Below, piece by piece: positions 1-64,000 of a DNA stretch of 64,000 nt (positions are counted from its first letter, which is position 1; every line of letters starts with the position of its first letter). The translations under genes and the position numbers were made by a program. The stretch spans positions 22,333 to 86,332 of the forward strand of contig CANCEU010000002.1 of the NCBI GenBank assembly GCA_947375185.1, read 5' to 3'. The notes under the pieces are model-generated. The model was not told the DNA's origin. It searched no databases and saw nothing but the letters and a program-made list of their open reading frames with translations. Source of the stretch: Chitinophagaceae bacterium (GTDB taxonomy: Bacteria > Bacteroidota > Bacteroidia > Chitinophagales > Chitinophagaceae).

Positions 1-560
<560 letters not shown>

Positions 561-578
561 TTTATTTAAAACAGAATC

Positions 579-824
579 ATGTTATTGGAAATATTAACAC
601 CCGAGAAAAAACTATTCAGTGGAGATGTTCAAGGCGTACAATTACCTGGCATTGAAGGTTTATTTGAGGTATTAGACAAACACGCTCCTTTAGTTAGTGC
701 TTTGGGAGTTGGCAAAGTGAAAGTGTTGCATAAAAATGCAGCTGCTGAAACATTTGCAATTCAAGGTGGATTTGTGGAAGTGCTAAATAATAAAGCAACT
801 GTATTAGTAGAAGGTGTATTGTAG
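579..824 (+). CDS. atpC: F1F0 ATP synthase subunit epsilon
   Basis: Short ORF directly after atpD; LLEILTPEKKLFSGDVQGVQLPGIEGLFEVLDKHAPLVSAL. Confidence 0.95.
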   Translation: MLLEILTPEKKLFSGDVQGVQLPGIEGLFEVLDKHAPLVSALGVGKVKVLHKNAAAETFAIQGGFVEVLNNKATVLVEGVL

Positions 825-851
825 TTGATAATAACAAAATATTATAGCTTC

Positions 852-888
852 AAAAATCCCTTGGTGTTTAGCCAAGGGATTTTTTTTA
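852..888 (+). terminator. Rho-independent terminator after atpC
   Basis: AATCCCTTGG-TGTTTAG-CCAAGGGATT followed by a T-run. Confidence 0.9.
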
Positions 889-945
889 TATATTCACATA
901 ACGAATTTTAACTTGACTCATTAAATCTGAATACTTGCACACAAT

Positions 946-2259
946 ATGAAGAAGACCTTTCCAATCATATTTACTTTAATTGCATTATCCATTATTGGTA
1001 TTTTGTTTATTCAAATTACCTGGTTACAAGGTTTGATGATTCTTTCAAAAAATCAGTTATCAGATAAAGTGAATCAGTCTGCCGTTGCTGTATCGGGCGA
1101 AATAAGTAAAAAAATGAATAGTGGATTATCACTTCGCTTTCCAAAAAGACACCAAAGTTTGGGCGAAGAGTATCATATACATAGTTTTGATGAATCAACC
1201 ATTGCAGATATTTATAATCAAAATGAACTAAATACAAGTATCAAAGCAGCGTTGAATAAATATGGCATTACAGATTTAAACTATGAATTTGCAGTAACGG
1301 ATAAAAAAGGAAATATTGAAATTAAAAGTTCGAAATTTGAGGATGCATATTCGGACGAGTTAAATACTTTGCAAGTGAGGCTTCCGGTAATTCCTCAAGA
1401 CATTATCGAGCCAGTTGGGCCTTTTGAAACCATCATTATATTAGTGCCAAAAGTAAAGTTGTATTTATTGCATTCTTTACAATGGGTTATCATGGGGGCC
1501 ATTTTATTTGTATTAATTGTATTGGCTGCGTTCTTTATTACGGTAAGGTCATTGTTCACGCAGAAAAAATTAAATGAAATTAAGCGCGACTTTATCAATA
1601 ATATGACACATGAATTAAAGACCCCGCTAGCTACCATTTCTTTAGCAGTGGATGCCTTAAAAAGTCCAAAAGTTCAAGGGGATATAAAGTCGGTTGATTA
1701 TTTTAGTTCGATAATAAAGGAGGAGAATGTGCGGATGAATAAGCATGTAGAAGTTATTTTACAAGCTGCGCAATTAGAGAAGAAAGAGTATAAATTAAAT
1801 AAGCAACCCGTTGATATTCACGATATGTTATTCGGTGTTTTGGATAGTTTTAAATTACAATTGGATGCGAAGCCTTCGCAAATTCATACTAATTTTGAGG
1901 CAGATCCATCTGAGATTGAAGCCGATCAAGAATATATGTTGCATGTATTTTCAAATTTGATTGATAATGCAATTAAGTATTCCAAAGAATCTATTGATTT
2001 AACCATAACTACTTTAACCCTGCCAGCTGAAATTCAAATTATTATTGAGGACAAGGGGATAGGTATGAGTGCAGATACAGCAAAGCATATTTTTGAAAAA
2101 TTCTATCGTGCCCATACTGGCAATATCCATAATGTGAAAGGTTTTGGCCTTGGAATGAGTTATGTTAAATGGGTAATTGATATTCACAAGGGCAAAATTA
2201 AAGTACAAAGCGAAGAGGGAGTGGGTACCAAAATGATTATTACTTTACCTGTTGCCTAA
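946..2259 (+). CDS. Two-component sensor histidine kinase
   Basis: Two TM segments, H-box FINNMTHELKTPLATISLAVDAL, N-box NLIDNAIKYS, G-boxes DKGIGMS and GFGLGMSYV. Confidence 0.95.
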   Translation: MKKTFPIIFTLIALSIIGILFIQITWLQGLMILSKNQLSDKVNQSAVAVSGEISKKMNSGLSLRFPKRHQSLGEEYHIHSFDESTIADIYNQNELNTSIKAALNKYGITDLNYEFAVTDKKGNIEIKSSKFEDAYSDELNTLQVRLPVIPQDIIEPVGPFETIIILVPKVKLYLLHSLQWVIMGAILFVLIVLAAFFITVRSLFTQKKLNEIKRDFINNMTHELKTPLATISLAVDALKSPKVQGDIKSVDYFSSIIKEENVRMNKHVEVILQAAQLEKKEYKLNKQPVDIHDMLFGVLDSFKLQLDAKPSQIHTNFEADPSEIEADQEYMLHVFSNLIDNAIKYSKESIDLTITTLTLPAEIQIIIEDKGIGMSADTAKHIFEKFYRAHTGNIHNVKGFGLGMSYVKWVIDIHKGKIKVQSEEGVGTKMIITLPVA

Positions 2260-3523
2260 TCCAAAATAAACAACCATCGCCATAACTTAAAAATCGGTAT
2301 TCGTTTGCAATAGCATGTGCATAAATGTCTCGCCATTTTTCGCCAGTAATTGCAGCAATAATAAGTAAGAGGGTTGATTTAGGCTGATGAAAGTTTGTAA
2401 CCAATGCGTCACAAATTTTAAAAGTATAACCAGGAGTAATCATTAACTGCGTTTTTGTAATTAGTTTATCACAATTGTTAGCACTCAATAATGCTATTAA
2501 AGCTTGTAATGCATCCTGCACAGATATATTTTGGTCTAGTAATTCATAGGCATCCCATTGGCCTAAATTTAATTCGTTAAATCCTATATGGGTACTATGT
2601 AGTTGATAATATAAAAATGCTTTCACTCCCATCCAATACATTGACTCAAGTGTGCGTAAACTTGTGGTCCCTACGGCGATAATTGGCGAGTTGATTTTAT
2701 TTATATTTTCTAATAAATGTTGAATAACAGTATTTCCCACTTCAATAAATTCAGCATGCATTTCGTGCGCATCAATGGTGGCTGACTTAACAGGCATAAA
2801 AGTACCTGCACCAACATGAAGCGTTACATATTGTTGTTGAATTTTTTTTTGACGTAAACTTTCAAATACTTCGATGTTAAAATGTAATCCTGCAGTAGGA
2901 GCAGCTACAGAACCTTCTTCAATGGCATAAGTAGTTTGATATCGGTCTTTGTCTTCTTCGTTTGCTTTTCTCTGTATATAAGGTGGAAGTGGAATATTGC
3001 CAATGCTATTTAATATTTCAGAAAAATTAAATGTTATATTATCCCAACTAAATTCAATTATAAATTTTCCAGCTTCTTGTTTTATTTTTTTTGCGCTAAT
3101 AATGATAGGAGTTTCATTAATAATAACTTCTTTTAATAAAACATCTTCCTTCCATTTTTTTGCACCTCCAACTAAACATACCCATTCAACTTTACCTGTT
3201 GCCTGCATGGCTAATAAAACGGGTGTGAATTTTTCAGTTGGCTCTAAACAAAAAATTTCTATCTGACTATTCTTATTTTCTGCATGTGCATTGGTTTTTT
3301 CAAATAATATTCTTGCTGCAATTACTTTACTATTATTAAACAACATTGTAGCGTTTGTGGGAATATAGTCGGCAATATTCAAGTAGGTATGTTCGGCCAC
3401 AATAGCCTGATCCCAAATCAAAAGCTTGCTTCCTGAACGATTTGGAGCTGGGGAATAGGCGATTTGCCCATCTGGAAGTGCATAATCAAAATCCTCAATA
3501 GCCAATTTGGGTTTAATAAACAT
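2240..3523 (-). CDS. queA: S-adenosylmethionine:tRNA ribosyltransferase-isomerase
   Basis: TTYAIEEGSVAAPTAGLHF, LHVGAGTFMPVK, VGTTSLRTLES, TNFHQPKSTLLLIIAA. Start placed at the internal ATG (MFIKPK) rather than at 3538. Confidence 0.95.
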   Translation of the reverse strand: MFIKPKLAIEDFDYALPDGQIAYSPAPNRSGSKLLIWDQAIVAEHTYLNIADYIPTNATMLFNNSKVIAARILFEKTNAHAENKNSQIEIFCLEPTEKFTPVLLAMQATGKVEWVCLVGGAKKWKEDVLLKEVIINETPIIISAKKIKQEAGKFIIEFSWDNITFNFSEILNSIGNIPLPPYIQRKANEEDKDRYQTTYAIEEGSVAAPTAGLHFNIEVFESLRQKKIQQQYVTLHVGAGTFMPVKSATIDAHEMHAEFIEVGNTVIQHLLENINKINSPIIAVGTTSLRTLESMYWMGVKAFLYYQLHSTHIGFNELNLGQWDAYELLDQNISVQDALQALIALLSANNCDKLITKTQLMITPGYTFKICDALVTNFHQPKSTLLLIIAAITGEKWRDIYAHAIANEYRFLSYGDGCLFWIRQQVK

Positions 3524-3527
3524 GGGA

Positions 3528-3535
3528 CAAAGGTA
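3528..3535 (-). promoter_or_regulatory. Bacteroidetes -7 element TACCTTTG of queA
   Basis: Exact TAnnTTTG on the minus strand, 4 nt upstream of the queA ATG. Confidence 0.6.
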
Positions 3536-3588
3536 CATTCGACAGGTTTTATAGCCTAATTAACGAGTTATAAACCTAAAAATGGGGG

Positions 3589-3597
3589 TTATCCACA
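3589..3597 (+). promoter_or_regulatory. Perfect DnaA-box sequence TTATCCACA
   Basis: Exact 9-mer match in the queA-mraZ intergenic region. Confidence 0.5.
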
Positions 3598-3714
3598 GTT
3601 CTTAACATCTAAATTCATAGAAAATCGGCTAAATATCGGCCAAATCAATGCTGGCATTGATTATTAGGCTGGTTCATTTCTTGTGGAAAACTACAATGGT
3701 CTATTTTGCCATTA

Positions 3715-3751
3715 AAAGTGGTAAAAAGTGTTATTTTGTGTGAACAAGTGG
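3715..3751 (+). promoter_or_regulatory. Putative MraZ operator: four 10-bp-phased GTG boxes
   Basis: AAAGTGG-TAA-AAAGTGT-TAT-TTTGTGT-GAA-CAAGTGG; GTG at 3718, 3728, 3738 and 3748, just upstream of mraZ. Confidence 0.75.
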
Positions 3752-3775
3752 TAAAAATCACGTTAATTATTCACA

Positions 3776-4234
3776 ATGACAGGCTTTCACGGAGAATATC
3801 AATCAACTATCGACGCTAAAGGGCGTTTCCTAGTTCCCGGCAGTTTGAAAAAACAGCTGGCTGAAGGGGAGACTCGCTTTATTGTTAGTAGAGGATTTGA
3901 AAAGTGCTTGACACTTTATCCGATTAATAGCTGGCAAAAGATATTAGACAAGATTAGCCAATTGAACGACTTTGATCCTAAGGTGCGTCAGTTTAGACGT
4001 CAATTTTTGGGTGGAGCAACTGAGGTAGAAATGGACAGCGCAGGCCGTTTATTATTACCTCCAACGTTAAGAGAGTTTGCTTTGCCTGGTAAGGAAATTG
4101 TGTTGGCTGCCGCATTAGATCGTTTCGAGATCTGGGATGCAAGTACTTATAAACAGCTCTTTGAGGATTTCTCTGCAGATGAATTTAGTAATCTGGCGCA
4201 AGAAGTAATGTCAGGCATTAATAAAAAAGATTAA
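3776..4234 (+). CDS. mraZ: Transcriptional regulator MraZ
   Basis: GEYQSTIDAKGRFLVPGSLKK and VEMDSAGRLLLPPTLREFA; first gene of the dcw cluster. Confidence 0.97.
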   Translation: MTGFHGEYQSTIDAKGRFLVPGSLKKQLAEGETRFIVSRGFEKCLTLYPINSWQKILDKISQLNDFDPKVRQFRRQFLGGATEVEMDSAGRLLLPPTLREFALPGKEIVLAAALDRFEIWDASTYKQLFEDFSADEFSNLAQEVMSGINKKD

Positions 4235-4240
4235 GGAAAA

Positions 4241-5173
4241 GTGATGACCAACCCTACATCCAACATTCCTCAATCTGACTATCATGTGCCGGTATTATTT
4301 CATGAAACAATGGAATATCTTAACATAATACCAAATGGTGTTTATGTGGATGCAACATTTGGTGGAGGTGGACATAGTAGAGGCATTTTATCAAAGCTAG
4401 GACCTAAGGGTCGATTGATTGCTTTTGATCAAGATGCGGATGCTAAAAACAATTTACCAAATGATGACCGTGTTTTATTTGTTCCAGAAAATTTCAGGTA
4501 CCTGCAAAGGTTTTTAAGATTGCACAAAATTGACCAAGTAGACGGAGTGCTTGCTGACTTAGGTGTTAGTAGTCATCAGTTTGACGAGGGGTCAAGAGGT
4601 TTTTCAACTAGGTTTGATGGCCCATTTGATATGAGAATGGATCAGCGCCAAGATAAAACTGCTGCGCAAGTAATAGAAACTTTAAGTGAAACAGCATTGC
4701 ACAAAATGTTTGAACAGTATGGCGAAGTGACGAACTCGAAAACTTTAGCAAAGCATATTGTTGAAAATCGCAAGCACGTTAAACTTAACACGGTACAGGA
4801 TTTTAAAACACTAATTGCACCTGTCGTAAAAGGAAATCCTAATAAATATTGGGCGCAAGTTTTTCAAGCCATTCGAATTGTAGTAAACGAGGAGATGGAG
4901 GTATTAAATGAATTTCTTGCACAATTGCCAATGGTGATAAAGCCAGGTGGTCGTGCGGTAATCATTACATTCCATTCAATTGAAGATAGAATTGTAAAGA
5001 ATGCTTTTAAAGTAGCGCCCGAAGAAGAAAACAAAACCAACCCATTTCTCTCCAACCCTAGAGAAGTGATTTGGAAGATCATTACAAAAAAACCTGTAGT
5101 GGCTTCTGAAAAAGAGATGAAAGAAAACAATCGAAGCAGAAGCGCAAAATTGCGTGCTGCCGAAAGATTATAA
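4241..5173 (+). CDS. rsmH: 16S rRNA (cytosine1402-N4)-methyltransferase
   Basis: HVPVLFHETMEYL, DATFGGGGHSRGIL, DLGVSSHQFDEGSRGFSTRFDGPFDMRMD. Confidence 0.97.
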   Translation: MMTNPTSNIPQSDYHVPVLFHETMEYLNIIPNGVYVDATFGGGGHSRGILSKLGPKGRLIAFDQDADAKNNLPNDDRVLFVPENFRYLQRFLRLHKIDQVDGVLADLGVSSHQFDEGSRGFSTRFDGPFDMRMDQRQDKTAAQVIETLSETALHKMFEQYGEVTNSKTLAKHIVENRKHVKLNTVQDFKTLIAPVVKGNPNKYWAQVFQAIRIVVNEEMEVLNEFLAQLPMVIKPGGRAVIITFHSIEDRIVKNAFKVAPEEENKTNPFLSNPREVIWKIITKKPVVASEKEMKENNRSRSAKLRAAERL

Positions 5174-5178
5174 ACCGT

Positions 5179-5529
5179 ATGTCCGTACCCGAAAAACAAG
5201 CCCCTAAGAATGCACTTAAAAGCATTCTAAATTACCAGTGGATTGTCATGAACATTCCTTTCTTTTTGTTCTTGGCATTCATCGCTATTCTTTACATAGC
5301 GAATGGGCATTTTGCGGACAAAACAGTTCGACAAATAAATGCTTCTCAAAAACAAATCAAAGAATTACAGTATGAATATAAAACGATTAAGGCCGATTTA
5401 ATGCGCCGTAGTCGTGCTTTAGAAATTGAAAATGCAATGGAGCCGTATGGTTTAGGTGTTGCAAAAGAAATGCCTATTCGTATTCCATTAGAAAATAGAG
5501 TTTATAACATTCAAACCGCTTCAAAATAA
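5179..5529 (+). CDS. FtsL-like cell division protein
   Basis: Small single-TM protein with a coiled-coil segment between rsmH and the PBP gene. Confidence 0.75.
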   Translation: MSVPEKQAPKNALKSILNYQWIVMNIPFFLFLAFIAILYIANGHFADKTVRQINASQKQIKELQYEYKTIKADLMRRSRALEIENAMEPYGLGVAKEMPIRIPLENRVYNIQTASK

Positions 5530-7637
5530 TGGATGTAAAACGCGACATATTATGGAGGGTTTATTTAAGCTACATAGTGGTAGTGGCTATTTGTATTGTT
5601 ATTATTGGGAAAGCTTTTTATATTCAACAAATTCAAGGAGCTTATTGGAAAGGATTAAGTGATAGCTTGCATCAAAGGATCATTTCAATTCCAGCAGAAC
5701 GTGGAACTATTTATAGTGAAGATGGACAAATGTTAAGTACTAATATGCCAACATTTGACATTTTAATTGATTTTAGAGTGGCTCCATTACACGATAAAAA
5801 TGGTAAATTATTTAGAGAAAAAATTGATACGGTTTGCGATTCGCTTGCATACTTGTTTAAAGACAAATCTCCATTACAATATAAGGAAGAGTTAACAAAA
5901 GCTTTCGAAGCGAATGAAGGAAATTATGAATTAAAAAAGAAAATCGATTATCATCAATATTTAAAAATTACAGGATTTCCTTTATTTAAATTAGGAAGGT
6001 ATAAGAGTGGATTGATTGCGATTGAAAAAAACACGAGACTAAATCCATATGAAAATATTGGATACAGAACAATAGGGTTGGCAAGAGATGAAAATAAAGT
6101 AGGATTAGAAAGTGCTTATGATACTGTATTGGCAGGTCAAAATGGAAGACAATTGGTGCGCGCCATTGCAGGAGGGGTAACGGTTCCAGTACAAGAAGGA
6201 GAATTTGAAGTGGCACCTGAAACAGGAAAAGATATTGTAAGCAACATTGATGTGTTTATTCAACAGGTTACCGAAAAGGCATTAAATAAAATGATGGTTT
6301 CAAATGATGCACAGACTGGGGTTGCAATGGTAATGGAAGTAAAGACAGGTAAAATAAAAGCTATCGCCAATTTGGGTAAAGTTAGTGAAGGGAGATACCT
6401 TGAAAATTTAAATTATTCAACGCGAGTTACTGAGCCAGGATCTACCTTTAAATTGGTTACTTTATTGAATGCTTTAGAACATGGTGTTAAATTAGAGGAT
6501 AAAATTAATATAGAAGGTGGTTTATGGAGCTATGGTGGTAAGCAAGTAAAAGATGCTGAAACAAGTGGTACTCATGAAACAACAGTATTACATGCCTTTG
6601 AAGAAAGTTCCAATGTAGGTATGGCAAAATTAATCGTTAATAATTTTGTTTCTAATCCGCAGGTTTATTACAAGCAACTTTCAAAATTAAGATTGGATTC
6701 TACTTCGGGTATTGATTTGCAAGGTGAAGGCATACCTCAAATTACAAGACCTGGTGATAAGTTGTGGGCGGCTACCACACTTCCATGGATGGGATTTGGT
6801 TATAATATTGCAATTGCGCCGATTCAAACATTAACCTTGTATAATAGCATTGCTAATAATGGTATTATGATGCGCCCTTATTTAGTAAACGCAATAAAAG
6901 AGGAAGGACGAGTGATTAAATCAATTGAGCCAAAGGCTTATCCTTGGTCAGTTGCATCTCCTTCGACCATAAAATCATTGCATACTGCATTGGAAGGGGT
7001 ATGCATCAATGGAACTGCGAAAAAATTATTTGCCAATAGTTTATATAAAGTGGCTGGTAAGACAGGGACAGCGTTGGTTTCAAATGGTACGAAATTTTAT
7101 ACGGAAGGAATTTTTCAATCTTCTTTTGTAGGTTATTTCCCAGCAGAAAATCCTCAATATACCATTGCTGTAATTATCATCAATCACCCACATGCGGCTA
7201 ATCACTTTGGTGCATCAGTGGCTGGTCCAGTTTGGAAAGAGATTGCTGACAGATTGTATTCAACATACATTCAAAATAAAATGGAATTGGCGCCTAGTTT
7301 ACATGTAAAGGATAGCCAACTATTTAATTATTCATTATCGAATGCTGCATTTAAAACAATAGTGAAAAACGTACCTATTCCTTTTGTTGATTCATCAATG
7401 ACTAAAGAATGGGTTACGGTGCAAGGAGCTGGCAATAAGGTTAAAGCTAGTCCGCAATTAGTTGCTGATAGCACCATGCCAAATATAATTGGCATGAAAT
7501 TGCAGGATGCTTTGTGGATTTGTGAAAAAAAGGGATTGCAAGTGAAGTGTCAAGGTAAAGGGAAAGTCATTGCACAAAGTGTTGCGCAAGGTCAAGTAAT
7601 TATTAAAGGTCAACAAATTCAAATTCAACTAAACTAA
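5529..7637 (+). CDS. ftsI: Penicillin-binding protein / FtsI-like transpeptidase with C-terminal PASTA domain
   Basis: N-terminal TM, RGTIYSEDGQMLS, transpeptidase motifs PGSTFKLVT and KTGTA, C-terminal PASTA MPNIIGMKLQDALWICEKKGLQV. Confidence 0.95.
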   Translation: MDVKRDILWRVYLSYIVVVAICIVIIGKAFYIQQIQGAYWKGLSDSLHQRIISIPAERGTIYSEDGQMLSTNMPTFDILIDFRVAPLHDKNGKLFREKIDTVCDSLAYLFKDKSPLQYKEELTKAFEANEGNYELKKKIDYHQYLKITGFPLFKLGRYKSGLIAIEKNTRLNPYENIGYRTIGLARDENKVGLESAYDTVLAGQNGRQLVRAIAGGVTVPVQEGEFEVAPETGKDIVSNIDVFIQQVTEKALNKMMVSNDAQTGVAMVMEVKTGKIKAIANLGKVSEGRYLENLNYSTRVTEPGSTFKLVTLLNALEHGVKLEDKINIEGGLWSYGGKQVKDAETSGTHETTVLHAFEESSNVGMAKLIVNNFVSNPQVYYKQLSKLRLDSTSGIDLQGEGIPQITRPGDKLWAATTLPWMGFGYNIAIAPIQTLTLYNSIANNGIMMRPYLVNAIKEEGRVIKSIEPKAYPWSVASPSTIKSLHTALEGVCINGTAKKLFANSLYKVAGKTGTALVSNGTKFYTEGIFQSSFVGYFPAENPQYTIAVIIINHPHAANHFGASVAGPVWKEIADRLYSTYIQNKMELAPSLHVKDSQLFNYSLSNAAFKTIVKNVPIPFVDSSMTKEWVTVQGAGNKVKASPQLVADSTMPNIIGMKLQDALWICEKKGLQVKCQGKGKVIAQSVAQGQVIIKGQQIQIQLN

Positions 7638-9100
7638 TGAAAGCATTACAATCCATATTGTTTGGTGTTGCACTTAGGGAAGTAGTTGGGTCTACTCAAA
7701 TGCAAGTGAACGATATACAAATCGATTCAAGAAAAGTTAATGTAGGTGGTGTTTTTGTTGCAATTAGTGGTGTACAAGTGGATGGCCATGAATTTATTAC
7801 TATAGCAATTGAAAAAGGAGCGACGGTTATTGTTTGTGAGCATTTGCCGGAAAATATAGTAAATGGCATTACGTATTTAGTTGTAGAGAATGCGCAAGAG
7901 GCGGTTGCAATTATGGCGCATCAGTTTTATAATGAAGCATCTACAAAAGTTAAATTGGTGGGCGTAACAGGAACCAATGGTAAAACGACTGTAGCAACTT
8001 TGTTGTTTAAGTTGTTTTCGGAGTTGGGCTATAAATGTGGTTTAATAAGTACTGTTCAAAATCAGATAGGGGAACAAATTATTCCGTCAACTCATACTAC
8101 ACCAGATGCAATTCAATTGAATGCATTGTTGGATAAGATGGTACAAGAAAATTGTACTCATGTATTTATGGAATGCAGTAGTCATGCAATACACCAGCAT
8201 AGAATTACTGGTTTGCAATTTGCGGGTGGTGCATTTACTAATATTACGCATGATCACCTTGATTATCACAAAACATTTGAAGAATATGTTAGTGTAAAAA
8301 AAGCATTCTTCGATCATTTGCCTTCTACTGCATTTGCATTGTCCAATTTAGATGATAAAAATGGTGCAAACATGTTGTTGGATACAAAAGCAAGAAGACT
8401 GACTTATGCTTTGCATGCACCTGCAAATTATAAAGGTAAGATATTGGAAAACCAATTAACCGGTTTAGTAATGCTGGTGAATGATATAGAAGTGCATTGT
8501 AGATTAATTGGAACTTTTAATGCATATAATTTTTTAGCTGTATATGGCATTGCAGTTCAGCTTGGAGAAGTGTCGGAAAAAGTATTGATAACATTAAGTG
8601 CATTGACGGGTGCTGAAGGTAGATTTGATTATATTATTAGCAGTACAAATATCATTGGAATCGTTGATTACGCACATACGCCAGATGCATTAGAAAATGT
8701 ATTAACGACCATCGCAAAGTTAAGAAAGGGAGATGAAGATGTTATTACTGTAGTTGGATGTGGAGGCGATCGAGATAAAACAAAGCGACCAATTATGGCT
8801 CAGGTTGCATGCGATTTAAGTACTAAGGTTTTTTTAACAAGCGACAATCCACGTTCAGAGAATCCAGATACTATTTTAAATGATATGGAACAGGGATTGA
8901 CAAGTGCAGCAAAAAGAAAGTATATCAAAATTGCAGATCGTAAGGAAGCAATAAAGGCAGCAATTAGTATTGCTAAAGCTGGGGATATCATTTTAGTAGC
9001 TGGCAAGGGCCATGAAAAATATCAAGAAGTTAAAGGTGTGAAAACGCACTTTGATGATAAAGAGCAATTACAAAATCTATTTAAAGAATTCGAAAAATAA
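7637..9100 (+). CDS. murE: UDP-N-acetylmuramoyl-tripeptide synthetase
   Basis: [49 protein letters not shown]. Confidence 0.96.
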
Positions 9101-9104
9101 TCCC

Positions 9105-10421
9105 ATGCTATACCAATTTTTTTCATTTTTAGATAAGCATTTTAGTATACCAGGATTAGGGGTATTCCAATTTTTGACATCAAGAATTGCCATGTCAATT
9201 TTACTATCCTTATTTATTGCTACTGTTTTTGGTAAAAAAATGATTTTGTTTTTACAAAAAAAACAAATTGGAGAAACGGTTCGTGAATTAGGATTAGCGG
9301 GCGAACAACAAAAAAAGGGTACACCAACAATGGGTGGCATCATTATATTATTAAGTGTATTAATTCCTACTTTATTATTTGCCAACTTAGATAAAGTATA
9401 TATCAGATTAATGATACTTTGTACAGTTTGGTTGGGGGTAATTGGTTTCTTAGATGATTATTTTAAAATTCGTGCTCGTAAAGAAGCGCAAAATAAAGGA
9501 GAGGCGTATAAAAAACAAAACAGTGATGGGTTGGCCGGTCTTTCAAAAATCATTGGTCAAGTGGGTTTAGGAATTATTATCGGAGTTACGCTTTATTTTA
9601 GCAATGCAGTTACAGTTGAAAGAGAAATTGTGCCAAATACTGCAATTGCAGCGAGCTTGCAAAAGGGTGAGCATATTGCGAAAGATACCAATGTAATTGT
9701 TAGAAATGTGAATGGAGTAGAGCGAAGGTTTGTAAAAGTAAAGACACCCATTACAACCATTCCTTTTGTAAAGAATCATGAATTTAATTATTCAAAACTA
9801 GTAAGCTGGATGGGCCCAGGTGCTGAAAAGTATACTTGGATTGTTTATATACTAGTTGTAACATTTATCGTAACTGCTGTATCAAATGGTGCTAATATTA
9901 CAGATGGTTTAGACGGATTGGCTGCAGGAGTAAGTGCTATTATTGGTGCTGCTTTGGGCATATTTATTTATGTAAGTGGTAACTATGTTTTTGCAGATTA
10001 TCTAAATGTCATGTATATCCCAAATCTTGGTGAATTATCCATTTTTGTGGGTGCGTTTGTCGGAGGCTGCATTGGGTTCTTATGGTACAATGCTTATCCT
10101 GCGCAAGTGTTTATGGGGGATACAGGAAGTTTAGCCTTGGGTGGAATTATTGCGTCTTTGGCAATTATTGTACGTAAAGAATTATTGATACCTATTTTTT
10201 GTGGAGTGTTCTTGATTGAAAATTTAAGTGTGATTTTACAAGTGAGTTACTTTAAATATACTAAAAAGAAATATGGGGAAGGTCGTCGTATATTCTTGAT
10301 GAGTCCATTACACCATCATTATCAAAAGAAAGGTTTTCATGAAAGTAAGATTGCAGTTCGCTTTTGGATTATTACCATTTTGCTAGTAGTAGCATCTATA
10401 TTAACGCTTAAAACTCGATAA
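9105..10421 (+). CDS. mraY: Phospho-N-acetylmuramoyl-pentapeptide transferase
   Basis: [41 protein letters not shown]. Start set at ATG 9105 after the murE stop. Confidence 0.96.
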
Positions 10422-10424
10422 AAA

Positions 10425-11765
10425 ATGGCAAAGAAATTAGTCATATTAGGAGCGGGGGAAAGTGGAATAGGTACTGCTTTATTAGCAAAGCAACAAGGGT
10501 ATGATGTATTCGTATCTGATGCAAGTGCTATTCAACCAAATTTTCAAAAAGAATTAGTCGAAAATCAAATTGAATTTGAATCAGGCATCCATAGTGAAGA
10601 AAGAATTTTGGCCGCGGATGAAGTAATGAAGAGTCCTGGTATTCCTGAAAAAAATGAAATGGTTAAAGCCATTCGTTCAAAAGGTATTCCCGTGATTAGT
10701 GAAATTGAATTTGGATACAGATACAAAGGGAAATCCAAAATTGCGGCTATTACGGGTAGTAATGGAAAGACAACAACCACATCCTTGTTATTTCATATTT
10801 GTCAAGTTGCTGAGCAGGATGCAGCAATGGTTGGAAATATTGGGTTCTCATTTGCAAGACAAATTGCGCAAGACCCAAAATCATTGTATGTAATTGAAGT
10901 AAGCTCTTTTCAATTAGATGACATAAAATACTTTAAGCCGGATATCGCAATATTATTAAATATTACTGAAGATCATTTAGACAGATATAATTATGAATTT
11001 GAACGCTATGTAAAAAGCAAATTTAGAATTATAGAAAATCAAACAGAGACAGATTGTTTCATTTATTGTATCGATGATGAAATAATTGTAAAACACTTAG
11101 CACTACTAACTTATAATACTAACCCACTACCATTCTCTATGAAACAAGAATTAAAAAAAGGAGGCTACATCAAAAACGATCAAATGATGTTGAAAATCCA
11201 AGAAGAACGCGTAACTATGAGCATTTATGATTTTGCTTTAAAAGGAAAGCATAATGCCTATAACACAATGGCTGCAAGTATTGCGGCTACAACTTTAGGA
11301 ATTAGAAAAGAAAAAATTCGTGAAGCAGTAAGTAATTTTCACAATCTTGAACATAGAATGGAATTTGTAGCAACTGTAAAAGGCGTTGATTTTATTAACG
11401 ATAGCAAAGCGACAAATGTAAATAGTACTTGGTATGCGCTAGAAAGCATGCAAAAGCCAACTATCCTAGTGCTAGGAGGAGTTGATAAAGGAAATGATTA
11501 CTCATTAATCGCCGAATTGGTTAAGGAAAAAGTAAAGGCGATTGTTTGCATGGGAACTGATAATAAAAAAATAATGGATTTCTTTAAGGGAATTGTTCCT
11601 GTTATTGTTGAAGCGGAAAGCGCAAGTAAAGCAGTGACAGCATCTTTTGATCTTGCTGAAAAAGGAGAAGTTGTTTTATTAAGTCCGGCTTGTGCAAGTT
11701 TTGACTTATTTAAAAATTATGAAGACAGAGGTCGTCAATTTAAAGCTGCAGTAAAAGAATTATAA
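10425..11765 (+). CDS. murD: UDP-N-acetylmuramoylalanine--D-glutamate ligase
   Basis: GAGESGIGTALLAKQQG, AITGSNGKTTTTSLLF, NDSKATNVNSTWYAL, LSPACASFDLFKNYEDRGRQF. Confidence 0.96.
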   Translation: MAKKLVILGAGESGIGTALLAKQQGYDVFVSDASAIQPNFQKELVENQIEFESGIHSEERILAADEVMKSPGIPEKNEMVKAIRSKGIPVISEIEFGYRYKGKSKIAAITGSNGKTTTTSLLFHICQVAEQDAAMVGNIGFSFARQIAQDPKSLYVIEVSSFQLDDIKYFKPDIAILLNITEDHLDRYNYEFERYVKSKFRIIENQTETDCFIYCIDDEIIVKHLALLTYNTNPLPFSMKQELKKGGYIKNDQMMLKIQEERVTMSIYDFALKGKHNAYNTMAASIAATTLGIRKEKIREAVSNFHNLEHRMEFVATVKGVDFINDSKATNVNSTWYALESMQKPTILVLGGVDKGNDYSLIAELVKEKVKAIVCMGTDNKKIMDFFKGIVPVIVEAESASKAVTASFDLAEKGEVVLLSPACASFDLFKNYEDRGRQFKAAVKEL

Positions 11766-11767
11766 TA

Positions 11768-13102
11768 ATGTTTAATCAAGTCAACGATAAGTTATTTTCT
11801 CAAATGCCTACTATCAGTGGCGTAAGAGAACACTTGGATCAAAGAACTAGAGGGGATAAATATATATGGGGGTTAGTAATTGTTTTGTCCCTAGTTTCTA
11901 TTTTGGTTGTATATAGTGCAACTGGGTCTTTAGCTTATAAATCGTTGGGCGGTAATACAAGTAAGTTTTTATTCAAGCAGGTTGGTTTTACGATGGTTGG
12001 TTTGGTTATTATTTTTGGATTACATCGTATTAATTATACCATGTTTTCAAGAATTGCGTCCATCCTTTATGCTATTTCCATTCCATTGTTAATTTATACT
12101 TTATTTTTTGGTGCAAAAATAAATGATGGTAGCAGATGGATTAAATTACCAATTATACATTTGACATTTCAAACGAGTGACTTGGCAAAACTGGCTTTGT
12201 TCATGTTTATATCTAGAACATTGAGTAAGAAGCAGGATGTTATTAAAGATTTCAAAAAAGGATATTTGCCAGTGATTATTCCGGTATTCCTAACTTGTTT
12301 ATTGATCATGCCAGCAAATTTATCTAATGCCTTATTAACTGGAGCTACCTCACTTTTATTAATGTTTATTGGACGTGTGAGTTTTAAACATATTGGGCTT
12401 ACCATTATGGTAGCAATGGTTCCTGTATTGATATTAATTAGTGTTGCAGTGGCTACTCATAAAACAGGAAAAACTAGTTCTGTAGATGAGGATAAGCCTG
12501 TAGTTGCAGAAAAGGGTAAAATATTTGTTCGGTTTAATACTTGGGTAAGTAGGATTCAAGATTTTATGTATCCGAATGAAAAGGAAGTGCCCTATCAAGT
12601 TCAGCAAGCAAAAATTGCAATTGCAAATGGCGGTATTTTTTTTGGCTTAGGACCGGGCAATAGTCGTCAAAGAAATTTTTTGCCACAAGCATACAACGAT
12701 TTTATATACTCTATTATTATTGAAGAGTATGGACTTGTTGGAGGTATATTTATCATGTTTGTATACCTGGTATTTTTATTCAGATGTATTCGAATATTTA
12801 GAAGATGTCCATATGCGTTTGGTGCTTTTCTTGCTTTGGGATTAAGTTTCACTTTAATTATTCAAGCTATTGCAAATATGGCTGTCAATGTGAATATTGT
12901 TCCAGTGACAGGGGTGACTTTACCATTAGTTAGCATGGGAGGTAGTTCATTTATATTTACTTGTTGTTCTATTGGTCTAATATTAAGTGTTGCAAGAAAT
13001 GTGGAGCAATTAGAGGGTAATGCGCCAGTAGAAACTGAAATTGAAGTTCCTGAAGAAGAAATAGTTGAATCTCAAAATAATCCAATTGCTACGAATGCCT
13101 AA
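11768..13102 (+). CDS. ftsW: Cell division SEDS protein FtsW
   Basis: Polytopic SEDS protein: DGSRWIKLP, GPGNSRQRNFLPQAYNDFIYSIIIEEYGLVGG, PLVSMGGSS. Confidence 0.95.
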   Translation: MFNQVNDKLFSQMPTISGVREHLDQRTRGDKYIWGLVIVLSLVSILVVYSATGSLAYKSLGGNTSKFLFKQVGFTMVGLVIIFGLHRINYTMFSRIASILYAISIPLLIYTLFFGAKINDGSRWIKLPIIHLTFQTSDLAKLALFMFISRTLSKKQDVIKDFKKGYLPVIIPVFLTCLLIMPANLSNALLTGATSLLLMFIGRVSFKHIGLTIMVAMVPVLILISVAVATHKTGKTSSVDEDKPVVAEKGKIFVRFNTWVSRIQDFMYPNEKEVPYQVQQAKIAIANGGIFFGLGPGNSRQRNFLPQAYNDFIYSIIIEEYGLVGGIFIMFVYLVFLFRCIRIFRRCPYAFGAFLALGLSFTLIIQAIANMAVNVNIVPVTGVTLPLVSMGGSSFIFTCCSIGLILSVARNVEQLEGNAPVETEIEVPEEEIVESQNNPIATNA

Positions 13103-14207
13103 TCCAATTCGCATAATCATTGCTGGTGGTGGTACGGGAGGACATATTTTCCCGGCAATTGCGGTAGCGCAGGCTATTGTAAAATTAGAACCGAATGCAG
13201 CAATATTATTTGTAGGTGCCAAAGGTAAAATGGAAATGGAAAAAGTGCCACAAGCTGGCTATGAAATTATTGGTTTAAATATTGCAGGATTAAACAGATC
13301 GAATATATTTAAAAATTGGAGTCTTCCATATAAGCTTATTGAAAGTTTTTTTCAGGTAAGAAATATTTTTAAACAATTTAAACCGGATGCTGTATTTGGC
13401 GTAGGAGGTTATTCAAGTTTTCCTGTTTTGAAATTTGCGCAGACTAAAAATATTCCCACTTTTATCCATGAGTCAAATGCTTTTGCTGGAAAATCAAACA
13501 TTTTACTTGGTCAAAATGCAACAATGGTTTTTACGGGAACAAAGGGAATGGAAAAATTCTTCCCTGCACATAAAATTATGGTTACAGGAAATCCTGTTCG
13601 AAAAAATATTATTGATGGTTTAAACACAAAAACGGCTTCCTTATTGAAATTTGGTTTGTTACCTGCTAGAAAAACTTTGTTAATTATTGGAGGAAGCCTA
13701 GGTGCGTCTTCAATCAATAAAGCGATCAAAGAAAACCTAGCAAAATTTGTTGAATTAGATGTCCAATTAATTTGGCAAACTGGAAAGCCAAACGCAAGTG
13801 ATTTTGTAGATGCTGCGTCAGGCTTTTCAAATGTTTATGTCAATTCATTTATAGATGACATGGGTGCAGCATACAATGCAGCTGATTTTGTTATTAGTCG
13901 ATCTGGCGCTATGGCAGTTGCAGAAATTTGCATTACTGAAAAGCCTTGTGTATTTGTTCCGTATCCTCATGCGGCAGAGGATCATCAAACATTTAATGCA
14001 ATGTCTTTGGTAAATGAAAGTGCCGCATTAATGGTGGCTGATAATGAAGTAGATGAAAAATTATTCTTAGCAATAAGTAAACTGGTAAAAGACGAAACCT
14101 TGTGTCATACAATGCAAGCAAAAATTAAATCTTTTGCTCGAATCGATGCCGATGAAGTAATAGCAAAAGCAATCATTAATAAAATAGAAATTACAAATAT
14201 CAAATAG
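13095..14207 (+). CDS. murG: UDP-GlcNAc:lipid I GlcNAc transferase
   Basis: IIAGGGTGGHIFPAIAVAQAI and ISRSGAMAVAEICITEKPCVFVPYPHAAEDHQ; start at ATG 13095 overlapping the ftsW end. Confidence 0.96.
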   Translation: MPNPIRIIIAGGGTGGHIFPAIAVAQAIVKLEPNAAILFVGAKGKMEMEKVPQAGYEIIGLNIAGLNRSNIFKNWSLPYKLIESFFQVRNIFKQFKPDAVFGVGGYSSFPVLKFAQTKNIPTFIHESNAFAGKSNILLGQNATMVFTGTKGMEKFFPAHKIMVTGNPVRKNIIDGLNTKTASLLKFGLLPARKTLLIIGGSLGASSINKAIKENLAKFVELDVQLIWQTGKPNASDFVDAASGFSNVYVNSFIDDMGAAYNAADFVISRSGAMAVAEICITEKPCVFVPYPHAAEDHQTFNAMSLVNESAALMVADNEVDEKLFLAISKLVKDETLCHTMQAKIKSFARIDADEVIAKAIINKIEITNIK

Positions 14208-14208
14208 T

Positions 14209-15570
14209 ATGAATCCATTAACTAATATCAAGAACATCTATTTTATTGGCATTGGAGGCATTGGTATGAGTGCATTGGCAAGGTATTTTAATACCCAAGG
14301 GGTTGTTGTGTCAGGGTATGATAAAACGCCAACTACCTTAACGGATGATTTGGAAAAGGAAGGAATTAAAATACATTTTGAAGATGATGTAAACCAAATT
14401 GATAAGACGGCTACGGTGGTTGTTTATACACCTGCAATACCGGCTTCGCATCATGAATTGAATTATTGCAAGGATAATGGATATAATGTAGTTAAGAGAA
14501 GTGATGTATTGAATTGGATTACAGAAAATGCATTTACAATTGCTATTGCGGGTACGCATGGAAAAACAACTACAACTTCAATGACTGCTCATATTTTACG
14601 TCATACTGGATATGGATGTAATGCTTTTTTGGGTGGAATTGCATCTAATTATGGCACTAATTTTTGGAGTCATGAAAAAAACGTAGTAGTCGTAGAGGCG
14701 GACGAATATGATAGAAGTTTTTTAAAGCTTGCGCCGAATATTGCCGTTGTTACAGCGGTAGATCCTGACCACTTAGATATTTATGGAACACCTGAAGAGG
14801 TATTAAAGGCATTTGGACAGTTTACGGATAAAATTAAAAATGGAGGAACCCTCATTCAGAAATTTGGAACTGAATTTTTGGTAGATACAAGTAATAAAAA
14901 GGTATTCAGCTATGGATACAATAAGGATAATGCATCTTTTCATACGAGTAATTTAAAAGTGGTAGATGGTTCATATATTTTTGATATTGTTCATCCTGAT
15001 GGTGTGATGCATGATGTGGTATTAAATATGGGTGGGTTGCATAATGTTGAAAATGCAACAGCAGCAATTGCTATTGCACTTACACTTGGTATTGAAGAAA
15101 TTAAAATTAAGGATGCGGTAGCCGCATTTAATGGAGTAAAGCGTCGTTTTGAATACAAAGTAAAAAGGGATAATAAAGTATTGATAGACGACTATGCACA
15201 TCATCCCGAAGAATTAAATGCACTAATTGGTGGCGTGAGAAGTTTGTATCCTAACGAAAAAATGGTTCTTGTTTTTCAGCCTCATTTATATAGTCGTACT
15301 CAGGATCAGGCAACTGGTTTTATGGAAGTGATGGATAAGGCGGACGAAGTTATTTTACTTCCAATTTATCCAGCAAGAGAATTGCCAATTGAAGGTGTGA
15401 GTAGTGAAATGCTTTTGGAAGGAATGAAATTGAAAGCAAAAAAGGTTATGAGTAAGGACGAATTAATGCAATGGGCAGCGACAACAAATGATAAACTTAT
15501 TGTTATGGCTGGCGCTGGAGACATTGATGTTTGTATAACTAAAATTCAAGAAATATTTACCCAATTATAA
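14209..15570 (+). CDS. murC: UDP-N-acetylmuramate--L-alanine ligase
   Basis: FIGIGGIGMSALARYF, AGTHGKTTTTSMTAHIL, IDDYAHHPEELNALI. Confidence 0.96.
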   Translation: MNPLTNIKNIYFIGIGGIGMSALARYFNTQGVVVSGYDKTPTTLTDDLEKEGIKIHFEDDVNQIDKTATVVVYTPAIPASHHELNYCKDNGYNVVKRSDVLNWITENAFTIAIAGTHGKTTTTSMTAHILRHTGYGCNAFLGGIASNYGTNFWSHEKNVVVVEADEYDRSFLKLAPNIAVVTAVDPDHLDIYGTPEEVLKAFGQFTDKIKNGGTLIQKFGTEFLVDTSNKKVFSYGYNKDNASFHTSNLKVVDGSYIFDIVHPDGVMHDVVLNMGGLHNVENATAAIAIALTLGIEEIKIKDAVAAFNGVKRRFEYKVKRDNKVLIDDYAHHPEELNALIGGVRSLYPNEKMVLVFQPHLYSRTQDQATGFMEVMDKADEVILLPIYPARELPIEGVSSEMLLEGMKLKAKKVMSKDELMQWAATTNDKLIVMAGAGDIDVCITKIQEIFTQL

Positions 15571-16706
15571 TGAAGCGCTGGAAATATATATTAATAAGGA
15601 TTTTGTGGTCAATTGCAGCTATTGGGTTAGTTGTATTATTTGTTTTTGCTTGGAAAGCAAAAACAGTAAAAAAGTGTACTGCTATTCAAATTGAATTAAC
15701 GGGTAATACGAGTGGCTTTTTATTTATGGATGAAAAAGAGATACTTCGCTTTATAAATGAACAAGGTGTAAGTGTTGGTACACCAATAGGAAACATTAAT
15801 CTAACACAATTAGAAGGAGCTTTGGGTGCTACTAAATGGGTTGAGCGCGCTAATATTTTTATAGATAATCAACAACAATTGCAGGTGAAAATTGAGCAAA
15901 GATTGCCCGTAGCAAGAATATTTACTGCATCAGGCAATTCTTTCTATATTGATAAAACCGGTCAAAGATTGCCATTAAGACAGCTTTCAGTAATGCGTTT
16001 ACCTGTTTTTACAGGCTTCCCTTCGGATCAAGAAAAATTAGCAAATCCGGATAGCTTATTATTAAATGATATTTTAACATTTTCAAAAACAATTCAACAG
16101 GATAGTTTTTATCTAGCGCAAATTGCACAAGTGAATATTGCGCCCAATGGTGATTTCGAAATGGTGCCAACATTAGGGGATCACACTGTTTTATTTGGTT
16201 CTGTCGATAATTTACAAGACAAACTTAATAGGTTGTATACTTTTTATAAAAAAGTGTGGGTGTCTTCGGGCATCAATGCATACCATGTGTTGGATTTAAG
16301 ATTTGACCATCAAGTGGTTGCATTAAAAAAAGGAATTGAGCCCATTAAGTATGCACCAGGTGCTATGCCAGTAATTCAATTGCATGCTGTTTCGGATTCA
16401 AGTATAACTTCTGATTCAATTGTCAAAAAAATAATGCCAATTGAAGATGTTGTCTCTAAAGTAGATACGCCTGCAAAGTCAATAGTGAAAAAGGTTCCTG
16501 CTCCAATTTCTGCATCTAATGTCAAGCCAATTCTTAAGAATAAAGCTACTTCAACTACTAAAGTGCCAACTAAAAAAGTGGTTAAAGTAAATAGTAAAGA
16601 AAACATTAAAAAATTAAACAATAAATCGAATAATAAATCGTTAAATCAGGAGAAGAAGTCTGCAAAGGCATTAATGCCAAAGTCGACCACTTCCAACAAC
16701 AACTAA
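15570..16706 (+). CDS. ftsQ: FtsQ-like cell division protein with Lys-rich C-terminal tail
   Basis: Position between murC and ftsA; N-terminal TM, POTRA-like region, FtsQ-like IEQRLPVARIF. Confidence 0.85.
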   Translation: MKRWKYILIRILWSIAAIGLVVLFVFAWKAKTVKKCTAIQIELTGNTSGFLFMDEKEILRFINEQGVSVGTPIGNINLTQLEGALGATKWVERANIFIDNQQQLQVKIEQRLPVARIFTASGNSFYIDKTGQRLPLRQLSVMRLPVFTGFPSDQEKLANPDSLLLNDILTFSKTIQQDSFYLAQIAQVNIAPNGDFEMVPTLGDHTVLFGSVDNLQDKLNRLYTFYKKVWVSSGINAYHVLDLRFDHQVVALKKGIEPIKYAPGAMPVIQLHAVSDSSITSDSIVKKIMPIEDVVSKVDTPAKSIVKKVPAPISASNVKPILKNKATSTTKVPTKKVVKVNSKENIKKLNNKSNNKSLNQEKKSAKALMPKSTTSNNN

Positions 16707-16726
16707 ACAACTAAACAACTATAAAA

Positions 16727-18130
16727 ATGAGTCAGAATGATTCCCCTATAATCGTAGGTTTAGACATTGGTACTACCAAAATTGCTGCAATCGCAGGACG
16801 TAAAAACGAATTTGGTAAATTAGAAATCTTAGGATTTGGACGCGCCAACAGTAATGGTGTTCAACATGGCCAAGTTTTGAATATTGACCAAACGATCAAA
16901 GCAATTCAACAAGCTTTGGAAAATTGCCAAAAAAGCAATCCAAGTTTAGACATTAAGGAAGTTTATGTAGGTATCGCTGGTCACCATATCAAAAGTTTGC
17001 AAACGCGTGGTGATATGGTAAGACAAGATGCAGAAAATGAAATTCAAGCTTGGGAAATTGAGCAATTGATCAACAACCAAAAAAAGACTTTTATTCCTGC
17101 TGGGGATCAAATTATTGATGTCATTCCACAAGAGTTTCATGTTGACAATAATGCTAATATTAAAGAGCCAATTGGCGTAAATGGTGTAAAGGTTGGTGCA
17201 AACTTTTTGATATTAACGGGAGATAGAAATGCAATTCGTAACATTAATCGTTCGGTTGAAAGAAGCGGTTTAAAAACAAAGGACTTGGTATTGCAACCTT
17301 TGGCTTCGGCAAGTGCGGTTATGAGTGATGTGGATTTAGAAGCCGGTGTTGCTATTTTGGATATTGGTGGTGGTACAAGTGACCTTGCTGTATTTTATGA
17401 TGGAATTTTAAAGCATACTGCTGTTATACCTTTTGGCGGCGAAAATATTACGCATGACATTCGTATGGGATTAGGCGTATTGAAAAGTCAGGCTGAAGCG
17501 ATGAAAGTTCAGTTTGGTAGCGCATTAGCAAATGAAGCAAATGCAAATGCCTATGTTACTATTCCAGGACTTAAAGGAATGCCTGCAAAAGAAATCAGTG
17601 TAAAAAGTTTAGCTGGAATTATTCAGGCTAGAATGAGTGAGATATTAGATTTTGTTACTTACCACTTAAAGCAATTGGATTTAGATAGCAGATTGTTAAA
17701 CGGAGGAATCATTTTAACAGGGGGTGGTTCACAATTAAAGCATTTAATTCAATTGACTGAGTATACAACTGGCTTAAATGCTAGAGTAGGCTTACCAAAT
17801 GAGCATTTAGCTCCTAATCATATTGATGAATTAAAGAAGCCAATGTATTCAACATGTATCGGTTTAATCTTGAAAGGGTATAATGATTATGAACAAAACT
17901 ATAAGGTATTCGAAAATAACTTCAAGAAAGTGGAAGTTCCAAAAGAATTGACAGTTGAAATGGAGGCAGAAGAAATGGACCCGGCAGTAGAAATTGCCAT
18001 GGTAGGTGAGGACCAAAATACTGTAATAGATCCTGAATTAATCAAAAAAAGAAAGGAGAAATTCTGGGATAGATTTAAAACAAATTTGATCGAAATTTTT
18101 AGCGAAGATGAAGACCCATTATTGAAATAA
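16727..18130 (+). CDS. ftsA: Cell division protein FtsA
   Basis: VGLDIGTTKIAAIAGR, DIGGGTSDLAVFYDG, LTGGGSQLKHLIQL. Confidence 0.96.
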   Translation: MSQNDSPIIVGLDIGTTKIAAIAGRKNEFGKLEILGFGRANSNGVQHGQVLNIDQTIKAIQQALENCQKSNPSLDIKEVYVGIAGHHIKSLQTRGDMVRQDAENEIQAWEIEQLINNQKKTFIPAGDQIIDVIPQEFHVDNNANIKEPIGVNGVKVGANFLILTGDRNAIRNINRSVERSGLKTKDLVLQPLASASAVMSDVDLEAGVAILDIGGGTSDLAVFYDGILKHTAVIPFGGENITHDIRMGLGVLKSQAEAMKVQFGSALANEANANAYVTIPGLKGMPAKEISVKSLAGIIQARMSEILDFVTYHLKQLDLDSRLLNGGIILTGGGSQLKHLIQLTEYTTGLNARVGLPNEHLAPNHIDELKKPMYSTCIGLILKGYNDYEQNYKVFENNFKKVEVPKELTVEMEAEEMDPAVEIAMVGEDQNTVIDPELIKKRKEKFWDRFKTNLIEIFSEDEDPLLK

Positions 18131-18243
18131 TTATACACATTTTGTGGGTATAAAATTTCTACCTAAAAATTTGTAAATAGATTAATTTCGAGCATACTAA
18201 CCAACTAAGTTTCAACTAACTAACCCATTTAAAAAACAAAAGA

Positions 18244-20310
18244 ATGATTCAATTTGACTTGCCCAAGCAAAAATCATCCATCATCAAGGTCTTAGGCGTT
18301 GGCGGTGGCGGTAGCAATGCCGTGAATTTCATGTTTCATCAAGATATCGAAGGAGTAGATTTTATCATATGTAATACAGATTCTAAAGCCATTGAACAAA
18401 GCCCGGTGCCTAATAAAATTCAATTAGGACCACATTTGACACAAGGTTTAGGAGCTGGAGCTGATCCTTCCGTAGGAAAATTAGCGACAGAAGAATCTTT
18501 AGAAGAGATTAAAAAAATATTAGAGGTGAATACTAAAATGGCTTTTATTACTGTCGGAATGGGCGGTGGTACAGGTACAGGAGGTGCGCCTATCATTGCA
18601 AAAATCTGTAAAGACTTAGGCATTTTAACGGTTGGAATTGTAACCACTCCATTTGGATTTGAAGGACCTCGTCGTCAAAAACAAGCCGAAGATGGAATTA
18701 ACCAATTAAAGCCATTAGTAGATACTTTATTGGTTATTTCTAATGATAAATTGCGCGTACAATATGGCAATTTAAAAATGAAAGAAGCTTTCACGAAAGC
18801 GGATAATGTATTGGCTACTGCAGCAAAATGCATTACGGATGTAATTAACAGCCGTGGACATATTATTGTAGATTTTGCTGACGTTTGCACAGTAATGAAA
18901 AATGGTGGTGTAGCTATTTTAGGCAAGGCCGAAGTGGAAGGAGAAAATAGAGCACAAAGAGCAATTGAAGAAGCTTTGAATTCTCCTTTGTTAAATGATA
19001 ATGATATTAAAGGAGCAAAATGGATTTTATTAAATATCAATAGTGCCGAAGGCGATTTCGAATGTAGTATGGATGAGTTGGAAACCATCAGTAATATTTT
19101 ACGTGAGCGCACAGGCGAGCATAGTGATGTGATTATGGGAAGTGGCTATGATGATACATTAGGAGAAAAAATTGGAATCACTTTAATCGCAACTGGTTTT
19201 GAAGGAAAAGATCCTTTCAAAAAAGACGATGTAAAAAAAGAAGAAATACCTACAACTGAAAAGATAGTAATGACATTGGCTTCAGAAGAAAAAGCAAATG
19301 TGATTGCAGAAAACGAAAACACAACAACAGCCGAGGCGGATGATCATTTTGTTTTATCACTTACTGAAGAAGCCCCTGTTAGTTTCTCATTTGATGTTGA
19401 GGAAAATTTGGAAGCGATTGATGCGGCTACTAATATCGACACTTTCGATGAAAGTGAAAATATAGTAGCAGTTGAAGATGCGGCTGAATTTGCAAATTTA
19501 ATGGTGGAAGCTGCTGAAACAGTTGAAGTTTTAAATTTAGCACCAAGCTTAGTGATTGAAGAGTCTTTAGTTTCAAATGTTTTTGTTGAAACTCCCGAGG
19601 AAGAATTTTCAGAAGATAAATTATTAGAAGAAGAATTATTAGAGGATGTTGTTTTTCATTTAGATATGGATACTCAACCTGAAACTCCAACTTACAACTT
19701 CACTTCCGCAACAACTGAATTCGTTTTAAGTAAGCCAACTAATATTTATGTTGATTCAGTTGAAGAGAACGCGACAGCGTTCGATGCAAGAGTCACAGCT
19801 GATGCGTTCGATGCAGCAGTCAAAGCTGATGCGTTTAATGTACCACAAGAGGAGGTATACGAAACTGTTCATGAACAAGAAGCGCCGATTGTTGAAGCAG
19901 TAGTCCCAACTGAAAATTTTGAATCATCGTTTAGAGTTGTGTTAGAAGAAGAGCCTACCATGCAATTGGTTGTGCGTGAGCAAGATTTTGAAAATACAAA
20001 TGGACAAGTAAAAGCTACTACATCTAAAAACTTTGAAATGCCACTTGACGATTCTGAAGAACAAAGAAGAAAAGTGCGTGAGCGTATACAAAAATTAAGA
20101 AACTTATCTTTCAACATAGGCAACGGCAATGATCCAAGCGCCGAATTTGATGAAGTGCCTGCTTATGTTAGAAGGAATATGGATTTGTTTGGTAATACAT
20201 TAGCGTCAGTTGAAAACTTTTATAGTAAGTATACGGTAGACCAAGATGATAATAATCAAACTCAAATTTCTACTATCAATTCATTCTTGGATGGCAAGAA
20301 ACCAGATTAA
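18244..20310 (+). CDS. ftsZ: Cell division GTPase FtsZ with long acidic C-terminal linker
   Basis: GVGGGGSNAVNFM, GMGGGTGTGGAPIIAKI, NxDxxAI-type FICNTDSKAIEQSP; about 370-aa low-complexity extension. Confidence 0.97.
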   Translation: MIQFDLPKQKSSIIKVLGVGGGGSNAVNFMFHQDIEGVDFIICNTDSKAIEQSPVPNKIQLGPHLTQGLGAGADPSVGKLATEESLEEIKKILEVNTKMAFITVGMGGGTGTGGAPIIAKICKDLGILTVGIVTTPFGFEGPRRQKQAEDGINQLKPLVDTLLVISNDKLRVQYGNLKMKEAFTKADNVLATAAKCITDVINSRGHIIVDFADVCTVMKNGGVAILGKAEVEGENRAQRAIEEALNSPLLNDNDIKGAKWILLNINSAEGDFECSMDELETISNILRERTGEHSDVIMGSGYDDTLGEKIGITLIATGFEGKDPFKKDDVKKEEIPTTEKIVMTLASEEKANVIAENENTTTAEADDHFVLSLTEEAPVSFSFDVEENLEAIDAATNIDTFDESENIVAVEDAAEFANLMVEAAETVEVLNLAPSLVIEESLVSNVFVETPEEEFSEDKLLEEELLEDVVFHLDMDTQPETPTYNFTSATTEFVLSKPTNIYVDSVEENATAFDARVTADAFDAAVKADAFNVPQEEVYETVHEQEAPIVEAVVPTENFESSFRVVLEEEPTMQLVVREQDFENTNGQVKATTSKNFEMPLDDSEEQRRKVRERIQKLRNLSFNIGNGNDPSAEFDEVPAYVRRNMDLFGNTLASVENFYSKYTVDQDDNNQTQISTINSFLDGKKPD
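19777..19842 (+). repeat. 27-bp in-frame tandem repeat inside ftsZ linker (about 2.4 copies)
   Basis: gcgttcgatgcaagagtcacagctgat / gcgttcgatgcagcagtcaaagctgat / gcgtttaatgta = AFDARVTAD AFDAAVKAD AFNV. Confidence 0.85.
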
Positions 20311-20342
20311 AGATGTTTTTATGGTACAGTTGATTTAGTTGT

Positions 20343-20373
20343 AACCCTCGCCTCAAAAGGCGAGGGTTTTTTA
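20343..20373 (+). terminator. Rho-independent terminator after ftsZ (copy 1)
   Basis: ACCCTCGCCT-CAAA-AGGCGAGGGT followed by a T-run. Confidence 0.9.
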
Positions 20374-20433
20374 TTTATGGTTATTATTAAAAACATCCTA
20401 TTTTCAAATTTATGATGTTTTTATAATCACTCG

Positions 20434-20459
20434 CCTCGCCCAAAAGGCGAGGGTTTTTA
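20434..20459 (+). terminator. Second, near-identical terminator downstream (copy 2)
   Basis: CCTCGCC-CAAAA-GGCGAGG followed by a T-run. Confidence 0.85.
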
Positions 20460-20479
20460 TTTTGGTTATTATAAATGGC

Positions 20480-20487
20480 TATCTTTG
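20480..20487 (+). promoter_or_regulatory. Bacteroidetes -7 element TATCTTTG
   Basis: Exact TAnnTTTG 4 nt before ATG 20492. Confidence 0.6.
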
Positions 20488-20491
20488 CCTT

Positions 20492-21415
20492 ATGCAAACA
20501 GTACTAATCACAGGCGGAACGGGTATGGTAGGGCAGGCGCTAACCAATTATTTAATTGATAATGGGTATGATGTTATTGTTTTAACGAGGTCGGAAAAAA
20601 GGTCAAGTCGTTTGCATCTCAGCTATGCAAAATGGGATATTGAAAGCCAGTATATTGATCCAGAAGCATTAAAGATGGCTGATATAATTGTGCATTTGGC
20701 TGGGGAGTCGGTAGCAACTAAAAGATGGAGTAAAAAAAGAAAAGAGGAAATTGTACAAAGCAGGGTTCGGTCAGGTGCTTTATTGGTTAAAGTGTTAAGT
20801 GAAAATGAACATAAAGTAAAAACCGTTATTACTGCATCTGCAATTGGTTGGTATGGTCCTGATACAGCTGAATCTTTACAGTTTGGATTTAAAGAAAATG
20901 ACGCACCTGATGATTCTTATTTAAGTACAACATGTCAGCAATGGGAGCAAAGTGTTGAATCTATTGCTCAAATGGGAATTCGTTTAGTGACATTAAGAAT
21001 TGGTATTGTATTTAATAAAAGGGGAGGTGCTTTAGCTGAATTTATTAAACCTGCACAATTTGGGTTAGCTACAATTTTAGGCCCGGGTACACAAATTATG
21101 AGTTGGATACATCAACAAGATTTATGTAAGATGATCTTATTCGCAGCTACACATGAAAATGTACAAGGCGTCTATAATGCTGTAGCGCCAGCCCCTTCAA
21201 CCAATAAACAAATTGTAGAATTAGTAGCAGCAAAATTATTTCCTTTTCATATTACCTTCAAAGTGCCTGTATTTATTTTGAAAATAATGTTAGGTGAAAT
21301 GAGTGTTGAAGTATTAAAAAGTGCGAATGTTTCAAGTGATAAAATCCAACAAGCTGGATTTGAATTTGAATATCCGGCAATTGATGCCGCATTATCACAG
21401 CTACTAAAAAAATAA
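20492..21415 (+). CDS. TIGR01777-family NAD-dependent epimerase/dehydratase (SulA/YfcH-like)
   Basis: VLITGGTGMVGQALTNYLI, SAIGWYGPD, MSWIHQQDLCKMILFA. Start at ATG 20492. Confidence 0.9.
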   Translation: MQTVLITGGTGMVGQALTNYLIDNGYDVIVLTRSEKRSSRLHLSYAKWDIESQYIDPEALKMADIIVHLAGESVATKRWSKKRKEEIVQSRVRSGALLVKVLSENEHKVKTVITASAIGWYGPDTAESLQFGFKENDAPDDSYLSTTCQQWEQSVESIAQMGIRLVTLRIGIVFNKRGGALAEFIKPAQFGLATILGPGTQIMSWIHQQDLCKMILFAATHENVQGVYNAVAPAPSTNKQIVELVAAKLFPFHITFKVPVFILKIMLGEMSVEVLKSANVSSDKIQQAGFEFEYPAIDAALSQLLKK

Positions 21416-21440
21416 AGCGTCTCAGTTGAAACGCTTTATT
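21411..21440 (+). terminator. Hairpin terminator overlapping the stop codon of the epimerase gene
   Basis: AATAAAGCGT-CTCAGTTGAA-ACGCTTTATT. Confidence 0.7.
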
Positions 21441-21491
21441 GAATTGCTAATAGATAATTACTAAAAGGAATAACCTTGTTATTCAGCTATA

Positions 21492-23864
21492 TTAATTACG
21501 AATTGGTTTTCCTGAAGTAATCACTGACTGTATTCTTTCTAAGGTTTTCTTTTGCCCACATAGGCTCAAAAATGCTTCTCTTTCTAAGTCCAATAAATAT
21601 TGTTCATTAACTAAAGTTGCTTCGCTTAAATCACCACCGCACATTACATAAGCTAATTTTTGTGCAACTAACTTATCATGATCAGTAGCATAGCCTCCTC
21701 TCCACATGGCATTGATGCCTGCGTATAAAGCACCTAATGCTGACTTGCCCAAAACTTTAATATCGGTTCTTTGCTGTGCTTGTGTGTAACCAGCATTGTA
21801 TAGGTTTAGTACTTGTTCCTTTGCTTTTGCAATTCTTCGTGATTGGTTTAAAACAATATGGTCTTGTCCTTTTCTGAAAATGCCCATATCCATTGCTTCT
21901 TGTGCTGAGGTAGCTACTTTGGCAGTTGCAATTTGTAAGAACCTATTTTTTAAAGTAATGGTATCTGGTTCATCAATATGCATTTCATCTGAGGCTCTTA
22001 AAACCAATTCTTTAGTACCACCACCGCCTGGTATTACACCAATTCCTAATTCCACTAAACCAATATAGGTTTCTGCCGCAGCTGCAATGGTATCAGCATG
22101 TAAATTCATTTCACAACCTCCTCCTAAAGTAAGTCCGTGAGGTGCAATTCCAACTGGAATAGATGAATAACGAACACGCATCATACTGTTTTGGAAAGTT
22201 CTAATAGCCATATCTAATTCCTCATAATCCTGCTCAATAGCTAACATAAAAATCATTCCCACATTAGCACCTGCACTAAACAAATTACCTTCATTAGCAA
22301 TCACTAATCCATTGAATTTTTCTTCAGAAATGGCTATGGATTTATTAAGTCCTTCCAATACTTCACCACCAATGCTATTCATTTTCGTATTCCAGCTAAA
22401 TCCAGCAACGCCATCACCAATATCTACTAAATTGCATGCTACGTTTTTCCAGATTGTTTTTTCTTTGTGATCGGATAATATAATAAAGGATTCCGTGCCA
22501 GGAATTAATTTGTAGTCTTGAGTATTTATATCATAGTAATAACGTTTGCCGTCTTTTATTTGATAAAATGAAAGACCTTTGCTAGCCATCGTTTCAGTCC
22601 AAGGTGCAATGGCAATATTTTCTGCTTTCATTGCAGCAATCACATTACTAACACCCAAAGCATCCCAGGTTTCAAATGCACCAATTTCCCATCCAAATCC
22701 TGCTTTTAAAGCGTCATCAACTCGGAATATTTCATCACTTATTTCAGGAATTCTAAAACTAATGTAAGAAAATAATGCATGATGAAATGCGCGAATAAAT
22801 GCAGCACCTTTGTCCGTTCCAGTGTACAAAGCCTTAATACGATCGGGTAAACTTTCAATTCCTTTTGCTGCAGCAATTGATGCTAATTTTGGTTTATTGC
22901 GAGGCTCGTATTGTAATGTTTTTAAATTAAGTGTTAATATTTCTTTACTTGTTGCTGTTTTTACTTTCTTAAAAAATCCTTGTCCTGTTTTATCGCCCAA
23001 CCAATTTTGTTCAACCATTTTTTCCAACCAACTTGGTAATGAAAAAGTATTTTTTGCTTCATCATTAGGGCAATTATCTGCAACGCCTTTTGCAACTTTC
23101 ACTAAAGTATCTAATCCAACAACATCTGCAGTTCGAAATGTTGCTGATTTAGGTCGACCCATGATAGGTCCAGTTAAAGCTTCAATTTCATCAATAGTTA
23201 ATTCCATTTTTTCCATAATATGCACTACGCTCATCATGCTAAAAACACCTACACGATTGGCTATAAAGGCAGGCGTATCTTTACACAATACTGTGTTTTT
23301 TCCTAAAAACACATCACCATAATGCATAAAAAAATCAATAACAGCAGGGTCTGTTTTTGGAGTAGGGATTACCTCTAACAAACGCAAATATCTTGGTGGG
23401 TTAAAAAAGTGTGTGCCACAAAAATGTTTTTGAAAATCATCACTACGACCCTCCGCCATTAAATGTATGGGGATACCTGAAGTATTCGAACTTACTAGTG
23501 TTCCAGGTTTTCTATATTTTTCTACTTCATCATAAATTTGCTTTTTAATATCTAAGCGTTCAACTACCACTTCAATAATCCAATCGGCATGCGTTAGGTT
23601 AGCTATATCATCAGTAAAATTTCCAGTTGTAATTAATTTAACTGCACCTGCATTATAAAGCGGAGAGGGGTTCGATTTAACCGAAGCAGTTAAAGAATCG
23701 TCTACTAATTTATTGCGTTCTTTTTTCACACTCGATGCTTCAGCGCCAGGAGTTAATCTATCTAACAACATTACTTTTACACCAACACCTGCAAAGTGAC
23801 AAGCTATTCTTGATCCCATTACTCCACTTCCTAAAACCACTACATTTTTTATAGATCGTTGCAT
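21492..23864 (-). CDS. 3-hydroxyacyl-CoA dehydrogenase / enoyl-CoA hydratase bifunctional protein (FadB/FadN-like)
   Basis: VVLGSGVMGSRIACHFAGVGVKVMLLD, NTSGIPIHLMAEG, GTHFFNPPRYLRLLEVIPT, crotonase-type GLTLGGGCEMNLHAD. Confidence 0.93.
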   Translation of the reverse strand: MQRSIKNVVVLGSGVMGSRIACHFAGVGVKVMLLDRLTPGAEASSVKKERNKLVDDSLTASVKSNPSPLYNAGAVKLITTGNFTDDIANLTHADWIIEVVVERLDIKKQIYDEVEKYRKPGTLVSSNTSGIPIHLMAEGRSDDFQKHFCGTHFFNPPRYLRLLEVIPTPKTDPAVIDFFMHYGDVFLGKNTVLCKDTPAFIANRVGVFSMMSVVHIMEKMELTIDEIEALTGPIMGRPKSATFRTADVVGLDTLVKVAKGVADNCPNDEAKNTFSLPSWLEKMVEQNWLGDKTGQGFFKKVKTATSKEILTLNLKTLQYEPRNKPKLASIAAAKGIESLPDRIKALYTGTDKGAAFIRAFHHALFSYISFRIPEISDEIFRVDDALKAGFGWEIGAFETWDALGVSNVIAAMKAENIAIAPWTETMASKGLSFYQIKDGKRYYYDINTQDYKLIPGTESFIILSDHKEKTIWKNVACNLVDIGDGVAGFSWNTKMNSIGGEVLEGLNKSIAISEEKFNGLVIANEGNLFSAGANVGMIFMLAIEQDYEELDMAIRTFQNSMMRVRYSSIPVGIAPHGLTLGGGCEMNLHADTIAAAAETYIGLVELGIGVIPGGGGTKELVLRASDEMHIDEPDTITLKNRFLQIATAKVATSAQEAMDMGIFRKGQDHIVLNQSRRIAKAKEQVLNLYNAGYTQAQQRTDIKVLGKSALGALYAGINAMWRGGYATDHDKLVAQKLAYVMCGGDLSEATLVNEQYLLDLEREAFLSLCGQKKTLERIQSVITSGKPIRN

Positions 23865-24010
23865 AATTAAAGCGTTTGTGTAAAATTAGTTAGTTATGCA
23901 ACTAATTTCAAAAAAATCTTTCTATTTTCAGTCAATTTTGCTGCAAATTGCCATTAATTGGCCCTAATAACCTTTTAACAAAAGGCACTTGAGGGTTAAA
24001 GGGATTGAAC

Positions 24011-24018
24011 TACATTTG
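24011..24018 (+). promoter_or_regulatory. Bacteroidetes -7 element TACATTTG (with TTG at 23989, 19-nt spacer)
   Basis: Exact TAnnTTTG 4 nt before the gatC ATG at 24023. Confidence 0.65.
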
Positions 24019-24022
24019 TATT

Positions 24023-24313
24023 ATGCAAGTAGATACTAAATTAGTAAGCCATTTAGCACATTTATCAAGGTTAAATGTGGCTCCCGAAAAAATGGACAAA
24101 CTCGTTGCAGATATGCAAGACCTAGTTGTTTTTGTAGAGCAGTTAAATGCTTTAGATACAACTGGGACTGATCCATTGATGCATATGGGGGATGCAGTAA
24201 ATGTATTAAGAGCAGATGAAGTAAATGGTTCTATATCAAGAAATGCTGCTTTATTAAATGCACCTGAATCGGATGGAGCGTTTTTTAAAGTACCTAAAGT
24301 CATTAATAAATAA
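24023..24313 (+). CDS. gatC: Asp-tRNA(Asn)/Glu-tRNA(Gln) amidotransferase subunit C
   Basis: VSHLAHLSRLNVAPEKMDKLVADMQDLVVFVEQLNALDTTGTDP and LRADEV; start at ATG 24023. Confidence 0.93.
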   Translation: MQVDTKLVSHLAHLSRLNVAPEKMDKLVADMQDLVVFVEQLNALDTTGTDPLMHMGDAVNVLRADEVNGSISRNAALLNAPESDGAFFKVPKVINK

Positions 24314-24319
24314 TTAAGT

Positions 24320-25015
24320 ATGTCATCGGTTATACAATTAAGGGATATTCAAAAAAGTTATTTCATGGCGAACCAAGCTATTCCTGTTTTAAAAGGAATC
24401 AACTTGGATATTAATCGTAATGAATATGTTGCATTAATGGGACCATCGGGTAGTGGAAAAAGTACATTGATGAATATTTTAGGTTGTTTGGATTCACCTA
24501 CTAGTGGAACTTACAATTTGAATGGACACGATGTAAGTAAAATGACAGACGACGAACTGGCGGGTATTAGAAATATAGAAATTGGATTCGTATTTCAACA
24601 GTTTAATTTGTTACCACGTTTATCTGCTGCCGAAAATGTTGCCTTGCCTTTAGTGTATGCAGGTATTTCTAAGAAAGATAGAATTGATCGTGCGATGATT
24701 GCTTTAGAAAAAGTTGGATTAGCTGAAAGAAGCCATCATAAATCAAATGAATTAAGTGGAGGACAAATTCAAAGAGTTGCTATTGCGCGTGCATTGGTAA
24801 ATAATCCATCAATTCTTTTGGCTGATGAACCAACAGGGAATTTGGATTCAAAAACATCGGTTGAGGTTATGGAATTATTTGGCAAAATTCAAGCAGCTGG
24901 AAATACGGTTGTTTTGGTAACGCACGAAGAAGATATTGCTCAGTATGCGCACAGGGTAGTGCGTCTAAGAGATGGATTGATCGAAACAGATACTTTAAAC
25001 AATAAGCATAAATAA
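24320..25015 (+). CDS. ABC transporter ATP-binding protein (MacB/LolD-type)
   Basis: [49 protein letters not shown]. Confidence 0.95.
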
Positions 25016-25044
25016 CTTATTTGGTATATAAATAGTTAATAAGA

Positions 25045-25069
25045 AGCCTCCTGATGGGGGCTTTTTTTA
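25045..25069 (+). terminator. Rho-independent terminator
   Basis: AGCCTCC-TGAT-GGGGGCT followed by a T-run. Confidence 0.8.
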
Positions 25070-25131
25070 TATTGTTTGAACTTTATTTTGTTAGTTTTGT
25101 TAATAGCATCAAGCAAGCAAGTAGTAGCGTT

Positions 25132-25686
25132 ATGAAAATTTATACAAAAGGTGGAGACTTAGGAAAAACATCATTGATAGGCGGGACAAGAGTGCCTAAA
25201 AGTCATATCAGAATTGAATCTTATGGAACTGTAGATGAATTGAATTCATTTGTAGGATTATTAAGTGATTTAATAACAAATGATGAAATCAAGACCATTT
25301 TAAAAGAAGTACAAGATAGGTTGTTCACTGTTGGTTCTTCATTAGCATGTGATCCGGACAAAGAACCCCATTTAAAAATACCTGATTTAAAGGAAGAAGA
25401 TATTGCATACTTAGAGCAAAAAATGGATGCAATGAATTTGTTATTAGAGCCTATGAAATCTTTTATTTTGCCAGGTGGTCATCAAGCTATTTCTACAGCC
25501 CATATTGCACGCTGTGTTTGCAGAAGGGCTGAGCGTTGGTGTGTGAATTTACAAGAAGAAGATTTATTTGTTGATCCAATGGTTATAAAATATTTGAATC
25601 GATTGAGTGACTACTTATTTGTTTTGGCAAGATATATTGGACATTTGAATGGAGTAGCTGATCAACCTTGGAAGCCAAGAGTGTAG
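25132..25686 (+). CDS. Cob(I)yrinic acid a,c-diamide adenosyltransferase, PduO-type
   Basis: MKIYTKGGDLGKTSLIGGTRVPKSHIRIESYGTVDELNSFVG; start at ATG 25132 because the upstream ORF start lies in the terminator. Confidence 0.93.
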   Translation: MKIYTKGGDLGKTSLIGGTRVPKSHIRIESYGTVDELNSFVGLLSDLITNDEIKTILKEVQDRLFTVGSSLACDPDKEPHLKIPDLKEEDIAYLEQKMDAMNLLLEPMKSFILPGGHQAISTAHIARCVCRRAERWCVNLQEEDLFVDPMVIKYLNRLSDYLFVLARYIGHLNGVADQPWKPRV

Positions 25687-25702
25687 GCAAATTCAATATG
25701 CG

Positions 25703-26371
25703 TTAAACAAATTGACCGTCCTTCATTTGTAATTTTCTATTACTCATATCTGCAAGTAATTCATTGTGCGTAACCACTAAGAAACTTTGATTCATTTCAT
25801 TTCTCAGTCTAATAAATAGGTCGTGTAAAGAGGCCGCATTTTCACTATCCAAATTACCTGTAGGTTCATCTGCAAAAATGAGCGTCGGATTATTCAGTAA
25901 GGCTCTTGCAACGGCAACTCTTTGTTGCTCACCGCCAGATAAACTATGGGGCTTTTTGGACACTTTATCGGCAAGGCCCATAAAGTCAAGTAATTCCATT
26001 GCTCTGTCATTTACTTTCTTTTTGGATGTTTTTGCAATCCATCCAGGAATGCATACATTTTCTAAAGCTGTGAATTCTGGTAACAAGTGGTGAAATTGAA
26101 AAACGAAGCCAATGGAATGGTTTCGATAACTAGCAAGTTGCTTATTGCTTAAATGGGAAATTGCCTGGCCATCAAAAATAATCTCCCCTTTGTCGGCCTT
26201 TTCAAGGCTGCTGACAATGTAAAGAAGGGTTGATTTCCCAGCTCCCGAAGCGCCAACTATAGAAACCAGCTCGCCTTTGTCAATCTCCAAAGAAACCCCC
26301 TTTAATACCTCCACAGGGCCATAATTTTTCCAGATATCCTTGGCAATTAACAATTTTGAGCTTGAATTCAT
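25703..26371 (-). CDS. Lipoprotein-export-like ABC transporter ATP-binding protein (LolD-like)
   Basis: [57 protein letters not shown]. Confidence 0.92.
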   Translation of the reverse strand: MNSSSKLLIAKDIWKNYGPVEVLKGVSLEIDKGELVSIVGASGAGKSTLLYIVSSLEKADKGEIIFDGQAISHLSNKQLASYRNHSIGFVFQFHHLLPEFTALENVCIPGWIAKTSKKKVNDRAMELLDFMGLADKVSKKPHSLSGGEQQRVAVARALLNNPTLIFADEPTGNLDSENAASLHDLFIRLRNEMNQSFLVVTHNELLADMSNRKLQMKDGQFV

Positions 26372-26375
26372 GGTA

Positions 26376-26383
26376 CAAACCTA
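26376..26383 (-). promoter_or_regulatory. Bacteroidetes -7 element TAGGTTTG
   Basis: Exact TAnnTTTG on the minus strand, 4 nt before ATG at 26371. Confidence 0.6.
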
Positions 26384-26493
26384 ATAATTCTGGGCCATTT
26401 TAAGTAAAATTTAAAAATTTGTTTACATCCTGTAGAAAAAACACATTTGGTTATATCGTTTATACGGCTACTTTTGCACAAAATACCACTCTT

Positions 26494-26715
26494 ATGTTTT
26501 GGACTTTAGAATTAGCCAGTTATTTAGAAGAAGCTCCTTGGCCAGCTTCCAAAGATGAATTAATTGATTACTCCATTAGAAGCGGTGCTCCAATTGAAGT
26601 TGTAGAAAACTTGCAGGAGTTAGAAGACGAAGGAGAAATATATGAGAGCATTGAAGACATTTGGCCTGATTACCCAAGCCAAGAAGATTTTATGTTCAAT
26701 GAAGATGAGTATTAA
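26494..26715 (+). CDS. DUF2795 domain-like small acidic protein
   Basis: MFWTLELASYLEEAPWPASKDELIDYSIRSGAPIEVVENLQELEDEGEIYESIEDIWPDYP; TACTTTTG promoter motif at 26469. Confidence 0.8.
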   Translation: MFWTLELASYLEEAPWPASKDELIDYSIRSGAPIEVVENLQELEDEGEIYESIEDIWPDYPSQEDFMFNEDEY

Positions 26716-26794
26716 TAATATTTAAGATTAATACATTGAATTTGCTGATTTCATAATTAAGCATTGCTTTATTATGAAGTAGTATAGACTATAT

Positions 26795-26828
26795 AAAAAA
26801 GGGCTAACAATATTGTTAGCCCTTTTTT
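26795..26828. terminator. Bidirectional hairpin terminator
   Basis: AAAAAAGGGCTAACAA-TA-TTGTTAGCCCTTTTTT between convergent genes. Confidence 0.9.
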
Positions 26829-26849
26829 ATGATCAAGATTTCTTAATAC

Positions 26850-27122
26850 TTAGAAAGTTAATTTGAAATAAAGTAACATTAGGCTCAAAATCAAAACAAT
26901 CGTGTTGGCAATAAGCACTGGTCTACTTTTTATTAAATAAGCATAAGTAAGCCAAACAATACAACTAAAGTTTACAATCAATATCATTATCAAGCTAAGA
27001 TCCTTCACGCTATGTGACTGCCAGGTAAGATATACCTGAGGTACAAAAGTGATACAGCTTAACAATGAGCCAAGGTATCCAATGGACTCAATTAATTTTG
27101 TATTGATTTCTTTATTACGCAT
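26850..27122 (-). CDS. SemiSWEET-like (PQ-loop / MtN3) small sugar transporter
   Basis: ESIGYLGSLLSCITFVPQVYLTWQSHSVKDLSL, three TM helices, PQ motif. Confidence 0.85.
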   Translation of the reverse strand: MRNKEINTKLIESIGYLGSLLSCITFVPQVYLTWQSHSVKDLSLIMILIVNFSCIVWLTYAYLIKSRPVLIANTIVLILSLMLLYFKLTF

Positions 27123-27158
27123 GTTGATTTTATAAAATCGGTTATTTTAAAGGACAAA

Positions 27159-27977
27159 TTATTCAGTAATGCCTGCTTTTTGCATAATTAAATCACTTAC
27201 GCCTGTTGTAGAATATCCTCCATCATGGAATAAGTTTTGCATAGTAACCATTTTAGTTAAATCCGAGAATAATGTGATACAATAATTTGCACAATCCTCA
27301 GCACTTGCATTTCCTAATGGTGCTATTGCATTTGCATAATCAAAGAAATCGCCAAAACCTTTAATACCAGTACCTGCAGTTGTTTTAGTTGGAGATTGAG
27401 AAACGGTATTCACACGAACTCTATTTTTTAATCCGTAGTGGTATCCAAAACTTCGTGCAATAGATTCCAATAATGCTTTGATATCAGCCATGTCGGTATA
27501 AAACGGATAGGTTCTTTGTGCAGCTGCGTAAGTTAAGGCAACAACACTTGCTTCCTCGTTCAATGCATCCATATTGTAAGCTACACTTAACATTTTATGT
27601 AATGACATTGCAGATACATCTACGCCCTTTGCGTAATAATCATAGTTTAATTCAGGGTAAGCAATTTTCTTTCTGATATTAACACTCATTCCAATTGAGT
27701 GCAATACGAAATCAATTTTACCGCCTAATATTTGTTGAGATTCTGTAAATAAATTTGTTAGTTCTTCAACATTTGTTGCGTCAGCAGGAACAATTTTAGA
27801 ATTTGTTTTTTCTGCCAATCCATTTATTTCACCCATACGCATTGCAATTGGTGCATTCGTTAGTACAAATGTTGCACCTTCTTCGTGTGCTTTTTCTGCA
27901 ACTTTCCATGCAATAGAGTTTTGATCTAAAGCACCCGTAATAATCCCTCTTTTTCCTTTTAATAAATTGTATGCCAT
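27159..27977 (-). CDS. fabI: Enoyl-[acyl-carrier-protein] reductase (NADH)
   Basis: LLKGKRGIITGALDQNSIAWKVAEKAHEEGA, Tyr-x6-Lys-type region, HDGGYSTTGV. Confidence 0.94.
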   Translation of the reverse strand: MAYNLLKGKRGIITGALDQNSIAWKVAEKAHEEGATFVLTNAPIAMRMGEINGLAEKTNSKIVPADATNVEELTNLFTESQQILGGKIDFVLHSIGMSVNIRKKIAYPELNYDYYAKGVDVSAMSLHKMLSVAYNMDALNEEASVVALTYAAAQRTYPFYTDMADIKALLESIARSFGYHYGLKNRVRVNTVSQSPTKTTAGTGIKGFGDFFDYANAIAPLGNASAEDCANYCITLFSDLTKMVTMQNLFHDGGYSTTGVSDLIMQKAGITE

Positions 27978-28059
27978 GTTATGGTTTATTTAGTGCCGTA
28001 AAAATAAATATAATAGCTGAGAAAGGCCAATAAAAATAGTTAAATCCCAATTAGTGAAT

Positions 28060-29715
28060 CTAAACTGCCATCAACTCTTTTGCATTATCAAGTGCCGATT
28101 TAGTAGGAGGGTCTCCTCCAATCATGCGTGCAATATGCTGTATGCGCTCTTCCTTGTTTAAGGCTCTTAAATGAGTTTGTGTTGTAGTGCCTTTTTGCTC
28201 CTTATACACATATAAATGGGTATGACCCTTAGCTGCAATTTGAGGTTGATGCGTAATGCAAAGTACTTGTCGATTGATGCCAAGATTTTGAAGTAATAGT
28301 CCCACTTGTTTTGCAGGTTCTCCAGAAATTCCGGTATCAATTTCATCAAATATCATGGTTGGTAAATCTACCGATTTTGCAACCAAGGATTTTATACAAA
28401 GCATCAATCTGCTTAACTCACCCCCACTTGCTACTTTTCGAATGGGTTCAAATTTGTTGGTGTTATTCGCATCAAAAAGGATGTCAATTTTGTCTTGTCC
28501 ATATAAACTATAAGGGATGGCCTCAATGGTTACTTTAATTTTAGCATTTGGCATACCTACCTGATGCAACAATTGATTGACATTTTTTATAAGTGGCTCA
28601 ACTTGCTTAGTCCTCTTTTCAGTAAGTGTTGTCGCCAATAATTTAACTTTATCAAAATGTTGAGCTACTTGTTTTGTTAAATGTGCAATGGTATCTTCTA
28701 AATTTAATACAGCCTCTAATTCTTTTTCAAGTGAAGACTGAATTTCTAGCAACTCAGCAGTGCTTTTAACCTTATGTTTTTTTTGCAAACTATAACCTTG
28801 TGAAAGCCTTTCTTGAAAAGTGACTATTTTATTTTCGTCATAATCAATTTTGTCTTGCCAAATTGTTAATTCACTTGTAATGTCAGCTAATTCAATTTGT
28901 GCTGCTTTAATGCGAACTAATAATTCCTCAAAACTAGGTTGCCATTTTACTATAGATTCTAAGGAATTGCCAATTTGTTTTATTTGCTGAACAATTGGAT
29001 TGTCCGAATGTTCTAATTGTTGTATGCTCTGGTCAATCTGTGATTTAATTTGTACAGCATTTTCTAAAAACTTTAATTCTTTTTCAATCTCCTCTAATTC
29101 ATTTTCTTTAAGATGTAAGGTTGTTAATTCTTCAAGTAAAAATTTATTATAGCTTTCAGTTTTATCAAATGCTGCTTTCTGATTTATAAGTTCGTTTAAT
29201 TTTTTTTCATCTTCCTTCCATTGATGAAAAGCTAGTTGGTAAATACTGACTTCTTTTGGCAAATTTGCGAGTGCATCTATTACCGTTCTTTGGAAATCGG
29301 TATCACCTAATGTAAGGGTATCAAATTGTTGATGAAGGTCAACTAATTGACTGGTGAGTTGCTTTAGTTCATTTAAATTGATAGGGGTGTCATTGATAAA
29401 TGCTCTTGATTTACCTTGCGCACTTATTTCTCTTCTGATAATTAATTCCTCAGAAAAGTCAATTTCATTGGCTTCAAAAAAAGCTGCATACTGTTCCTTA
29501 TTTGATAACTGAAAAGTACCTTCAATGAAACATTTCTTTTCAGCGTTTCTGCATACTGTGCTATCGGCACGGTCTCCCAATATCAACCCAAGTGCACCCA
29601 TGATAATACTTTTACCTGCTCCTGTTTCACCGGTGATTACAGATAACTGAGCAGACAGGTCAATAGCCAAATGGTCTATTAAAATATAATTTTGTATTTC
29701 TAGTTTAGTTAACAT
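28060..29715 (-). CDS. recN: DNA repair protein RecN
   Basis: MLTKLEIQNYILIDHLAIDL, GETGAGKSIIMGALGLILGDRAD, ASGGELSRLMLCIK, MIFDEIDTGISGEPAKQVG. Start at 29715 preferred over 29763. Confidence 0.95.
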   Translation of the reverse strand: MLTKLEIQNYILIDHLAIDLSAQLSVITGETGAGKSIIMGALGLILGDRADSTVCRNAEKKCFIEGTFQLSNKEQYAAFFEANEIDFSEELIIRREISAQGKSRAFINDTPINLNELKQLTSQLVDLHQQFDTLTLGDTDFQRTVIDALANLPKEVSIYQLAFHQWKEDEKKLNELINQKAAFDKTESYNKFLLEELTTLHLKENELEEIEKELKFLENAVQIKSQIDQSIQQLEHSDNPIVQQIKQIGNSLESIVKWQPSFEELLVRIKAAQIELADITSELTIWQDKIDYDENKIVTFQERLSQGYSLQKKHKVKSTAELLEIQSSLEKELEAVLNLEDTIAHLTKQVAQHFDKVKLLATTLTEKRTKQVEPLIKNVNQLLHQVGMPNAKIKVTIEAIPYSLYGQDKIDILFDANNTNKFEPIRKVASGGELSRLMLCIKSLVAKSVDLPTMIFDEIDTGISGEPAKQVGLLLQNLGINRQVLCITHQPQIAAKGHTHLYVYKEQKGTTTQTHLRALNKEERIQHIARMIGGDPPTKSALDNAKELMAV

Positions 29716-29747
29716 CGCTTTCGCAATATACATTTTTATTTTAGATG

Positions 29748-31241
29748 TTATTGTTTCAGGCACCGTTGAATCCCTGATTTTGCTTTTTGATCTAGGGAAT
29801 TTTTAAAAGCATGATCTTTCATGTCAATGCAAATATTATAATATTCGATTGCCTTAGAAAATTGTCCTTTATTTTCATATATATTGCCTATTTGTAAAGC
29901 AGCTCTTGCTGCAAAATATTCGGGTTGGTGCAGGCCTTTTTCAATGGCGGATAAATAATATTTTATTGCAGGTTCATCCTGACCCATTAGGTCATAAATT
30001 CTTCCTAATCTATAAGCAAATTCTGTTTTGTCAGCCTCAATTGGAAAATCGTTGCTTGATTTCCCATTTAACAAATTCAATGCTTGTACTTGGTAACCAC
30101 CATCACTAAATAAGCGCGCTTTTAATAATAATGGGTTGGGCCATGTTCCTTTTTTTGCATTTTGAAATGCGTGTTTGTCTGCATCTGTAACTTGGTTCCC
30201 ATTACTAAGTACCATTTTTCGATAAGACTCGGCTTTTTTCAAGTCACCTTGAAAGTAGGCTATCCAGGAAAGTCTTTCATAGGCATCTTTAACATAGAAT
30301 TTCCCCTTAAATGTTTGTGTAAAATCAGTCAAATACTTTTGAGCCTTATCCAATTTAAGTTCGTTTAAATAAGCATAGCCTAATTCTAAATTCCAAAAGG
30401 GGAGTGGTAGATAATTAGCATTGCTTTCCACTTGCTGGATGACTGTTAATGCTTTATTGGATTGTTGGTGATTTAAATACAAATTGGCAGCCATATAGGC
30501 ATGCATCTGATTTTTCTTAAAATCATAAGGGTAGGATTCAATAAAATTAAAAGCCTTTTTTGAATTCCCTTCAAAATTCATAAGTAAGTATGGGTAAATA
30601 AAAAGAGCTTCATTTTTACACCTTTTACTATACTCGTCCTTGCTATTGATATATTTTAAAACAATGGCATTTCCTTCACTTATCTTGCCACTTAATCCAA
30701 GAATATTCGCAATCCATTGGTATCCCTTTGGAATGGTTCCTACAACGGTTGTAATTGCACCAAAATACGCATCATTGGGCGTAAAATTAGGATAGGTTTT
30801 TCTATTTTCTTTAAACATAAAATAGGCCTTTCTAAAATCCCAGGCGCCCTCCCAAGTTTTATCAAACCTAATTGCTATGATTGATTTATGTAAATACTCA
30901 AGCCCTAATGCATATTGATAATAGGGTGTATTTTTTGGTCCTGACTCGAACATTTTTATACGATGCTCAAATTGAGGATTTATTTGTTGGTATTCAGAAA
31001 AGTCTTCGTTTAAAAATAGTTCATAAAAATCAGCGTAGCTATCTAGCATTTCATTCACTAAATTAGCTGGATTTGCTTTTCGCTCAATTAAGATATTTTT
31101 TCTGGCTTCCGGGATTCTTAAGGAGGTTATAGACTCATAAATTTGCTGAGCCTTATCATTCCAGATATATTGTTTTGACTGGGCAATTAGCGACATGCCC
31201 GACAATAATATTACTCCAATTAAAAGTATCTTTTTAAACAT
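29748..31241 (-). CDS. Secreted/exported tetratricopeptide repeat protein
   Basis: N-terminal signal MFKKILLIGVILLSGMSLIAQ; TPR-like helical repeats toward the C-terminus. Confidence 0.8.
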   Translation of the reverse strand: MFKKILLIGVILLSGMSLIAQSKQYIWNDKAQQIYESITSLRIPEARKNILIERKANPANLVNEMLDSYADFYELFLNEDFSEYQQINPQFEHRIKMFESGPKNTPYYQYALGLEYLHKSIIAIRFDKTWEGAWDFRKAYFMFKENRKTYPNFTPNDAYFGAITTVVGTIPKGYQWIANILGLSGKISEGNAIVLKYINSKDEYSKRCKNEALFIYPYLLMNFEGNSKKAFNFIESYPYDFKKNQMHAYMAANLYLNHQQSNKALTVIQQVESNANYLPLPFWNLELGYAYLNELKLDKAQKYLTDFTQTFKGKFYVKDAYERLSWIAYFQGDLKKAESYRKMVLSNGNQVTDADKHAFQNAKKGTWPNPLLLKARLFSDGGYQVQALNLLNGKSSNDFPIEADKTEFAYRLGRIYDLMGQDEPAIKYYLSAIEKGLHQPEYFAARAALQIGNIYENKGQFSKAIEYYNICIDMKDHAFKNSLDQKAKSGIQRCLKQ

Positions 31242-31255
31242 CAGTGTAAAAATAA

Positions 31256-31285
31256 AGAAAGGGTAGCTGTTGGGCTACCCTTTCT
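31256..31285 (-). terminator. Hairpin terminator for the minus-strand zinc-ribbon gene
   Basis: AGAAAGGGTAGC-TGTTGG-GCTACCCTTTCT with a T-rich tract on the minus strand. Confidence 0.85.
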
Positions 31286-31309
31286 AGAAATTTATTTTAT
31301 CAATTGAAA

Positions 31310-32047
31310 CTAAGCTTCCTTGTCTTCAACTAAAATTCTACCACAGTTTTCGCAAACAATAATTTTTTTGTGTAAACGAATTTCACTTTGACGTTGAGGC
31401 GGGATTGCATTGAAACAACCACCACAAGCATCTCTTTCTACTACAACAACGGCTAATCCGTTTCTGTAGCTAGTTCTGATACGGTCGTAGCTGTATAATA
31501 AGCGCTCGTCAATATGACTTCTTGCTTCTTCGCTTTTAACTCTTAATTCTTTTTCTTCAATTTCAGTATCAGCGATGATTTTTTCTAACTCATCTTTTTT
31601 GTGGTTCAACACCCCTTCTTTAACAGCAATTGTTTTTTTAGCTGCTTCTAAAGCTTTTACTTTTTCAGCTAATTCTTCATTCGCGTCACGGATATGTTTT
31701 TCACAAAGTTTAATTTCTAAACCTTGCATTTCAATTTCCTTGTTGATAGCCTCAAATTCACGATTGTTTTTAACGTTATCGCTTTGTTGCTCATATTTAG
31801 CGAGCAATGATTCGCTTTCTTTAATCGATTCTTTTTTGATTTCGATGAATTCAGTGATACCATTGATTTCTTCTTCAATTCTAGTTTGTCTGTTCACTAA
31901 ACCTAGAACCTCATCTTCCAAATCTCTCACTTCCATTGGTAATTCACCACGTAGAATTTCAATTTGATCAATACTACTATCGATGGTTTGAAGTTTGTGA
32001 AGATTCACTAATTTTTCTTCTACTGAAAAGTCTTTGACTGATGCCAT
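31310..32047 (-). CDS. Coiled-coil protein with C-terminal C4 zinc ribbon (DUF164/CT398-like)
   Basis: Long heptad-rich N-terminal region then CGGCFNAIPPQRQSEIRLHKKIIVCENCGRIL. Confidence 0.92.
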   Translation of the reverse strand: MASVKDFSVEEKLVNLHKLQTIDSSIDQIEILRGELPMEVRDLEDEVLGLVNRQTRIEEEINGITEFIEIKKESIKESESLLAKYEQQSDNVKNNREFEAINKEIEMQGLEIKLCEKHIRDANEELAEKVKALEAAKKTIAVKEGVLNHKKDELEKIIADTEIEEKELRVKSEEARSHIDERLLYSYDRIRTSYRNGLAVVVVERDACGGCFNAIPPQRQSEIRLHKKIIVCENCGRILVEDKEA

Positions 32048-32056
32048 ATTTCAAGT

Positions 32057-32857
32057 TTATTTAAAGTATGTTATTGGTTGGGTACACACCAATGAATGGA
32101 GGACGGCAAAGGTAGGGAATTTAGCTGTTAAATAAGCAACAATTAGGTCGGAAACCCATTGTTCGCTCTCCCCATGACCTATATCTATCAGTAATAACTT
32201 ACCATCAGCCTCAAAAAAGTCATGGTATTTAAGGTCACTGGTAATATAACAATCTGCCTTTTGGGTCTTGGCATTGCCAATTAAGAAGCTCCCTGCGCCA
32301 CCGCATAAAGCAATGCTTTTCAGTGGTTTACCTATTAATGGAGTATGTTTTATGATTGTTAGATTAAATTTTTCTTTAATCCATTTTAAGAATTCGTTTT
32401 CATCTGTTTCAAGGGGAAGTTCACCAATTAAGCCGGAGCCAATTTCTTGCCCATTTTCATCTTTAAGGCCTGCTTTTGGAGCTAAAATGCGTCTATTTTC
32501 CAAATGTAGCCGATCCGCTAAGGTTTTATTCACTCCGTTTAGTAAATTATCCAAATTGGTATGAATGGCATATATGGCGATATTGTGTTGAATGGCCTTT
32601 GTTACTATTCGAGCAACATAATTATTTTCATCAAATTGTTTGATTCCTTTAAAAATAATTGGGTGGTGGCTCACAATTAAATTACATTTTTTTTCAATGG
32701 CCTCATCAATGACTGCTTCGGTGCAATCCAGCGAGCACAAAACACCAGTACAAATTGTATTTGTATTGCCAACTAATAATCCGCAATTATCGTAATCCTC
32801 CTGAAAGTGAAGGGGTGCCCAATTTTCGAGCGCCTGAGTAAATTGTCCTATCTGCAT
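32057..32857 (-). CDS. Nif3-like dinuclear metal center protein
   Basis: DNCGLLVGN, LIVSHHPIIFKGIKQF, YAIHTNLDN, DIGHGESE. Confidence 0.93.
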   Translation of the reverse strand: MQIGQFTQALENWAPLHFQEDYDNCGLLVGNTNTICTGVLCSLDCTEAVIDEAIEKKCNLIVSHHPIIFKGIKQFDENNYVARIVTKAIQHNIAIYAIHTNLDNLLNGVNKTLADRLHLENRRILAPKAGLKDENGQEIGSGLIGELPLETDENEFLKWIKEKFNLTIIKHTPLIGKPLKSIALCGGAGSFLIGNAKTQKADCYITSDLKYHDFFEADGKLLLIDIGHGESEQWVSDLIVAYLTAKFPTFAVLHSLVCTQPITYFK

Positions 32858-32956
32858 AAGCTAAATTAAATATAAACCCGGTCTTGAAGAACTATTTTAT
32901 GTTAATATTGTTAATGAGGGGTTGTATGACGTTAGTATTAAAAATGTAATCAAAGT

Positions 32957-34282
32957 ATGAAAAAGGATACGGTAGCTATTTTTTGGTTCAGAAGAGATTT
33001 AAGATTAGAAGACAATGTGGGTTTATACCATGCTTTATACCATGCTAAATTAGAAGGGCATCAAGTGCTACCTATTTTCATTTTTGATAAAACAATTTTA
33101 GATAAGTTAGAAGATAAAAATGATAGAAGGGTTGATTTTATTCATCGTGCCATTTTGACTTTGCAAAATCAATTAACTGAAAAAGGAAAATCATTGCATG
33201 TTGAGTACGGCAATCCATTAGATGTTTTTAGTAAACTATTAAAGAAATATGTTATTTCTAAAGTGTATACTAACCATGATTATGAGCCAAATGCAATAAA
33301 GCGAGATGAATTGATTAGTGATTTGTTGCGTGAAAATAATATTGAATTTCATAGCTACAAGGATCAAGTTATTTTTGAAAAAAATGAAGTATTGAAAGAT
33401 GACGGAAAGCCTTATACGATATATACTCCCTATGCAAATAAATGGAGAACAGTTTGGGCAAATAATATTCCTAAAATTCATCCGTCCATTAAACTAATTG
33501 ATTTTTTTATGGATAGCAAGCCCATAGCCATTCCTAGTTTGAATGCGATGGGTTTTGAAATTACGGATATAATTGTTCCTCCAATGGATTGGCAGGAAGG
33601 GCTTGTGAAAAAATATACAGACCAAAGAAATTTCCCGGCAATAAAAGGCACTACACAATTAAGTGTTCACTTGCGTTTTGGAACTATATCAGTTAGGAAG
33701 TTGGCATTAGATACGCAGGCTTTGAATAGTACATTTTTCAATGAATTAATATGGCGCGATTTTTATCATATGATTCTTTGGCATTTCCCACAAGTAGGGA
33801 ATGGAAAGTCATTTAAGGCACAGTATGATTTTATTGAATGGCGCAATAATGAAAAGGAATTTGATGCATGGTGTCAAGGACAAACAGGTTATCCGATTGT
33901 AGATGCAGGCATGCGTGAATTAAATACAACTGGTTTTATGCATAATAGAGTGCGCATGATTGTGGCAAGCTTTTTAACTAAACACTTATTGATTGACTGG
34001 CGCTGGGGCGAGGCCTATTTTGCGCAGAAATTATTGGATTTTGATTTAGCTGCAAATAATGGAGGTTGGCAATGGGCGAGTGGAAGTGGATGTGATGCTG
34101 CACCTTATTTTAGAGTGTTTAATCCTCGTTTGCAAACGGAAAAATTTGACAAGGAATTAAAATATATTCGTAAGTGGGTGCCTGAATTTGAAAGCTTAAA
34201 TTATCCCAAGCCAATAGTGGTGCATGAAGAAGCGAGAGTAAGAGTATTAGCAGCTTATGCTAAAGCGTTGAAGCCTTCGTGA
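32957..34282 (+). CDS. Deoxyribodipyrimidine photolyase / cryptochrome family
   Basis: IFWFRRDLRLEDNVGLYHAL, TGYPIVDAGMRELNTTGFMHNRVRMIVASFLTKHLLIDWRWGEAYF, DFDLAANNGGWQWASGSGCDAAPYFRVFNP. Confidence 0.95.
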   Translation: MKKDTVAIFWFRRDLRLEDNVGLYHALYHAKLEGHQVLPIFIFDKTILDKLEDKNDRRVDFIHRAILTLQNQLTEKGKSLHVEYGNPLDVFSKLLKKYVISKVYTNHDYEPNAIKRDELISDLLRENNIEFHSYKDQVIFEKNEVLKDDGKPYTIYTPYANKWRTVWANNIPKIHPSIKLIDFFMDSKPIAIPSLNAMGFEITDIIVPPMDWQEGLVKKYTDQRNFPAIKGTTQLSVHLRFGTISVRKLALDTQALNSTFFNELIWRDFYHMILWHFPQVGNGKSFKAQYDFIEWRNNEKEFDAWCQGQTGYPIVDAGMRELNTTGFMHNRVRMIVASFLTKHLLIDWRWGEAYFAQKLLDFDLAANNGGWQWASGSGCDAAPYFRVFNPRLQTEKFDKELKYIRKWVPEFESLNYPKPIVVHEEARVRVLAAYAKALKPS

Positions 34283-34296
34283 TTGAAATAAAATAT

Positions 34297-35124
34297 TTAT
34301 TTTGGCGCATTTAAATCGAGCCATACTTTTTCCAATTGATCAATTGCTTTTTTGCCGTTTGTTCCCATGTCAATGCTAAAGTCGTTCACATATAAATCAA
34401 TGTGTTGACGCATTACTTGTTCAGACATTTCTTGTGAGTGAAACTTGATAAATTCTGGTAAAATAGCATAACTGTTTCTGAAAGCATATTCAACACTTTC
34501 TTTAATTAAGCTGTCTAATAATTGCACTTCTTCAAAAGGAATATCCTTGCGTGCAATAATTCCACCCAATGGAATAGGGGCATTAAAAGTTTCTTCAAAA
34601 TAAGTACCCAAGTCAAGCCATTTATTTAAACCTTTTTCTTGGTACGTAAATCTATTTTCGTGAATGATTACGCCGGCATCAACTTTTCCGGAAAGTACAG
34701 CGTCCTCAATTTCATTAAATACCAAGAACTTTTTATTTTTTACCTGCGGGAAAGCCAAACTAAATAATAAATGAGCAGTTGTATTTATACCAGGAACCGC
34801 AACTGTCATGGTTTCTGCATTCGGTTTCCCTTCCGATTCCACTAGTGATAAGTCTTCTTTATATATTAACAATGGCCCAACACCTTTTCCTAGTGCACCG
34901 CCAGCATTTAATAAATGATAATTATTTTTAACTAAAGGCCAAACCCCATAACTAATTTTTGAAATTGGCAGCTTGCCCTGTAAAGCCCATTCGTTAAGGG
35001 TTTGAACATCTTCCAAATACAATTTGAATTCATATCCCTTAGTGTCAATTTTATGATTGACTAAAGCATCAAAAATAAAAGTGTCATTTGGGCATGGGGA
35101 AAATCCCAATTCAATCAAAGGCAT
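34297..35124 (-). CDS. mqnD: 1,4-dihydroxy-6-naphthoate synthase (futalosine pathway)
   Basis: LGFSPCPNDTFIFDALVN and VAVPGINTTAHLLFSLAFP; adjacent to futalosine hydrolase. Confidence 0.88.
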   Translation of the reverse strand: MPLIELGFSPCPNDTFIFDALVNHKIDTKGYEFKLYLEDVQTLNEWALQGKLPISKISYGVWPLVKNNYHLLNAGGALGKGVGPLLIYKEDLSLVESEGKPNAETMTVAVPGINTTAHLLFSLAFPQVKNKKFLVFNEIEDAVLSGKVDAGVIIHENRFTYQEKGLNKWLDLGTYFEETFNAPIPLGGIIARKDIPFEEVQLLDSLIKESVEYAFRNSYAILPEFIKFHSQEMSEQVMRQHIDLYVNDFSIDMGTNGKKAIDQLEKVWLDLNAPK

Positions 35125-35125
35125 A

Positions 35126-35794
35126 TTAAGCTGTTTTATATAATGCGTCTAAATAATTTATTAATGTTTCATTTAAGTTAAAAATGGCTTCCTGAATTTT
35201 CCATTTAGATTTATCTCTTTCTCCAACATAATTACTTACTGCACGTAATTGGATAAAAGGCGCAGTTAAATCTCTGCCAATATAATGTAAGCTAGCACCT
35301 TCCATACTTTCAAGTACTGCTTTGTATCGCGTTTTATACAACTCAATTTTAGTTTTTTCAGTACTAATGGTATTTACGGTTACTGCTTTTTTAGTTGGTA
35401 AATTCAATAAATTAAATTGATTTAACCAAGGATTAGGTAAACTCTTTTTTTCATATGGATGATCATTGGGTTTGTCAAATTTCATGTCAAACAAATCTTT
35501 CCAAACCTTATTTTCCATCACCCCAATATCCCCTGCAAAATCATCTTTCACTGCAAAAACTTTCCCTAAAGGAATTTTTTTGTCAAAACAGCCAGCAATC
35601 CCAACTTGGATTATTAATGTGGGCGTTTCTTGCGTAAACATTTTCATTAATGAAACGCTTGAAGCAAGCATACCAATGCCAGACTCATGAAAACCAACCG
35701 AAAATTTTTTACTATTACTTACATATTTTGGGTTGATTTTTTGAAAACTTGGCATCCATTCACTATGTGTTGCAGCTGTAATGATTACTCTCAT
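35126..35794 (-). CDS. mqnB: Futalosine hydrolase
   Basis: Nucleoside-phosphorylase-like IIQVGIAGCFDKKIPLGKVFAV and SMEGASLHYIG; start at MRVIITAATHSEW (35794) preferred. Confidence 0.82.
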   Translation of the reverse strand: MRVIITAATHSEWMPSFQKINPKYVSNSKKFSVGFHESGIGMLASSVSLMKMFTQETPTLIIQVGIAGCFDKKIPLGKVFAVKDDFAGDIGVMENKVWKDLFDMKFDKPNDHPYEKKSLPNPWLNQFNLLNLPTKKAVTVNTISTEKTKIELYKTRYKAVLESMEGASLHYIGRDLTAPFIQLRAVSNYVGERDKSKWKIQEAIFNLNETLINYLDALYKTA

Positions 35795-35878
35795 AATGTA
35801 AAGGTCGGTAAAGAGGGGTAAAAAATGGTTTCTTGACAATCAAATTTATATCTTTGTGTTCTAATATATTTGAACCCG

Positions 35879-36286
35879 ATGGTGTATTTAACAAGAGTAG
35901 AGCATTTTAATGCAGCGCATAAATTGGCCAACCCAAATTGGACAAAGGAAAAGAATGAAGCAATTTTTGGTGTATGCGCAAACGAAAATTGGCATGGACA
36001 TAATTATGAGTTACTGGTAACTATAAAAGGAGAGCCAGACGTCGAGACTGGATTTTTATTTGATGTCAAAAAGTTGAGTACCCTAATAAAAGAGGTTGTT
36101 ATTGATGAATTAGATCACAAAAATCTGAATATGGATGTACCTTTTATGAAAGGTCAAATGTGCAGTACTGAGAACCTGGCTATTGCTATTTGGAAACAAT
36201 TGGCACCACATATTCCTGCTAATGTTCAATTGCATTGCATCAAATTATATGAAACTCCTCGCATTTTTGTTGAATATTTTGGCTAA
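35879..36286 (+). CDS. 6-pyruvoyl-tetrahydropterin synthase family protein (paralog 1)
   Basis: HFNAAHKL, FGVCANENWHGHNYELLVTIKGEPDVETGF, ELDHKNLNMDVPF, KLYETPRIFVEY. ATG 35879 preferred over TTG 35870. Confidence 0.93.
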   Translation: MVYLTRVEHFNAAHKLANPNWTKEKNEAIFGVCANENWHGHNYELLVTIKGEPDVETGFLFDVKKLSTLIKEVVIDELDHKNLNMDVPFMKGQMCSTENLAIAIWKQLAPHIPANVQLHCIKLYETPRIFVEYFG

Positions 36287-36392
36287 AAACGCCCATAAAA
36301 GTTAAAATGTTTAATTAATTTACTAAAAGATTAAACAATTCATATACTTCCACGTTATATATAATGTAACTTTGTCCTCTTAATTTGGAAGC

Positions 36393-36806
36393 ATGAAACA
36401 AAAAGTAGCGGTATTTAGAAAAGAGCATTTTAATGCCGCACACAGATTGTTTTGTGCAGATTGGACTGATGAAAAAAACAAGCAAGTTTTTGGTGCATGT
36501 TCCAATCCAAATTATCATGGTCACAACTATGAATTAGTAGTTCAAGTCAATGGAGTTCCAGACCCAATCACTGGATTTGTGATTAACACAAAAGACTTAA
36601 CTAAAATTGTAGATGAAGAAGTGAAGGCAAGGTTTGATCACAAAAATTTAAACTTAGATACCGAAGTATTTAAAAATTTAAATCCAACAGCCGAAAATAT
36701 TGCTATTGTGATTTACAATTTAATTAGACCAAGGATATCTGAATCACTTGATTTAAAAATTCGTCTGTATGAAACAGAAAGAAACTTTGTCGACTACCCC
36801 GCTTAA
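36393..36806 (+). CDS. 6-pyruvoyl-tetrahydropterin synthase family protein (paralog 2)
   Basis: HFNAAHRL, FGACSNPNYHGHNYELVVQVNGVPDPITGF, FDHKNLNLD, RLYETERNFVDY; TAACTTTG promoter motif at 36367. Confidence 0.93.
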   Translation: MKQKVAVFRKEHFNAAHRLFCADWTDEKNKQVFGACSNPNYHGHNYELVVQVNGVPDPITGFVINTKDLTKIVDEEVKARFDHKNLNLDTEVFKNLNPTAENIAIVIYNLIRPRISESLDLKIRLYETERNFVDYPA

Positions 36807-37482
36807 GGAAGAGAAGTTGGCATTAGACAATTTATTGATTGAAGAAATGGGAGACCAGCATAAAGCAAGCTCGGTTGATACCCCTATGCGTGCTGATGCA
36901 TTTGAAAAAAATGATGAAGAAAAAATTGCAGCTATTGAGCCGCATTTTAGAGCCATCATGGAAATTTTAGGAATGGATTTGCGCGATGATAGTTTGCGCG
37001 GCACACCACTTCGTGTTGCTAAAATGTATGTGAAAGAATTATTCCAAGGATTAAATCCGGCAAATATGCCAAGTATGACATTGTTTGAAAATAAATTTCA
37101 GTACAATGAAATGTTGGTTGAAAAGAATATTAATTTTTATACAAACTGTGAGCATCACTTTGTGCCTTTCTTTGGTAAAGCACATGTCGCTTACATTAGC
37201 AGTGGTAAAGTAATAGGGTTGAGCAAATTAAATAGATTGGTTGAATATTTTTCAAAACGTCCCCAAGTGCAAGAGCGTTTAACTATGCAGGTAGGTAAGG
37301 CTTTGCAAACTGTATTGCAAACACAGGATGTAGCAATTATGATGGATGCAAAACATTTATGTGTTTCAAGTCGTGGGGTTAAAGACGATAGTTCAAATAC
37401 CATTACTAGTTTTTTTGGAGGAAAATTTCAGGAAGAAGCAACTAAAATGGAGTTTTTAAAATACATCGAAATAAAAGATTAA
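36769..37482 (+). CDS. folE: GTP cyclohydrolase I
   Basis: DSLRGTPLRVAKMYVKELFQGL, NINFYTNCEHHFVPFFGKAHVAYI, GLSKLNRLVEYFSKRPQVQERLT, MDAKHLCVSSRGVKD. Exact start uncertain. Confidence 0.95.
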   Translation: MKQKETLSTTPLKEEKLALDNLLIEEMGDQHKASSVDTPMRADAFEKNDEEKIAAIEPHFRAIMEILGMDLRDDSLRGTPLRVAKMYVKELFQGLNPANMPSMTLFENKFQYNEMLVEKNINFYTNCEHHFVPFFGKAHVAYISSGKVIGLSKLNRLVEYFSKRPQVQERLTMQVGKALQTVLQTQDVAIMMDAKHLCVSSRGVKDDSSNTITSFFGGKFQEEATKMEFLKYIEIKD

Positions 37483-37538
37483 GTCCTTAAGCTTAATTAA
37501 GATAGTTAGTTCATAGGGTTTGGGTTAGTTTTAGTGCA

Positions 37539-37565
37539 GGTGGAGTGAAAACTCCACCTTTTTTA
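37539..37565 (+). terminator. Rho-independent terminator after folE
   Basis: GGTGGAGT-GAAA-ACTCCACC followed by a T-run. Confidence 0.92.
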
Positions 37566-37583
37566 TTTTAATCATTAATACTG

Positions 37584-37591
37584 TATTTTTG
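37584..37591 (+). promoter_or_regulatory. Bacteroidetes -7 element TATTTTTG upstream of fabD
   Basis: Exact TAnnTTTG, 11 nt before ATG 37603. Confidence 0.5.
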
Positions 37592-37602
37592 GTGCAATAA
37601 AA

Positions 37603-38505
37603 ATGAATACTATGTCAAAACACGCGTATATATTTCCAGGTCAGGGAAGTCAGTTTTCAGGAATGGGTAAAAATCTTTATGAAAATAATGAAGAAGCAAA
37701 AGCATTGTTTGAAAAGGCAAATGAAATATTAGGATTCAGAATTAGTGATATCATGTTTGAAGGAACTGATGAGCAATTAAAACAAACCAATGTAACTCAA
37801 CCTGCAGTTTTTTTACATTCAGTCATTGCCTATTTGACAATGCCACATGTAATGCCTGATATGGTTGCAGGACATTCTTTAGGAGAATTTAGTGCACTGG
37901 TTGCGAACAAAACATTGAGTTTCGAAGATGCTTTAAAATTGGTGAGTATTCGTGCAAAAGCAATGCAAGCAGCATGTGAAATTCAACCATCAACAATGGC
38001 TGCAGTTTTGGCTTTGGCAGATGAAAAAGTGGAAGAAGTTTGTGCAACTGTTTCAAAAGATAACAATGAAATAGTGGTAGCTGCAAATTATAATTGTCCT
38101 GGTCAGTTGGTTATTTCAGGGTCGCTTAAAGGTATCGAAATTGCCTGCGAACAAATGAAAGTAGCGGGTGCTAAAAGGGCATTGGTTTTACCTGTTGGTG
38201 GAGCATTTCACTCACCCTTAATGGAGCCTGCAAAAGTTGAATTAGCTGCAGCTATTGATGCTACAATTTTCAATATCCCTATTTGTCCAGTTTATCAAAA
38301 TGTGGTAGCAAAAGCGGTATTAGACCCTATTCAAATCAAGGAAAATTTAATTGCTCAGCTAACTGGTGCAGTAAAATGGACGCAAACGGTACAAAATATG
38401 GTTGCTGATGGCGCTACTCATTTCACGGAAGTGGGTCCTGGCAAGGTTTTGCAAGGATTGGTGCAAAAAATACATAAAGAAGCAGTTGTTGAGGGAGTGG
38501 CTTAA
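37603..38505 (+). CDS. fabD: Malonyl-CoA:ACP transacylase
   Basis: FPGQGSQFSGMGKNLYE, VAGHSLGEFSALVA, GGAFHSPLMEPA, EVGPGKVLQGLVQ. Confidence 0.96.
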   Translation: MNTMSKHAYIFPGQGSQFSGMGKNLYENNEEAKALFEKANEILGFRISDIMFEGTDEQLKQTNVTQPAVFLHSVIAYLTMPHVMPDMVAGHSLGEFSALVANKTLSFEDALKLVSIRAKAMQAACEIQPSTMAAVLALADEKVEEVCATVSKDNNEIVVAANYNCPGQLVISGSLKGIEIACEQMKVAGAKRALVLPVGGAFHSPLMEPAKVELAAAIDATIFNIPICPVYQNVVAKAVLDPIQIKENLIAQLTGAVKWTQTVQNMVADGATHFTEVGPGKVLQGLVQKIHKEAVVEGVA

Positions 38506-38548
38506 ATCTTAACTCCTTTTTTAACTTAGAATTTATACTAATTTTAGT

Positions 38549-38590
38549 AATTTTAGGGCCTCTAGAGAATATTCTAGAGGCCCTAAAATT
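38549..38590. terminator. Perfect 18-bp-arm hairpin between fabD and the adhesin gene (terminator and/or leader structure)
   Basis: AATTTTAGGGCCTCTAGA-GAATAT-TCTAGAGGCCCTAAAATT. Confidence 0.85.
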
Positions 38591-38602
38591 TTAGATGAGT
38601 TA

Positions 38603-41600
38603 GTGAAGTATTTCTATAAAATAATTAGCTTCTTTTTATTCAGTTTGTTTGTTTGTGAAATTACAAATGCACAGACTGTTGTTTTTGATATGCACACCTC
38701 AGCTACCAATAATACTATTTGTAGAAATGAGCCCTTCACATTGTATATGACTCCATTGCAAAATATTAGGTATGTTTTTCAATATTCAGAGAATGGGGGG
38801 GCTTGGACTGATTATACTAATCTTTCCTCTGATGTTAGTGCTGGTACCGAAGTTTCGCAATCTATTACACTTGTAGCAAGTACTCAATTTAGGGTCTATT
38901 ATACAACCAATACTTCAGTTGGGTCAACACCCAATACGATTGATCCAACAGTAATAAGTATTACAGTTAATCAACTTCCTTCTATTACTACCATTACAGC
39001 GGGGACTACAACAGTTTGCCAAAACTCAGATATAACTTATGCGAATTCAACTTCAAATGGTGTTTGGACTTCAAGTAATACAGGTATTGCATCAGTTGGG
39101 TCTGCTTCAGGGATTGTGCATGGTGTAAGCCAAGGAAATGCTTTAATAAAATATACAGTTACAGATCCTGTAACGGGTTGTAAAAATCAAGATGCAAAAC
39201 CAGTTACTGTGAACCCAACTCCAATGATTGCTAGTTTTTCAGATGCAGTTTGTAGTGGAATACAATACACAGTTGTACCTAGTGGATTTGTTCCAAGTGG
39301 AACTACTTTTAATTGGGGTATGCCATCTTCGAATGCACCTAATGTTGGAGATTTGACAGGGATGGCTGCGGCTGCAACAACCACCCCGCCTAATGTAAAT
39401 ACACTTTTAACTAATAATATAAATTCAGTTATTGCCGCAACTTATACTATTACCGCTACAAAAGGAGCATGTTCAAGTGTTCCATTTAATTTAACATTAT
39501 CTGTAACACCTAGACCTTATATTGCTGATCGAGTTTATACTAGCTGTAGTGGTGCTTCTTTTACTGATGGTCCAACTAATAATGGTGGTGTAGGTGGACA
39601 TGATATCGTACCTGTCGGTATCACTTATTCATGGGCTACTCCATCTGTTCCAACTGGCATTACTAATCAAGCAAGTTCAGGAGCAGGTTCGCCAACTACT
39701 TTTAGTGGATTATTAAGAAACAGTACCAATGGTATGCTTAGTGTTACTTATTTAGTAAGTACCTATAATGCAGGATGTACAGGTTCGACATATACTGAAA
39801 CCGTAAATGTAAATCCCACCCCGCGAATTGCAGCTCAATCAGCTACCATTTGCAGCAATTCAACTTTTACTGTTGCCATCACGGATGGAGGGGCTAATTT
39901 AGTACCGGCAGGAACGACCTATTCATGGTCAGCTCCTGGTGTTGGAGGAATTAATGGATTGCAGTCTGGTAGTAATGCATCGGTTATCTCAGGAACATTA
40001 TCCAATACTACCAATTCGCCAATTTCAAATATTACATATGTGGTTACTCCAACAGCTGGCACATGTAATGGACCAACGTTTAATGTGAGTGTAACAGTGA
40101 ATCCAGTTCCTATCATTTCTGATTTAGGGCCTACACAAACAGGAAGTGGTTCTACATTTAATTTCCCAATAACAGGAAGTATTGTACCGGCCGGCACAAC
40201 TTTTACTTGGGCTATTCCTACTCAACAAACTGGATTAACAGGTGGTGCAGCTTCAGGAGTTCCAACCCCCACTTCATTAACTGGAACATTAACCAATCCT
40301 ACAGGTAATTTTTTAGACGCACTATATACCATAACGCCAACTTATTTAAATTGTACTGGAAATTCTTTTACATATACAGTAAGGGTTTATCCAAAGCCAA
40401 TCATTGGGGATAAAACACTTGCACCTATTTGTAGTGGACAAAGTTTCATAGTTACACTTTCCGATGGAGCTAATGGAGATGTTGTTCCAAGTGGGACAAG
40501 CTATAGTTGGAATGCGCCTATAATAGCGGGAATAACAGGAACGGCTACGGGGACAGCTGCACCGAGTATTAGTGGGATAGTAAATAACATTACAAATTAT
40601 CCAATAGTGGTAACATATGTGGTTACTCCTTTTGCAAATCCACAATCAGGGGATCCATTCAAAATTACATTTACGGTAAATCCATTACCGTTAAGTGCAA
40701 TAGTAGTAAATGAAAATTCTGGACTTCAACCCAATGATCAAATTATTTGTAGTAATGGAAGTGCAACTTTTTCATCAGTACCAGTTGTCGGATTGCTAAC
40801 TGATTATAATTATGCATGGGCTGTTCCAGTTGGTGCTGCGGCACCTGGAAATGTGTCTACATTTACAAGTAGTAAAGCTGGCACCTATAGTTTAAGCATT
40901 ACCAATAAAACAACTGGTTGCGTTAGTGCAGTGCAAACATCAACGAGCTTGACGGTAAATATTATTCCAAACGTAGGGAGCATAACTAGCGCGGCCAACA
41001 CTTTATGTGTTGGAGCATCTTTACAATTAAATGCTGTAGGTGATAATGCAGGTGCTTCACCCTATACCTATAATTGGACTTATCCAACTATAGCAAGCGG
41101 TTCAACTACAACTAATACTTCAACAGTAAGTTTGTCAGGAGTCTCGGCAGGGAATGGAGATATTACTTATACCCTTTTGGATCAATTAGGATGTTATTCA
41201 AATAGAAGTGCTCCTTATAATGTCACTGTATATGCAAATCCTTTACAACCAATTGTTACTCCGGTTAATGTAGTGTACGATGGCTTGGCACATCAAGTAA
41301 TTGCAAATCCTGCAGCTGCACCCGTTGGGACAGATATTGTAGAATGGTATAATGCATCTTCGGGCGGGGCAGCCGTTACTCCAGTACCTTTCATAACGAA
41401 TGTTGGAACCATTACAAAATGGGCTCAAGCTAAAAATAATACAACGGGTTGTGTAAATATAAGTAGAGCAAGTGCAACCGTTACAATCACCCAAAAAGGA
41501 TTAGTGATAAAAGCCAATGATTATCAAAAACAATATGATCGCATTGTGTATTCGGGAGGAAATGGTGTTACCTATACCGATCCGGTTACTGGTGTTGGTC

Positions 41601-43951
41601 CTGGTTTTGTGAATGGAGAAACTGCATCTGTTTTAGCAGGTACTTTGACTTATGGGGGTACTGCACAAAATAAAATTAACGCAGGGAGTTATACGATTAT
41701 TCCTGGTGGATTAACTTCTTCTAATTACAATATTAGTTTTGTAGCGGGTACTTTAACCATTACTCAAAAAACAATTAGTATTTCAGGGGCAACGGTGCAG
41801 GATAAAACATATGATGCTACTGATGTTGCAAATTTGAGTGGAGGATCGCTGTCGGGTCTTATACTTGCAGATTTACCAAATGTAACTTTAAATAGATTTG
41901 CAAAATTCTCTTCAAAAAATGTAGGGTCTAATTTAGTAATCACATCAACAAGTACTTTATCAGGACCAGCTGCACCTAATTATACTTTAGATCAAACCTT
42001 AAATGTGACTGCAAGTATTATTGCAAAACATATTAATGCAATTGGTGTAATTACTGCAGATAAAATTTATGATGGAACTACTGCCGCGAATGTTTCAGGG
42101 GGTGGATTTATTACGGCAATAGCACCTGGCGCCGGTACAAGCAGCGATAAAACTCCATATATCAATGATAATATACAATTAGCTACTTCAGGATTTTTTG
42201 CTTCTAAGAATGCTGGAAATAATATTGCAATTACTTCCACTTCTACAATTACAGGAACGGACAAGGATAATTATATTTTAGATCAACCTTCTTTAACAGC
42301 AAGAAACATTACGCCTAAGACACTAAGGATGACGGGACTCGTGGTGAGTGCGCCAAAAATATATGATGCTACAATTGTTGCATCTGTCTCTGGCACGCCT
42401 GCATTATTTACGAGCGAAGCGGCAGGTACTGGTAGTGTATTGGATGGTAATCCATACACGAATGATATTGTATCAATTACAGGAACACCCATTGGGACAT
42501 ACAATTCAAAAGATGTTGCCACTGCAACTAGTGTGGGCTTTAGTGGATTAAGTTTAACAGGAGGTAATGCTGGAAATTATACTTTTGAAATACAATCAGC
42601 GGTGTCTTCAAGTATTTTAGCAAAGCGTTTGACCATGTTTGGATTAAGCGCGCCAGCTTCAAAAGGGTATGATGGTAATACAAGTTCCATTGTAAATGGA
42701 ACAGCTCAATTGCAAAATGCTGAAAATCCAAATACTGGCTCAACATCAGACGGTAAACCTTATACAGGCGATAATGTTGTAATTACGGGTACGCCTATTG
42801 GTAATTATAATAGTAAAAGTGTTGCGTTGGCTTCAAATGTTTCGTTTAGTGGACTTTCCTTAGGAGGTAGCCAAGCTTCTAATTATACATTGTCTATACA
42901 AGGAAGTGTGGCTTCTATTATTACACCACAAAATATTAATGTGGTAGCTGATGCACAGACTAAAACATATGGCAACTCGGATCCTGTATTCACTTATGTG
43001 CACGATCCTTTGGTAGCAGGTGATAGCTTTACGGGGGTATTATCAAGAGCTACAGGCGAAAATGTTGGAGTGTATCAAATTAATATAGGGTCGCTAAGTT
43101 TAGGGACTAACTATACTTTAACTTTTGTTCCGAATAATCTAACAATAACAAAAGCAAGCTTAACCATTCTTCCCGATGTGATTAATAGAACCTATGGGGA
43201 CGCGCCATTACCAACTGTAATTACTACTGGTAATTTTAAGGTGATTGGTTTGCAAAACGGTGAAATAATTAGTTCTATTACTTTAACATTGCCAACAGGT
43301 CCAGGCAGTGGAAATGATGTAATAGATGGAGCGGGTAATTATATTGGAGTAGCTAAAGCAAGTTTGCCTATTACAGGGACAATTGATTTAGCTAACTATC
43401 AAATTGTATTTTACAATGCTGATATAATTGTAGGTAAATATCCAATTACTATTACCGCTGATCCAAAACAAAAAAGAAAATCACAATTTGATCCTGCATT
43501 TACTTATCAGGTTTCAAGACCTTTGGTGAATGGGGATATAATCACAGGTACATTAACACGCGAAGCAGGAGAAGAGGTTGGGTTTTATAAAATCTTACAA
43601 GGCAGTTTAGCAATTAGCGACAACTATGATATTAATTATTTATCAGCCGATTTAGAAATATTAACAATTGAAAGAGTATTTGTTATTCCAAATGCGTTTA
43701 CGCCAAATAATGACGGGTTAAATGATCTCCTTAAAGTAATGCACAATTCAACCATCGTTTCAATCAATTATTTTAAAATATTTAATAGAGCTGGGAAACA
43801 AATATTTGATACAAAAGATATTAATGAAGGCTGGGATGGAAAAATTAATGGAAGTATTGCCGACGCTGATGCTTATTATTGGATTCTTGAATATAATACT
43901 TGGGATAATAAAGTTTTTAAAGTAAAGGGAAGCACACTTCTTGTTAAATAA
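38603..43951 (+). CDS. Giant secreted adhesin: PKD-like repeats, YDG/MBG-type domains, C-terminal gliding-motility (CHU_C-like, T9SS) domain; GTG start
   Basis: Signal peptide MKYFYKIISFFLFSLFVCEITNAQ, tandem C-SG...VP.GT.Y.W repeats, KxYDGT/KTYG modules, C-term FVIPNAFTPNNDGLNDLLKV...NRAGKQIFDTKDINEGWDGKINGSIADADAYYWILEY. Confidence 0.92.
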   Translation: MKYFYKIISFFLFSLFVCEITNAQTVVFDMHTSATNNTICRNEPFTLYMTPLQNIRYVFQYSENGGAWTDYTNLSSDVSAGTEVSQSITLVASTQFRVYYTTNTSVGSTPNTIDPTVISITVNQLPSITTITAGTTTVCQNSDITYANSTSNGVWTSSNTGIASVGSASGIVHGVSQGNALIKYTVTDPVTGCKNQDAKPVTVNPTPMIASFSDAVCSGIQYTVVPSGFVPSGTTFNWGMPSSNAPNVGDLTGMAAAATTTPPNVNTLLTNNINSVIAATYTITATKGACSSVPFNLTLSVTPRPYIADRVYTSCSGASFTDGPTNNGGVGGHDIVPVGITYSWATPSVPTGITNQASSGAGSPTTFSGLLRNSTNGMLSVTYLVSTYNAGCTGSTYTETVNVNPTPRIAAQSATICSNSTFTVAITDGGANLVPAGTTYSWSAPGVGGINGLQSGSNASVISGTLSNTTNSPISNITYVVTPTAGTCNGPTFNVSVTVNPVPIISDLGPTQTGSGSTFNFPITGSIVPAGTTFTWAIPTQQTGLTGGAASGVPTPTSLTGTLTNPTGNFLDALYTITPTYLNCTGNSFTYTVRVYPKPIIGDKTLAPICSGQSFIVTLSDGANGDVVPSGTSYSWNAPIIAGITGTATGTAAPSISGIVNNITNYPIVVTYVVTPFANPQSGDPFKITFTVNPLPLSAIVVNENSGLQPNDQIICSNGSATFSSVPVVGLLTDYNYAWAVPVGAAAPGNVSTFTSSKAGTYSLSITNKTTGCVSAVQTSTSLTVNIIPNVGSITSAANTLCVGASLQLNAVGDNAGASPYTYNWTYPTIASGSTTTNTSTVSLSGVSAGNGDITYTLLDQLGCYSNRSAPYNVTVYANPLQPIVTPVNVVYDGLAHQVIANPAAAPVGTDIVEWYNASSGGAAVTPVPFITNVGTITKWAQAKNNTTGCVNISRASATVTITQKGLVIKANDYQKQYDRIVYSGGNGVTYTDPVTGVGPGFVNGETASVLAGTLTYGGTAQNKINAGSYTIIPGGLTSSNYNISFVAGTLTITQKTISISGATVQDKTYDATDVANLSGGSLSGLILADLPNVTLNRFAKFSSKNVGSNLVITSTSTLSGPAAPNYTLDQTLNVTASIIAKHINAIGVITADKIYDGTTAANVSGGGFITAIAPGAGTSSDKTPYINDNIQLATSGFFASKNAGNNIAITSTSTITGTDKDNYILDQPSLTARNITPKTLRMTGLVVSAPKIYDATIVASVSGTPALFTSEAAGTGSVLDGNPYTNDIVSITGTPIGTYNSKDVATATSVGFSGLSLTGGNAGNYTFEIQSAVSSSILAKRLTMFGLSAPASKGYDGNTSSIVNGTAQLQNAENPNTGSTSDGKPYTGDNVVITGTPIGNYNSKSVALASNVSFSGLSLGGSQASNYTLSIQGSVASIITPQNINVVADAQTKTYGNSDPVFTYVHDPLVAGDSFTGVLSRATGENVGVYQINIGSLSLGTNYTLTFVPNNLTITKASLTILPDVINRTYGDAPLPTVITTGNFKVIGLQNGEIISSITLTLPTGPGSGNDVIDGAGNYIGVAKASLPITGTIDLANYQIVFYNADIIVGKYPITITADPKQKRKSQFDPAFTYQVSRPLVNGDIITGTLTREAGEEVGFYKILQGSLAISDNYDINYLSADLEILTIERVFVIPNAFTPNNDGLNDLLKVMHNSTIVSINYFKIFNRAGKQIFDTKDINEGWDGKINGSIADADAYYWILEYNTWDNKVFKVKGSTLLVK

Positions 43952-43956
43952 TTAAT

Positions 43957-44955
43957 TTGAAAAAATACCCTATCATATTATTTTCTGTTTTGCTACTATC
44001 GATTGTAAGTAATGCTCAGGATATTGTTTTGTCACAACCATTTGTGTCGAATCAATTTTTTGGACCAGCTGGTGTTGGGAATGGTATGTACACTAGTAGG
44101 ATACAAGGAAATATTAAGGAGCAAATGATTGATGGAGATAATCTTTACAGAACAATTGTTGTAGGCTATGATACAAGATTTGAGCCTGCAGAAAATACTA
44201 AAAACTTTTTAGGAATAGGGGGGCATATTATGTCAGACCAAGTTATGAATGGTGCAATGAAAAGTAATTTCGTAGCGCTTGATTTAGCTTATCATATTTT
44301 TCTTGATAATAGATTGTATAAAGATTTATCAGTTGGATTAGGGACTGTATTTGCGCAAACCACTTTGGATAAGTCTAATTTAAGGTTTGCTGATCAATAT
44401 GATCTTGCAGCAGGATATACAGGTAATGCATCCATGGAAAATTTAATACCTTATCCTTCTTCATTTTCTGCAAATGCAGGTGTCCTGTATACTAAACATA
44501 GTGACGAATCATTTTTGCAAACAGGTGGAACGGCCCTATTTTTTACTAAGCCGAACTTAACATATGCATTAACTAATACTGCGCCAGAAACCAAGTATAG
44601 AATTTTTGTAAATGCAGAAACTCCATTTTTTGCCGATTATACATTGGCATTTCATGGTAATTTCTTAAATAGAAAAGCTGGAAATCAATTTTATATAGGT
44701 GCTTCTTTAGGGGTTCCGCTCACCAATTATATGGATGAGGTAAAACGAATTTATTTTGGATGTTATTATAGAAATCAAGAGGCAGTAGTGCCAACAATCT
44801 CATTTATTTCTGATAAATATGTTGTTGGATTAAGTTATGATATTTATAATCCAAATATAACTGGAGCAAATCTTAAATTAAGTAGTTTGGAGTTATCTCT
44901 TTCAACATCTTTTGGCTCAAAGAAGACCAATTTATTTAGAACCATTTTTGACTAG
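43957..44955 (+). CDS. PorP/SprF-like type IX secretion outer-membrane protein; TTG start
   Basis: MKKYPIILFSVLLLSIVSNAQDIVLSQPFVSNQFFGPAGVGNG...beta-rich; directly after an adhesin with a CHU_C-like CTD. Confidence 0.88.
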   Translation: MKKYPIILFSVLLLSIVSNAQDIVLSQPFVSNQFFGPAGVGNGMYTSRIQGNIKEQMIDGDNLYRTIVVGYDTRFEPAENTKNFLGIGGHIMSDQVMNGAMKSNFVALDLAYHIFLDNRLYKDLSVGLGTVFAQTTLDKSNLRFADQYDLAAGYTGNASMENLIPYPSSFSANAGVLYTKHSDESFLQTGGTALFFTKPNLTYALTNTAPETKYRIFVNAETPFFADYTLAFHGNFLNRKAGNQFYIGASLGVPLTNYMDEVKRIYFGCYYRNQEAVVPTISFISDKYVVGLSYDIYNPNITGANLKLSSLELSLSTSFGSKKTNLFRTIFD

Positions 44956-44984
44956 TTGACTAGTTGGGTTTTGTGTTAGTGAAC

Positions 44985-45434
44985 TTAGAAATCTATAGAA
45001 CAGTTTACCCATTCAGGATCAAATCCACTATTGTATTTTCGGTAAAAATTTAAAGCAGGTTCATTCCAATCCAATGCTTGCCAATTCATGCCCTTGAAGT
45101 TTTTTGCTTTTGCTTCTTTAATCAATGCATCAAATAATAAACTTCCTATTTTATTGCCACGCATTTTTTCTGATACGACTAAATCCTCTAAATACATTCT
45201 TTGGCCTTTCCATGTAGAGTAACGAATATAATATAAGGCCATGCCTTCCACTTTCCCGTTTACTTCCGCCACAAGTGCCCACCAAACAGGTTGAGCGCCA
45301 AAACCACTTTCTACAAAATGTTCAAATGAGACCACTACTTGCTCTGGTGCTTTTTCATACAATGCCAACTCGTGAATTAAGCCCATCATGCTTTCGCAAT
45401 CTTCTTTTTTAGCAGCGCGTATTTTTATCTCCAT
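44985..45434 (-). CDS. GNAT family N-acetyltransferase
   Basis: IRAAKKEDCESMMGLIHELALYEKAPEQV and YLEDLVVSEKMRGNKIGSLLFDALIKEA. Confidence 0.92.
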   Translation of the reverse strand: MEIKIRAAKKEDCESMMGLIHELALYEKAPEQVVVSFEHFVESGFGAQPVWWALVAEVNGKVEGMALYYIRYSTWKGQRMYLEDLVVSEKMRGNKIGSLLFDALIKEAKAKNFKGMNWQALDWNEPALNFYRKYNSGFDPEWVNCSIDF

Positions 45435-45460
45435 AATAATTTGTAAAGGGTAATTAATTT

Positions 45461-46693
45461 TTATGATTGCGCTTTTGCAAGTGCTTGTGCAAGGTCAGCT
45501 TCCAAGTCCTCGATATTTTCAATGCCTACACTCATTCTAATTAATCCATCAGTAATGCCATATTTTTCACGCTCCAATTTTGGGATAGACATATGGGTCA
45601 TACTTGCAGGGTGCGAAACCAAAGTATCAACGGTGCCTAAAGAAACGGCTCTGGTACAAACCTCAACAGCATTAATAAATTTCTTACCTGCTTCAATGCC
45701 ACCTTTTAATTCAAAACTAATTAAGGGTGAGTGTTGCTTCATTTGTTTGGTTGCAATTGCATGATGAGGATGTGATGCAAATCCCGTATAGTTAACATGT
45801 GCAATGGCAGGATGAGCATTTAAATAGTTGGCTACTTTTTCGGCATTGCTGCAATGTTTTTCCATTCTCAGCTCAAGTGTTTTCATGCCTTGAATTAATA
45901 AATATGCATCAAATGCGTTACTATTTCCACCTAATAAAACATGCCACTTCCAAACCTTAGTATGCATTAATTCCAAATCTTTCCCAAGCAATACCCCATG
46001 TAATGCGCTTCCATGACCGTTTAAAAATTTAGTTGCAGAGTGAAATACAAAATCTGCGCCTAATGCAAATGGTTGTTGTAAGTAGGGAGTTGCAACTGTG
46101 TTGTCTACCGAAACTTTTACACCATGTGCATGTGCAATTTTGCAAATTGATTCAATGTCAACGCACTGTAATGTAGGATTTGCAGGCGTTTCTAAATGTA
46201 TCAGTTTTGTAGAAGGATTTTCTTTTAAGGTGGTTAATAATAAATTTTCATCGTGAATGTCAATCAGTATTACTTTTACACCAGTCTCATTCAACACTTT
46301 TTGCATGAGTTCTTGAGAGCCCCCATACAAAGAGTAATGAGAAATTAATGTATCTCCCGCACTCAAGTTGCTGAAAAATAGTGTGGTCATTGCCGCTTGA
46401 CCACTAGCGTGTAATAATGCTTTCACTTGAAGTGGTGCGCCATTGTCATCGGTTAAACCTCTTGCCTCAAGTGCTTCAATGGTTTGTTCCGCTGCAGTGA
46501 AGGTTGGGTTTCCCCAACGAGTATATAATCTTGTTTTATCGTCTCCTTTAAATCTTTCCATGCCTTCCTCTGCGGATCCAAATGTAAAAGTGGAAGTTGC
46601 GTATATTGGTGTTGTATGAGAAAAATTATCGTTCTCATGGTTAGCTGTATGTAAAGTGATAGTGCTAACGCCTTTAAAATTTTTCTTTCCCAT
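45461..46693 (-). CDS. Trans-sulfuration PLP-dependent enzyme (cystathionine gamma-synthase / methionine gamma-lyase family)
   Basis: SGQAAMTTLFFSNLSAGDTLI, SVDNTVATPYLQQPFALGADFVFHSATKFLNGHG, RMSVGIENIEDLEADLAQAL. Confidence 0.93.
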   Translation of the reverse strand: MGKKNFKGVSTITLHTANHENDNFSHTTPIYATSTFTFGSAEEGMERFKGDDKTRLYTRWGNPTFTAAEQTIEALEARGLTDDNGAPLQVKALLHASGQAAMTTLFFSNLSAGDTLISHYSLYGGSQELMQKVLNETGVKVILIDIHDENLLLTTLKENPSTKLIHLETPANPTLQCVDIESICKIAHAHGVKVSVDNTVATPYLQQPFALGADFVFHSATKFLNGHGSALHGVLLGKDLELMHTKVWKWHVLLGGNSNAFDAYLLIQGMKTLELRMEKHCSNAEKVANYLNAHPAIAHVNYTGFASHPHHAIATKQMKQHSPLISFELKGGIEAGKKFINAVEVCTRAVSLGTVDTLVSHPASMTHMSIPKLEREKYGITDGLIRMSVGIENIEDLEADLAQALAKAQS

Positions 46694-46732
46694 AATATGC
46701 CAAATTGATTGAATGTAATGTAAGTAATTAAT

Positions 46733-47725
46733 TTAGTAAGCCCATTTAATCCAAGCTGCACCCCAAGTAAAACCACCTCCAAATGCTGCTAAAATTAAAT
46801 TATCACCTTTCTTTAGTTGAGATTCCCATTCCCATAAACACAATGGAATGGTTGCTGCAGTTGTATTTCCGTATTTTTGAATATTGATCATTACCTTTTC
46901 TTTTGGAATACCCGCGCGATTCGCAGTAGCATCAATAATTCTTAAGTTTGCTTGATGCGGTACCAACCAAGTAATATCATCTCCTGTTAACTTATGTTTT
47001 TCTAATAGTTCAGCAGTTACATCAGCCATGCCTTTGACAGCAAATTTAAATACAGGTTGTCCATCTTGAAATGCATAATGCTCCTTCGCCATCACTGTTT
47101 CAACACTCGCAGGTTTTAAGCTTCCACCAGCTTTAATATGCAAGTAATCTCTACCGCTTCCATCACTTTTTAAAATGGCATCTTGAAATCCATTTTCGTC
47201 CATACTTGGTTCTAGTAAAACAGCACCTGCTCCGTCACCAAAAATAATACAAGTAGCTCGGTCAGTATAGTCAATAATAGAACTCATTTTGTCCACGCCA
47301 ATCACTAATACTTTTTTATATCTTCCACCCTCAATAAAAGAGGCACCTGTATTTAAAGCAAAAAGAAATCCACTACATGCTGCACCTAAGTCAAAGCCAA
47401 ATGCATTTTTTGCGCCAATTTTATCACCAATAATATTTGCAGTGGCCGGAAATACCATATCAGGTGTAACGGTTGCGCAAATAATACAGTCAATATCTAA
47501 AGGGTCTAACTTTTTTTTGCGTAGAATTTCCTCTACGGCTTTCACTGCCATATCCGAGCTTGCTTTACCTGGCTCTCTCAAAATTCTTCTTTCTGAAATA
47601 CCTGTTCGGGAACGAATCCACTCATCGTTGGTATCCACCATTTTTTCAAGGTCAAAATTGGTCAATTTGGTCTCTGGTACATATCCACCAACTGCTGTAA
47701 TTGCTGCTTTAACTATTTGTGACAT
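46733..47725 (-). CDS. fabH: Beta-ketoacyl-ACP synthase III
   Basis: [54 protein letters not shown]. Confidence 0.95.
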
Positions 47726-47809
47726 ATTTGCTTTATTAGTTTGGCCTACAAATATCTTAAATTTTGTCTAAGATTGGGGTTAAAAGTCCATTTTTCATGA
47801 CTTATGCGT

Positions 47810-47817
47810 TAATTTTG
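47810..47817 (+). promoter_or_regulatory. Bacteroidetes -7 element TAATTTTG upstream of ruvA
   Basis: Exact TAnnTTTG, 7 nt before ATG 47825. Confidence 0.55.
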
Positions 47818-47824
47818 AGCACTT

Positions 47825-48418
47825 ATGATCGCATTTTTAAGAGGTAGTTTTGTACAAGTAACCCCAGCTAAATTAATGGTAGATGTGGGGGGTGTTGGAT
47901 ATGAAGTAAATATTAGTTTACATACTTATGAATCCATTTCAAAAATGGAGAAAGGGCAGCTGCATACTTATTTGCATATTACTGAAAATGCACAAGTTCT
48001 TTTTGGATTTTATGAGTTACAAGAAAAAGAATTGTTTTTGCACCTAATTAGTGTTTCAGGTGTTGGCGCTACTACGGCAAGAATGATGTTATCTGGTATG
48101 CGGCCCGATGAAATTATTCGTGCCATCGTTCAAGGTGATGCGAGACAATTAGAAGCGATAAAAGGAATTGGGAAAAAATCTGCAGAGCGATTGGTATTGG
48201 AGCTAAAGGATAAGCTTTCAAAAATTAGCATGAACAATAATCCATTAGGAGGATTTGCAGTTGTGCAAGAAAATCCACATCAAGATGCTATTCAAGCTTT
48301 GATTGCTTTGGGAATACAAAAAGCTGTTGCAGAAAAAGCAGTGGATAAGACGATAAAGTCTGAAGGTGCTGGATTGGCTTTGGAATCGCTTATTAAGTTG
48401 GCACTTAAGAATTGTTAA
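47825..48418 (+). CDS. ruvA: Holliday junction branch migration protein RuvA
   Basis: MIAFLRGSFVQVTPAKLMVDVGGVGYEVNIS, HhH LISVSGVGATTARMML, IKGIGKKSAERLVLELKDKL. Confidence 0.96.
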   Translation: MIAFLRGSFVQVTPAKLMVDVGGVGYEVNISLHTYESISKMEKGQLHTYLHITENAQVLFGFYELQEKELFLHLISVSGVGATTARMMLSGMRPDEIIRAIVQGDARQLEAIKGIGKKSAERLVLELKDKLSKISMNNNPLGGFAVVQENPHQDAIQALIALGIQKAVAEKAVDKTIKSEGAGLALESLIKLALKNC

Positions 48419-48436
48419 TCAATAATTAATTTTTCA

Positions 48437-51400
48437 TTGAAATTTTATCAAGTCATTTTTTGTAGTGTAATATTGTTCTTTATACAAGGGACAAATTATG
48501 CACAAACAAATGTCAAAGATAATTTAAAAGATACCACAAGGAAATTAACTACGAAGGATTCCTTGCATTATCCAATTAAAGATCGAAGGGGAGATTTTCT
48601 TACACAGCAAAGCAACAATCCATTTGATTTAAGAGACACAAGTTTTATTAAGAAAAATGTGGAGTATGATCCCACCACTAAGCAATATTTTATCCGTGAA
48701 TTTATAAATGGCAGATTGGTTAAAGTGCCTACAAGTTTTAGTTTTAATGATTTTTGGAAATTGAAATCAGATAAAGATGAAAAAGCATATTTTTCACAAA
48801 GGTCTAATTCACTCGGAGTGCTTAATAGAAAAATTAGCCGACCTAAAGCAAAAGTGTTTGATAGTTATTTTGATCGGTTATTTGGTAAAACAGGTTCTGA
48901 TTTAAAACTAGACTTTAAGCCTGTAGGCGAAATAAATATTAAAGCCGGTTATCAAGGGCAAACGGTAATGAATCCAACTTTGCCGGAGCGCGCACGTTCC
49001 AATGGAGGATTTGACTTTGATGCAAGTATGAACTTTAGCATGAATGCAAGTATTGGCGATAAGTTAAAATTTCCAGTAAATTTTAATACACTTTCCAATT
49101 TGGGTTTTGATAATCAAATCAAATTAAATTACAAAGGGAAGAAAGACGAGATTATAAAAAGTATTGAAGCAGGTAATATTAATTATATCTCGAGAAGTGC
49201 ACTTATTCCAAGTACGCAAAATTTATTTGGTATTAAAACGCAGCTGCAGTTTGGAAAATTGTTTGTCACTGCAGCGATTGCAAATCAAAAGTCGCAAAGG
49301 CAATCTATGAACTTGCAAGGTGGAGCATCTACGCAAAAGTTTCAAAAAAGATTAGATGACTATGAAGAAAATAGACACTTTTTATTAGCACAATATTTTA
49401 GGAGCAATTATAATAAAGCCATGGCAAGCTTGCCAATAGTTAATTCGCAGGTACAGGTTAAGCGAATTGAAGTATGGGTAACCAATCGCAATGGTCAAAC
49501 AACCAATGCAAGAGACGTGGTTGGACTTGCTGATTTAGGAGAGCCAAATCCACATAATACCAAATGGCAAAGTTCCGCGAATCCATATCCAGATAATAGT
49601 ACCAATAATTTATATTCAACCTTGGCAAATAATGCAGATGCTCGAAATCCATCGGGCATTGCTTCTATTTTAGCGATGAATGGATTAAGGTCTGCAGAGG
49701 ATTATGAGCGCACATTTGCAAGAAAGCTAACTGAAAATGAATATTATTTCAATCCACAAATTGGATTTTTATCATTGAATATTCCTTTACAGCCCGATGA
49801 AGTATTAGGGGTTGCATTCCAATATACTTATAATGGAAAAGTTTTTCAAGTGGGAGAGTTTTCTGATAATGTTGCATTAAATCCAACCAATGGTGTACAA
49901 CAAATCATGTTTTTAAAATTATTAAAAGCAACAACACAACGAACAGATTTGCCCATTTGGGATTTAATGATGAAGAATGTTTATTCACTTGATTTGTTTG
50001 GCTCCATTCAGCAACAGGATTTTCAATTGAATGTTATGTATGAAGCGCCGGGCGCAGGATTAAAAAGATATTTACCTGTTACGAATGCTTCAGTGGATGG
50101 CCAGTCTTTAATTAAAATATTACAGTTAGATAGGTTGAATAATCATAATGATCCACAACCCGATGGTATGTTTGACTATGTGGAAGGATATACGGTTTTG
50201 TCAAAAATGGGGCGTATAGTTTTTCCATTGTTGGAGCCGTTTGGGGATGATTTAAAAAATATTGCATTTAAAGGACTGGATACTACTATTGCGAATAAAT
50301 ATGTTTTCCCACAGCTGTATCGAAAAATTAAATCCGAAGCACAAACCTATACCAATTTGGATCGTTTTGTGATGGAGGGGCAGGTAAAAGGTAGTAGCGG
50401 AGGTGCTGAAATAAGTTTAAATGCATTTAATGTACCACCAGGATCGGTAAGTGTAAGGGCGGGTGGTCAAATATTAAAGGAAGGAGTGGATTATATTGTT
50501 GATTATGGATCAGGTACTGTACGAATTATCAATCCAGGCATTTTAAGTTCAAATATTCCAGTGAATGTTTCTTTTGAGAATAATTTAGGTTTTGGTTTTC
50601 AAGAAAGAGGTTTTAGGGCATTGCGCGTTGATTATATGGCGAGTAAAAATTTCAATTTCGGATTTTCAACACAAAGACTAAGTGAGCGTCCGTTTTTTAC
50701 AAAAACCAATTTTGGATCTGATCCAATTAAAAATGCGATGTATGGTTTTGATTTTAATTACAAATCAGAATTGCCAAGTGTTACAAGAATCATAAATAAA
50801 CTCCCGTTTTATAAAACCAATGCAAAGTCTTATATCACAGCCAATGGGGAAGCTGCATTTTTACAGCCAGGGCATGCGCAGCAAATTGGAAAGGGGGGGA
50901 GTGGTGTTGTTTATTTAGATGATTTTGAAGCAACACGAACTGATATTGATTTACGTTTCCCTTTCACATCATGGGCGCTTGCTTCGACACCCGTAACAAG
51001 ATTTAATAAATTTCCGGAAAGTAATTTAGCTGAAAGTTTAGACTACAATAAAAATAGAGCAAGATTGGCTTGGTATACTATTGAGCCAACTTTGCAAGAT
51101 CGCAATAGTCCGAATAATCCAATGAGCGCAAATCCGACTTTATTGAGTGATCCAAGGGTAAGACAAGTATTTACGAATGAGTTATTCCCAAATAAGACAA
51201 CTAACATTACGGATGTTCAGTTGCCAACCTTTGACTTAACCTATTATCCAAAAGACAGAGGACAATACAATTATAATTTTAAAGATTTAGATGCATCGGG
51301 AAAATTCAAAAATCCAAAAGATAAATGGGGTGGCATTATGCGCGCATTGGATCAAACTGATTTTGAATCTAGCATCATTGAATATGTAGAATTTTGGGTA

Positions 51401-54400
51401 CAAGATCCATTTATTAAATCTCCTGCAACAAAGGGAAGTTTGGTATTGAACTTAGGAAATGTTAGTGAAGACATTTTAAAAGATGGTCGTCGTTTTTATG
51501 AAAATGGAATGCCAACACCTACCATTCCTGCACAAATAGATAGTTCGGTTTGGGGAAAGGTTCCGGTAAATCCAATTCAGGTAACCAATGCATTTAGTAA
51601 TAATGCCGAAGACAGAAAATATCAGGATGTTGGATTTGATGGAATGAATGATGATGAAGAGCGTGTTAAACGCGCGGATGTAATTAGTCAAATTGCAAGT
51701 CCAATTGTAGCGCAACAATTCATAAAAGACCCATCTGCAGATAATTATGTATGGTATAGAGATGCACAATATGATGCTGCAGGCGCAGGTATTTTAAGTA
51801 GGTATAAATATTTCAATAATCCACAAGGGAATTCAGCTGTTGCAGGTACAAGTCAATTTAGCAGTGCATCTACAATGCTTCCTGACAATGAAGATTTGAA
51901 TAGAGACAATACTTTAAATGAAACTGAATCTTATTTTGAATACGAAATTCCTATGCAAAAAAATAGTATGGGTGTTGGTGCAACTAAATATGTGACAGAT
52001 ACTAAAACAGTTAATGTGACGCTTGCAGATGGAAGTAAAAGTGTCGAGAATTGGTATTTATTTAGGGTGCCTATAAAATCGTATTCTGATTCCGTAGGCG
52101 GCATTAAAGATTTTAAATCAATTCGTTTTTTAAGAATGTATTTAACTGGGTTTGAAGATTCTATCACGCTTCGTTTTGCGAAATTCAGTTTGGTTCGAAA
52201 TCAATGGAGACAATATATGTATGAAGTGGATAGTTCGGGAAATTATACGCCACTTGCTGCCACTAATAATTCATCCGTTAACACTTTAGCGGTAAGCATT
52301 GAAGAAAATGGTAGTAGAACACCTGTCAATTATGTTATTCCACCAGGCATTGAACGAGTTCAGTTGTTGAGTAATAATGGGGTAAATTTGTTGCAAAATG
52401 AACAGGCATTAAGTGTTCAAATACATAATTTAGAAAAAGGGAAAACGCCAAGAGGTGTTTTTAAAACAATGAATGTTGATATTCGTAAATATGGAAAATT
52501 ATCCATGTTTTTGCATGCTGAAAATAAGAATAACATTGCTCAAACAGAAAATGGCGTAATAACTGCGGTGATTAGAATGGGACAAGATTTTCAAAATAAT
52601 TTTTATGAAATTCGAATACCATTAACAACCACCCAACAAAAAGCTTATTCGAATGCAGAAGCGAATTTAGTATGGCCGGCTCAAAATGAATTGAATTTAA
52701 GTTTAATTGATCTTGTGAATTTAAAAATTGAAAGGGATAAGCAACATTATTCTTACACTTCAAAATTTTCACAAAAACAAAGCGCTAGCTATCCTAATAA
52801 TGTGCAAACCTATTCTGTAATGGGTAATCCAAATTTAGGGGAGATAAGAGGCATTATGATTGCATTTGAAAATACATCTACCCAACAACAAATAGATGCT
52901 GAAATGTGGATCAATGAAATGCGATTATCTGATTTAGATGAGCGTGGATCATGGGCAGCAATTGGTAGAATGGATTTAGTGATGGCTGATTTAGGAACAA
53001 TAGCAGTGTCCGCAAGTAATAGAACTGCAGGATTTGGAACCATTGAACAAAACATGAATCAAAGAGCAAAGACAGGGCTTTCTCAAATTGATATTGCTAC
53101 CAATATTGACGCAGGTAAATTATTACCTAAACAAGTAAAACTTTCCTTGCCAGTTTTTGCAAGTATTAATAAATCTATAGAGACTCCATTGTATGATCCA
53201 TTTGACAAGGATGTCTTGTATCAGGATAAAATAAATTCATTGTCGGGTGCAAAGAAAGATTCAGTGATCAATGCTTCGGCTGATCAGACAACTATTAAAA
53301 CATTGAACTTTACCAATGTGCGATTCTTGCCTCGTGGGACGCCCAATTTGTTGAGTATAAGTAATTTGGATTTTAGTTACTCTTATTCTCAACTAACGCA
53401 AACTAGTCCATTGATTTCTGAAAATAAAATGGTTAAGCAAAGAGGTTCAATTGGGTATACATATAATAGAAATGCTAAGCCTTTAGAGCCATTTAAAAAA
53501 TTATTGAGAAATGCATCACCTTGGTTGGCCTGGGCAAAAGACATTAATGTAAATCCTGCGCCTACATTATTAAGTTTTAGAACAGTTTTGGATAGACAAT
53601 ACGGTGAGTTTACACCAAGAGTGGTGAGTTCATATGATGGTACAACTGAAAAAGTGGAGACTACTTATAATAAATACTTTACAATGGTAAGGTTATTTAA
53701 TATGAGATGGCCAATTACCAGATCACTGAATATGGATTTTAATGCCACTATGAATTCGAGAATTGATGAACCCGATGGTCCAATAAATACACAAGCTAAA
53801 CAAGATTCTATCACTAGGATGTTATTTGGAGGAGGTAGAAATACTTTGTACAATCAAAGGTTGACCATGCGATACGATTTACCAACTAGTAAATTTCCAA
53901 TTACCAATTGGATCAATTCATCCTATAATTTTTCAACAAATTATAATTGGATTGGTGCAAGTAGATTGGCGCAGTCATTGGGTAATACAATTGAGAATAC
54001 AATGTCTCAACAAATTACAGGACAATTTAATTTCTCAAATTTATACCGTAAGTCAAAATATATAAGTGCGGCAATCAATAATAATTACAATACAGGAAGA
54101 AGCAGTTATGCGAATCCATTGGCAACAAAAGTATTGATGACAAAAGAGGAGGCCTTGGCAGGTAAAGTTGGTAAGGCTAGGGATAGTGCATATAAGGCGT
54201 GGAAATTAGCAAGAAGACAGGAGCGTATTGCACAAAGATTATTAAAAGCAAACGAGCCAATTGAAGTTCCTTCCTATGTTAAACCTTTTGCGAAATTTTT
54301 AACCATGATGCAAACCGCCAATTTAGATTATGGTGAAAATTTTAATAGTAGATTGCCAGGTTATATGTCAGGAGTTCAATTTTTAGACAAAACTTTTACA

Positions 54401-55675
54401 GGCGTATCTCCAAATATTGATTACATGTTTGGTAAACAGCCTGATACTGCATGGTTAAATACACAGGAGAAAAAAGGATTTTTAACTAGGGATCCTTCAT
54501 TCAATATGGTATTTAGACAAACATTTGACCAAAAATTAACTGCCAGAATCACTCTTGAACCTATCAAGTCTTTAATGATTGATGTGAATTTTAATAAAAC
54601 ATTCTCAAAGGAATATTCTGAATTATATAAGGACACCAGTTTTAATTATAATGGTATAAGAACGCATGCGAATCCATTGTCGGCAGGTGGTTTTAATATA
54701 AGTTACATGGCATTAAACACCTTCTTTGATAATCACGATCCAAATGTAATTTCACTTCAGTTTAAAGCATTCCAAAATTATAGAACTATTATTTCACAAC
54801 GACTTGGAACCAATATAGGTACAAATGGATATGCATTAGGTTATGGTAGATATGCGCAGGATGTATTAATCCCGGCATTTATTGCAGCATACACTGGGCA
54901 GGATCCTAAGAAGGTTTCTTTGATAAATGAGAATAATAGTAGTATTCGATCCAATCCATTTTCAGGTATGATGCCAAAACCAAATTGGAATATCATGTAT
55001 AATGGGTTGTCTAAAGTGCCGGCACTTGCAGAATATTTCACCAATATCACTTTAACCAATGGGTATAATGGTAGTTTGGCAATGAACAGCTTTACGAGTT
55101 CGTTAAATTTTGTAGATGATATTACAAAGCGAGGAACACCAACATTTTTAGATCCAATAAGCGGTAATTATATCCCTTATTTCTTAATTCCAAATGTTAC
55201 GATAAGTGAAAGAATGGAACCGTTGATTGGTATTAATGTTACTACAGTAAATCAATGGTCATTAAGATTTGAATATAAAAAGAGCAGAATGCTTTCCTTA
55301 AGTTTGGTTGATTATCAATTAAGTGAAAACAATAGTAAAGAGTGGGTGATTGGTACTAGTTGGCGTAAAAAAGGGCTACGACTTCCATTTAATATTCCTG
55401 GACTTAATAATGCTAGGCTCAATAATGATTTGACATTCCGTTTTGACATGTCTATGCGCGATGTTTATAATAGCAATAGTAGACTAGATCAAACCAATGC
55501 ATACGGTACAGGTGGCCAAAAAGAAATCACGTTACAGCCATCAATTGATTATGTTTTGAATAGTAAAATCAATCTTAAATTCTTCTTTGATCAAAGAAGA
55601 GCCACTCCATATATTTCATCTTCCCCACCAATCGTTAATACAAGAGCTGGGGTTAATGTCAGAATTGCTTTATAA
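48437..55675 (+). CDS. sprA: T9SS outer-membrane translocon / gliding motility protein SprA; TTG start
   Basis: 2412 aa, signal peptide, GGSGVVYLDDFEATRTDIDLRFPFTSWALASTP, WINEMRLSDLDERGSWAAIGRMDLVMADLGTIAVS, beta-rich; downstream of ruvA. Confidence 0.93.
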   Translation: MKFYQVIFCSVILFFIQGTNYAQTNVKDNLKDTTRKLTTKDSLHYPIKDRRGDFLTQQSNNPFDLRDTSFIKKNVEYDPTTKQYFIREFINGRLVKVPTSFSFNDFWKLKSDKDEKAYFSQRSNSLGVLNRKISRPKAKVFDSYFDRLFGKTGSDLKLDFKPVGEINIKAGYQGQTVMNPTLPERARSNGGFDFDASMNFSMNASIGDKLKFPVNFNTLSNLGFDNQIKLNYKGKKDEIIKSIEAGNINYISRSALIPSTQNLFGIKTQLQFGKLFVTAAIANQKSQRQSMNLQGGASTQKFQKRLDDYEENRHFLLAQYFRSNYNKAMASLPIVNSQVQVKRIEVWVTNRNGQTTNARDVVGLADLGEPNPHNTKWQSSANPYPDNSTNNLYSTLANNADARNPSGIASILAMNGLRSAEDYERTFARKLTENEYYFNPQIGFLSLNIPLQPDEVLGVAFQYTYNGKVFQVGEFSDNVALNPTNGVQQIMFLKLLKATTQRTDLPIWDLMMKNVYSLDLFGSIQQQDFQLNVMYEAPGAGLKRYLPVTNASVDGQSLIKILQLDRLNNHNDPQPDGMFDYVEGYTVLSKMGRIVFPLLEPFGDDLKNIAFKGLDTTIANKYVFPQLYRKIKSEAQTYTNLDRFVMEGQVKGSSGGAEISLNAFNVPPGSVSVRAGGQILKEGVDYIVDYGSGTVRIINPGILSSNIPVNVSFENNLGFGFQERGFRALRVDYMASKNFNFGFSTQRLSERPFFTKTNFGSDPIKNAMYGFDFNYKSELPSVTRIINKLPFYKTNAKSYITANGEAAFLQPGHAQQIGKGGSGVVYLDDFEATRTDIDLRFPFTSWALASTPVTRFNKFPESNLAESLDYNKNRARLAWYTIEPTLQDRNSPNNPMSANPTLLSDPRVRQVFTNELFPNKTTNITDVQLPTFDLTYYPKDRGQYNYNFKDLDASGKFKNPKDKWGGIMRALDQTDFESSIIEYVEFWVQDPFIKSPATKGSLVLNLGNVSEDILKDGRRFYENGMPTPTIPAQIDSSVWGKVPVNPIQVTNAFSNNAEDRKYQDVGFDGMNDDEERVKRADVISQIASPIVAQQFIKDPSADNYVWYRDAQYDAAGAGILSRYKYFNNPQGNSAVAGTSQFSSASTMLPDNEDLNRDNTLNETESYFEYEIPMQKNSMGVGATKYVTDTKTVNVTLADGSKSVENWYLFRVPIKSYSDSVGGIKDFKSIRFLRMYLTGFEDSITLRFAKFSLVRNQWRQYMYEVDSSGNYTPLAATNNSSVNTLAVSIEENGSRTPVNYVIPPGIERVQLLSNNGVNLLQNEQALSVQIHNLEKGKTPRGVFKTMNVDIRKYGKLSMFLHAENKNNIAQTENGVITAVIRMGQDFQNNFYEIRIPLTTTQQKAYSNAEANLVWPAQNELNLSLIDLVNLKIERDKQHYSYTSKFSQKQSASYPNNVQTYSVMGNPNLGEIRGIMIAFENTSTQQQIDAEMWINEMRLSDLDERGSWAAIGRMDLVMADLGTIAVSASNRTAGFGTIEQNMNQRAKTGLSQIDIATNIDAGKLLPKQVKLSLPVFASINKSIETPLYDPFDKDVLYQDKINSLSGAKKDSVINASADQTTIKTLNFTNVRFLPRGTPNLLSISNLDFSYSYSQLTQTSPLISENKMVKQRGSIGYTYNRNAKPLEPFKKLLRNASPWLAWAKDINVNPAPTLLSFRTVLDRQYGEFTPRVVSSYDGTTEKVETTYNKYFTMVRLFNMRWPITRSLNMDFNATMNSRIDEPDGPINTQAKQDSITRMLFGGGRNTLYNQRLTMRYDLPTSKFPITNWINSSYNFSTNYNWIGASRLAQSLGNTIENTMSQQITGQFNFSNLYRKSKYISAAINNNYNTGRSSYANPLATKVLMTKEEALAGKVGKARDSAYKAWKLARRQERIAQRLLKANEPIEVPSYVKPFAKFLTMMQTANLDYGENFNSRLPGYMSGVQFLDKTFTGVSPNIDYMFGKQPDTAWLNTQEKKGFLTRDPSFNMVFRQTFDQKLTARITLEPIKSLMIDVNFNKTFSKEYSELYKDTSFNYNGIRTHANPLSAGGFNISYMALNTFFDNHDPNVISLQFKAFQNYRTIISQRLGTNIGTNGYALGYGRYAQDVLIPAFIAAYTGQDPKKVSLINENNSSIRSNPFSGMMPKPNWNIMYNGLSKVPALAEYFTNITLTNGYNGSLAMNSFTSSLNFVDDITKRGTPTFLDPISGNYIPYFLIPNVTISERMEPLIGINVTTVNQWSLRFEYKKSRMLSLSLVDYQLSENNSKEWVIGTSWRKKGLRLPFNIPGLNNARLNNDLTFRFDMSMRDVYNSNSRLDQTNAYGTGGQKEITLQPSIDYVLNSKINLKFFFDQRRATPYISSSPPIVNTRAGVNVRIAL

Positions 55676-55676
55676 T

Positions 55677-57017
55677 TTATGACTGCTTCGTGAACGCCCA
55701 TTTGATCATTGTTTTCCAATTTACTTTTTTGCCATACATCAATATGCCAGTTCGGTAAATTTTACCACTTAACCAAGTCGTAAATAAAAAGCCTGCAATT
55801 AATATGGTCATACTCAATGCCAATTCCCAATAACTTACTGCACTAGGAACACCATATGCAATTCTAGCCATCATAACCATCGGCGAACTAAAAGGAATGA
55901 TACTCGCCCAAAATGCCAATGGCGTGTTTGGATTTTGTGTAACCATATTGGTAATGAGATATGAAAATATAATAGGCATGGTAATAGGGAACATTAGGCT
56001 TTGTGCATCTTGTGGGTCTTCATTTACTACACTTCCTACAGCTGCGAATAATGCGGAATAAAAAAGGTAGCCACCTAAAAAATAAAATACAAAGCAAGAT
56101 AAAATTAATGGCCAGTTTGCAGTTGCAATAGTATGTTGCATATTGTAAATACGCATGGCAGATTCACTTGCTTGTACCATACCGACACTTCCCATTTGGC
56201 CATTGTTTTGTTGTAGTGTTGTGACCTGGTGTTGTATATCAGATGGAAGTAATCCCATGCCCACACTCGTCAAACTTGTTATCAGTATAATCCACATTGC
56301 GAACTGTGTTAATCCAACAGCACCAATGCCAACTATTTTGCCCAACATCAATTCAAATGGCTTGACACTACTAATAATTACTTCAGCAATTCTATTCGTT
56401 TTCTCTTCCATTACGCCACGCATTACCATCGTGCCATAAATAAATAAAGTTATATAAATCAAAAAGCCGCTAGCATAGCCAATTCCCATTGCAAGGCCTG
56501 CATTACTTTCTTTACTTGTATTTCCTCCTTTATCTTCATATGCTTTTAATTCAGCAAATTGCGATGCTTTATGTATAGAATCTAAAACATTTTGATGAAT
56601 TCCAGCCTCCTGTAACATTTGATCTTCGATTGCTGAGTTTATCTTTTCGCTAATGCTATTTTGAAGCATTAAACCCATTGATTTTTTGGATCTTAAAATA
56701 TAGTCAGCCTTACTTGTTTTTTCAAACTTGGGTAAGATTAAAATATCGGTAAATCCTTTTTGGCTGTAATTATTGGTATCAATATTTTCTGTAAATAAAA
56801 ATTCAATTTGGTTGGTATTTTTCAATGATGTTTTGATAAAACCATTTGGATCTACGACTGCAATTTTTCGGTGCTCAGTACCGGTAGTTGACAAATAGGC
56901 GCTTCCAAAAATGAGCCCTATAATTAACAAAGGCATTAGGAAGGTTACCAATAGGAAACGTTTATTTTTCACCCTAGTGGTATATTCTCTTTGAATGATT
57001 AGCCAAATTTTATGCAT
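55677..57017 (-). CDS. ABC transporter permease (NatB / ABC-2 type)
   Basis: IIQREYTTRVKNKRFLLVTFLMPLLIIGLIFG, VMEEKTNRIAEVIISSVKPFELMLGKIVGIGAVGLTQFAMW. Confidence 0.92.
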   Translation of the reverse strand: MHKIWLIIQREYTTRVKNKRFLLVTFLMPLLIIGLIFGSAYLSTTGTEHRKIAVVDPNGFIKTSLKNTNQIEFLFTENIDTNNYSQKGFTDILILPKFEKTSKADYILRSKKSMGLMLQNSISEKINSAIEDQMLQEAGIHQNVLDSIHKASQFAELKAYEDKGGNTSKESNAGLAMGIGYASGFLIYITLFIYGTMVMRGVMEEKTNRIAEVIISSVKPFELMLGKIVGIGAVGLTQFAMWIILITSLTSVGMGLLPSDIQHQVTTLQQNNGQMGSVGMVQASESAMRIYNMQHTIATANWPLILSCFVFYFLGGYLFYSALFAAVGSVVNEDPQDAQSLMFPITMPIIFSYLITNMVTQNPNTPLAFWASIIPFSSPMVMMARIAYGVPSAVSYWELALSMTILIAGFLFTTWLSGKIYRTGILMYGKKVNWKTMIKWAFTKQS

Positions 57018-57032
57018 AAAATAATTTTAGAA

Positions 57033-57965
57033 TTAAATATTTTGAAATGCTCTTGTAGTAGCATTTGTTGTTTCAACAAGTTTGATGAATATTTCGTTTA
57101 AGGAAGGGAGCACTTCATTGTAGGCAATGATTCTATTGTTGTTATTGATTAAATGGGCCAATACTTTATTTGAATCATTTCCTTCATTTATTTTGACATA
57201 AACCTTTTGCCCTTCTTTTTTTAAAATCGAGAAAATAGGGTTATCGCTAATTGACTCAATTTTATCGGTTTCAATTGAGAAAATATTTTCCTTAAACTGT
57301 TGCTTAATTTCGTTCACCGTACCGTCTAAAATCTTTTTGCCCAAATTCACCAGTACAATTTGGTCGCATATTTCCTCCACTTGTTCCATTCTATGGGTAC
57401 TAAAAATGATAGTTGATCCTTTTTTTGCTAATCCAAAAATTTCGTCCTTGATCAAATTTGCGTTAACTGGGTCAAGTCCACTAAATGGTTCATCTAAAAT
57501 AATTAACCTAGGCTCATGTAATACTGTGATTACAAATTGAAGTTTTTGGCTCATCCCTTTACTTAGATCTTCCACTTTTTTATTCCACCATGATTCCATT
57601 TCTAATTTTTGAAACCAATATTTTATTTTCTCTGTGGCTTCGGACTTTGATAACCCTTTTAATTGAGCGAGATAAAGTGCTTGTTCTCCAATTTTCATCT
57701 TTTTATACATGCCTCTTTCTTCGGGCATATATCCAATTTTAGAGATATCCTCTGCTGGTCTAAATGGTTGGCCATCCAAAATAATATTGCCCTCGTCGGG
57801 GTAGAAAATACCAGTAATCATTCTTAGTAGGGTAGTTTTCCCGGCACCATTGGGGCCAAGTAAGCCAAAAATGCTTCCTTTTTGAATGTCAAAACTAATA
57901 TCATCAACTGCCTTTTGTGTTGCATAATATTTTTTCAAATGCTGTAGACTCAACAATGGATCCAT
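57033..57965 (-). CDS. ABC transporter ATP-binding protein (NatA-like)
   Basis: GLLGPNGAGKTTLLRMITGIFYPDEG, LSKGMSQKLQFVITVLHEPRLIILDEPFSGLDPVN; TATATTTG promoter motif on the minus strand at 57985-57992. Confidence 0.93.
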   Translation of the reverse strand: MDPLLSLQHLKKYYATQKAVDDISFDIQKGSIFGLLGPNGAGKTTLLRMITGIFYPDEGNIILDGQPFRPAEDISKIGYMPEERGMYKKMKIGEQALYLAQLKGLSKSEATEKIKYWFQKLEMESWWNKKVEDLSKGMSQKLQFVITVLHEPRLIILDEPFSGLDPVNANLIKDEIFGLAKKGSTIIFSTHRMEQVEEICDQIVLVNLGKKILDGTVNEIKQQFKENIFSIETDKIESISDNPIFSILKKEGQKVYVKINEGNDSNKVLAHLINNNNRIIAYNEVLPSLNEIFIKLVETTNATTRAFQNI

Positions 57966-58096
57966 GATATGGTTATTTATTACCCAAATATAGAGAAGTT
58001 AATTAGTTACAAACGTCTCATTTTGGAAAGGTTATTTTACAGGAAAGGCGTATCGAAAAAAGGATAATAGGTTATATTCGTTGAAATTTATAGTAT

Positions 58097-59077
58097 ATGA
58101 TCTCAAAGAAGATAGGCTTTACAGCAGTCATATTGGCCTTAGTAATTGGACTTAGTAGTTGGGGCTTTTTAGTGCACCGCACCATAAATCAGTTGGCAAT
58201 CTATAGTTTGCCAGCCCCGCTGCAATCGTATTTTCATAACGAAATGGCCTACTTGGTTGAAAATGCACCAAGGCCCGATATTCGAAGAAATACCGATAAA
58301 ACTGAGGACACAAAGCATTTTATAGACCTTGAAATGTTTGGACCAAATGCTGCAAATGACATGCCGTTGGATTGGGCAAGTGCTGTAAGAAAATATGGAG
58401 TAGATAGCCTAAAAAAATATGGATGGGGGCCCTACAATGCAATGATGCAAATGGAGCATTTAACTGCAGCTTTTAAGTCGAAAAACAAAGATAGCATCCT
58501 ATTTTATGCGGCAGATTTGGGTCATTATATTGGGGATTTGCATGTTCCTCTTCACACTACAGTAAATTACGATGGGCAGATGACCGGCCAAAAAGGGTTG
58601 CATGGACTTTGGGAATCATATATTCCAGAATTGACAATGAATGATTATAATCTATATGCAAAGCATACGGCAGTCTATTTAAAAAATCCAGCAGAAGCTT
58701 TATGGAAAGATATTAGAAAAGCAAATGCTTTATTGCCAGACATGTTTGCCAAAGAAGCAAAGCTAACGACGAAATTTACTCCAGATACTAAGTATAAAAC
58801 TATGATGCGTTATGGCAAAGAAGCTAAGGTTTATACGAAAGAGTTTGCCGAAGCATATGCAATTGAGCTAGGCCCAACCATCAATGGCCAGTTATTGGCT
58901 TCTGCAAATTTACTATCTGATTTTTGGTATACGGCTTGGGTGAATGCGGGGAAGCCTGATCTTGGTGCTTCTAGAACCACTGCTACTCAGCTTGAAGAAG
59001 AATTAAAATCATATCAATCTAATCAATTGATAAAGAATGGTTTATTGCTTTCAAAAAAAATAAAATCGCAGGATTAA
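58097..59077 (+). CDS. Zinc-dependent phospholipase C / S1-P1 nuclease-like secreted protein
   Basis: Signal peptide then WGFLVHRTINQLAIYSLPAPLQSYF, DTKHFIDLEMFG, DLGHYIGDLHVPLHTTVNYDGQ, LHGLWESYIPE (metal-binding His/Asp/Glu pattern). Confidence 0.85.
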   Translation: MISKKIGFTAVILALVIGLSSWGFLVHRTINQLAIYSLPAPLQSYFHNEMAYLVENAPRPDIRRNTDKTEDTKHFIDLEMFGPNAANDMPLDWASAVRKYGVDSLKKYGWGPYNAMMQMEHLTAAFKSKNKDSILFYAADLGHYIGDLHVPLHTTVNYDGQMTGQKGLHGLWESYIPELTMNDYNLYAKHTAVYLKNPAEALWKDIRKANALLPDMFAKEAKLTTKFTPDTKYKTMMRYGKEAKVYTKEFAEAYAIELGPTINGQLLASANLLSDFWYTAWVNAGKPDLGASRTTATQLEEELKSYQSNQLIKNGLLLSKKIKSQD

Positions 59078-59106
59078 TTTCATATTAATTTAAGTTATTG
59101 TTGAAA

Positions 59107-59145
59107 TAAAAAGAGGCTATCCTAAACAAGGGTAGCCTCTTTTTA
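59107..59145. terminator. Bidirectional hairpin terminator between convergent genes
   Basis: AAAAAGAGGCTAtCC-TAAACAA-GGgTAGCCTCTTTTT. Confidence 0.88.
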
Positions 59146-59165
59146 TATATGAATATGGGTACTAA

Positions 59166-60776
59166 TTACCGCAATTGAACTGCAATAGCCTGTGCAAGTT
59201 TTTGGCCATCCATTGCAGCGCTCACAATACCCCCTGCATAGCCAGCACCTTCGCCACATGGGTAAAGGTTCCTTATTTGAGGATGCTGATAGCTTTCTGC
59301 ATCTCGAGGTATTCTTACAGGCGAGGAGGTTCTACTTTCGGTTGCCACAACAATTGCGTCATTACTATAATATCCCTTCATCTTTTTGCCAAAAGCTTTA
59401 AAGCCTTCCTGTAGTGTAGTACGTACAAATTCGGGTAATATCATGTTGAGGTCTGCGCTATGAAGGCCTGGTAGGTAACTGGCATTGGGAAGCTCCTTGG
59501 ATACTTTATTCGTACAAAAGTCAACTAATCTGGCTGCGGGGGCTATCTGTTTTCCTCCCCCAAATTCAAATGCTTTTTTCTCCACATGTCTTTGAAAATC
59601 AAGTAGTAATAATGGGTTATTTAAATTTAAGCTTGAATTTAAATTTGCATTGCCATTTACTTTTAACTTCGTCAAATATTCAGCAGCTGTTGCCAAATCA
59701 ATTTGCACCACCATGCCGCTATTTGCAAAGGCATTGTCTCTTTTACTTGGGCTCCAACCATTCACCACAATTTCTCCAGGTGCTGTTGCGCCTGGCGCTA
59801 TAATTCCTCCTGGACACATGCAAAAGCTAAATACGCCACGATCATTAACTTGCTCCACTAAGCTATAGGAGGCGGGAGGCAGATTGGGGCCTCTAACTGC
59901 ACAATGATATTGAATGCCGTCAACTATTGATTGAGGATGTTCAACACGTACTCCGAGTGCGAATGGTTTAGCTTCAATCAAAATGCCTTTATCATTTAAA
60001 AGGCTAAAAATGTCTCGAGCCGAATGGCCGGTGGCTAATATTATTGCATTGGTTTGGAAACGGTCACCATCCGAAGTGATTACTTCCTTAGCAACTCCTT
60101 TTTCAATAATCAAGTCGGTGAGTTTTTTTTCAAACAATACCTTTCCGCCACTTTTCTCAATTTGAGCTCTCATGGCGGTTATGATATGAGGCAATTTGTT
60201 AGTACCTATATGAGGGTGCGCTTCATATAAAATACGCTCATCAGCGCCGAACTGATAAAATAACCTAAGTATTTTATCAATGCTGCCTCTTTTATTGCTT
60301 CTGGTGTACAATTTTCCATCGCTATATGTGCCTGCACCGCCTTCTCCAAAGCAATAATTACTCTCTGGATTAACAATTCCTTCTTTGTTTAATTTGGCTA
60401 AATCTCTGCGTCTTGAACGCACATCCTTGCCTCTTTCTAAGACAATGGGTCTAAGTCCTTGTTCGATGCACTCCAAGGCAGCAAAAAGGCCTGCTGGGCC
60501 AGCACCAATGATGATTACTTCTTTTGCATTAGATGGAAGGGCAGGGAAATTGATCTCATCATTAAATCGACTACTGGGTGACTCGTTGATGAATACTAAA
60601 ACGGTAAGGTTGATCCAAATTTGTTGACGACTTCGGGCGTCAATGGATTGCTTTAAAATATGGTAACCTGATATAGATTCAGGAGCCTGCCCAGTCGCTT
60701 GAGCTAGAATCAGTATTAAGCTGGAGGCATTTGCTGCTTCTTCAGGCTTAACGCGAAGTTGAATTTGTTTTTGCAT
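59166..60776 (-). CDS. FAD-dependent dehydrogenase / NAD(P)/FAD-dependent oxidoreductase
   Basis: EVIIIGAGPAGLFAALECIEQGLRPIVLERGKDVRSRRRDLA, ATGHSARDIFSLL, YPCGEGAGYAGGIVSAAMDGQKLA. Confidence 0.92.
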   Translation of the reverse strand: MQKQIQLRVKPEEAANASSLILILAQATGQAPESISGYHILKQSIDARSRQQIWINLTVLVFINESPSSRFNDEINFPALPSNAKEVIIIGAGPAGLFAALECIEQGLRPIVLERGKDVRSRRRDLAKLNKEGIVNPESNYCFGEGGAGTYSDGKLYTRSNKRGSIDKILRLFYQFGADERILYEAHPHIGTNKLPHIITAMRAQIEKSGGKVLFEKKLTDLIIEKGVAKEVITSDGDRFQTNAIILATGHSARDIFSLLNDKGILIEAKPFALGVRVEHPQSIVDGIQYHCAVRGPNLPPASYSLVEQVNDRGVFSFCMCPGGIIAPGATAPGEIVVNGWSPSKRDNAFANSGMVVQIDLATAAEYLTKLKVNGNANLNSSLNLNNPLLLLDFQRHVEKKAFEFGGGKQIAPAARLVDFCTNKVSKELPNASYLPGLHSADLNMILPEFVRTTLQEGFKAFGKKMKGYYSNDAIVVATESRTSSPVRIPRDAESYQHPQIRNLYPCGEGAGYAGGIVSAAMDGQKLAQAIAVQLR

Positions 60777-60815
60777 GGGTTAGGTTTCTATCCTAAAAAA
60801 ATGCTAGATATTGAA

Positions 60816-61187
60816 TTAAAATGGAAGATCGTCGCCTGATTCGCCCGGAGGCATATCAAAATAGCTGTTATCGGTAGGGGCAGTGTCGCCGCCTAGTGCA
60901 ACTGCTTCCATTCTCCAAGCATCTAAGTTGGTGATGTAATTATCTTTTCCGTCCTTATTCCACTTAGATCCTTTTATGTTGAAAAGTACTTTAACAGTAT
61001 CTCCAAGGTTAAATCGGTCGGGCATTGTTGTTCTATCTTGAACACATTGGAATTTTACATAATTAGTGATTAATTTTCCGTTGATATCATCTGACTTCTC
61101 TATAACAAACTCTCTTGTTTTAAAGGTTTCTTTTCTTTGTACGGTATCGTATTTTGCTATCAATTTACCAGTTAGTTCGTAGCTCAT
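60816..61187 (-). CDS. DUF3127-like OB-fold protein
   Basis: MSYELTGKLIAKYDTVQRKETFKTREFVIEKSD...YVKFQCVQDRTTMPDRFNLGDTVKVLFNIKGSKW and acidic C-terminus GESGDDLPF. Confidence 0.82.
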   Translation of the reverse strand: MSYELTGKLIAKYDTVQRKETFKTREFVIEKSDDINGKLITNYVKFQCVQDRTTMPDRFNLGDTVKVLFNIKGSKWNKDGKDNYITNLDAWRMEAVALGGDTAPTDNSYFDMPPGESGDDLPF

Positions 61188-61520
61188 TTTTTATAATTTA
61201 AGTGAGTAAAGGTAGTATTTAATAGCCAATTGTAGTCAGCCCACCTTTATAAGCAAATGGTCATTCGTTTTTTTCAATAAAATCTTTTAAAAAATAGTGG
61301 ATAAACTTTCTTTTTATTGGAAATTAAGCTATCTTGAACGCCTGATAATTTGATGAAAAAGTTAGAAGATGAAGTGTTTTTGAGACATGTAAAAAAAATC
61401 AAATAAAAAAGTTTTTTTTTCAACAATTCTTTTGAATATTCGCATTCTGATTAACAATTCGATAATCAGCAAAAGGGTTAGAATTATCTTATTTCACTAT
61501 ATAAAGGGTTCGTAAGTAAC

Positions 61521-62948
61521 ATGGCTAAAAGTGCAGATTTAATTTGGAGTAATTGTTTGAAGATCATTAAAGATATTGTCGAATGGCAGCACTTTAAAAC
61601 ATGGTTCGAACCAATACAGCCCGTAGACTTGAAAGAGCATGTTTTAATGATTCAAGTTCCAAGCCAATTCTTTTATGAATATATCGAAGAGCACTATGTT
61701 AATTTATTAGCAAAAACTTTAAAGAGAGAATTAGGAAAAGAAGCAAGATTAGAATACCGTATCATGGTTGATAGCGGTAACAATAAAAAAGGTTCAATGG
61801 ATGTGCCTGCAAGTGGCATGAAGACATACAATAACAATGAAATGAATTTCCCATTGGTTATTGACAATCCTGTAAAGAATCCGTTTGTGATTCCAGGATT
61901 GAAAAAAATGCAAATTGATCCTCAGTTAAACCATAATTATACATTTGATTCTTTTATAGAAGGGGATTGTAACAGGGTTGCGCGCCGAGCTGGTAAAACA
62001 GTGGCTGAAAAACCAGGTGCAAATTCATTTAATCCATTAGTAATTTATGGTGGGGTAGGTTTAGGTAAAACACACTTAGCACAAGCAATTGGTAATGATG
62101 TTAAACGCATTCATCCAAATAAGGTGGTTTTATATGTGAGCTCTGAAAAATTTATTAATCAATTCCAAGATCATAGTCGCAATAACGCTATCAACGATTT
62201 TATACATTTTTATCAATTGATTGATGTATTAATTATTGATGATGTACAGTTCTTCAATAGAGCTGAAAAATCTCAGGATGCCTTTTTCGCCATCTTTAAC
62301 CACTTACATCAAAGTGGAAAGCAGTTGGTGTTAACATCGGATAAAGCACCTAAGGATTTGGAAGGATTGCAAGAAAGATTATTAAGTCGTTTCCGTTGGG
62401 GTTTAAGCGCTGACATTCAAGTGCCAGACTATGAAACACGTATTGAGATATTAGAAAAGAAGATGAAGGCAGATGGTTTAGAAATGCCTAAGGAAGTAGT
62501 GAAGTATGTAGCTTATAATATCAATACTAATGTTAGAGAACTAGAAGGTGCGTTAATATCATTATTAGCACAGTCTTCTTTGAATAAGAAAGAGATTGAT
62601 GTTGAATTAGCGAAAAAGGTACTCCGCAACTTTGTGAAAACAAGTAGCAAGGAAATTACCATTGACGCTATTCAAAAAATGGTTTGTGAATTCTTTGAAG
62701 TGCCTTATGACAAGTTATTGCAAAAAACACGTAAGCGTGAAATTGTACAAGCGCGTCAAATTACCATGTATTTGGCTAAAGCATTTACCAAGAACTCATT
62801 AAAGACAATAGGAGAGCACTTTGGTGGTCGTGATCATACTACGGTAATTCACTCTTGCCAAACGGTTAAAGATTTAATGGATACTGATTCTATGTTCCGC
62901 GAAAATGTAATGGAGCTAACGCAAAAAGTACAACTAGCAGCTATGTAA
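61521..62948 (+). CDS. dnaA: Chromosomal replication initiator DnaA
   Basis: VIYGGVGLGKTHLAQAIGNDVK, VLIIDDVQFFNRAEKSQDAFFAIFNHLH, C-terminal GGRDHTTVIHSCQTV. Confidence 0.97.
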   Translation: MAKSADLIWSNCLKIIKDIVEWQHFKTWFEPIQPVDLKEHVLMIQVPSQFFYEYIEEHYVNLLAKTLKRELGKEARLEYRIMVDSGNNKKGSMDVPASGMKTYNNNEMNFPLVIDNPVKNPFVIPGLKKMQIDPQLNHNYTFDSFIEGDCNRVARRAGKTVAEKPGANSFNPLVIYGGVGLGKTHLAQAIGNDVKRIHPNKVVLYVSSEKFINQFQDHSRNNAINDFIHFYQLIDVLIIDDVQFFNRAEKSQDAFFAIFNHLHQSGKQLVLTSDKAPKDLEGLQERLLSRFRWGLSADIQVPDYETRIEILEKKMKADGLEMPKEVVKYVAYNINTNVRELEGALISLLAQSSLNKKEIDVELAKKVLRNFVKTSSKEITIDAIQKMVCEFFEVPYDKLLQKTRKREIVQARQITMYLAKAFTKNSLKTIGEHFGGRDHTTVIHSCQTVKDLMDTDSMFRENVMELTQKVQLAAM

Positions 62949-62992
62949 TTGGGGCAATTGCCAAATAATTTACATAGTTTACTAATATATTG

Positions 62993-63035
62993 GTCCGGAT
63001 TAAACTTTATTTAGTTTATTCCGGACTTTTTTTAG
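62993..63035 (+). terminator. Rho-independent terminator after dnaA
   Basis: GTCCGGATTAAACT-TTATTT-AGTTTATTCCGGAC (approximate arms) followed by a T-run. Confidence 0.85.
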
Positions 63036-63055
63036 GAATTTAAAGAATCAGTCCT

Positions 63056-63063
63056 TATTTTTG
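63056..63063 (+). promoter_or_regulatory. Bacteroidetes -7 element TATTTTTG for the tRNA pair
   Basis: Exact TAnnTTTG 22 nt before tRNA-Ser. Confidence 0.55.
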
Positions 63064-63085
63064 CACCCCTCGAAAGAGGTTCGGA

Positions 63086-63174
63086 GGAGAGGTGGATGAG
63101 TGGCTGAAATCAGTAGTTTGCTAAACTGCCGTACGGGTTAAACTGTACCAAGGGTTCGAATCCCTTCCTCTCCG
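63086..63174 (+). tRNA. tRNA-Ser (anticodon GCT)
   Basis: GGAGAGG/CCTCTCC acceptor, anticodon stem-loop GTAGT-TTGCTAA-ACTGC, 6-bp long variable arm, GGTTCGAATCC T-arm; no encoded CCA. Confidence 0.96.
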
Positions 63175-63237
63175 CACTTAGTTCTTATTTTGAAATTAAA
63201 CCGGTTAACAATATTTATAACGCAAGTTGTAATGGAA

Positions 63238-63311
<74 letters not shown>

Positions 63312-63321
63312 CAGATACAGA

Positions 63322-63360
63322 GAGGAAATCCTTTATTTATAAGGGTTTCCTCTTTTTTTT
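63322..63360 (+). terminator. Rho-independent terminator after tRNA-Pro
   Basis: GAGGAAAtCCTT-TATTTAT-AAGGgTTTCCTC followed by a T-run. Confidence 0.9.
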
Positions 63361-63366
63361 AGAGAT

Positions 63367-63435
63367 ATTTTAGAGAACTTTTGGTTCATTATACCTAATA
63401 ATAGAAACAGAATTGGGTGATTTTAGAGAACTTTT
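63367..63435. repeat. 16-bp perfect direct repeat ATTTTAGAGAACTTTT (63367-63382 and 63420-63435)
   Basis: Two exact copies, 53 bp apart start to start, between the tRNA-Pro terminator and the recombinase stop codon. Confidence 0.85.
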
Positions 63436-64000
63436 AGATTGTTCTAATCAGTTGAGACACTTTTAAGGTAGTATTCACACTTGTCTTCGTCATTCTTGAA
63501 ACCTCACGAATTGATAATCCTTTTTCAAGGTATTTTATAACATCGGGGTATTTGTTTAATGTCTTCTCCTTACTATCTCCCGAGTTCTTTGGACGACCCA
63601 GTATAACACCTTTATCTTTTAGATTTTGTAACGCTACTTTTACCCTTGTCTTTAGTGTAATTGTTTCCATCTTGGCTATTTCAGCCATTAAAGACAGAAT
63701 CAGTCCTGTAATATGATTTTCTTTACCTGATTCGTCTAATGTATGAAGGTTAAGATTTTGTATGTATAATGAAACTTTGTTTTCAGTAAGAAATGATAGG
63801 AGTTGATGAAACCCAAGGCTCGTTCTGCTGATACGGCTGATTTCCCAACAAACTACGATTTGAGGTTTCTTCTGTAGAACTACATTCTTTAATTGTGTTA
63901 TTCCTTCTCTATCTTCATTTTTTTTGGTGCCTGATATTGTCTCTCTAATAGTATCAATAATTTCCCATTCATTTTTCTTACAAACATCAATCAATAAGTT
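63434..64000 (-). CDS. Serine site-specific recombinase (resolvase/invertase family), N-terminus outside window
   Basis: VVCWEISRISRTSLGFHQLLSFL, LSLMAEIAKMETITLKTRVKVALQNLKDKGVILGRPKNS, C-terminal HTH GLSIREVSRMTKTSVNTTLKV; frame open to the window end. Confidence 0.92.
   Translation of the reverse strand, partial: NLLIDVCKKNEWEIIDTIRETISGTKKNEDREGITQLKNVVLQKKPQIVVCWEISRISRTSLGFHQLLSFLTENKVSLYIQNLNLHTLDESGKENHITGLILSLMAEIAKMETITLKTRVKVALQNLKDKGVILGRPKNSGDSKEKTLNKYPDVIKYLEKGLSIREVSRMTKTSVNTTLKVSQLIRTI

Follow-up and report, generated by a model that had tools for sequence, protein, structure and literature searches.

Few bacterial regulators are as widely conserved as MraZ, yet to our knowledge the site that it binds has been established in only a small number of phyla. 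The operator described for the Mollicutes protein has the form (AAAGTGKN3)3 (PMC5282649), and in M. genitalium MraZ represses the cluster (PMC8475190). A fragment of B. cenocepacia DNA with four 7-nt repeats separated by 3-nt spacers was bound by MraZ in EMSA, and repeated GTG was noted in B. subtilis, E. coli and mycoplasmas (PMC7761207). Binding or expression data were found for no MraZ of the Bacteroidota.

The DNA analyzed here, a 64,000-nt stretch from a Chitinophagaceae bacterium (hereafter the window), carries mraZ on the forward strand (3776..4234), preceded on the same strand by four direct boxes. Box 1, AAAGTGG (3715..3721, GTG at 3718), is near-invariant across the genus and the family; box 2, AAAGTGT (3725..3731, GTG at 3728), is kept together with box 3 as GTGTTANTTTGTG in Chitinophagaceae; box 3, TTTGTGT (3735..3741, GTG at 3738), is family-conserved; and box 4, CAAGTGG (3745..3751, GTG at 3748), is present in the own genus and optional elsewhere in the family. 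The third box deviates from AAAGTGK. The mraZ ATG at 3776 follows 24 nt past the end of the array (3751), and the description in the earlier note, four GTG boxes in exact 10-bp phase 24 nt before this ATG, proved right to the base. The array is non-random. At the GTG frequency of the window, only about 3e-6 four-in-phase GTG runs are expected in the 237-bp intergenic region between mraZ and its divergent neighbour queA (2240..3538, reverse strand; PF02547, 6e-93), and a three-GTG run in 10-bp phase arose in none of 5,820 dinucleotide shuffles (291 distinct mraZ upstreams, 20 shuffles each). The pattern GTGN7GTGN7GTG has a single site in the 2.28-Mb assembly, searched on both strands (the genome being 93% complete), and this site is the mraZ array.

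For the analysis of conservation, mraZ upstreams were drawn from genus, family, order, class and phylum sets of relatives, the rank names (e.g., Chitinophagaceae, Bacteroidota) being inferred from named matches such as Sediminibacterium and Chitinophagaceae MAGs. Within the own genus four boxes are present in 71 of the 73 distinct upstreams and three boxes in the other two, and three or four boxes are present in 24/27 upstreams of the next relative set (L031-L060). The array core inside Chitinophagaceae reads GTGGKAAAAAGTGTTANTTTGTG, with the stretch GTGTTANTTTGTG between the boxes nearly invariant; the consensus box outside the family is AAAGTGGKAAAA, which recurs phylum-wide at exact 10-bp spacing. 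Among the 185 mraZ-bearing relatives outside Chitinophagaceae, at least two boxes were found in 165 and at least three in 105, while 20 had no two in-phase GTGs, suggesting that some of the operators are degenerate or located elsewhere. The number of boxes ranges from two to six among relatives in steps of exactly 10 bp, and in 191 order, class and phylum upstreams a GTG pair spacing of 10 bp was counted 305 times, compared to 12 times for 9 bp and 12 times for 11 bp.

The arrays are confined to mraZ. In the search of 41 relatives with the family-type array, 23 of the 25 own-genus genomes gave one match per genome, at mraZ; the two without a match had no detectable mraZ either, and both are incomplete. 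The three-box pattern GTGGNNAAAAGTGGNNAAAAGTGG, searched with at most one mismatch in 149 class genomes, yielded 22 matches in 20 genomes, all of them (22/22) directly upstream of mraZ as checked against the mraZ coordinates, and the reversed-pattern control yielded zero matches in the same 149 genomes. Twenty-two genomes were without a MraZ match, and 18 of these retained rsmH. A run of at least three boxes within 700 bp upstream of rsmH was present in 0/18 of these mraZ-less genomes, as against 105/185 of the mraZ-bearing ones (Fisher 8e-7). Runs of two occurred in the same 700 bp in two of the 18, so that runs of at least two amount to 2/18 versus 165/185 (Fisher 4e-12).

The product of mraZ (152 aa) matches Pfam PF02381 (9e-34) and TIGR00242 (above cut-off) and possesses two DxxxR motifs, D13-R17 and D87-R91; residues D13, K15, G16, R17, D87 and R91 are invariant among 45 relatives. 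Its AlphaFold model has a pLDDT of 92.9, and a structure search with this model returned only MraZ structures at E < 1e-7, the PDB matches including 9r4j (M. genitalium MraZ on its promoter) and 9sz7 (a four-box promoter). MraZ is intact and, according to the model, has a MraZ-like fold. After mraZ the division and cell wall (dcw) cluster continues with rsmH/mraW (4241..5173, forward strand; PF01795, 2e-92), and the remainder of the cluster, standard in make-up as read from ORF translations, extends on the forward strand over 5179..14207 with an ftsL-like gene, a gene for an ftsI-like PBP, murE, mraY, murD, ftsW and murG. The genes of 5179..14207 are likely targets of the array.

Comparison with the Mollicutes operator (PDB 9R4J, 9SZ7) reveals likeness in the GTG core, in the 7-nt box with a 3-nt spacer, in the direct repeats of 10-bp period close before mraZ, in the presence of one array per genome and in the related MraZ fold (TM about 0.8). 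Unlike Mollicutes, the studied locus has TTTGTGT as box 3, a long dcw cluster that includes genes for wall synthesis, and additional putative DnaA boxes. The MraZ site of B. cenocepacia is also built of four 7-nt repeats with 3-nt spacers, but it belongs to another phylum, lies downstream of the -10 element and overlaps the start site, and no DnaA module has been reported there. The E. coli operator, known for its TGGG repeats, shares the 10-bp GTG register, GTGGGAAATT-GTGGGGCAAA-GTGGGAA; its three boxes were reported downstream of -10 (PMC7761207). The array of other Bacteroidia, in contrast, stands upstream of a putative -7 motif. The mraZ upstream of E. coli K-12, as read from its sequence, is GTGGGAAATTGTGGGGCAAAGTGGGAA, with the GTG register likewise of 10 bp. 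The contrast drawn in the earlier note, where the array was held to be of Mycoplasma rather than E. coli type, falls with this observation, and the Bacteroidota consensus AAAGTGGKAAAA fits both published forms. Since the operators of Mycoplasma, Burkholderia and E. coli and the array all have one register, the array would represent the known kind of MraZ operator and not a Mycoplasma-like exception. A single operator grammar, AAAGTGGKAAAA every 10 bp, thus covers the Bacteroidota and takes in the forms known from E. coli and Mycoplasma. The central proposal of the same note, a MraZ autoregulatory operator, is supported: the array is mraZ-specific, absent where mraZ is absent and kept from the genus to the phylum, which is decisively the opposite of the outcome set beforehand as contrary to the proposal, namely boxes unconserved upstream of mraZ in relatives.

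Considering the phase, the conservation, the specificity for mraZ, the co-loss and the intact fold and motifs of the protein, we regard the array as, very probably, the MraZ operator of mraZ and the dcw cluster. It behaved as such an operator in the sequence tests of phase, position, conservation, co-loss and cognate protein, and binding by MraZ is predicted. Spaced by one helical turn, the four direct GTG boxes would offer the same DNA face to adjoining subunits of a MraZ oligomer. This oligomer would occupy the promoter region and repress transcription of mraZ-rsmH-ftsL-ftsI-mur, resulting in an autoregulatory loop. Both the binding by MraZ and its sign, i.e., repression, are what we infer from the solved relatives.

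A different regulator that uses GTG direct repeats, for instance a C-protein-like one such as HsdC of Mollicutes, might bind the array, mraZ being merely its target. HsdC does recognize a direct repeat whose GTG core makes it similar to the MraZ motif, and its motif is bound in vitro by MraZ itself; however, the spacing in the HsdC repeat is off by one nucleotide, and the reverse does not hold, HsdC failing to bind the MraZ motif (PMC5282649). Besides, the array follows the presence and absence of mraZ phylum-wide and was found nowhere else, as is expected of an autoregulator, making the involvement of another protein highly improbable. We likewise give very little credence to the boxes being a core promoter or a translation-initiation sequence, read by RNA polymerase or the ribosome and not by a regulator. 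Near-invariance of GTGTTANTTTGTG between the boxes in Chitinophagaceae would agree with such a role, as would the putative -7 motif of other Bacteroidia, TAnnTTT(G/AC), fixed at +14 to +16 relative to the last GTG. But the number of periodic boxes varies between two and six with the 10-bp step kept exactly, and GTG arrays stand at mraZ only, not at promoters generally, and are lost along with mraZ. The shortened motif TAnTTTG inside GTGTTANTTTGTG was rejected as a promoter motif, having no enrichment in the sense orientation in gene upstreams (26 sense and 26 antisense occurrences, 20.6 in shuffled sequences). With the putative -7 motif so placed, the MraZ operator of other Bacteroidia would cover the spacer and the -33 region and thereby exclude the polymerase. 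Upstream of own-genus genes the motif TAnnTTTG is enriched (54 sense, 34 antisense, 19.5 shuffled), and within 200 bp upstream of mraZ it was found in 0/73 own-genus sequences, with 9.7 expected.

Further upstream, the queA-mraZ gap contains 9-mers of the DnaA-box type. The window's only copy of TTATCCACA lies at 3589..3597 (forward strand), and TTTTCCACA lies at 3682..3690 (reverse strand), 36 bp before the first GTG. The corresponding genus sites, TTWTCCACA at -127 to -129 and TGTGGAWAA at -36/-37 from the first GTG, each occur in 68/73 genus upstreams, and the reverse sites equal TTWTCCACA in about 30/32. The sites at 3589 and 3682 face inward and constitute islands of conservation amid diverged sequence. 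A DnaA-consensus 9-mer, TTATTCACA (3767..3775, forward strand), abuts the mraZ ATG and is TTATTAACA in most of the genus, its role being doubtful. In total, 3 of the window's 15 TTWTNCACA 9-mers fall in the 237-bp gap (P about 2e-5). At 3589..3619 (forward strand) a degenerate tandem remnant of TWATYCACA can be read (TTATCCACA, CTTAACA, ATTCATA, at 10-12 bp spacing). In other Chitinophagaceae the tandem TWATYCACA series is clear, with 3-4 copies spaced by 10, 11 or 12 bp, about -165 to -200 from the mraZ ATG (L031-L060, L141, L142, L148, L188), and ATYCAC was seen 73 times in these upstreams versus 4.6 expected, its spacings lying solely near multiples of 10.5.

The DnaA-like sites stay fixed to mraZ, and the queA-mraZ distance varies from 219 to 941 bp, or queA is not found; ownership of the upstream sites by queA was rejected because its distance varies while that to mraZ holds. 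A probe independent of mraZ, TTATCCACAN{75,105}TGTGGAWAA, applied genome-wide to 199 family genomes, matched in 54 of them (reversed control zero). Among the 30 inspected loci with the pair (L397-L426), 29 were upstream of mraZ, and the GTG array adjoined in 28 of those. The exact 11-then-10 ATYCAC triple was too strict a probe, giving 2 matches in 71 genomes, one of them placed at mraZ. The window also encodes a DnaA protein of 475 aa (61521..62948, forward strand; TIGR00362, 4e-157), with the box-reading motif DHTTV of domain IV in its translation; the ORF list includes a resolvase/invertase-like ORF nearby (63434-63994, reverse strand). The 9-mer itself points to DnaA as the candidate binder of the upstream sites. 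As in DnaA-regulated promoters with boxes outside oriC, the 9-mers are perfect, TTATCCACA/TTWTCCACA, keep their positions in the promoter region and stand away from the origin given by GC skew. Our search of the open-access literature found no report in which DnaA boxes accompany a MraZ operator, and what is new here is a putative DnaA-box module standing beside the MraZ operator in Chitinophagaceae at a fixed distance from mraZ.

Two other assignments of these upstream sites have to be weighed. The CAC-phased sites could be further MraZ boxes in reverse orientation, serving, e.g., the divergent transcription of queA: CAC is GTG reversed, and the upstream copies are likewise phased, near 10.5 bp. 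Against this, the letters after the core match those of DnaA sites (TGTGGAWAA; TWATYCACA) and not those of MraZ boxes (GTGGKAAAA), the CAC spacing alternates 10/11 instead of 10/10, and the positions are tied to mraZ and not to queA, so that we consider the assignment unlikely. That the DnaA-like sites mark oriC beside mraZ, with the operator adjoining incidentally, appears very doubtful. The clustering of DnaA-consensus 9-mers in the gap (3 of the window's 15, P about 2e-5) would suit an origin, and a tandem series of 10/11 bp resembles oriC arrays. The GC skew, sampled in one complete relative (G016), has positive values over the stretch that starts at about 2.74 Mb and passes 0 to reach 0.7 Mb, and for the most part negative values at 0.8-2.25 Mb, which puts the origin near 2.3-2.7 Mb, whereas mraZ is located at 2.99 Mb, inside one replichore; the skew origin of this one sampled genome is 0.3-0.7 Mb from mraZ, and oriC next to mraZ was rejected on these grounds. 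In the same genome dnaA is near assembly position 1 and the skew origin near 2.3-2.7 Mb, hence the oriC of this group apparently lies elsewhere than at dnaA.

The relation of the putative DnaA-box module to the MraZ operator admits a reading that we hold less firmly than that of the operator itself. Quite possibly, if short of probably, the head of the dcw cluster in Chitinophagaceae is a composite control region where DnaA and MraZ act together and where division and wall genes are tied to replication initiation. DnaA would act through the inward-facing pair of boxes about 90-100 bp apart and through the upstream tandem DnaA-box series, and the promoter, being without a canonical -7 element, would fit one that needs such an activator. 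The connection of replication initiation with the division/wall cluster is an old open question, for which the DnaA-box module would provide a concrete and testable link.

Some related motifs were observed outside the family. The sequence TTWTCAACA, DnaA-like but off consensus, is present in 36/87 upstreams of other Bacteroidia, often right before the first MraZ box (-11), e.g., in L277, L286 and L264. In loci of the class and order sets (e.g., L196, L197), TGTGGAWAA recurs at -16, -26 and -36 from the first GTG; its 10-bp steps are offset from the MraZ boxes by half a helical turn.
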